IMG/VR virus record: IMGVR_UViG_3300035698_012462 | Span: 1 to 39,045 of that record | DNA length: 39,045 nt | Reading direction: 5' to 3' (one strand) | DNA from: a virus | Shown: in pieces, positions 1 to 39,045 of the stretch | How positions within the stretch are numbered: position 1 is the stretch's first letter | Layout of the letters: each line of letters begins with the position of its first letter | The notes under the pieces: generated by a model | Database searches by the model: none | What the model saw: only the letters and a program-made list of their open reading frames with translations | Told to the model about the DNA's origin: nothing | Position numbers and translations under genes: made by a program

Positions 1-1
1 G

Positions 2-352
2 TGTGCCGTCATAACAGTAGTTCAGGGTACTAGAGGTGCTCAGGTAAAATCTCAATATTCTAAGAGGCATAACGAACTTTTGCGTATGTCAGATATATCT
101 GATTCATTTGAAATTTGTCGCAAAGCTGCGCTAATTATGACAGTTACTAGGACCGACCACGACGAAAAGAATGGTACAGTTAAATTTCTCTTGGAGAAAC
201 AGAGACGCGGTGATAAGGGCATGGCAGTATTATGCCACACAGACTATAGTACAATGAAAATTTTAGGACCAGATGTCCCATGTGAATTATATAGAGGACC
301 AAAGGAGATAGCAGATGACGAAGAAACAGACGGAAAAGTATTTGGGTCGTAG
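2..352 (+). CDS. Replicative DNA helicase, C-terminal part (DnaB/T4 gp41 type), cut by window edge
   Basis: The frame is open from base 2 to a TAG at 350-352, so about 116 C-terminal residues are present and the start lies outside. The run MSDISDSFEICRKAALIMTV followed by TRTD and LLEKQRRGDKG matches the end of the RecA-like ATPase core of DnaB-family hexameric helicases, where an 'SD...S..I...ADvi' stretch precedes the strand and Arg-rich loop used in DNA binding and subunit contact. It would unwind the fork ahead of the polymerase at 1669. The primase gene lies one gene downstream, as expected for a helicase-primase pair. The ATG at 86 or TTG at 80 could be mistaken for a start, but the good match begins upstream of both. 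Confidence 0.72.
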   Translation, partial: CAVITVVQGTRGAQVKSQYSKRHNELLRMSDISDSFEICRKAALIMTVTRTDHDEKNGTVKFLLEKQRRGDKGMAVLCHTDYSTMKILGPDVPCELYRGPKEIADDEETDGKVFGS

Positions 353-638
353 AAAAAATCCTATGTATAAGTGCAAGTGGGAAAGACATGAAGGGTTTGC
401 CAGATCTATTAGGGCATGGTCAAAAGTGTGGGGTCATCTTGGGGATTATGATGAAGTGCTGGCCAATGACGGCATGCAAGAATTAATTAGAATTTTAAAA
501 GAAGTTGAAACCAAAGGATATTCTGAAGAAACATATTATCTTGCTAGTGTACACGATGATACCAATGTGTGGGAAGATTTTGATAAATTTGATGTCGGAT
601 GGACATTTGGAGCCAACAGACCACCAAAGGTAAATTAA
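315..638 (+). CDS. Hypothetical protein, 107 aa, between helicase and primase
   Basis: I do not recognise this protein. It begins with ATG at 315 inside the helicase end (38-nt overlap, other frame) and its TAA at 636-638 overlaps the primase ATG as TAATG, so it is locked into the replication operon. The N-terminal third is basic (KKQTEKYLGRRK), the rest mixed with many Trp, Tyr and Asp residues. There are no membrane segments and no Cys pairs. Given its place between helicase and primase it may be a small replisome accessory factor, but only position supports that. Confidence 0.7.
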   Translation: MTKKQTEKYLGRRKNPMYKCKWERHEGFARSIRAWSKVWGHLGDYDEVLANDGMQELIRILKEVETKGYSEETYYLASVHDDTNVWEDFDKFDVGWTFGANRPPKVN

Positions 639-1621
639 TGGCTAGTGCACAATTTTTAGAGGCGATTAGAAGATTTGATTTATTCACCTATCTTGATGAT
701 CTGGGTGTTGATCTTAAAGTAGTGTCTGATGGAGAGTATTATTACATTGCGTGTTGGGACTGTGGTAAACACAAAATGTATATACATAATCATGAAGATT
801 TTAAGGGCTTCTTTAAATGTTGGGTGTGCGGTACTAAGGGCGATCTTTTTGATTTAATTTCACATTATGAACACATATCTCGTGCTGCTGCCATTCATAT
901 GGTTTTGGGTTATACTGTTAATCTGGCCGAAGTTGATGAGATGTCTTTATTTAATTTTGAGATTCTTAAGAAAGAAGCCAAAGTAGACAAAAACGCAGAA
1001 ATTTGCTTACCATTTAATCTTAAAAAACTTACATCTATTAAACATAGCAAATGTTACACTTACGCAAGAACGCGTGGGCTAACTGACGAAATGTTAAATA
1101 AATTTGGTGTGCTAGGTTCGGACATGATGAAGCGTGTTGTTTTTCCAGTATTTGAGAAAGGAAAGACGGTGGGGTGGCAAGGGAGAACCATCCTCAAAAA
1201 CATCGAGCCAAAACTATTAACTAGTAAGGGTTTCAAAAGAAGCATCAATCTGTACAATTATGACCAAGTAAAAGACAAAACGTCTATTGTTATAGTAGAA
1301 GGACCAATTGATGCTCTAAAGGCATATAAGCATAATTCTGTAGCGTTGTTGGGAAAATCTCTGTCTAAAGAACATTTGGTGCTGTTACATGCCATGCCAC
1401 ATCTAAAAAAGATTTATGTGGCTTTAGATCCAGATGCAGCATTGGAAGCTCAGACCATGGCAAAGATGTTATCTAGTTATTGGGATATACACGTAGTAAG
1501 ATTACCACAGAATACCGATATTGGCCAATGTGATGAAGATGAAATCGATTATTATATTACTACATCCCAACCGTATGGTCAGGCATTATCTTTTGGGAGA
1601 ATGTTAGATGAGGCAACATAA
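638..1621 (+). CDS. DNA primase (zinc-binding plus TOPRIM, DnaG-like)
   Basis: 327 aa. It would synthesise RNA primers for lagging-strand replication. An N-terminal zinc-binding module uses C39, C42, C61 and C64 (CWDC and CWVC) with nearby His residues. The TOPRIM domain shows E221 in IVIVEGPIDALKAY and D264-P-D266 in VALDPDAA, the conserved metal-binding acidic residues. I chose ATG 638, which overlaps the previous stop (TAATG) and has AAAGG about 7 nt upstream. A longer in-frame start at 599 lies inside the preceding gene and adds nothing conserved. There is no helicase domain, so helicase and primase are separate, as in T4 (gp41/gp61) and unlike T7 gp4. Confidence 0.88.
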   Translation: MASAQFLEAIRRFDLFTYLDDLGVDLKVVSDGEYYYIACWDCGKHKMYIHNHEDFKGFFKCWVCGTKGDLFDLISHYEHISRAAAIHMVLGYTVNLAEVDEMSLFNFEILKKEAKVDKNAEICLPFNLKKLTSIKHSKCYTYARTRGLTDEMLNKFGVLGSDMMKRVVFPVFEKGKTVGWQGRTILKNIEPKLLTSKGFKRSINLYNYDQVKDKTSIVIVEGPIDALKAYKHNSVALLGKSLSKEHLVLLHAMPHLKKIYVALDPDAALEAQTMAKMLSSYWDIHVVRLPQNTDIGQCDEDEIDYYITTSQPYGQALSFGRMLDEAT

Positions 1622-1653
1622 TGGCTAAAAAAGTTATGGCAGAAATTAATTAA
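1621..1653 (+). CDS. Possible 10-codon mini-ORF before the polymerase
   Basis: ATG 1621 overlaps the primase stop (TAATG) and reads MAKKVMAEIN before TAA, 15 nt ahead of the polymerase ATG. Its end lies just before the polymerase ribosome binding site GGGAGG. It could couple primase and polymerase translation, or be chance. No homology can be judged at this length. Confidence 0.25.
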   Translation: MAKKVMAEIN

Positions 1654-1668
1654 AAAAGGGAGGTAACC

Positions 1669-4600
1669 ATGGATGCTATAAATTACGCAGCAATACATTG
1701 CCACTCTATGTTTAGCTCTGACGGAGTAGGCACCGTTGAACAATGGGTTAAGTCCGCAAAGGACAAGGGTCTATATGGTTTGGGGCTTAGTGACCATGGA
1801 AATTTTGGGGCCGCCCTAGAACTTTATCATGTGGGGAAGCGTGAAGAATTTCCAGTAGTTTTGGGTGAAGAATTCTACATAGTGGAAGACCTCGATCTGA
1901 AGGAATATCATCACATTACCGTGTGGTGTAAAAATGCCAAGGGTTATGAGAATCTTTGTAAACTTTCAACCATGTCATTTGGTCAAGTCTATAGAAAACC
2001 AAGAATAACTTATCAAGACCTAGTTTCTCATTGTGAAGGTCTTATAGTGGGGTCTGGTTGTTATATAGGACAAATCAACCATTGTTTGTTGGCCGGAGAA
2101 GAAGAGAAGGCTTTACATTTAACTACCATGTTAAAGAATGCTTTTGGTGACGATTTCTACATGGAGATTATGCCAGCCTATGTTAATAATGACAAGCGGC
2201 TTTCCTTAGAAGGCACAGAAAATATACAGATTAAAATGAACACCCTAATTTTGGAGTGGGCCAAAAAGCATGACATTAAATACATATGTTCATCCGATGC
2301 TCATATGCCAGACTTGAGCATGGAAATTGTACAGCGCATTAAAATGGCCAATTATTCTAGGAGCAAAAAAGAAACGTGGGAATTTGATTATATTTATTAT
2401 CTACGTGACCCAGAAGGATACAAGAAACAGTGGCTTGGAGAGCTTAAAATTACAGAAGATGTTCTCGCGGTTGGTTGTGCCAATACCGTAGAGATCGTAG
2501 ATAAATGTAAAGATTTAAATCTATCTTTTACTGAGCGATTGCCTGGGCTTGATTATGATCGTTACCCATTTTGCAATAAGAGAATGTCCAGTTTAGAGGT
2601 TGTAGAGAAAATGATTGATTATCATGGGCGCATCGATCTAGATAATCCCATTTATGTTAAAAGGTTGGTTAAAGAACTTAAGGTTTTACATAAAAACGGC
2701 ATTATGGATTTGTTGGATTATTTTTTATTACTTGAAGATGTATGCCGCCATGTAAAGTATAATAAACTCACCCTACAGGGGGTGTCTCGTGGCTCTGCTG
2801 GTGGTTCTTTGTTGGCTTATGGTCTTGGGCTTATTGACCTCGATCCGATTAAATTTGACTTGTCGTTCGAGAGATTTATTAATATGGCTCGTATCAAAGG
2901 CGGTACCCTGCCTGATATTGATCTCGATTTTGGCGATCGTAATGTGGTTATTGAATATATTAGGAGTGTTTTTGGCGACGAATACGTGGCTAATTTCGGT
3001 ATTCAACTCACTCTAAAACTAAAGATGGCTCTTAAGGATACTCTGCGGATTCTGCGCCCTGGCATGCCCCAACCCATGGCCGATAGCTATGCCGCTAAAA
3101 TACCATATGTAGATAATGAGTCTCATCTAAATGATAAAGAGACCATGGCCCTATTAGAAGATTCACCAATACTATGGAAATATCTATCAGAATCAAAAAA
3201 CAAAGATGTGCTGGACGGGTTGTTAGGGTCTGTGGGTCAGATGAGGCAATATGGTGTTCACGCTGCTGCCGTGGCTATTAGTCCCACACCTATTAGTAGT
3301 TTCATACCTTTGACAAAGAGAGTCAAAGATAAGTATATGTATACTCAGTATTCCATGGAGTGGTGTAACAAAGCTGGCCTAGTTAAATATGACATACTTG
3401 GATTAACCACTCTTGAAATCATTCAAGAATGTCTTGATCTAATAAAAATAAATCATGGCATAGACATAAAACCTTGGTCATTAGCCCTAGACGATAAAGA
3501 AACATTGGATGCTTTCTGGAAGATGGAAGTTGACACAATTTTTCAGTTTAATACCGATGCTGTTAGAGACGTGTTGAGGGATGCCATTGTTACCGAATTT
3601 AACGATTTAGCAGTGATTAATACTTTGGTTAGACCAGGTACGTTTGACATGGGCATGCACAAAGAGTGGGTTGGTCGTCGTCTTGGGGAGAGACCCATAG
3701 AATATCCACACCATTCATTAGAACCCATTCTTAAAGACACCCTTGGGATTATGCTCTATCAGGAGCAAGTGATGGGGTCTTTGAAGGTACTGGCGGGATA
3801 TTCGGATGAGGAAGCCGACGATATTAGACGAGCCATAGGAAAAAAGAAGATTAGCATCATTAATAAATATGGTGCTGAATTTGCCACTAGGGTGGCAACC
3901 TATCATAAAGACATTGATAAACCTAAAGCAGACGAAATTTGGAAACTTATTGAGGCGTTTGGGCGATATAGTTTTAATAAATCACACAGCATAGGCTATT
4001 CCATTATTTCTTATGTCCAGCAATATCTTAAAGTGCACTATCCTATTGAATATTGGTGTGCAGTATTAATGGCTGAGGATGATTCGGATAAGAAGAGGAT
4101 ACTATATAAGAAAATTAAGGGCTTTATGGCTGGCTATGACATTAATGTGTCTGGCGAAAAATTTTCCATCCATAATAATAAAATCGTTCCACCCCTTAGT
4201 TCTATTAAGTCGGTTGGGGCTGGAGTGGCAGATCACATCAAGAGTCTTAGACCCATTGTATCTTTTGAAGATTTTGCTTCTAGAATTGACAAATCCATCG
4301 TTAAAAAACACATTATGATAGGTATGATCATTGGCGGGTTATTTGAAGCCCTTGAACCCAATTTAACAGAGATAGAGATGATAGGCACATATTACGACAT
4401 GCGTCAGGGGGCCAAAATCAAGAGGGATGGTCAGCCCAACAAGGCTCGTAAGGAATATGAGCGTAAATATCTTACCATGACCAGGGGTGAACTCAACCTA
4501 GAGAAATTGACATTATTACCATTTAATGACATTGATCTTATGGACATGATTCCTTCAGATAAGCGTGAGCATTTTGTGGATTATGAAACAGCCAGGGGAT

Positions 4601-4878
4601 TACCCGACCACCATCCAGTATATTTATTGGGCATGGTTGTTAAATCTCATCACATTAGAGACAAAAATGGCAACCCTATGTTTTTTGCTGATCTCATTAA
4701 TGGTGGGGATACAATTAATCTTACTGTATGGCATTCGTGTGCTAAGATATACAGAGATTTATTCACCAAAGGTAAGATAATCGCCTTCAAAGGTGAAGTT
4801 AATAGATACAACGGTAAATTTTCCATAACTCTTTTAAAAGCACAGGAGATGACAAATGAAACTGCAAGAGCTAGCTAA
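1669..4878 (+). CDS. DNA polymerase, family C (PolIII alpha/DnaE-like) with PHP domain
   Basis: 1069 aa, close to bacterial DnaE length (about 1160). This is the replicative polymerase. The N-terminal PHP domain keeps the metal-site pattern: H10-C-H12, LSDHGN near residue 44, EEFY followed by HH near 80-90, a GSGC segment, and SSDAH near 207. The palm has PDIDLDF with D416 and D418 as catalytic metal ligands and GLVKYDILGL with D575 as the third. Further DnaE blocks are SRGSAGGSL, GVHAAAVAIS, LYQEQVM and FNKSHSIGYS. The last 110 residues fit an OB fold. ATG 1669 has GGGAGG about 7 nt upstream. No separate 3'-5' exonuclease or clamp gene is seen, so the PHP domain may proofread. Confidence 0.95.
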   Translation: MDAINYAAIHCHSMFSSDGVGTVEQWVKSAKDKGLYGLGLSDHGNFGAALELYHVGKREEFPVVLGEEFYIVEDLDLKEYHHITVWCKNAKGYENLCKLSTMSFGQVYRKPRITYQDLVSHCEGLIVGSGCYIGQINHCLLAGEEEKALHLTTMLKNAFGDDFYMEIMPAYVNNDKRLSLEGTENIQIKMNTLILEWAKKHDIKYICSSDAHMPDLSMEIVQRIKMANYSRSKKETWEFDYIYYLRDPEGYKKQWLGELKITEDVLAVGCANTVEIVDKCKDLNLSFTERLPGLDYDRYPFCNKRMSSLEVVEKMIDYHGRIDLDNPIYVKRLVKELKVLHKNGIMDLLDYFLLLEDVCRHVKYNKLTLQGVSRGSAGGSLLAYGLGLIDLDPIKFDLSFERFINMARIKGGTLPDIDLDFGDRNVVIEYIRSVFGDEYVANFGIQLTLKLKMALKDTLRILRPGMPQPMADSYAAKIPYVDNESHLNDKETMALLEDSPILWKYLSESKNKDVLDGLLGSVGQMRQYGVHAAAVAISPTPISSFIPLTKRVKDKYMYTQYSMEWCNKAGLVKYDILGLTTLEIIQECLDLIKINHGIDIKPWSLALDDKETLDAFWKMEVDTIFQFNTDAVRDVLRDAIVTEFNDLAVINTLVRPGTFDMGMHKEWVGRRLGERPIEYPHHSLEPILKDTLGIMLYQEQVMGSLKVLAGYSDEEADDIRRAIGKKKISIINKYGAEFATRVATYHKDIDKPKADEIWKLIEAFGRYSFNKSHSIGYSIISYVQQYLKVHYPIEYWCAVLMAEDDSDKKRILYKKIKGFMAGYDINVSGEKFSIHNNKIVPPLSSIKSVGAGVADHIKSLRPIVSFEDFASRIDKSIVKKHIMIGMIIGGLFEALEPNLTEIEMIGTYYDMRQGAKIKRDGQPNKARKEYERKYLTMTRGELNLEKLTLLPFNDIDLMDMIPSDKREHFVDYETARGLPDHHPVYLLGMVVKSHHIRDKNGNPMFFADLINGGDTINLTVWHSCAKIYRDLFTKGKIIAFKGEVNRYNGKFSITLLKAQEMTNETARAS

Positions 4879-5743
4879 AAAATCACAAATAGTATTGTCT
4901 GTTGTAGGGCCGAAGGGATCTGGGAAGACTTGTCTTTGTAAGAATTTACAGAAGAAATATGGTGGAGAGGTAGTGTCTTTTGCCTCAGTATTACGTCAGA
5001 TAGTTATGAAGGCTTTTGAATTAACTGAAGAAGATGTGGGTAAGCTTAAGGACGAACCCATGCACATACCAAGACAGATGCGTCCAAAGTTTTTCAGGCG
5101 TCTGGTGAAAGAAATACAGGTACGTTTAGAGTCAGCTGGAGATAAGACTTTTGATTGGCGTAAAGTAGCTATTAATAAATTTGCCGCCCCCATGTTTACG
5201 ACACCACGTCAAATTATGCAGTGGGTCGGTACAGATTTTATTCTTGAATTGTGTCCTGAGTTTCATTGTATTCTATTGGGCATGCAGATGACCAAGAATG
5301 GTCTATACTTTGTTGACGACTGCCGGTTTATTGATGAGTATAATGCCCTACATGGGGCGTTTGATAATTTATGTGTCATTAAAATTCGAAAACGTAACGA
5401 GATCGATAAAAGTGAGGTAGAACATTCATCTGAAGCGGAATGGGATGACATTACTCATGACCACGAAATTAAAAATGACGGCAGTCTTGGCGCATATTAT
5501 AAGGGGGGTGAAGCCCTCTATAAAAAATTTTTGGCGTCCATTGCTTCTGACATAAAAATTGACAAAGGTAATGACATACCATTGGAGTTTGATGAAAAAG
5601 AAACACCAGAAGATGACACACCAGCACTTATTAAAATACTTGCCAATGTTGATGAGCCTTCATTGGAGGTCCCGTCAGACACAATATCTACAAAAATAGG
5701 TAAATTCATCAGACGTAGTGCGCGCCCATCGGATAAAAAATGA
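4856..5743 (+). CDS. Deoxynucleoside monophosphate kinase (T4 gp1-like)
   Basis: 295 aa. It would phosphorylate dNMPs to dNDPs. The P-loop is VVGPKGSGKT near residues 17-26. The dNMP-kinase pattern continues with TPRQIMQWVGTD, DDCRFIDEYNA (the family's 'DvRFpnE' region) and an HSSEAEWD segment. T4 gp1 is 241 aa; here about 60 extra acidic, probably disordered C-terminal residues are added, ending in a basic tail. The start overlaps the polymerase end by 23 nt and the TGA overlaps the next ATG (ATGA). In a phage that makes diaminopurine nucleotides this kinase could also carry dZMP forward. That is inference. Confidence 0.82.
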   Translation: MKLQELAKKSQIVLSVVGPKGSGKTCLCKNLQKKYGGEVVSFASVLRQIVMKAFELTEEDVGKLKDEPMHIPRQMRPKFFRRLVKEIQVRLESAGDKTFDWRKVAINKFAAPMFTTPRQIMQWVGTDFILELCPEFHCILLGMQMTKNGLYFVDDCRFIDEYNALHGAFDNLCVIKIRKRNEIDKSEVEHSSEAEWDDITHDHEIKNDGSLGAYYKGGEALYKKFLASIASDIKIDKGNDIPLEFDEKETPEDDTPALIKILANVDEPSLEVPSDTISTKIGKFIRRSARPSDKK

Positions 5744-6333
5744 CTTGGAAAATTATAAGGTTTTGTTTCTATATTATTACTGGTTTGGTGGTCGTTTGGT
5801 ACATTAATGATTGGTATGATACCAAACCACATCCTGTGTTAGATACTATGGAAATTATTAATAAGGCGGTAAATCCTATTGTGGCTGTTAAGAAGAGGAT
5901 AAAATCCATATTGGACGCTACACCAAAGGACAAACCTCATGATATATCCACGGGATTATCCCCCAAAGGACCCACCGATAACGGAAGCTCTGCTGAAGCA
6001 AGTCTTAAAAATGGTTTTAGTAACGACATACATCTTGACTTGGGTGTTTACAATAGTTTACTTAGTTTGGACGAGAAATACCTCACTCCCAAGATTAGCA
6101 TCGGAATCTCTTTTTTTTCTTATGGTAATTTAATTATTGATAAGTGGCGCTTTGTCAGATTGGGTACAGGAGGAATGGTGAACTCTGGTGTAGATATTAC
6201 AATTTCTCCTATTATGTATAACGTTGGCAATTTAGTGCCAATTTTACGTAATACTTACATACATCCTTACATAGGTTATAACATTACTAATGGACGGCCC
6301 ATCATGGGCATGCAACTTTCTTTATCTTTTTAA
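5740..6333 (+). CDS. Membrane-anchored protein with beta-barrel-like C-terminus
   Basis: 197 aa, not assigned to a family. Residues 5-25 (IIRFCFYIITGLVVVWYIND) form one hydrophobic segment, either a signal anchor or an uncleaved inner-membrane helix. Residues about 60-95 are a polar linker. The last 100 residues alternate hydrophobic and polar positions, with several short candidate strands, and end in GMQLSLSF. A terminal Phe on an alternating strand is the targeting signature of Gram-negative outer-membrane barrels. It could bridge both membranes like a spanin, but it sits among replication genes. ATG overlaps the kinase stop (ATGA). Confidence 0.75.
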   Translation: MTWKIIRFCFYIITGLVVVWYINDWYDTKPHPVLDTMEIINKAVNPIVAVKKRIKSILDATPKDKPHDISTGLSPKGPTDNGSSAEASLKNGFSNDIHLDLGVYNSLLSLDEKYLTPKISIGISFFSYGNLIIDKWRFVRLGTGGMVNSGVDITISPIMYNVGNLVPILRNTYIHPYIGYNITNGRPIMGMQLSLSF

Positions 6334-6346
6334 TTGGAGGTGTAAC

Positions 6347-7201
6347 ATGGATTTGTTTAACGACGATGTATCAGGAGTAGCTGAAGAACTGCAGAAGACT
6401 AAGAGTGAAATCGCTTCAAGTAAGTCGTATGGTGGAGATCGTAAGATTTTTAAATTTGAACTTGGTGAACAGGGTAATCGTGTTCGGGTTCTCCCCCCTC
6501 TGTATGGCAAGAAGTTGCCATGGGAGCATGTAAAGATTCATTTTAATCTGATCGGTTCTAATGGCAAGCAGATGGCGTTATTGTGTGGTATGCTTAAATT
6601 TGATGAGTGTCCTCTGTGTCGTGAAGCAGCCCTCTTTAGAGAGGCTGGGGACAATTTGAAATCGTGGAACGCCATGGCCAAAGATCAGTATATCTATAAT
6701 GTTATTGATCCAGAGGGAGAAGTGGCCCTTATGACGGCTGATCGGAATCTTCAAGAAGAATTGGTTAAGCAATTTGAATATGCCGTGTCTTCTGACGCTG
6801 TGGAATCTGGTCGCGCAGCTGCTTACCCATGGGATTTGAAGAATGGGTTTGATATCAAAATTATTAAAACCAAGGGCCAGAAATCTGGTAAGCAAAAATT
6901 CGCCCCGAATAAATGGGAAGTGCGTCTACTAGCTCCCAAGACCCTAGAAATAGAAGAACTTGAGAAAATGGCAGACAAGATCAATGATTTGACTAAACAA
7001 TATCAGATCTTTAGCCCAGAAGAATTACAGAAAATTCTTGATGGTGAGTTAGATCCATTTGCTAAGAAAGAAGAAACTGTTGTTGAGGCAACAGAGAATA
7101 AAAAAGAAGAAAAGGCAGAAAAGGCAGAAGAAGAAGTTGAAAATACTGCTGACGTGAAGTCCAAAATGAAATCCCTCACCAAGATGGTAGAGGAGGAATA
7201 A
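6347..7201 (+). CDS. Single-stranded DNA-binding protein (T4 gp32-like)
   Basis: 284 aa. It coats ssDNA during replication and recombination. The core starts FKFELGEQGNRVRVLPP. A zinc site of form H-X14-C-X7-C-X2-C (IHFNLIG...LLCGMLKFDECPLC) closely resembles T4 gp32, whose ligands are H-X12-C-X9-C-X2-C. Basic and aromatic residues follow, as in an OB fold. The C-terminal 50 residues are almost all Glu, Lys and Ala and end in VEEE, the acidic tail that recruits partner proteins. ATG 6347 is set by GGAGG 7 nt upstream; a longer in-frame ORF from 6290 overlaps the previous gene. UvsX follows 2 nt later, its usual partner. Confidence 0.85.
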   Translation: MDLFNDDVSGVAEELQKTKSEIASSKSYGGDRKIFKFELGEQGNRVRVLPPLYGKKLPWEHVKIHFNLIGSNGKQMALLCGMLKFDECPLCREAALFREAGDNLKSWNAMAKDQYIYNVIDPEGEVALMTADRNLQEELVKQFEYAVSSDAVESGRAAAYPWDLKNGFDIKIIKTKGQKSGKQKFAPNKWEVRLLAPKTLEIEELEKMADKINDLTKQYQIFSPEELQKILDGELDPFAKKEETVVEATENKKEEKAEKAEEEVENTADVKSKMKSLTKMVEEE

Positions 7202-7203
7202 TT

Positions 7204-8289
7204 ATGGCAGAATTAAAAGACATATTGGCCAAATTATATAAAGGTGGTAATTTTAAACCATCTTCTGACTTAAGACCCTCATTACCCACCTCTACTCCGT
7301 CGCCCAGCGTAAATTGGGCGATAGGGGGTGGGATTTATCCCGGATTGGTCTATTGTTATGAAGGCGTTGAAAGCTCTGGTAAGTCTTATTTTGCCATGGA
7401 ATGCGTTAAGAACCTACTTAAAAGCGATCCAAATGGCATAGTATTGTGGTATGATGCTGAGTTTTCATTTGCCCATTCTGGGTCTCACTGGCGTGACCTA
7501 CTAATAGCTCCAGATGACCATGCCCGCATTGCAGTTAAAGAATCTAATAATGTGGTGGAAATTTTTGATGACTTTAATAGGGTTATCATGGATTTAGTTG
7601 TAAATCATGGCGCTAAAATACTGGCGGTAGTTTTGGACAGCATTCAAGCCGTCAAACCACCAGCAGAGGCCAAGGCCGATAAGAGTACTTCTATTATTAT
7701 GGGAGATTTGTCGAAATATCTTCCAAGGGCTTTTCGGCTCATTATTGCTGATTCTCGTAAGTACGACATCCCATGGTTGATGATTTCTCAGGTTAGACAA
7801 AACTTAGACCCCAATGCTAAATATACGGGTAAACAGTACATCTCTTCTGGTGGTCAGGCATTTAAACATCATACTGATGTGGAGATGTTTTTTGACACCG
7901 CGTGGGGCAAAGACAGCAAGCTCTACGGTGAGAGCAAGGGCATGAATGAAAAGCCAGTGCAGATTGGACATACTGTTCGCATGAAGGTGCGTAAGTCTAA
8001 AGTTTGTCCACCACATAGGATAGCTGAGTTTAAGGTCAGTTATAAGCAAGGTATTGTAGAGGTGGACTCTGAATTGGTGCACCTAGCCATTAATCTTGGC
8101 ATTATTACTAGGGATGGTAGTTATTATTATTTTAATGAACAGAAATTGGGTCTTGGCAAACCCAAAACCATTGAAGTAGTTATGGCGTCTCCAGAATTAC
8201 GTGAAGCCATTATGAAAGATGTTGAGGCCTTTACAGATCAGAAAATCATAAGTGGCAAAGACATCATAGCATCGGACGGAGAAGAATGA
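7204..8289 (+). CDS. RecA-like strand-exchange recombinase (UvsX type)
   Basis: 361 aa. It forms filaments on ssDNA and catalyses strand exchange. Walker A is GVESSGKS at residues 54-61; Walker B is ILAVVLDS with D145; a RecA-like ISQVRQN segment near 200 and a QYISSGGQAFKHH segment near 220 correspond to L1/L2 and sensor regions. The end is acidic (SDGEE). Length and order after the gp32-like gene and before SbcD fit T4-type recombination-dependent replication. ATG 7204 follows GAGGAATAATT. TGA overlaps the next ATG (ATGA). Confidence 0.92.
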   Translation: MAELKDILAKLYKGGNFKPSSDLRPSLPTSTPSPSVNWAIGGGIYPGLVYCYEGVESSGKSYFAMECVKNLLKSDPNGIVLWYDAEFSFAHSGSHWRDLLIAPDDHARIAVKESNNVVEIFDDFNRVIMDLVVNHGAKILAVVLDSIQAVKPPAEAKADKSTSIIMGDLSKYLPRAFRLIIADSRKYDIPWLMISQVRQNLDPNAKYTGKQYISSGGQAFKHHTDVEMFFDTAWGKDSKLYGESKGMNEKPVQIGHTVRMKVRKSKVCPPHRIAEFKVSYKQGIVEVDSELVHLAINLGIITRDGSYYYFNEQKLGLGKPKTIEVVMASPELREAIMKDVEAFTDQKIISGKDIIASDGEE

Positions 8290-9314
8290 AGCGCGCAATA
8301 CTTGGTGACATACATTCTAAGTCGGCCAATAAAGATTTAACGGCTGAGTTTTTTGATTCTTTTGCTAAGTATTGTAAAGAAAATCAAATTACTTCTTTGT
8401 GCTTGCTTGGTGATGTGTACAACCAGAGGGCTGTTGTTCGATCTGAACTGCAACGCATGCTAGTTAAGGCATTTAGTAAGCTGCTGGCAGCTGGTGTGAA
8501 AACAATAGACATAGTGGTCGGTAATCATGATCTAGATTCTTTAGACGTTACCGATCATTCTCTGGATGTATTTGAATGGATTTACCCCAAGTACATCAAG
8601 GTTCATACGGATGCCACCATTGTTGGTGACGAGATGTTTATACCGTATACTAGGGATTACGAAAAAATACAAAAGACTTTGGAAGAATGTGAGGGGAAGA
8701 CAGTATATTGTCATCTCCCCATAACTGGATTTATGTTGGCCCCCCGTTTAATGGAAAAGAACGGCGTACCCTTACAGTGGTTTTCTAAGGCCAAAAAGGT
8801 GTACGCCGGTCATTTTCATGCCCAACAACAGAAAGATAATGTGGTATTCCCTGGTTCTATATTTGTTAATACATATTCTGAAGCTGGTATGGACCCACAC
8901 TTTTTAGTAATAGACGATGGGGTCATGTCCATAGAACGGGTTAAAAGTTTGTGTCCTACGGTTCCTCGTTATTACATACACGAAGTCGATCCTACATGGG
9001 ATTACAGCGGTGTCGATTGGGATAACAATTACCATAAATTTATTATTAGTGCCAACATACTACAAGATTGTGTTGACTTTAAAAATGAGCTTGTGATCGT
9101 AGCTAAGGAAAACGCCCCGCGTAGTTTGCAATTTCAATATTTAACAGAGTGCATTCAAGAAGGCAAAATAAACGAGAATGCCACTTTAGAAGAGATTTTT
9201 TGTAATTTCATTGATGAAGATGGCATAAAGAAGAATTTTATGAAACGGTCTGAGAAAGAAGTAGTTAAAACTTTTGGCCTTAAATACATGAGGGACATAG
9301 ATGCCCCAGTTTAA
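8286..9314 (+). CDS. SbcD/Mre11-like nuclease subunit (T4 gp47-like)
   Basis: 342 aa calcineurin-fold nuclease of the SbcCD/Mre11-Rad50 complex, which trims double-strand ends for recombination. Metallophosphoesterase motifs are complete: D8-I-H10, GDVYN with D43, VGNHD at 79-82, and GHFHA at 175-179. The remaining C-terminal third is diverged and should form the SbcC-binding part. The SbcC-like partner is two genes downstream, with a small zinc-ribbon gene between them. Confidence 0.92.
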   Translation: MKRAILGDIHSKSANKDLTAEFFDSFAKYCKENQITSLCLLGDVYNQRAVVRSELQRMLVKAFSKLLAAGVKTIDIVVGNHDLDSLDVTDHSLDVFEWIYPKYIKVHTDATIVGDEMFIPYTRDYEKIQKTLEECEGKTVYCHLPITGFMLAPRLMEKNGVPLQWFSKAKKVYAGHFHAQQQKDNVVFPGSIFVNTYSEAGMDPHFLVIDDGVMSIERVKSLCPTVPRYYIHEVDPTWDYSGVDWDNNYHKFIISANILQDCVDFKNELVIVAKENAPRSLQFQYLTECIQEGKINENATLEEIFCNFIDEDGIKKNFMKRSEKEVVKTFGLKYMRDIDAPV

Positions 9315-9636
9315 TTATAAATGTGGTTGTGGACATGAATTTACTTACATAGTGTCCTATGATGATCGTAAATGTGTTACTTGCCCCCAGTGTGGAAATG
9401 CGGCCGATCTGCAATATGGTTTGCTTCAAGCGGCAGGGAAAACGGAAGCGTACGATATTGTAGTGCCCCACATAAATAAGAAGGGACTACGTGGTGTTAA
9501 TAAAGTTCTTAAAGATCGATGGTGGAAATATAAACTAGCTCATGATGTTCCGGATTTAATAGACAAACATGGACTAAAAACCGCTAAGAACCTTGGCCTA
9601 GTTAAGAAAAACAAAATTGTTGGCCCTGAGGAATAA
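9301..9636 (+). CDS. Small FmdB-type zinc-ribbon protein
   Basis: 111 aa. The first 40 residues give YKCGCGHEF then CVTCPQCG, the layout of the FmdB-type putative regulatory zinc ribbon. The rest is basic (VLKDRWWKYKL, GLVKKNK) and may bind nucleic acid. It overlaps SbcD by 14 nt and its TAA overlaps the SbcC ATG (TAATG), so the three are probably translated together. A role as accessory to the nuclease is inferred from context only. Confidence 0.75.
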   Translation: MPQFNYKCGCGHEFTYIVSYDDRKCVTCPQCGNAADLQYGLLQAAGKTEAYDIVVPHINKKGLRGVNKVLKDRWWKYKLAHDVPDLIDKHGLKTAKNLGLVKKNKIVGPEE

Positions 9637-11489
9637 TGTTTTTTTCATTTAATAAAATTACAATTAAAGATTTCATGAGCTATGAGAAGGCGGAATTCCC
9701 GTTCTGGAAGGGACTCACCATCGTAGAGGGTCTCAATGAAGACACTGGTAGCGGTGTTGGGTCTGGTAAGTCTTCCATTTTTGATGCATTAATATGGGGT
9801 CTATTTGGTCATCATCCTAAAGTGCTCAAACTTGAAGAATTAACCAGACGAGGCACTGACAGTGCCTATGTGGAGATACTATTTTCTGATGACGTCGGGA
9901 ATGATTATATTATACAGAGAACAAGTGATCCGTCCACACTTGAATTCTACATAAACGGAAAACAAAAATTATTAGAGAACAAACCAGCTCTACAGGAATA
10001 TATTATTGAATTATTGGGTTGTGATTATAATGCATTCTTAAAATCTGTGTATTTCAATCAGGGTACAGTTAGTAGATTTTTGATGATTCCTCCTGAGGAA
10101 CGCAAAGACGTTTTATTTAAGGCTCAGGGTCTTAGTAAAATTGACAACATATATGATCAAGCGTCTAGTGATAAAAAAGATTTAGATAATGCGATGGCTC
10201 AATCACTTACGCGGGCCACACAATTAACAGATACTATATCCGAATTGGAAAATGCTACTAAGTCTTTCAAAGAGAAGGCTCAGAATTTTGTTAAAGAACG
10301 TGCTACCGAAATAGAATATATAGATAAAGAATTGATTGAAGTAGAGAGAAAAATTGAAGATGCACAGGCCGATTCAATATGTTCAATTTCTCTTCCAGAA
10401 GTTGAAGCTTTTGAGAGTGAATCTGCTGCCATCGAAACAAAACTTAATAGCGTCAAAGAGCTTCGTGGTCATAGACTTAAATTAGTGGCCGAATGTGATC
10501 TCTTGGTAGATGGGATTGGTGTTATAGATAAAGATTTAAAGACCATGAGCGGTGTGGGTAAGCCATGCCCATTCTGTGCCAAACCTCTAGAAGATAAAGT
10601 GGCAGAGGAGAAGATCAAAAAATTCGACATAGATCGTATATCATTAAATAACCACTTGACTAATAAGAAGATAAGAATCACAGATTTAGAACAAGAAATC
10701 GTTGTTATCCCATCTATGGAGAAAGAAATAGAAGAACTTAATTTTAAAATTAAGGGTGGTCGTTCTACTTTAGATCGTTTGTCTGCTAATCAAGAAATGC
10801 AAAGAGTTTATTCAGATAGGAAGATGGAATTAAAACGTCAACGCGGTAAGGTTATGGTTAAACAAAATGAATATATCGCATTGGCTAATGATAACATATC
10901 AAGAATAAAAGAGCTTAACGCAGAATTTGATTCAATAAGTAATAATGTGGCTGCAGACAAGAAGAAATCCCGCATGATTAATGCTATGAAGGGTGCTTTT
11001 GGTCCCCATGGTATAAAGGCTTTTGTACTTAATGGTATTTTGTCAGAACTTAATCAGACCATAAAAAGTTATCTTTCGGTTCTTTATGAACAAAACGTTG
11101 ACATTGTATTTCACATTATACAGAAACAAAGACTCACTACCGACCCCATTAAATATAAGATTGCAGTCGAATGTTATGTAGATGGGGCAGATTGGAATTT
11201 TAATGCTCTATCTGGTGGTGAGAAACGCAGGGCCATATTGGCTGCTGATCTAGCCCTTGCCAAAGTGATGGCCAAAAGATATGGTAACGGGTTTAATCTA
11301 TTAATTCTTGATGAGGTAACTACCGATTTAGATGAAGCATCTCGGTCTAAATTTTATGAATTGTTGCAAGTATTATCTGAAGATAAAAACATATGTTTAA
11401 TTGACCATGCATTTGATGTGAAGAGCATCCCAAATGCCAACATGCTTCGGGTTGTTAAGACCAGAGGCATTTCTACCATAAAGGTATAA
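9636..11489 (+). CDS. SbcC/Rad50-like ATPase (T4 gp46-like)
   Basis: 617 aa SMC-type ATPase, partner of the SbcD-like protein at 8286. Walker A GSGVGSGKSS lies at about 38-47. Two coiled-coil stretches rich in Glu and Lys surround a zinc-hook motif PCPFC (C311, C314), which dimerises Rad50-type arms. The signature ALSGGEKRR is at S526, and Walker B LLILDEVTT has D559 and E560. The size resembles T4 gp46 (560 aa) rather than E. coli SbcC (over 1000 aa), so the arms are short. Confidence 0.93.
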   Translation: MFFSFNKITIKDFMSYEKAEFPFWKGLTIVEGLNEDTGSGVGSGKSSIFDALIWGLFGHHPKVLKLEELTRRGTDSAYVEILFSDDVGNDYIIQRTSDPSTLEFYINGKQKLLENKPALQEYIIELLGCDYNAFLKSVYFNQGTVSRFLMIPPEERKDVLFKAQGLSKIDNIYDQASSDKKDLDNAMAQSLTRATQLTDTISELENATKSFKEKAQNFVKERATEIEYIDKELIEVERKIEDAQADSICSISLPEVEAFESESAAIETKLNSVKELRGHRLKLVAECDLLVDGIGVIDKDLKTMSGVGKPCPFCAKPLEDKVAEEKIKKFDIDRISLNNHLTNKKIRITDLEQEIVVIPSMEKEIEELNFKIKGGRSTLDRLSANQEMQRVYSDRKMELKRQRGKVMVKQNEYIALANDNISRIKELNAEFDSISNNVAADKKKSRMINAMKGAFGPHGIKAFVLNGILSELNQTIKSYLSVLYEQNVDIVFHIIQKQRLTTDPIKYKIAVECYVDGADWNFNALSGGEKRRAILAADLALAKVMAKRYGNGFNLLILDEVTTDLDEASRSKFYELLQVLSEDKNICLIDHAFDVKSIPNANMLRVVKTRGISTIKV

Positions 11490-11490
11490 C

Positions 11491-11976
11491 GTGATACTAT
11501 TAGGAATTGATCCATCTACAAAATGTACTGGTCTGGCAGTATTTCACAATAAAACACTTGTTTTTACCGATGCCATTGTTGCCAATCCAAAGGATGGCGT
11601 ACGCCTGCGCATTAGTTCTATGGGCCATGGCATAGACAATTTTTTTGGTCAAATTGTTGATATTTGTGGCGGCATGCCTAACTCTGTTTGTATTGAAGAG
11701 GGTATGTATAGGGGCAAGGCCAATGAAGCTCTTAAACGTTTGTTAGGGGTAATAGAGTATATTATGCCATCATACACTAAGATCATTACCATCCACCCAT
11801 CTTCATTAAAATTATTTATGGGGTCGGGTGGTTTGAACAAGCTTCAGATGGCTACAAGTGCCCTAGATAAATTATCTACTAAGAAGGAACGTGCTATACT
11901 TGCTAAAGCAGTTAATGATAAACAATGGGACATTACTGATGCAATATGTGTAGGGTTGTATGGGATTGAACAATAG
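11491..11976 (+). CDS. RuvC-like Holliday junction resolvase
   Basis: 161 aa RNase H-fold nuclease that would cut four-way junctions left by recombination or before packaging. The RuvC acidic residues are visible: D7 in LLGIDPSTKCTG, E69/E70 in VCIEEGMYRGKANEA, and D147 and D150 in WDITDAICVG. The start is GTG at 11491, one base after the SbcC stop. It is the last gene of the recombination block before the terminase genes. Confidence 0.87.
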   Translation: MILLGIDPSTKCTGLAVFHNKTLVFTDAIVANPKDGVRLRISSMGHGIDNFFGQIVDICGGMPNSVCIEEGMYRGKANEALKRLLGVIEYIMPSYTKIITIHPSSLKLFMGSGGLNKLQMATSALDKLSTKKERAILAKAVNDKQWDITDAICVGLYGIEQ

Positions 11977-11991
11977 AGAAAGAGAATAATC

Positions 11992-12519
11992 ATGGCAGAA
12001 TCAAAGGCAGAATCAAAGGCAGAATCAAAGGCAGAATCAAAGGCAGAACCAAAACACGATAGGAAGTCTATAGCGCTCCAACAATCTCCTGTTGATAAGG
12101 CTTTGATTGATCAAAACGGAGCATTGCGTGATGCTATTAATGAGAAGACGGATATTTCTTCTTTATTATCTGGTGCCACTGAATGGATGGGTAATTACGG
12201 CATTATCTCTAGCTGGCATTATAATAACATTGTATTAGACTTACTTAGCTCGGTTCCATACTTATATAACGTTGAATTAGAAATAAACACCGAAAAGAGA
12301 TATATAAAATGTGTGGTGTATGTCAACATGTGGTATTTTTTAGGGCGAAAGGATCGATGGCGTCGATTGTGTGAATTGGGGCACTATAAGAGACATATGT
12401 TTGACCGTCTCGCGTTTGTTATGCATGAATATGCCCCTAAATACAATGTGGACGCATCAATTATATATGGAAAACCAAAACGATCAATCTCCGGAGACAA
12501 TACAGACGGTGCCGCATAG
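11992..12519 (+). CDS. Hypothetical protein with AESK repeats, 175 aa
   Basis: I do not recognise the fold. Residues 2-21 are five AESK/AEPK repeats encoded by a perfect 12-bp tandem repeat, giving a charged flexible tail. The rest is rich in Trp and Tyr (WMGNYGIISSWHYNN, MWYFLGRKDRW) and mixed alpha/beta in appearance. It sits directly before the small terminase and overlaps it by 53 nt, so it may belong to the packaging module. ATG 11992 follows GAAAGAGAATAATC, a weak ribosome binding site. Confidence 0.8.
   Translation: MAESKAESKAESKAESKAEPKHDRKSIALQQSPVDKALIDQNGALRDAINEKTDISSLLSGATEWMGNYGIISSWHYNNIVLDLLSSVPYLYNVELEINTEKRYIKCVVYVNMWYFLGRKDRWRRLCELGHYKRHMFDRLAFVMHEYAPKYNVDASIIYGKPKRSISGDNTDGAA
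11995..12054 (+). repeat. 12-bp tandem repeat, four perfect copies and one variant
   Basis: GCAGAATCAAAG occurs four times without a break from 11995 to 12042, then once as GCAGAACCAAAA. The period is four codons, so copy-number change by slippage would alter protein length without a frameshift. Confidence 0.95.
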
Positions 12520-13102
12520 GACGATACCTCTAGAATTAGAACCTACCCTATTCTTCTTGTGGTTTAGTGGCTTGTCCTATAGTGACATAGCCAGACAATA
12601 TGACAATACTGAAACTCCATTTAGTGCGTCTCAATTGGGTTCATTCTCCAAAAAACATGGGTGGCCAACGCGCAAGAAGAATGTATTAGATAACTTGCGG
12701 AGTGATTTTGATGACATAATACAACATTCCAGAGCCAAAAAGATGACTTCTGTGGCCATGGCTGTTGATACGGTTTCAGAAATGATTATCAAAGATGTTA
12801 CTGACTTTAGAAGTAATCCAAAATCTTTTTGGGATCAAGTATATACAAAACAGCGCCCACGTCCATTCTGGATGGCCAAATCTGTAGACGATCTTGTTAA
12901 TTTGTTCAAGTTGCAAAGTTATTTAGAGGGTCGTAAAGAGGATGAAGATGATGGGGCTGACGCTGGATTTACTGTAGAACAGAGATCTACCCTATTAAAG
13001 ACACTTTCAGATTTAAGGGGTGCTTCTAATACCACACCTGAATTAATTGATGGTGTTGTTGATGCAGAAGTAATTGTGGATTCTAAAGATGGCAATAAGT
13101 AG
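12467..13102 (+). CDS. Probable terminase small subunit
   Basis: 211 aa from ATG 12467. Small terminases recognise phage DNA and hand it to the large subunit. Residues about 28-65 (WFSGLSYSDIARQYD then SASQLGSFSKKHGW) read as a helix-turn-helix of the kind found in small terminases, followed by a helical oligomerisation region and an acidic tail. It directly precedes the large terminase. The frame is open upstream to 12371, but ATG 12467 gives the better N-terminus even though no strong ribosome binding site is visible. The family call rests on the HTH and the position. Confidence 0.65.
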   Translation: MENQNDQSPETIQTVPHRTIPLELEPTLFFLWFSGLSYSDIARQYDNTETPFSASQLGSFSKKHGWPTRKKNVLDNLRSDFDDIIQHSRAKKMTSVAMAVDTVSEMIIKDVTDFRSNPKSFWDQVYTKQRPRPFWMAKSVDDLVNLFKLQSYLEGRKEDEDDGADAGFTVEQRSTLLKTLSDLRGASNTTPELIDGVVDAEVIVDSKDGNK

Positions 13103-14969
13103 ACAAGATGAAAAGCGCATGCGAGTGCTCAGGGATGCTCCCATAAAGACCCGTGAGGACTTTGCTGCTTATGTTTCTGGGTTTTTAGATGTTCATTTGG
13201 CTTCTCAGGTTCTAACACCAGGACATTCCAACCCCCTAGACTTTGCATGGGACATTTATAGAACGGCCATGATGCCGAATGCCTCTCATGTGCCGACTAC
13301 ATTTCTGGGGTTGGCAAATCGTGGTGGTCAAAAAACTCTTACATGCTCAGTCATCATTACATTACTTTTGGCACACGATCATTTACGTGACATTATCCAC
13401 ATGGCATCTATTGCTCCGCAGTCAGAAGTGTTACATAAAGTGTGGCTAACTCGTCATAAAGCATTGCCATTTATGGGGGAGATCTTTAAAGATTTTTCCA
13501 TGCGTAGGACTAAAGTCCAAAGTGGTAGGAGCCTTACCATTACATGGGGTACGATGGATGCTGTGAACGCCCATCACGGTGGTGTTTTAATTCAGGATGA
13601 GGTCGATTTAACAGATCCCGTAGTTTTTGATGAGTCTAAAGGTATGTTGATTTCTCAAGAGGGTAGATCTCCTCTTAATATTATGATTTCATCTCGTAAG
13701 TACGCTGTTGGTAACATTCAAAATATATTAGACAAGTCTGAGCAAGATGAGGAATACTCCAGTACCATAAAAGTACATAAATGGGGACAATTAGAGACCG
13801 CAAGAAAATGTTATGATGAAAGATCTGGTACTTTTGGTCACGAAATAATGGTCGATCAAGATGGATTGTCAGCTTTGTCTTTTCATGATTGGGACAAATT
13901 AGGGCAGACTGATAAGAATAAATTTCAAAAGCAAACGGGATATAAGAATTGTTTACAATGTGGTATTTTTTCGTTTTGCTTGGGTCGCCTTAAAGATCAG
14001 ATAGACAATATCCACCTCACTCCTATCAATGACGTTGTTAAATTCTTTAGAAATGATAATAGGGAGTTCTTTAAATCTCAGAGACTCAATTATAAACCTT
14101 CTACCAAAGGTTTGATTTACCCCACATATGATCCGAGTGTTCACAATAAATCTATGGTAGAGTTGGTGTCATTGTTGAGTGGCAAAGAAAAAAATAAGGA
14201 CACCGATTTTGAAGCTTTAATGAAACTCGTTGTGAAAGGCAAAATGCCTCTATATATGGGGGTCGACTTTGGTTTTAATAGCGCTGCAGCTACTTTATTA
14301 ACCATAAAAAATGATAAAAATGATCGTCCTACGGCTATCGTTCTTGATGAACTGCCCTTGAGCGGTTTTTCCGACAGAGAATTTGCTTTAGAGACATATA
14401 CTAGATGGGGTATGTATCCAATAATATATATATTTCCTGACGTTGCGTCTCCGGGTGGTATTAAAGAATTTAGAGAGGTGTGGGGATCTAAAACGGGGGT
14501 GTGTTCTACAACCAATAAAGACGTGTCTTATGGCATAAGCATTATGAGAAATCTTTTTATGTGGCCAGGTACTACTGAGCCTCATCTGTTTTTTAATAGA
14601 GACAAATGCCCTGGATGCAGGACTGCTTTTAGGAATTATAGATATAGGATTGACACCAAAACCACAGACCCCATAGACAAGGTTTTTAAATTTGCAGACC
14701 ATTTACCGGATTGTGTTAGATATCCTATAGCTACCCTATTAGGTACCACTCCATTTACGGTGTCTTTCGGTGAACAGAAGGATGGTCAATCATTAGAAGA
14801 CCAGACGGTAGTATCATTAGATGGAAGCGAACCACTGGTTAGGGCTCCAACTGGTGATGAATTATTAAATATTTTGGGCCATCACGTTGGGGCCGGAGAT
14901 ACTACTGATTCTAGGTCTGAAGAAGACAAGGCTAAATTTAATTTTAGTTTTGGAAAAGGTGGCGGGTAG
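13089..14969 (+). CDS. Terminase large subunit (ATPase and nuclease)
   Basis: About 626 aa. It pumps DNA into the prohead and cuts it. The ATPase has a variant Walker A, LANRGGQKT (Gln where Gly usually precedes Lys), near residue 80, and Walker B GGVLIQDEVDL near 170. The RNase H-like nuclease starts at YMGVDFGFNSAA near 390, and DHLPDCVRYPI near 537 holds a late Asp. Unusual Cys clusters, CLQCGIFSFC near 290 and CPGC near 512, suggest a zinc site. ATG 13089 overlaps the previous gene by 14 nt with a weak TAAAG; an ATG nine codons later is possible. Confidence 0.87.
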   Translation: MAISRQDEKRMRVLRDAPIKTREDFAAYVSGFLDVHLASQVLTPGHSNPLDFAWDIYRTAMMPNASHVPTTFLGLANRGGQKTLTCSVIITLLLAHDHLRDIIHMASIAPQSEVLHKVWLTRHKALPFMGEIFKDFSMRRTKVQSGRSLTITWGTMDAVNAHHGGVLIQDEVDLTDPVVFDESKGMLISQEGRSPLNIMISSRKYAVGNIQNILDKSEQDEEYSSTIKVHKWGQLETARKCYDERSGTFGHEIMVDQDGLSALSFHDWDKLGQTDKNKFQKQTGYKNCLQCGIFSFCLGRLKDQIDNIHLTPINDVVKFFRNDNREFFKSQRLNYKPSTKGLIYPTYDPSVHNKSMVELVSLLSGKEKNKDTDFEALMKLVVKGKMPLYMGVDFGFNSAAATLLTIKNDKNDRPTAIVLDELPLSGFSDREFALETYTRWGMYPIIYIFPDVASPGGIKEFREVWGSKTGVCSTTNKDVSYGISIMRNLFMWPGTTEPHLFFNRDKCPGCRTAFRNYRYRIDTKTTDPIDKVFKFADHLPDCVRYPIATLLGTTPFTVSFGEQKDGQSLEDQTVVSLDGSEPLVRAPTGDELLNILGHHVGAGDTTDSRSEEDKAKFNFSFGKGGG

Positions 14970-14996
14970 TATATAATAATGTTATAGGAGGACTAT

Positions 14997-15377
14997 ATGT
15001 CAACTGGCATCTTTATAGTAGATCTAATGACTTATGACGATACGGGTAGTACTAATGACCCATATCAATCCATTTTGAGGTGGCGCAAAGAGAGTAATGT
15101 TACTGGACTTAATTACGCTGCAGCTCAAAATCTAGTATTAGCCACTGGTAATCACACCATTGGACTACCTTCAACGCCGCTACAGTGGGTATATATTGAA
15201 ACAGACCAAACAGTAAATGTTAGATTTGATGGATCTGTGACAGACGATGTGGTTGTTTCTCCATCTGTTGCTGGTACGAAGGATGGAATGTTCCTTAAGA
15301 GGGGCGCTTTTGCATCATTGGTTCTCAATGTTCCTGGTGCTACTTCTGCTAATGTTACCGTGTTTGCGGCTTATTGA
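14997..15377 (+). CDS. Small beta-rich probable structural protein
   Basis: 126 aa, not recognised. It is rich in Val, Thr, Ser and Gly with alternating strands (VNVRFDGSV, TDDVVVSPSV, ANVTVFAAY) and almost no charge in its second half, as in capsid decoration or connector beta-sandwiches. It lies between large terminase and portal and has the strong site ATAGGAGG before its ATG. The spacer upstream (14970-14996) contains TATAATAATG, a possible promoter -10. The exact role is unknown. Confidence 0.8.
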   Translation: MSTGIFIVDLMTYDDTGSTNDPYQSILRWRKESNVTGLNYAAAQNLVLATGNHTIGLPSTPLQWVYIETDQTVNVRFDGSVTDDVVVSPSVAGTKDGMFLKRGAFASLVLNVPGATSANVTVFAAY

Positions 15378-15385
15378 GGTTATAA

Positions 15386-17017
15386 ATGGATAACGACAAT
15401 AGTAAGAAAATTTCGTTTTGGAAGAGTGCTGCTAGTTTAGTTGGTAATGGCATGGACTTTTTAAACACTTCTGCTGAAGGTTTGCTAGAAAAAGCCAAAA
15501 AGAAGAAACCTGGGCTATATGAGGTTCAACGCATATCTATTGTAGATAATCTTGAAATGGCTCAGCCTCAAGAAGACTATCTTGAGAGATTTTCATTTTT
15601 GAGTTTTGGTACTCTTAATCTAATGGCTAAAAAAGATACGATTATTGCTGCCATTATTGGTAGGCGCATTAGTCAAATATCAAAATTTGCAAGGGTTTCT
15701 AAAAATAAACATCAGACTGGTTTCCGTATTGTTAAGGCTGACGATTCTCCTTTTGCCGATGAAAAAGAGGCCGAAGGTGCCATGTTTTTGCAGAAATGGA
15801 TATCAAACATGGGTTATGAAGATCGTCCTCCAGAACAAAAATTAACTTTTGAAGAATTTTTGAAGCGCTCTACCAATGACATCATGGTCTTTGATCAACT
15901 GAGCATAGAAAAAATCCCTACCAATGATGGCTCCATTCATAGTCTTTGGCCTGTAGATGCTTCTACGATAAGGTTGGCTCGCAAATCTGCTAAACCAAAG
16001 ACCCCCGGCCAGTTGGCTACTCCTGGGACAATGAATAGTTCTGTGGATTATGACAGTGAAGCAGAGCGTACTATAGCCATAGACGAAAGACATGAAGACA
16101 TTGAACCTGGGGAAATTGCCTTTGTGCAGGTTGTAAATGGTAAGATTGTTACTCAATATACCAGAGAAGATTTGGTTTTTAAAACTTTTAGCCCAACCAA
16201 CGATGTAACATTAAACGGTTATTCAATGGGGTTTCTAGAAAAACTGGTTACTACTGTTACTTCTCACATCTTTGCCGAATCACACAATCGACTTTTCTTT
16301 ACTCAAGGTTTTTCGACACGTGGGATTCTTGTGTTACGAGGTAATATTCCTCAGCAACAATTGGATGCATTTAGACGTCAGTGGTATGCACAGGTTTCAG
16401 CTGCTCCGAACTCTTGGCGCACGCCCATTATTGGTGGAGAAGAGCTTGAGATTCAATGGGTTCCACTTCAGATGAACAACAGAGACATGGAATACTCTTT
16501 CTGGATGGAATACCTTGTCAAAATTATTTGCGCCCTTGCTTTAATTAACCCCCTTGAGATCGGGTGGGCTTCGGCTCCGTCTGGATCTACGATGGGGGAT
16601 TCTGGAAAGCGTAATGAGATCATGCTTACTGAATCTAAGGACGTTGGTCTTGAGCCAATTCTTAGATTTTATGAAGACGTTATTAACCGAGAATTAATGC
16701 CATTTATAGACCCAAAATTGGCTGGCATATATAAGTTTGTGTGGGTTGGTTTGGGTCAGGATAGTCCATCAGAAGAAGTCAATCGTTTAATTCAAGAGCT
16801 TAATAATTATAAGACTCTTAATGAAGTGCGTGCTGACATGGAATTGCCACCCATTGGTGAGCCACTTGGGAGTTTCATTCTTAACCCCACCCTCATTCCG
16901 TTTTATCAGGCAATTTATTTTCCTGAGCCTACAGATGATGGTGCCACATCTAGTGACAAGGTGGGCAAGACCAAGAAAATCAAAAATAAAGAATCCAAGA
17001 AAACCAGAAAAAAATAA
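15386..17017 (+). CDS. Portal protein
   Basis: 543 aa. The dodecameric portal is the gate through which terminase packages DNA. Recognisable features are the region around residues 80-100 (KKDTIIAAIIGRRISQI), a GFRI segment, a central alpha/beta domain with WPVDASTIR and FVQVVNG, the NSWRTPIIGG stretch before the long stem helices, and a C-terminal helical region. The last 20 residues are strongly basic (KTKKIKNKESKKTRKK). Position after terminase is canonical. No frame disruption is seen. Confidence 0.82.
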   Translation: MDNDNSKKISFWKSAASLVGNGMDFLNTSAEGLLEKAKKKKPGLYEVQRISIVDNLEMAQPQEDYLERFSFLSFGTLNLMAKKDTIIAAIIGRRISQISKFARVSKNKHQTGFRIVKADDSPFADEKEAEGAMFLQKWISNMGYEDRPPEQKLTFEEFLKRSTNDIMVFDQLSIEKIPTNDGSIHSLWPVDASTIRLARKSAKPKTPGQLATPGTMNSSVDYDSEAERTIAIDERHEDIEPGEIAFVQVVNGKIVTQYTREDLVFKTFSPTNDVTLNGYSMGFLEKLVTTVTSHIFAESHNRLFFTQGFSTRGILVLRGNIPQQQLDAFRRQWYAQVSAAPNSWRTPIIGGEELEIQWVPLQMNNRDMEYSFWMEYLVKIICALALINPLEIGWASAPSGSTMGDSGKRNEIMLTESKDVGLEPILRFYEDVINRELMPFIDPKLAGIYKFVWVGLGQDSPSEEVNRLIQELNNYKTLNEVRADMELPPIGEPLGSFILNPTLIPFYQAIYFPEPTDDGATSSDKVGKTKKIKNKESKKTRKK

Positions 17018-17051
17018 GAACATAATAATAAAACATTAGGAGAAAATAATT

Positions 17052-17489
17052 ATGGTAAGAAAGAAGAAACATATACAATCTGATGTGGCTAAACCAATTG
17101 AAAAAAAGAGTGCTTTAGAAGACATTAAATTTAAATATGATTTATTGTCGTATGTGGAAAAACTCAAGACTTGTGAGAACTTTCCATTTATTACTAAACT
17201 TAAGCCGCCTGATAATGTGAGGGATTTTATCTTGGCTTCTTATGGTGCTTGGGTTGCTAGTCTAGAGAATCCAAGCGGCAATGGGGTGGGGGCAGAGCCG
17301 AAGGAACCGGTGGGTAATCAAGAACAACTTAAGCCTCAGTTTAATCAAATGGAGATGCAGTTTTTGAAACAATTTATTAACAAAGCCATAAGTAAGGGTA
17401 TGCCACAGCAACCAGGAATGTCATCAGGCGTCAATGCTAATCAAGTACCAATACCCATGAATAACAACAACCCACCACCAATCACATAG
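17052..17489 (+). CDS. Hypothetical protein with Gln/Asn/Pro-rich tail, 145 aa
   Basis: Not recognised. The N-terminus is basic (MVRKKKHIQ), the middle (SALEDIKFKYDLLSYVEKL) is helical, and the last 50 residues are low-complexity Gln, Met, Asn and Pro. AGGAGAAAATAATT precedes ATG 17052. It lies between portal and the trigger-factor-like gene, so a role in head assembly is likely but unproven. Confidence 0.8.
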   Translation: MVRKKKHIQSDVAKPIEKKSALEDIKFKYDLLSYVEKLKTCENFPFITKLKPPDNVRDFILASYGAWVASLENPSGNGVGAEPKEPVGNQEQLKPQFNQMEMQFLKQFINKAISKGMPQQPGMSSGVNANQVPIPMNNNNPPPIT

Positions 17490-17497
17490 AGGATAAC

Positions 17498-18130
17498 ATG
17501 ACAGACAAAAAATTTAGAGCAGAAAAAGAAAAATTGCAGCAGAAATTAGAGGGAGCACCAGCAGGGATGCCTAATATTTCGGCTGAGCAGATGCAGCAGG
17601 GCATGGACAACATGAAAAAAATGTTAGGTATTGCTGACATTGAACAGCGTATTGGTAACAATGCTACCATGCTTAATGAAATTGCCATTAAGCTCTCTAC
17701 TGTTATTGAATTATGCCTAAAGGCAGAAACTTTTACTAGGGAAGCACTTGACTCCACATTTGATTCCATGAAGATGGATTTTTATGCGCAGCTTGAAAAG
17801 GGTCTTGATGCCAAGAATGGTGTTGAACTCGTTGACGATCCAGCCATCGAAGGTGACACAGTATTGCTCAATTATAAAGTAGAAAACGAAGGCAAGGTAG
17901 TAGAGGAACAGGCGATTACAGTCACTCTTAATAAAACTGAGAATTTAACACCACAGACCCTCCAGACAATTGATGCATTGCTTGGTATGAAGGCGGGGGA
18001 TGAAACCAAGATTAATATGGACATCCCAGCTGAAGCCAAAGGCAATCCATATGCGGGCAAATCTATTGTTATGCATGTGAAGGTTCTAAAGGTGAAGAGG
18101 ATTACCGCCCCAGAAAAGGATAATGGTTAA
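17498..18130 (+). CDS. Helical protein fused to trigger-factor/FKBP-like domain
   Basis: 210 aa. Residues 1-105 are predicted helical with Met- and Gln-rich stretches. From about 108 the sequence follows the FKBP-type domain of trigger factor: EGDTVLLNYKVENEGKVVEE, then TIDALLGMKAGDETKINMDI, then AGKSIVMHVKVLKVKRI, which correspond to the first strands, the 'G.k.Gee..i...P' block and the last strand of such domains. Known members are peptidyl-prolyl isomerases or chaperones. The N-terminal ribosome-binding part of trigger factor is absent. Among head-morphogenesis genes it may assist capsid or portal folding (inference). Confidence 0.6.
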   Translation: MTDKKFRAEKEKLQQKLEGAPAGMPNISAEQMQQGMDNMKKMLGIADIEQRIGNNATMLNEIAIKLSTVIELCLKAETFTREALDSTFDSMKMDFYAQLEKGLDAKNGVELVDDPAIEGDTVLLNYKVENEGKVVEEQAITVTLNKTENLTPQTLQTIDALLGMKAGDETKINMDIPAEAKGNPYAGKSIVMHVKVLKVKRITAPEKDNG

Positions 18131-18133
18131 TTT

Positions 18134-19255
18134 GTGGACCACCCGCTACAAAAAATGCGGGATGCCATAAAAGAAGATTATGTTAAAGTTTGGGAAGAAC
18201 ATGGCTCCCCACCGTCGAGAGATTTTTATGTAATAAAAGGCACTTACAACAAGGAGCAAATAAACAAATATTTTGGATCGTTTTCAGCGTTTAAAGGTTA
18301 TTGTTGTCATGGTGGGCAAGCAGAACTGGCTCGTTCCACCAAAAGAAAGATGATTAAGCGAGAGATGCAGCAAATTTCTAGCAAAAAAATACATCAACAA
18401 ATTATTCCATTTAGTGGTAAATGGCAAACACAGATTCATAAAAAATCTAATTATAAGCAGTTGATGGTTGCTTTTGATTTCCATGATGAATATGTTGATC
18501 CATTTTGTTTAAAAACCTTTATAGAAACGTGCAGAGAGAGACGACCTGAGTATATTAATCTTGGTGGCGATGTTATTGATTTTTATGAGTTGTCACATTT
18601 TAGTAAAGACCCGTCCCGCATTTACACCCTCCAAAGACAGATAGACTTTGTTATAAACAATATTTTAAGGCCCATTAGAGAAGCGTGTCCCCGATCTCAA
18701 ATAGACTATATACTTGGCAATCATGAATTCCGTTTAATAAAATTTTTGATGACTGAAGGGCAAGCCATTGCTTCTTTAAAATGCTTGGAATTTGGAGAAT
18801 TGTTACATTTAGAAGAATTTAAGATTAATCTTATCGCTTCCCATCCATTAGATCGTATTGACGACAAGTCTCTTCGCAATTATGTAATATATGAGGGCAT
18901 GTATTTAGTAACTCATGGTACATCTACCACTAAAAACCACGCTGAAAAAGAATTGGCAACTTGGCGCATGTCGGGTTGTTCTGGTCATGTGCACCATAGA
19001 CAAAAGGCCAACCAGACCGAATCAATAGTACAATCTACAGTTTCAGTACATGGAGAAATGGATTGGACATCGTGTGGGTGTATGTGTCAGAAGTTAGCTG
19101 GGAAAGATTATATACACGACATCATAAAATGGCAAAATGGGTTTAACTGTGTTCACTTATTTCCACAGGATGGTACTCATATTAATGAATACATAGAAAT
19201 TAAAAATGGAATAGCCATTATTGGGGGTAGTCCCATTGTCGGCACCAAATCTTAA
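18134..19255 (+). CDS. Calcineurin-like metallophosphoesterase with HNH-repeat-like N-terminus
   Basis: 373 aa from GTG 18134 (ATG at 18155 is an alternative; no strong ribosome site). The phosphoesterase motifs are full: FDFHDE (D115, H117), GGDVIDFY near 145, GNHE at 195-198, VTHG near 260 and GHVHH at 284-288. Residues 20-60 (HGSPPSRDFY, INKYFGSFSAFKGYC) resemble the short DNA-binding repeat often found near HNH or homing endonucleases ('PPt...i...FGSw..A...aG'). The substrate is unknown; nucleic acid or nucleotide is plausible. It is distinct from the SbcD-like gene at 8286. Confidence 0.78.
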   Translation: MDHPLQKMRDAIKEDYVKVWEEHGSPPSRDFYVIKGTYNKEQINKYFGSFSAFKGYCCHGGQAELARSTKRKMIKREMQQISSKKIHQQIIPFSGKWQTQIHKKSNYKQLMVAFDFHDEYVDPFCLKTFIETCRERRPEYINLGGDVIDFYELSHFSKDPSRIYTLQRQIDFVINNILRPIREACPRSQIDYILGNHEFRLIKFLMTEGQAIASLKCLEFGELLHLEEFKINLIASHPLDRIDDKSLRNYVIYEGMYLVTHGTSTTKNHAEKELATWRMSGCSGHVHHRQKANQTESIVQSTVSVHGEMDWTSCGCMCQKLAGKDYIHDIIKWQNGFNCVHLFPQDGTHINEYIEIKNGIAIIGGSPIVGTKS

Positions 19256-19265
19256 AAAAAATAAA

Positions 19266-19664
19266 ATGGCTAAGAACATTAATAAACACAGTGTTGTTGA
19301 CCATCATGTTTTGTCGTTTTTAAAAGATGTTGCAAAACAGTTGTCTAAAAAATTTAAATTTAATTATAGTGGTATTCATTTGATGTCTCCAGATGATGAA
19401 GATTTCAGTAATTGCTGGGGTTATTGTGTTGATGGTCATATAGTTGTATGTGTTAGGCGAGGTAGGAGATATATGGCTTTAGAGGAAATATTAGATACCT
19501 TGATCCATGAGCTAGCACATTTAGGGCAGACTGATGATGATTTTATTACTATTAAAGCATTACATGACAATAAGTGGAAGAAAAAATATGATAATTATTA
19601 TCATTGGATTAAAAAATCTTTATCTAAAGGAGAAAATGAATGTCTGTTTATCCCGGAGATATAG
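19266..19664 (+). CDS. Small zinc metallopeptidase (HExxH, SprT/WLM-like)
   Basis: 132 aa. ILDTLIHELAHLGQTDDD carries the HExxH zinc motif (H81, E82, H85), and H102 in ALHDNKWKKKY fits the third ligand of SprT/WLM-type peptidases. Such proteins cleave proteins, including DNA-protein crosslinks in the Spartan branch; here a role in prohead processing or lysis is equally possible. ATG 19266 is chosen over upstream in-frame codons because those lie within the preceding gene; the ribosome binding site is weak. The stop overlaps the endolysin start by 25 nt. Confidence 0.72.
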   Translation: MAKNINKHSVVDHHVLSFLKDVAKQLSKKFKFNYSGIHLMSPDDEDFSNCWGYCVDGHIVVCVRRGRRYMALEEILDTLIHELAHLGQTDDDFITIKALHDNKWKKKYDNYYHWIKKSLSKGENECLFIPEI

Positions 19665-20047
19665 TAGTAGACCCTCATAAGAGGGAAAACGACATCGACA
19701 AATTGGACAATTCATTTAAAATTGTTGTTAAAGACTTACTTGAAAAATTAGAAGCCGCAAAAATTCCACTAGAATTATTTGAGACTACTAGAACCACAGT
19801 ACGACAGCAGATGTTGTATGATAAAGGATATAGTAAGACCTTAAATTCTAAACATATTGGCGGGTTTGCGGTAGATTTGGTATATCATGATGAAAAGAAG
19901 GGATGGTCTTGGGACCTGAAAAGACCGGAAGTTAAGAAAGCATATAAAGAAATGGTACATCTAATTCTTGCTTTAGACAACAATAACATAAGATTAGGAT
20001 ATAGCTGGGGCGATTGGCCACACATTGAACAGAGGCGGACAACATGA
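19640..20047 (+). CDS. M15-family peptidoglycan peptidase, probable endolysin
   Basis: 135 aa. The VanY/M15 zinc peptidase pattern is clear: SKHIGGFAVDLVYH with H72 and D79, and GYSWGDWPHIEQ with H128 as third ligand. Phage members are L-alanyl-D-glutamate or D-Ala peptidases that degrade the wall at lysis. There is no signal peptide and no separate wall-binding domain, typical of small endolysins of phages of Gram-negative hosts, which need a holin; none is identified here. AAGGAG lies 7 nt upstream of ATG 19640. It overlaps the next gene by ATGA. Confidence 0.88.
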   Translation: MSVYPGDIVVDPHKRENDIDKLDNSFKIVVKDLLEKLEAAKIPLELFETTRTTVRQQMLYDKGYSKTLNSKHIGGFAVDLVYHDEKKGWSWDLKRPEVKKAYKEMVHLILALDNNNIRLGYSWGDWPHIEQRRTT

Positions 20048-20778
20048 TAAATGATCATTTTTTAGAAGAATGTTATCGGTTGCGTGAAATGAAGCGTTTT
20101 ACTATCCGTCAGGTGAACCGCGATACTTCTCCTGCTGAACACTCGTGGTTTACTGGCATATTGGGTCTATATGTCAGTCTTAATAGTATTTCGCATAAAT
20201 ATGACACTTTGAAGGTTGTGACCAGATGTATGTTACATGACGTGCCTGAGGCTGTAACTTCAGACATACCATATTTCATTAAACATCACAATAAAGAATC
20301 AGAAAGAATTTTTAAATGTTTGGAGAGTAAGATAGTAGGCGAGCTTTATGTAGATGGCATGGCTGAAAAGGCTGCTGGCATCATTCAGGATGCTATCCTG
20401 GGGTGTAAGGACGATACTATTGAAGGTAAATTAGTAGCTCTATGTGATTTGCTGGAAGCCATGTGGTATTTGACAGAAGAGAGAGTACGTGGTAACCATA
20501 ATAAATGGATTGATGAAGTATATCAACAACTAATTGAAATGATTACTGTAAGTAACAATAATCTTAAAGAACCTCTAATTGACGACATAAAGGATTATCT
20601 CACAAAATCATTTGGTACCATTGTGACGGTTAATTGGAGTGACATTCTTGGGGGGGGATATGATAAAGGAATGTCTAAAGAGGCTCATAGCCGCTGCAAT
20701 ACAAGAAAACATGGGGCGACTAGAATTGCCCGCCAGAAAAAGTCCAGACGACGCTCCAGATCAACCAAGAATATTTGA
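20044..20778 (+). CDS. datZ: HD-domain phosphohydrolase, YfbR/DatZ-like (probable dATPase)
   Basis: 244 aa as read. HD metal ligands are H33 (SPAEHSW), H65-D66 (CMLHDVPEAVTSDIPYFIKH) and D135 (LVALCDLLEA), the YfbR/DatZ layout. YfbR is a 5'-deoxynucleotidase; DatZ of diaminopurine phages strips the triphosphate from dATP. A PurZ gene ends about 760 bp away and a MazZ-like gene is at 27382, so DatZ is the likelier role. The last 40 residues after an 8-G run (20650-20657) are a basic Arg/Lys/Ser tail read across the next gene, not family-like; real folding probably ends near residue 203. The dATP specificity is inferred from context. Confidence 0.72.
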   Translation: MINDHFLEECYRLREMKRFTIRQVNRDTSPAEHSWFTGILGLYVSLNSISHKYDTLKVVTRCMLHDVPEAVTSDIPYFIKHHNKESERIFKCLESKIVGELYVDGMAEKAAGIIQDAILGCKDDTIEGKLVALCDLLEAMWYLTEERVRGNHNKWIDEVYQQLIEMITVSNNNLKEPLIDDIKDYLTKSFGTIVTVNWSDILGGGYDKGMSKEAHSRCNTRKHGATRIARQKKSRRRSRSTKNI

Positions 20779-21019
20779 TAATGCCAATATGGCGGGCGAA
20801 GTCCATGCGGCCTATTTAAGTTTAGTAAATCAAATACTTGGGCAATCACAAGTTATAAATTATCAGTATAAGCGTCTTCTTGCAGTAGAGACCTTTCTTA
20901 AAGAACTGCGTATTACATTTGATTTTAGTGAAGAAGAAACAGAAATGTTAGACGACCTTTTAAACTCCTATGGTTTGGATCGTACTTTATTTATAGAGGG
21001 AGATGCTAGTGTCCAATGA
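20660..21019 (+). CDS. Hypothetical protein, 119 aa
   Basis: Not recognised. ATG 20660 follows the G-rich run GGGGGGGG, which serves as a ribosome binding site, and the first 119 nt overlap the HD-domain gene in another frame. Residues about 48-100 (VHAAYLSLVNQILGQ to EETEMLDDLL) are helical with a coiled-coil look and resemble small phage virion or chaperone-like proteins only in a general way. The frame stays open upstream to 20639. Confidence 0.7.
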   Translation: MIKECLKRLIAAAIQENMGRLELPARKSPDDAPDQPRIFDNANMAGEVHAAYLSLVNQILGQSQVINYQYKRLLAVETFLKELRITFDFSEEETEMLDDLLNSYGLDRTLFIEGDASVQ

Positions 21020-21341
21020 TGATGGTTATACTGGACCAAAATGGAATTGGGGCGATCCTGCTATTAAAGTAGGTGTGCTCACTGAAGAAGAAATTTTATT
21101 AGCCAAATATCCTTCTAAATATCAAATTCCCTTCTCAGTGTTGGTTAGAAACCTTAAAACAGAAAGCGATTCTATTGTTACTCTTTGTTTGGGAGTACAA
21201 GAAGCCATCAATGCTGGTAAAATAGCATGGTCTTCTCCCACTGATGCACCATACATTAAATTTAGGATTAGAACGGAAATGACTAGACAACGAAGGGTGT
21301 TGCGTAAAAAAGCCGCTAAAGCAGCTTCATTAATAGATTAG
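21003..21341 (+). CDS. Hypothetical protein, 112 aa, last gene of the plus-strand block
   Basis: Not recognised. ATG 21003 overlaps the previous gene by 17 nt and follows AGAGGGAG. It has an aromatic N-terminus (GPKWNWGDPA), a helical centre and a basic C-terminus (RQRRVLRKKAAKAA). Its end overlaps the convergent minus-strand gene by 26 nt. No obvious hairpin terminator separates the two strands. Confidence 0.72.
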   Translation: MLVSNDDGYTGPKWNWGDPAIKVGVLTEEEILLAKYPSKYQIPFSVLVRNLKTESDSIVTLCLGVQEAINAGKIAWSSPTDAPYIKFRIRTEMTRQRRVLRKKAAKAASLID

Positions 21342-21525
21342 CATATTCCTCAGCTTTTTTATCTAACAAATGAACCCATTCTTCGTTAATGATTTTAGCG
21401 CATTCTGGGCAAGAGCGGCGTTCAGCAAATTTTTTTAAAATATCTGACTTACCCTTTGCCACTGCCATCCATTCATTAAGTTTTATAATCTGATTGTGGT
21501 TATTGTCGCATTTGTCGTCATTCAT
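21316..21525 (-). CDS. Small CxxC protein downstream of purZ
   Basis: 69 aa, not recognised. A single RRSCPECAKII motif could be half a zinc site or a redox pair; the rest is helical and charged. AGGAG lies 9 nt upstream of ATG 21525, overlapping the purZ stop, so it is co-transcribed with purZ. It may be an accessory of the nucleotide pathway, by position only. Confidence 0.65.
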   Translation of the reverse strand: MNDDKCDNNHNQIIKLNEWMAVAKGKSDILKKFAERRSCPECAKIINEEWVHLLDKKAEEYANLLMKLL

Positions 21526-21534
21526 TCTAGACTC

Positions 21535-22653
21535 CTATTGTCTGTCGATAATGTCGTCGTGGTTTGGACCAGTACCAATAAGTTCAACTGGTAGTCCTGT
21601 TCGTTTTTCAATCATGTCAATAAATGTTTTGACTTTCGGGGTCAACTCGTCCCACGTTTTGGCTTTATAACAATTCCAATCAACATATTGTATAAAATTG
21701 ACCATTAATTTGGTGGCTGACGATACGCGCACAGCATGGGCTAAACCACCCCATGAAAAGGTGAACACACGACGTAGACGTTTAGTTACGGTAGTTAATT
21801 GTTGTTCATAGAGTTTGTCTATTTCTTCTTGTGGCATACCTGCTCTCATTCCAACTTCTGTCCATGTTAATTCTTCCTGATCTGAATAACCAGGACCAGA
21901 GTTACCAACTTCTTTGTTATTTTCAATAATGTTGCCAACTCTAATGGGCGTACTATGTATGTTAAGATAGATATCACCAATTTTATTGAGGGGTGGTGCC
22001 ATATCAGCAATAGCTTGCAATGAATTGGTGGAACGTGATGTACAATAAGGATATTCAATACCATGGTGTATGTCTAGGCCGATGCCTTGTGACACTTCGT
22101 GAAAAGCAGTATAACCACTTCGTAAATAATCATGTAGGTGTGCCACCATATTAGTTAGTATATGTTCTTGCAGTAAATCACTGTAGTCTCTTGCCAACTT
22201 TAATCCTGGTCGTCGTAGAATTTTATCAGCAAGATATGTGCCTGCCCCTTGGCATGTTGAGGCAATAGATTTGGGACCATCAAGACTATTCTCTTCTCTT
22301 GCTTTGTGTTCACTGGTTACTATTCCAGCTCTAGGGTGTATCCATAGGTATTGCGATCCCATTTTGCATGCTTCTATTTCTTTTAGAAGTTGTTCAATTG
22401 TGAATATGGCGGTTGGTCCAATAAATACATGGGGGTTATATGTATCGTCTATTTTATGCATATATGCCCCAGACGGCAAAACTTTGGCGATAAATACGTC
22501 ATCGTCCTGTCGGTATGTGTGTCCGGCGTTTGGAGTGTTAGTGGAGCAAAGAACCTCTGGACGGTATTTTTCAGTGAGATAACAGTACATCTTGGCCTTA
22601 CCAGAACTGCCCGCGAATGCGTCCACCAACATGTTGAATTTTGTTTTTTGCAT
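21535..22653 (-). CDS. purZ: PurZ: N6-succino-2-amino-2'-deoxyadenylate synthase (Z-genome enzyme)
   Basis: 372 aa paralogue of adenylosuccinate synthetase (PurA). PurZ joins aspartate to dGMP; host PurB then releases 2-aminoadenine dNMP (dZMP). The PurA loop GDEGKGK is replaced by AGSSGKAK, with S16 where PurA has its catalytic Asp, the recognised PurZ hallmark as I recall it. TPNAGHTY keeps the catalytic His (H45). Other PurA/PurZ blocks are AKVLPSG, STCQGAG, YPYCTSR, STPIRVG, SDQEELTW, TVTKRLRRVF and a final LIGTGP. Bacterial PurA is about 430 aa; the shorter length fits phage PurZ. Start ATG 22653 has GGGGTG upstream. It heads a short minus-strand operon from the divergent spacer. Confidence 0.93.
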   Translation of the reverse strand: MQKTKFNMLVDAFAGSSGKAKMYCYLTEKYRPEVLCSTNTPNAGHTYRQDDDVFIAKVLPSGAYMHKIDDTYNPHVFIGPTAIFTIEQLLKEIEACKMGSQYLWIHPRAGIVTSEHKAREENSLDGPKSIASTCQGAGTYLADKILRRPGLKLARDYSDLLQEHILTNMVAHLHDYLRSGYTAFHEVSQGIGLDIHHGIEYPYCTSRSTNSLQAIADMAPPLNKIGDIYLNIHSTPIRVGNIIENNKEVGNSGPGYSDQEELTWTEVGMRAGMPQEEIDKLYEQQLTTVTKRLRRVFTFSWGGLAHAVRVSSATKLMVNFIQYVDWNCYKAKTWDELTPKVKTFIDMIEKRTGLPVELIGTGPNHDDIIDRQ

Positions 22654-22741
22654 ATTTCACCCCTTTGTGTAAAATAGTTTAGCATGATGGTGATGCGAAC
22701 AATAATGTTTATACTAATTTATTATGGGCGCAAGGATGAAC

Positions 22742-22747
22742 TATAAT
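22742..22747 (+). promoter_or_regulatory. Candidate -10 box TATAAT
   Basis: Perfect consensus hexamer. The predicted transcript would start at about 22754, exactly at the first arm of the inverted repeat 22753-22777. The -35 region is weak, so it may need the phage sigma factor encoded at 25713 or an activator. Confidence 0.35.
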
Positions 22748-22752
22748 GGGGG

Positions 22753-22777
22753 CATGTTCTTTGACAGCCTGCCCTTA
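22753..22777 (+). repeat. Upstream arm of long-range inverted repeat
   Basis: CATGTTCTTTGACAGCC followed by TGCCCTTA. It is complementary to 23142-23166: 21 of 25 bases match as DNA, and as RNA two of the four differences become G-U pairs. The copy lies at the predicted 5' end of the mRNA for the gene at 22795. Confidence 0.8.
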
Positions 22778-22794
22778 TAAAAAAGGAGAACACC

Positions 22795-23130
22795 ATGAAA
22801 AGAAGGACCAGAACTTGTCCTCATTATAAAGAGCTTTATCTTAAAGAGAAAGCCAAAAATCTTCAATTGAAGGATGAATATAAAGCGACACAATATAAAG
22901 AACCAGAGCCCATGTATACTAAGCCTACTACTAGTTATAATTATACATCAAAATATGATCTGGCTCCGGTTGGTTTTGATAAAATTACTGGACAAACACA
23001 TAAAGCGTGGTGTATTCAGACAGAATGTGGTAATGTTGAGTGGTTCCCAAAAAGTCAGTGCTGTTTAGCCGGTCCAAATACCATGATGGTACCAAGGTGG
23101 TTACTTTCTGAAAAACACATGAGCGCTTAA
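22795..23130 (+). CDS. Hypothetical protein, 111 aa, enclosed by the inverted repeat
   Basis: Not recognised. AAAAAAGGAG lies 6 nt before ATG 22795. The N-terminal 30 residues are basic (MKRRTRTC, LKEKAKNLQLK), the middle is Tyr-, Pro- and Thr-rich, and Cys residues at CIQTECG and SQCCLAG could bind metal. It is the first gene of the plus-strand island and lies between the two arms of the repeat, so its mRNA would form the loop. Confidence 0.75.
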   Translation: MKRRTRTCPHYKELYLKEKAKNLQLKDEYKATQYKEPEPMYTKPTTSYNYTSKYDLAPVGFDKITGQTHKAWCIQTECGNVEWFPKSQCCLAGPNTMMVPRWLLSEKHMSA

Positions 23131-23141
23131 AAACTACTAAT

Positions 23142-23166
23142 TAAGGGCGGGCTTTCAAAGGACATA
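23142..23166 (+). repeat. Downstream arm of long-range inverted repeat, covers endonuclease ribosome binding site
   Basis: TAAGGGCGGGC followed by TTTCAAAGGACATA. It contains AAAGGA (23157-23162), the ribosome binding site of the endonuclease ATG at 23173. Pairing with 22753-22777 would hide that site. See the matching finding. Confidence 0.8.
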
Positions 23167-23172
23167 ATAATT

Positions 23173-24579
23173 ATGCCACAGTGTAAATGGTGTCAAAAAC
23201 AGTTTGAACCATCTAAATTCAACCCCAAGAAAAAATACTGTTGTAAGTCTTGTGGTAAAAAGGCTTACATGAAAGAATATAACCAGAGTGGTGCTGGCAT
23301 TAGGAAGAATCTTGGCCGAAGAATATGTGGTGGATGTCACAAGGAGACTAACGATTTAGCTAGAGACGAAACATATGGCGCTTTATGTAAAATCTGTCGA
23401 AATGGTCTGAAGGAGGGTCGTAAGCCAGCCACTAGTCTATATAGTAATATTGGTTCATGTTTGCACGGGCGCGATTGGTGGATAGGACGTAGGTTTGGGA
23501 AATTTGAAATTGTTGGTGTTCCTGCTGATATACTCTATTATGGGCAGGGTACAGAGACCAAGGTAACGGTAAAATGCCAAAGGGGGCATTTATCACAGCA
23601 AGAAGTTAGGCAGTTGGGTGGTAACTGCGCTCAATGTACCGTTGACAGTGAGAATAAGCAAAAGGCTTTTGAACTAGTGGACATACCCCATGCAGCTTCC
23701 TTCGAGGAATGGAAAGAATGGCTTGAGGGGCATACAGATTTGAAATTGTTGGAATCTCCAGAAGAATATTGGTCAAAGGGTCAGAATATACGTATAAAAC
23801 TATTATGCTGGTGTGGGAGAATGTGGGAACCCCGATGGAACGATGTAACATCAAAGAGAATAGTCTCCTGTGGCTGCGTTAATAGGTCTTCGAAGCCTGT
23901 GGACCAAATTATCGAGCACATTGAGTCTTTGGGTTTTACAGTGGAAAGGGAAAAACCGTTTGACGAGTTTCAAGCGGACATATTCATAAAAGAAAAGAAT
24001 CTAGTTATAGAGTTTGATGGCCTATATTGGCATTATAAGGATATTAATGATTTTAGGAAATATAATACCTATATGAAGTATTGTCATGAATATATGGGTA
24101 TATATGAGGATGAATGGAATGCTAGCCGACATACGGTATTTAAAATGCTTGATGAACGACTCGTGGGCAATTCATCATTAATGCCTAAAGTGGAATTTTC
24201 AACATTATATAGAGATGAATACACTTCATATCGATTAGACAGCATTGACAACATTCTGGTGTCTATAGATATAGATGTGAATGGTGTTATTGTGAATTTT
24301 ACTAGGACCCATCTATGGGATAAAATTCTTATGAAGGATTTGTGGGCTGCAATTTTAGAAACAAGGGATAATAGGGAATACACTGTTGTCCTTGATAATC
24401 GTAAGAATGATAGGTGGGTTTTTGAATTATTGGGATTCAAGAAGGTGTGGGATGTGGCCCCAAAATTGTGGTGGATTGATGGTCAACGACGCATAAAAGA
24501 TGACGATAAAAGTAATGTTAGAGAGGGTTGGCAAGAACTTCATGACTGCGGACACCAACAATATGAATATAAAATTTAG
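23173..24579 (+). CDS. Vsr-like multi-zinc-finger endonuclease, probable homing enzyme
   Basis: 468 aa. The N-terminal 220 residues carry several Cys pairs (CKWC, CCKSC, CGGC, CKIC, CAQC, LLCWCG, CGCV) that read as zinc-finger DNA-binding modules. Around residues 255-320 is a Vsr/PD-(D/E)XK-type nuclease: FQADIFIKEKNLVIEFDG, then LYWHY, and MGIYEDEW, matching the 'DI...iaiEf.G.YWH...EdEW' pattern of phage homing endonucleases related to very-short-patch repair nucleases. The last 120 residues form another domain. No intron or intein is seen nearby, so it would be free-standing. ATG 23173 has AAAGGA within the inverted repeat. Confidence 0.78.
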   Translation: MPQCKWCQKQFEPSKFNPKKKYCCKSCGKKAYMKEYNQSGAGIRKNLGRRICGGCHKETNDLARDETYGALCKICRNGLKEGRKPATSLYSNIGSCLHGRDWWIGRRFGKFEIVGVPADILYYGQGTETKVTVKCQRGHLSQQEVRQLGGNCAQCTVDSENKQKAFELVDIPHAASFEEWKEWLEGHTDLKLLESPEEYWSKGQNIRIKLLCWCGRMWEPRWNDVTSKRIVSCGCVNRSSKPVDQIIEHIESLGFTVEREKPFDEFQADIFIKEKNLVIEFDGLYWHYKDINDFRKYNTYMKYCHEYMGIYEDEWNASRHTVFKMLDERLVGNSSLMPKVEFSTLYRDEYTSYRLDSIDNILVSIDIDVNGVIVNFTRTHLWDKILMKDLWAAILETRDNREYTVVLDNRKNDRWVFELLGFKKVWDVAPKLWWIDGQRRIKDDDKSNVREGWQELHDCGHQQYEYKI

Positions 24580-31326: not shown

Positions 31327-32538
31327 TTAACCATCAATCATTTTGCCAAAAGGTGGGGTCTGTGCGTACGAATCTTTCCCCGTTTTTATCCATACTGTTT
31401 TGTACGCTGGGTGATTTTGTGGGAAATCTGTTGCCATGTCACTAAAGAACAACAGCAAATCTGGTTTGACATTGTTATTCTCAATGTAGTCGAAGACAGG
31501 ACGAGAGCTTGTACCACCCCTCCCCCTGAGGTTAATTTCTCCTTTGATTCTACCGAGTGATGAAACATCAGACACTTCAGCATCACATTGGATTAGCTTG
31601 CCGTCATATCCTTGTCTTTTGATCCATCGCAGAATGCCGTACGCATTTTCCAATTCAATGGTTGACATAGACCCTGATGTGTCCACTGCTACCACGAATT
31701 TTGGTCCATACATATCCCTTGATCCTGCGTACATGGGGAACCTCTTGTTACGTCTTTTCCAATAAGAAGATTCCTGTACGCTGTTGGCGATGCTCTTACC
31801 TACCACTCGCTTGAGCATTTTCATTATGTCTCTGTGCTTTTTCCACTTGCTTAGGATTTTTTCTACTACGTCACCGCGTACCGACCCCTTCATTTTAAGA
31901 CCTTCCATTATACTCTCCACTTTGCCTCGCCATACCTGTTCTACCGTGGGGTCTGTGTCGCTCCATTTGCTATGATCATCGATAGATTGTTTCTGCACCT
32001 GCCCACCTTCACAGTCTCCAGGGACTCCACCCTTTCCTTGTTGCCCACTCTTTCCTTCACAATTGCGTGGCTTACCATCTTTCCCTTGCCCGCATCCTTT
32101 ACATTGTTCCTTGGCTTGTTCTAACAATTTGAGATAATAAAATTCTCTTGTTTCTCTGTTTGAAAGATTATATGCATCGTATGTACACAATTTTTCCTTC
32201 ATTGTTAAAGGCGGATCGGCAAATGGACGTTGGTTAATTTCTATGTCTGCTGCAATGTTGTCTATCATGTGATTCTTTAGATTACAAAACACGTGGGCCA
32301 GAATCACATGGTACAGTTCGTGTGACACTATGAATCTCATTTCATTTTTATCTAGAGAGTCCATCCATTCTTCATTATAAAACATGTTGATATAATTATG
32401 ATCCATCCTCACTCCTGCTGTGGGGATGTTGTTATTGGGCTTTATTACTAGAAAGTCTGCAAATTCTTGTAATAGTGGGTCTTTTATCACTAAATACAAG
32501 ATTGCTTCCTGTATTTTCTGTTCTACTGGTTTTGGCAT
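31327..32538 (-). CDS. VWA-domain protein with N-terminal metallopeptidase-like domain (DUF2201 type)
   Basis: 403 aa. The N-terminal part has IVSHELYHVIL with HExxH (H73, E74, H77), a zinc-peptidase motif. A Cys/Gly-rich linker (C146, C149, C160, C176) may bind metal. The C-terminal VWA domain shows the MIDAS motif VAVDTSGSMS (D286) and LLFFSDM. Proteins of this layout pair with MoxR AAA+ ATPases, and one is encoded directly upstream, 11 nt apart. The pair is expected to act as a chaperone or remodelling machine; the client is unknown. Confidence 0.85.
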   Translation of the reverse strand: MPKPVEQKIQEAILYLVIKDPLLQEFADFLVIKPNNNIPTAGVRMDHNYINMFYNEEWMDSLDKNEMRFIVSHELYHVILAHVFCNLKNHMIDNIAADIEINQRPFADPPLTMKEKLCTYDAYNLSNRETREFYYLKLLEQAKEQCKGCGQGKDGKPRNCEGKSGQQGKGGVPGDCEGGQVQKQSIDDHSKWSDTDPTVEQVWRGKVESIMEGLKMKGSVRGDVVEKILSKWKKHRDIMKMLKRVVGKSIANSVQESSYWKRRNKRFPMYAGSRDMYGPKFVVAVDTSGSMSTIELENAYGILRWIKRQGYDGKLIQCDAEVSDVSSLGRIKGEINLRGRGGTSSRPVFDYIENNNVKPDLLLFFSDMATDFPQNHPAYKTVWIKTGKDSYAQTPPFGKMIDG

Positions 32539-32549
32539 TGGTCTCCTTT

Positions 32550-33563
32550 CTAGCTGATTGCCTCAATGACTTCTTGTGCAACGGTGGCGTACTGATCGTT
32601 GGTGGTGTTAAGCCTCTTATCGATATGCTTTAGATTGCGGATGACATATGCAATCTGGTTTTTACCAAAACCAACAATTCCTTCTGTGAATGCCTTGTTA
32701 TCTTTGGGTTTGTTGTCCTTAGCGTGCTGGTTAATACGGTTAAGCAGCACTCTCTTAGGCAGAGTTTCCATTACCTTTACTTTTTCCGTGTACGATGCTG
32801 GGTTGTCTACAAATTCTTTACCAGTTGGGATGGTTGCAAGGATTGCTTTGTTCTTCCATGTCCCCACTCCGTGTGAACCGACACATGCACCCAATAATTC
32901 TAACCCAACCTTTTCTGGCATCTGATCAATGATGGGCAGAACAGATTGAAGCTGTCTTAATCCCCTTGGTGTCATTTCTTTTTCTGGGAGCTTATAGCTT
33001 CCATTGAGTTTGACGTGCTGTTCCCCTAGGATTGCCAATTCTGTAATCCTTGGGTCAAAGTTGGCCAGTTGATAATATTCGATCACCGCTTCCAGAGAGT
33101 TGTCGGTCTTGATGAACAGGCATCTATCTACCACCGCTTTGTCCATCTCGGTCACGCTGTAATCGTCTGTGTCGGGATTCATGGCCCCAATGATTGACAC
33201 GTGTGACAGATCATAATTGGCCAGTTTCTTCTGATCCAAAATCTGCATGATGGAGTCCATCAGCACCGGCTTACATCGGTTCATTTCATCCAAAAACAGC
33301 ACCCCTCCGTTTTCAAGGCGTTTAAACATTTCTACTTCTGAGAAGGTTGTTACTCCATCTTTGATTTCTGGTAGTCCAAGAAGATCCCCTGGGGAGTCAA
33401 GGCTACCGACCCTGATGATTTCTAAGTACATCCCTTTTTCTTTACAGACGTCGATTACTGTCTGCGTCTTGCCGATTCCCGCTGATCCGGTTAGAATGAG
33501 GGGTGGCAGTGCTACGTTGTCCACAAATTTCCCAACCACTTGTTTTACGTCTACCATCATCAT
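32550..33563 (-). CDS. MoxR-type AAA+ ATPase
   Basis: 337 aa. Walker A LTGSAGIGKT (residues 24-33), Walker B GGVLFLDEMNR (D92, E93), sensor 1 IIGAMNPDTDD and an arginine-finger region DKAVVDRC give a complete AAA+ core with a C-terminal lid. The LGLPEIKDG segment is typical of the MoxR branch. AAGGAGG lies 7 nt before ATG 33563. With the VWA gene it forms a two-gene MoxR-VWA system in which the ATPase moves or activates the VWA partner's target. Confidence 0.88.
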   Translation of the reverse strand: MMMVDVKQVVGKFVDNVALPPLILTGSAGIGKTQTVIDVCKEKGMYLEIIRVGSLDSPGDLLGLPEIKDGVTTFSEVEMFKRLENGGVLFLDEMNRCKPVLMDSIMQILDQKKLANYDLSHVSIIGAMNPDTDDYSVTEMDKAVVDRCLFIKTDNSLEAVIEYYQLANFDPRITELAILGEQHVKLNGSYKLPEKEMTPRGLRQLQSVLPIIDQMPEKVGLELLGACVGSHGVGTWKNKAILATIPTGKEFVDNPASYTEKVKVMETLPKRVLLNRINQHAKDNKPKDNKAFTEGIVGFGKNQIAYVIRNLKHIDKRLNTTNDQYATVAQEVIEAIS

Positions 33564-33610
33564 GTGAAACCTCCTTGGTGACTACCCTATTATGGGTGTC
33601 GTTTGTTGGT

Positions 33611-34000
33611 TTAGTAGTACTTGTTTTTATTTTCCCAGTCATTTAAAAACTGTGCTATTGTGTCTAGTTCTTGCCCTCCATTTTGTCTACCTTTCATGTC
33701 TTTGCTGGCTCGGAAGGTAATATTTGCACACTCAACCATGCCTTGGTCTTTATGTCTTCGTAATTTTAAAGAATATTCCATGGTCTTTGTTATGGTGCAA
33801 GTTATTATGAAAATCCATCCATCTCTATTGTTAAAAGCTGGTCCACTTATAGTATAGTCATCGATCGGGACATTCGCGGGCAGTAACGATATAAATTGTC
33901 CCATTATGGATTCGCTATTGTCTGTTTCTAACCAGAATGCTTTGGCCATCATTATTATTTTGTCTAACAATGTTGTTTCTTCTAGAATTGTAGATTCCAT
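33611..34000 (-). CDS. Hypothetical protein upstream of MoxR, 129 aa
   Basis: Not recognised. ATG 34000 lies just after the previous TGA; the in-frame ATG at 34024 would overlap that gene. It has a helical N-terminus, a beta stretch WIFIITCTITKTMEYSLKLR and a helical end FLNDWENK. By position it could be a client or regulator of the MoxR-VWA pair, a guess from operon order only. Confidence 0.7.
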   Translation of the reverse strand: MESTILEETTLLDKIIMMAKAFWLETDNSESIMGQFISLLPANVPIDDYTISGPAFNNRDGWIFIITCTITKTMEYSLKLRRHKDQGMVECANITFRASKDMKGRQNGGQELDTIAQFLNDWENKNKYY

Positions 34001-34001
34001 T

Positions 34002-34469
34002 TCACCGGTTTGTTGCATTGGCAATCCTATTCTTTAGTGATTGGGCAATTAGTCCGTTGATATAATCGGCTTCTGGTATGCCAAACCCCTTTTCAACGCC
34101 TTCCCCCCTAAGCAATTTGTGTATGCTATTCCCTCTTAGGAACGCAAAATTGTCTTTAACGGCCTTCCTCAATTTTAACAATCTTTCTAAGGCATCTATG
34201 CCCTTGTAATATGACTGTTGGAAATCTACGCGCACTTCGTTCTCCTGTATAGATAATTTTAATCTAAAATCATATGATGGAATTTCAATTGATCCTGAGT
34301 TTCTATAACTGAAAGAGAATGATTGGACGTTTTCGTCATATTTGTTGCACAAATCAAAAACCTCATATATTAGGTCGTAGTTGTCTTTGTGTCTTACAGC
34401 AGACGATCCCGCCCCTAAAACTTTGACTGTTTGTAAATCAGGTACTAGGTAGCCGTTCAATTTGGGCAT
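34002..34469 (-). CDS. Hypothetical protein, 155 aa
   Basis: Not recognised. AAAGGAG lies 6 nt before ATG 34469, favouring this over the upstream in-frame ATG at 34484. It is mixed alpha/beta with alternating strands FSFSYRNSGSIEI and FRLKLSIQENEVRVDF, then a helical C-terminus. It is in the MoxR-VWA operon. Confidence 0.73.
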   Translation of the reverse strand: MPKLNGYLVPDLQTVKVLGAGSSAVRHKDNYDLIYEVFDLCNKYDENVQSFSFSYRNSGSIEIPSYDFRLKLSIQENEVRVDFQQSYYKGIDALERLLKLRKAVKDNFAFLRGNSIHKLLRGEGVEKGFGIPEADYINGLIAQSLKNRIANATNR

Positions 34470-34499
34470 ACTTGCTCCTTTCATTCCATCTGTGGGTTA

Positions 34500-35123
34500 T
34501 CAATGATCAGCTGCTGCCAATTCTTGTAATTTGATTTCTCTGCCAATTTTAAGCAATTCCCCAACTTCTTTCTTTTTCTTTTCTGTTACATTTTCCCATT
34601 GTTTTTTACCAGAGCATTTTAAAGAACAAAAATGCTTTTTATTTGGGTTTTGCTTATATTTGAGCCACAGATTCTTTGTTGGTCTGTATTGGCGTCCGCA
34701 GAAATCACACACTACTATATGCCCACTTCGTTTTGTCCCCCATGATTTTTGTTTGTTCTTTATTTTGGTTTTAGTTTTTATTGGGGTTACTAATTTTTGG
34801 TGGCCATGTCTGCCCCTTGCTGCGCACGATCTATTACAGTATTTTGGTTTATGTATGGGGTCTTTTAGACCTCTTAAGTGTGCGTATATTTGTGGTCTGA
34901 AACCCCTGCCGCATTGTTTACAATGGTAAATAACTCCAGTGAGCTTTTTATTAGAGCGTCCGGCTCGTTGTTTGGGTGTGTTTTGTGGGTGGTAAATTTT
35001 TGGCTTAATCTCTATTGTCTGAGGTGGTGTGTTTATTGTCTTAACCTCATCGCCTTTATTAATTAATCTTTTAAATTCTTCAACTGTGCAATCAACTTCG
35101 ATCCCATTCATTATTGCCTTCAC
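34500..35123 (-). CDS. Basic zinc-finger protein, 207 aa
   Basis: Two similar Cys modules, HCKQCGRGF...KYCNRSCA and VCDFCGRQY...HFCSLKCSG, each of form CxxC then CxxxC, in a very Lys/Arg-rich protein. This suggests binding to DNA or RNA, and the internal duplication is clear. I place the start at GTG 35123 because AAAGGAG lies 5 nt upstream and MKAIMNGIEVDCTVEEFKRL then opens as a typical small N-terminal domain; ATG 35147 in the same frame lacks a ribosome site. Confidence 0.75.
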   Translation of the reverse strand: MKAIMNGIEVDCTVEEFKRLINKGDEVKTINTPPQTIEIKPKIYHPQNTPKQRAGRSNKKLTGVIYHCKQCGRGFRPQIYAHLRGLKDPIHKPKYCNRSCAARGRHGHQKLVTPIKTKTKIKNKQKSWGTKRSGHIVVCDFCGRQYRPTKNLWLKYKQNPNKKHFCSLKCSGKKQWENVTEKKKKEVGELLKIGREIKLQELAAADH

Positions 35124-35234
35124 ATTCGCTCCTTTCGTTTTGGCCATTTTAACATGGCCGGTTTTGCTTCACAAGGAAGCGTACATTAGTGGTAATTTTA
35201 CTTGGATATAATTTTCGTTCATTGTTTATGAAAG

Positions 35235-35331
35235 GCACCCAAGGGGACCACCCACAGAAGCGATCAGCTTCCCGTTAAAGTAAGGTAATATCCGATCCCC
35301 TTAGGTGGGTGCTGTTACCAGCACCATTTTA
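35235..35331 (-). ncRNA. Structured RNA spacer, about 95 nt
   Basis: Within the 229-nt spacer between two zinc-protein genes. On the minus strand, first GGTGCTG-GTAA-CAGCACC (7 pairs, GNRA-type loop, 35308-35325). Then ends 35235-35240/35307-35312 (6 pairs) and 35241-35246/35297-35302 (6 pairs) form a stem around GAAGC-TGATC-GCTTC (35257-35271). The hairpin and long stem share bases 35308-35312, and CACCCAC can also pair with an internal GTGGGTG, so folds compete. A regulatory RNA is possible; no known class is recognised. Confidence 0.45.
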
Positions 35332-35352
35332 ACTATGCATAAGTCTATTATT

Positions 35353-35520
35353 TTAATTAATGACTTTCTCTTTGACATCAAATTTTACCTTGCATTTTTG
35401 ACACGATAATGTAATCTGATTGTCAGCATCTTTGTTACCGATAAATTCTGTGTGGCCGCAATTAGGACAGCATAGGTGTTCTTGTCCGTCTTGGTCTTTC
35501 ATGAATGTCATTTCTTCCAT
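35353..35520 (-). CDS. Small zinc-ribbon protein, 55 aa
   Basis: Short gene read as MEEMTFMKDQDGQEHLCCPN and onward, with CPNC (preceded by another Cys) and CQKC knuckles 20 residues apart, so a zinc ribbon. AAAGGAG lies 9 nt before ATG 35520. It follows the 62-aa gene with no gap. Stop TAA is at 35353-35355. No function can be given. Confidence 0.75.
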   Translation of the reverse strand: MEEMTFMKDQDGQEHLCCPNCGHTEFIGNKDADNQITLSCQKCKVKFDVKEKVIN

Positions 35521-35709
35521 TTATTTATCTCCTTTATTCTCTCTTACGATGATGTTTGGATTGTAGCCGTCATGATTAACTAGGCTGTCTTTAATTTCTT
35601 TGGGGTCGATCGACACCCTCGCCCCATAAAACACAGTGTCTAAGTGTATTTCTTTTCCATTATCTGGCAACATTACATCAAACGATTTTATGGCTTGTGC
35701 TGCTTCCAT
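35521..35709 (-). CDS. Hypothetical protein, 62 aa
   Basis: Not recognised. AGGAGGAG lies just before ATG 35709, a strong site. It is a small mixed domain (IKSFDVMLPDNGKEIHLD, VFYGARVSIDPKEI) without Cys. It is packed between two zinc-ribbon genes in the same operon. Confidence 0.7.
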   Translation of the reverse strand: MEAAQAIKSFDVMLPDNGKEIHLDTVFYGARVSIDPKEIKDSLVNHDGYNPNIIVRENKGDK

Positions 35710-35718
35710 AATCTCCTC

Positions 35719-35925
35719 CTATTCCCAGTCCCATTCAAAACCAAAACCACCATGGTCAAGGTCTTCAAAGGTGTACCCGCATTTGGCACAACTAACCGAC
35801 AATAAATTATCCTCTGCGCTATCTTCTTCAACCATTAGCTTGCTATCTTCATTAAACTTTCCATCGCTTATTTGTGAAACGATTACTTGAAAATCATTAT
35901 TTTTGCATTTCGGGCATTCTTTCAT
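35719..35925 (-). CDS. Small zinc-ribbon protein, 68 aa
   Basis: CPKC at the start and CAKC near residue 48 form a zinc ribbon; an acidic loop (MVEEDSAEDN) lies between them and the end is rich in Gly, Phe and Trp. AAGGAGG lies 8 nt before ATG 35925; the frame is open to 35982 but that part is the hairpin spacer. Confidence 0.75.
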   Translation of the reverse strand: MKECPKCKNNDFQVIVSQISDGKFNEDSKLMVEEDSAEDNLLSVSCAKCGYTFEDLDHGGFGFEWDWE

Positions 35926-35940
35926 ATATTGCCTCCTTCC

Positions 35941-35987
35941 CCCGCCCATATTTGAGCGCTCGGCGGGCCGTACACATAGCAAGTTAA
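35941..35987 (-). ncRNA. Structured spacer RNA sharing a motif with 31282-31312
   Basis: On the minus strand TTAACTTG (35987-35980) comes 3 nt after the stop of the upstream gene. CCCGCC (35967-35962) then pairs with GGCGGG (35946-35941), the loop holding the palindrome GAGCGCTC. The ribosome binding site of the next gene follows within 10 nt, so the stem could affect its translation. Confidence 0.45.
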
Positions 35988-35990
35988 AGT

Positions 35991-36245
35991 TTATTTTACA
36001 TTTCTGTCTTGCTCCCTAGGTCTGCGGTGGAATGCCTTTTCTAAGCATAGTTTGACATATTCCATTTCCACCACACGACCATTTTGATAATATGATATTC
36101 TTACTTTTTCATATCCTCTATTGAGAGATTGTATTTTGTCTCTAGCCACTATTTTAGCTAAGCTTAATGTACGATAATCGTCGCATCGACATAGCATTTC
36201 ATGGCCAACAAATAAAGTAGCATGATATTTGCCATCTATAGCCAT
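35991..36245 (-). CDS. Hypothetical protein, 84 aa
   Basis: Not recognised. GGGAGGAGGG precedes ATG 36245. MLCRCDDYRTLSLAKIVARD and a strand pair KVRISYYQNGRVVEMEYV suggest a small alpha/beta fold similar to phage proteins that modify host regulators, but no family is certain. It ends in a basic segment. Confidence 0.7.
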   Translation of the reverse strand: MAIDGKYHATLFVGHEMLCRCDDYRTLSLAKIVARDKIQSLNRGYEKVRISYYQNGRVVEMEYVKLCLEKAFHRRPREQDRNVK

Positions 36246-36263
36246 TTTCCCTCCTCCCTTATT

Positions 36264-36506
36264 TCACTTTGTCAACATTCCCATCATTGATTTTAATCTG
36301 TAGTAGCATGCCGCCCCCTTAGACTTGAAGAGTTCGTCTGGCATATATATATGCCCATAACGTAAATCATTTTTTATGTCATATTGCTTCCACATGTACT
36401 CTTCATAAGGTGGTTCACAACCTAGGCACATAAAAAGGGATTTTTTAGGTCTTTTATGTTTTGTGGACGGCCAATACCAGAATTCTTCTGTGTCTTTATA
36501 AGCCAT
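36264..36506 (-). CDS. Hypothetical protein, 80 aa
   Basis: Not recognised. GGGAGG lies 7 nt before ATG 36506 (GTG 36509 in frame is less likely). It is rich in Tyr, Trp and Lys, with FMCLGCEPP giving one CxxC. Small basic phage protein of the early type. Confidence 0.68.
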   Translation of the reverse strand: MAYKDTEEFWYWPSTKHKRPKKSLFMCLGCEPPYEEYMWKQYDIKNDLRYGHIYMPDELFKSKGAACYYRLKSMMGMLTK

Positions 36507-36516
36507 CACACCTCCC

Positions 36517-36732
36517 TTATTTCACTTGGTCATTAACGTATTTAATGTGATTTTCTATTCGTCTTTGTCCCTCTGCACTTGCTTTGGCGTAGCAGTCAGG
36601 ACAACTCATCTTTCCTGTTCCATAAATCATGCACCAATCAATGTGATTTTTTGAACATGCCCCGATTGTAAATATTACTTCTTTTTTTTCTTTACTACAG
36701 AAGTCGCATACTAGTTTTGTTGGATTGCTCAC
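36517..36732 (-). CDS. Small zinc-finger protein, 71 aa (ClpX-type zinc-binding look)
   Basis: LVCDFCSKEKKEVIFTIGA followed by CPDC recalls the four-Cys zinc domain at the N-terminus of ClpX, but without an ATPase. GTG 36732 is preferred: CCGGAGG lies 4 nt upstream, whereas the in-frame ATG at 36753 overlaps the preceding mini-gene and has no site. A decoy or adaptor of the ClpX kind is only a thought from the motif. Confidence 0.68.
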   Translation of the reverse strand: MSNPTKLVCDFCSKEKKEVIFTIGACSKNHIDWCMIYGTGKMSCPDCYAKASAEGQRRIENHIKYVNDQVK

Positions 36733-36745
36733 ATTACCTCCGGTT

Positions 36746-36814
36746 TTATCCATGTTTTATGGTCATCTGATTTCCTGTTATGTCATCACCCATCCATTCG
36801 TCGTAAAATGTCAT
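36746..36814 (-). CDS. 22-aa mini-gene
   Basis: ATG 36814 overlaps the previous stop (ATGA) and has AAAGGAG 6 nt upstream. It reads MTFYDEWMGDDITG and onward to TAA at 36746. Its end lies 13 nt before the GTG of the next gene and covers that gene's upstream region. It could be a real micropeptide or a coupling leader. Confidence 0.45.
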   Translation of the reverse strand: MTFYDEWMGDDITGNQMTIKHG

Positions 36815-37116
36815 GATTTCTCCTTTATGATACTTGATTGCCCTAATTGGCCATTGCCCCTCAATTGTTTGATGGTAACTTCTATGTCGTATCTTTCTCT
36901 ATAGAATAAATTTGTTAAGTATTGTATGGCGTCTAGCCTTGCCTCAATTTCGGTTTCAAAGAAGGAATGATCATCTGTCTTACCCCGTATTGATACTGAG
37001 CTAGCCCATGGCCGTAACATATAACCAACCAAAACTTCGTATTTTTCGCTTATCTGCCAATAGTATCCTTTGAAATTTTTCTCGATAACTAATTTATATA
37101 GTACTTTTTTGTCCAT
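36811..37116 (-). CDS. Hypothetical protein, 101 aa
   Basis: Not recognised. AAAGGAG lies 6 nt before ATG 37116. It is alpha/beta with a two-strand start (KKVLYKLVIEKNFKGYYW), then a helix IEARLDAIQYLTNLFY. The ribosome site and first codons (AAAGGAGAAAC then RTGGACMAAAA) are nearly the same as at 37360, hinting at local duplication of leaders. Confidence 0.7.
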   Translation of the reverse strand: MDKKVLYKLVIEKNFKGYYWQISEKYEVLVGYMLRPWASSVSIRGKTDDHSFFETEIEARLDAIQYLTNLFYRERYDIEVTIKQLRGNGQLGQSSIIKEKS

Positions 37117-37360
37117 GTTTCTCCTTTTTGGCGTTGCAATAAATGGTCACTGCCTTTTGCTCAAAGTTTTCTTTAAATTTGTCCATAGGGGTTGTAAAGC
37201 GTCCAACATCTTGTTTATACCCACTGTTGTACTTTATTCTAACCCCCCTAAATTCAAAGTTAACCTCGATTCCGTAATTGATGTCATTCCATGTTGTTCC
37301 ATCGATCATAGAGTCATATAATCTGTTAATTAGGTCTATTTCTATAATTTTTTGGTCCAC
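37094..37360 (-). CDS. Hypothetical protein, 88 aa, GTG start
   Basis: Not recognised. AAAGGAG lies 5 nt before GTG 37360. It has a helical start (MDQKIIEIDLINRLYDSMID), a beta middle (GIEVNFEFRGVRIKYNSG) and a basic end. It overlaps the next gene by 23 nt. Confidence 0.68.
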   Translation of the reverse strand: MDQKIIEIDLINRLYDSMIDGTTWNDINYGIEVNFEFRGVRIKYNSGYKQDVGRFTTPMDKFKENFEQKAVTIYCNAKKEKHGQKSTI

Positions 37361-37369
37361 GTTTCTCCT

Positions 37370-37711
37370 TTAAAAATTAAAGATAACCTTGGCATATAGT
37401 CTAATTTTCATCCAAAAGCCACTATACTTCTTTACGTACCTTTTGTGTCCAGCCATAGCTTCATCATATGTGCTGTACCTCTCCTGCTCACTATTAGGCG
37501 CAACACCGCCGAACACCATAGTCTCGAAGATAATGGGTGGGCCGTCACCAAAGTTGTGGTCAATGCCCAAAAAAATGGTAGATATCATGACTCCGCAGAC
37601 CACATCTTTACCTAAAATCCTCTTCTTGTCATTGTCATTGTACACCTCGACCAACTCTTCTAAGCTGCATTCAGAGACGCTGTGATCGTCGTTCAGTTTG
37701 TAGTGCGGCAT
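37370..37711 (-). CDS. Conserved phage protein of unknown function, 113 aa
   Basis: Contains VMISTIFLGIDHNFGDGPP, IIFETMVFGG and ERYSTYDEAMAGHKRYV, a set of blocks I know from many phage hypothetical proteins ('STvFLGiDH.fg..pPl.fETMvFgg...RY.tw.eA..gH'). No function is established to my knowledge. GGGGGG lies before ATG 37711. Confidence 0.82.
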   Translation of the reverse strand: MPHYKLNDDHSVSECSLEELVEVYNDNDKKRILGKDVVCGVMISTIFLGIDHNFGDGPPIIFETMVFGGVAPNSEQERYSTYDEAMAGHKRYVKKYSGFWMKIRLYAKVIFNF

Positions 37712-37866
37712 TTAAACCCCCCTCTTGGAACTAGACGATTAGAAAGCCAAACATTAAGACTAGATTTCTTTTTTACTGGTTTTGGGGGGGTTCTCATTAT
37801 CTGAATAAGTTTTGCCCCTGTGATGAGGCCATAATCTTCTTCTTTTATGCTTCTTAATATCTTCAT
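37693..37866 (-). CDS. Small basic protein, 57 aa
   Basis: Short gene with GGGAG 6 nt before ATG 37866, which overlaps the upstream stop (ATGA). It starts MKILRSIKEEDYGLITGAKL and contains a Pro/Lys stretch PPKPVKKK. Its last 19 nt overlap the next gene. Not recognised. Confidence 0.6.
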   Translation of the reverse strand: MKILRSIKEEDYGLITGAKLIQIMRTPPKPVKKKSSLNVWLSNRLVPRGGFKCRTTN

Positions 37867-38231
37867 TGTTTCTCCCTAATGGTCGTTTTTAGCAGCTTTA
37901 CATGTATTCTTTTCCAAATTTTCTCATCTCCAGTGTCGATCCATTTGCTATAATCTTGGAAATTTAACATTTGCAGCTTCGGTGGTGGGAAAGTTTCTAC
38001 TAGGGTACATAATCGTTCTAATGTTTCCTCTGTTAGGAGTCGAGAGAAAGAATTTCCTTTGTACCAATGCATAACCTTACCATCGCAGTCTGGGTGTTGA
38101 TCTTGCCAGAAGTTAAATGATATTTTGTCACAATTACCATTAGAAATTGATAACGTTAACCATTGACCATTACAGAGTATATGTATATCATTCCATCTTA
38201 TTTTGGCTAATCTAATTCTAACTTCTCGCAT
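37863..38231 (-). CDS. Hypothetical protein, 122 aa, paralogue of the next gene's C-terminus
   Basis: Not recognised. Its last 60 residues (LCTLVETFPPPKLQMLNF, WIDTGDEKIW) align with the end of the 265-aa neighbour (LEDVMKTLKPENLQFVNL, WIKTGDKRAF), and both share a LCNGQ block. ATG 38231 is 21 nt from AAAGGAG; an ATT codon in frame at 38246 sits 6 nt from it and may be the true start (127 aa). Confidence 0.7.
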   Translation of the reverse strand: MREVRIRLAKIRWNDIHILCNGQWLTLSISNGNCDKISFNFWQDQHPDCDGKVMHWYKGNSFSRLLTEETLERLCTLVETFPPPKLQMLNFQDYSKWIDTGDEKIWKRIHVKLLKTTIREKQ

Positions 38232-38241
38232 TAATTCTTCG

Positions 38242-39045: not shown

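Follow-up and report, generated by a model that had tools for sequence, protein, structure and literature searches.

The RNase III processing stalks of pre-rRNA consist of a stem of about 25-30 bp around a whole functional unit, and the ribosome-site locks known in phages are mostly short local hairpins. Hairpins at the ribosome site of homing endonuclease genes have been described in phages T4 and Aeh1: I-TevI, I-TevII, I-TevIII, segB, and mobE (PMC2988022). In S. aureus, the 5'-UTR of icaR pairs with its 3'-UTR (PMC3868564), and a long-distance interaction in RNA phages of the MS2 type couples translation of the coat gene to the start of the replicase gene (PMC9894550 and references therein).

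The locus considered here is located in a 39-kb stretch of viral DNA (IMG/VR virus record IMGVR_UViG_3300035698_012462, positions 1-39,045; the whole stretch is referred to as the window), in which two complementary arms bracket the gene for a 111-aa protein. As in the T4 and Aeh1 hairpins, the predicted RNA pairing in the window covers the ribosome-binding site of a putative homing endonuclease gene carried by a phage; unlike these hairpins, a different gene lies between the arms, which are separated by ~365 nt, the stem goes with this small gene and not with the endonuclease, and no inner promoter is evident. As in icaR, a long-range duplex links the sequences on either side of a single coding region and is located at a Shine-Dalgarno sequence, with a predicted block of initiation; however, icaR covers its own Shine-Dalgarno sequence, whereas the site of the enclosed gene is here free in the loop and that of the next gene is covered. 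The similarity to MS2 is that distant upstream RNA would block the start of a gene located downstream; the lock in that case is opened by translation of the upstream gene, whereas both arms are here outside the upstream ORF, and, therefore, translation of the small gene is not expected to open the stem. Although a stem of similar length also encloses a whole unit in the pre-rRNA stalks, the enclosed unit is here a protein gene, and its processing is hypothetical. We regard as evenly balanced the proposal that the small gene is surrounded by a long-range mRNA stem that hinders translation of whichever gene follows.

Gene neighborhood and the two arms

The genes of the window include purZ, DNA polymerase III alpha, terminase, portal, and sigma factor. 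purZ (21535-22653, minus strand; phrog_1211, 2e-45) is the divergent neighbor of the operon under study and was used for finding relatives. This gene of the 2-aminoadenine pathway co-occurs with DNA polymerase III alpha (1669-4878), and none of the window genes scanned was recognized as a DpoZ-type polymerase. Elsewhere in the window, a 27-nt direct repeat (89%; TCCCTCCTCCCTTATTTCACTT) at 36248-36274 and 36506-36532, upstream of small minus-strand genes, possibly corresponds to early promoters or a common leader, and a 12-bp unit (GGCAGAATCAAA) is present in tandem copies at 11994-12053, at the start of an ORF.

The operon to the right of purZ consists of a promoter (TATAATGGGGGCATG) at 22742, the small gene, the endonuclease, a sugar nucleotidyltransferase, and a cupin, in this order. 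The inferred promoter (-10 and start, 22742-22756, plus strand) has a weak -35 and a predicted transcription start at ~22754, and TATAATGGGGGCATG is the only zero-mismatch match within the window. The 111-aa protein (22795-23130, plus strand) contains a C-terminal WFPKSQC..VPRWL domain assigned to phrog_8580, a family without known function; its gene is preceded by a Shine-Dalgarno-like AAAGGAG (22782-22788, plus strand). The domain (W[FLW]PKS[QE].. VP.WL) was also found at L002 6085-6426, L019 1590-1787, and L035 1432-1674, with unrelated N-termini.

The next gene (23173-24579, plus strand) encodes a putative free-standing homing endonuclease of 468 aa (phrog_559, 7e-15; phrog_3339, 1e-11; phage HNH/homing endonuclease families) with a zinc-ribbon N-terminus and a weakly seen REase/Vsr-like C-terminal part, and a search against solved structures with this protein gave no match. 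This endonuclease family adjoins purZ in three phages (window 23173-24579; L002 6513-7904; L038 1461-3020), and its order and orientation beside purZ differ among them, which fits a free-standing mobile endonuclease targeting near purZ. The sugar nucleotidyltransferase (GMP type; 24500-25390, plus strand) matched PF00483 (6e-24) and, below the cut-off, TIGR01479 (8e-40); it and the cupin, which together span 24500-25716, resemble the two halves of GMP-PMI, here as separate overlapping genes.

The first-pass annotation had claimed complementarity between 22753-22777 (5' arm, plus strand; CATGTTCTTTGACAGCCTGCCCTTA) and 23142-23166 (3' arm, plus strand; TAAGGGCGGGCTTTCAAAGGACATA), and direct reading of the sequence bore this out: 21 of the 25 positions pair as DNA and 23 as RNA. 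The arms differ as DNA at four positions, two of which become G-U in the sense RNA; the other two stay unpaired, as a terminal C-A and an internal C-U. All coordinates in the annotation were also right. TATAAT is at 22742-22747, the 111-aa ORF is between the arms, and the endonuclease Shine-Dalgarno sequence (AAAGGA; 23157-23162, plus strand) is inside the 3' arm, which starts 11 nt past the stop codon of the 111-aa gene. That the 5' arm begins at the transcription start predicted from TATAAT was likewise supported. No further copy of either arm was present in the window with up to three mismatches allowed, and the arm pattern gave zero matches in viral contigs. A search of Rfam 15 with window 22400-23600 and L002 5900-6700 returned nothing significant above the gathering score, and a group I/II intron or known riboswitch, having no Rfam match, was rejected.

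Relatives and the gene to which the repeat belongs

No near relative of the region at the DNA level was found in the phage collection, no close homologue of the small protein or endonuclease of the window was found among INPHARED phages, and scans of genome contigs with terminase and purZ gave nothing useful. Comparisons were possible with two phages: IMG/VR contig 3300035698_007134 (L002 for the locus and G001 for the genome) and 3300035698_013459 (G019). The former has a 75% identical purZ and gene-by-gene synteny across most of the window, and the endonuclease homologues of the two phages are 32 and 33% identical, respectively, to that of the window.

The order in L002 is promoter (TATAATGGGAGTATG), endonuclease, small gene, nucleotidyltransferase, and cupin. 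Its small protein (6085-6426, minus strand; 113 aa) is 37% identical to the 111-aa protein and gave only weak fragments among INPHARED phages. A perfect inverted repeat of 27 nt (6460-6486 and 6046-6072) brackets the gene; with added G-U and A-U pairing, it reaches 31 RNA pairs (-49.4 kcal/mol). A gap of 12 nt separates the stop codon from the 3' arm. The stem abuts the start of the sugar nucleotidyltransferase, and not that of the endonuclease; the latter precedes the small gene, immediately following the TATAATGGGRGYATG promoter, and has ordinary flanks (-20.4) with no such repeat. The arms of L002 are unrelated in sequence to those of the window and cannot be aligned with them; among the loci examined, they were found in that contig only.

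The endonuclease ortholog next to purZ in G019 shares the N-terminal zinc ribbon (flank pairing, -22.5), and no small gene, nucleotidyltransferase, or repeat was present there. A flanking repeat was also absent at two more distant proteins with the C-terminal domain, a different 80-aa protein encoded elsewhere in G019 and one in L019. L006, L007, and L017 have an inverted repeat (18/20) close to purZ, which was rejected as a counterpart because it is inside coding sequence and does not flank a gene.

Since the repeat is located at the small gene in L002 and is absent at the endonuclease in both L002 and G019, the structure travels with the small gene. Nor is the repeat a general feature of the C-terminal domain, given the proteins of G019 and L019 that lack it. 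The first-pass annotation had asked whether relatives keep the pairing by compensating changes; complementarity persists in L002 with entirely different letters, and no relative close enough to align the arms was found. Complementarity kept despite a complete turnover of letters gives indirect support for a conserved RNA structure, and the bracketing repeats are probably a real, selected RNA structure belonging to the small gene, of which there are only two instances (the window and L002).

The motif TATAATGGGRGYATG beside purZ is common to the window (22742-22756) and L002 (7916-7902, as TATAATGGGAGTATG, in the same place), with an ATG at the predicted transcription start. In L002, this ATG starts the endonuclease, which would therefore be leaderless, while the mRNA of the window would open with a leaderless 8-codon ORF (22754-22780, plus strand; MFFDSLPL and a stop codon). 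This possible ORF coincides with the 5' arm and may be due to chance; an 11-codon ORF, MYFERRQIFLD, lies over the arm of L002. Both ORFs are conceivable leader peptides whose translation would open the stem.

Alternative explanations

The repeats may instead matter as DNA, with the small gene being a mobile or invertible module with terminal inverted repeats (ends for recombination or transposition, or a by-product of insertion). The repeat-bounded unit precedes the endonuclease in the window and follows it in L002, indicating that the two exchanged places, and the L002 repeat is perfect, both of which would suit such a cassette. On the other hand, the arms of the two phages are unrelated, and, thus, there is no common site for a recombinase or transposase; the sole enclosed gene encodes a small protein without a recombinase match, and the unit contains no transposase; the arms had no additional copies in the window, viral contigs, or loci examined; no clear target-site duplication was visible by eye in the window or L002; and the gene orientation is identical in both phages. 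Pairing is also better in the sense than in the antisense strand (-37.0 vs -29.2 in the window and -49.4 vs -45.8 in L002), as would be expected if the RNA of the coding strand is conserved; this is a weak pointer to RNA, and the bias comes from a handful of G-U pairs. We consider the DNA-level explanation rather unlikely.

A second alternative retains the RNA stem and assigns it to processing: the duplex of 24-31 bp would be cut on both strands by RNase III, as in the pre-rRNA stalks, which would free the small-gene message from the rest of the operon transcript and detach or destabilize the downstream part. The length and near-perfect pairing suit an RNase III substrate, the loop contains exactly one gene in both phages, and the icaR duplex between the 5'- and 3'-UTRs at the Shine-Dalgarno sequence both blocks translation and is a substrate of RNase III (PMC3868564). 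However, processing does not need the overlap with the next ribosome-binding site, and we judge this explanation unlikely. The sequence is entirely consistent with processing, which cannot be separated from occlusion on this basis and may act together with it, as in icaR (PMC3868564).

Complementarity in the window could also be accidental, with the L002 repeat alone being real or likewise accidental. When the whole window was shuffled with dinucleotides preserved, the best pair with a gap of at most 500 nt attained 21/25 as DNA in 4 of 100 shuffles and 23/25 as RNA in 54 of 100, and, thus, the bare pairing count is weak or marginal against the whole window. Restriction of the test to the flanks, however, gave a duplex of -37.8 kcal/mol in the window that was matched by none of 2000 shuffles, and 0/2000 was also obtained for L002. 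Every gene of at least 60 aa was ranked by the energy of the duplex that its 100 upstream nt could form with its 60 downstream nt. Of the 54 genes in the window, the 111-aa gene came first (-45.1; runner-up, -36.2), as did the small gene in G001 (-54.2; runner-up, -34.3); the best flank pairing among 226 genes of other low-GC phages was -34.6. Random placement at equal spacing matched the observed pairing in 4 of 6000 trials for the window and 0 of 6000 for L002. Chance is opposed mainly by the finding that one and the same gene stands out in both genomes, and we regard an accidental origin as quite improbable.

The weakest explanation is that proposed by the first-pass annotation, a control of the T4 type in which the structure silences the endonuclease specifically and a later promoter frees the site; it fits the window alone, where the Shine-Dalgarno sequence of the putative homing endonuclease is within the 3' arm as in the occluded sites of I-TevI, I-TevII, I-TevIII, segB, and Aeh1 mobE (PMC2988022), fails on the relatives, and, with T4 structures being local hairpins, is disfavored to the point of being very improbable. 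The masking duplex that loops out the 111-aa gene was upheld by computation as stable (-37 kcal/mol), but not as a device for endonuclease control: the endonuclease has no stem in L002 or G019, and the stem of L002 is on the opposite side of the small gene. Relatives with the same genes and no complementarity, named in that annotation as evidence against its reading, were thus found in part (the ordinary flanks of the L002 endonuclease and the repeat-free G019 endonuclease), and an endonuclease-specific lock was rejected as a general explanation. The shorter late transcript that was to free the endonuclease site is left without a candidate promoter because no sigma-70-like site was detected between the arms on the plus strand (22780-23172), a scan outside of which a phage-specific promoter type would fall.

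Predicted occlusion and its meaning

Under the preferred reading, occlusion of the following gene by a gene-enclosing stem, the two arms would join as a long-range stem in the plus-strand mRNA. The small gene would be readable with the stem closed, its own Shine-Dalgarno sequence staying within the loop, because 17-33 nt separate the 5' arm from its start codon and 11-12 nt separate its stop codon from the 3' arm. The next gene (the endonuclease in the window and the nucleotidyltransferase in L002) would be little translated unless the stem was opened, cut, or not yet formed; opening could occur via ribosomes on the leaderless 8-codon ORF, RNase III, or the timing of transcription.

Thermodynamic prediction, which leaves out co-transcriptional folding, gave the arms of the window transcript a mean pairing probability of 0.94 across the ensemble. 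The computed unpaired probability of the endonuclease Shine-Dalgarno sequence decreased from 0.65 without the 5' arm to 0.00 with it, and that of the L002 nucleotidyltransferase from 0.56 to 0.04; this occlusion was unchanged in both phages when the small ORF was held open as if covered by ribosomes. The Shine-Dalgarno region of the 111-aa gene (22781-22788) was predicted to be ~0.73 unpaired with the stem formed. Several observations count against this reading. In L002, the 27-bp core stops before the Shine-Dalgarno sequence, which is covered by the weaker predicted extension pairs alone; the fold as a whole was not exceptional in the window (z, -1.6), unlike that of L002 (z, -8.0); and the more distant proteins of G019 and L019 have no repeat. 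The analysis shows the repeats around homologous genes in two phages, their sequence turnover and statistical strength, and a computed loss of access to the Shine-Dalgarno sequence. From these, we infer that the stem would form inside cells and would serve to reduce or postpone expression of the downstream gene.

A more general proposal, which we put forward tentatively and with considerable doubt, is a portable control module: a small gene bounded by inverted repeats that would loop its own mRNA segment and silence the next gene at any place in an operon, its arms being renewed in sequence with complementarity kept. If a gene-spanning stem of this kind is true, the enclosed gene would be free and the next closed, and the relative output of neighbors would be set on one transcript; one small module could silence whichever gene comes behind it. 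A search for long inverted repeats bracketing single genes would then reveal RNA control that is invisible to covariance-model libraries.
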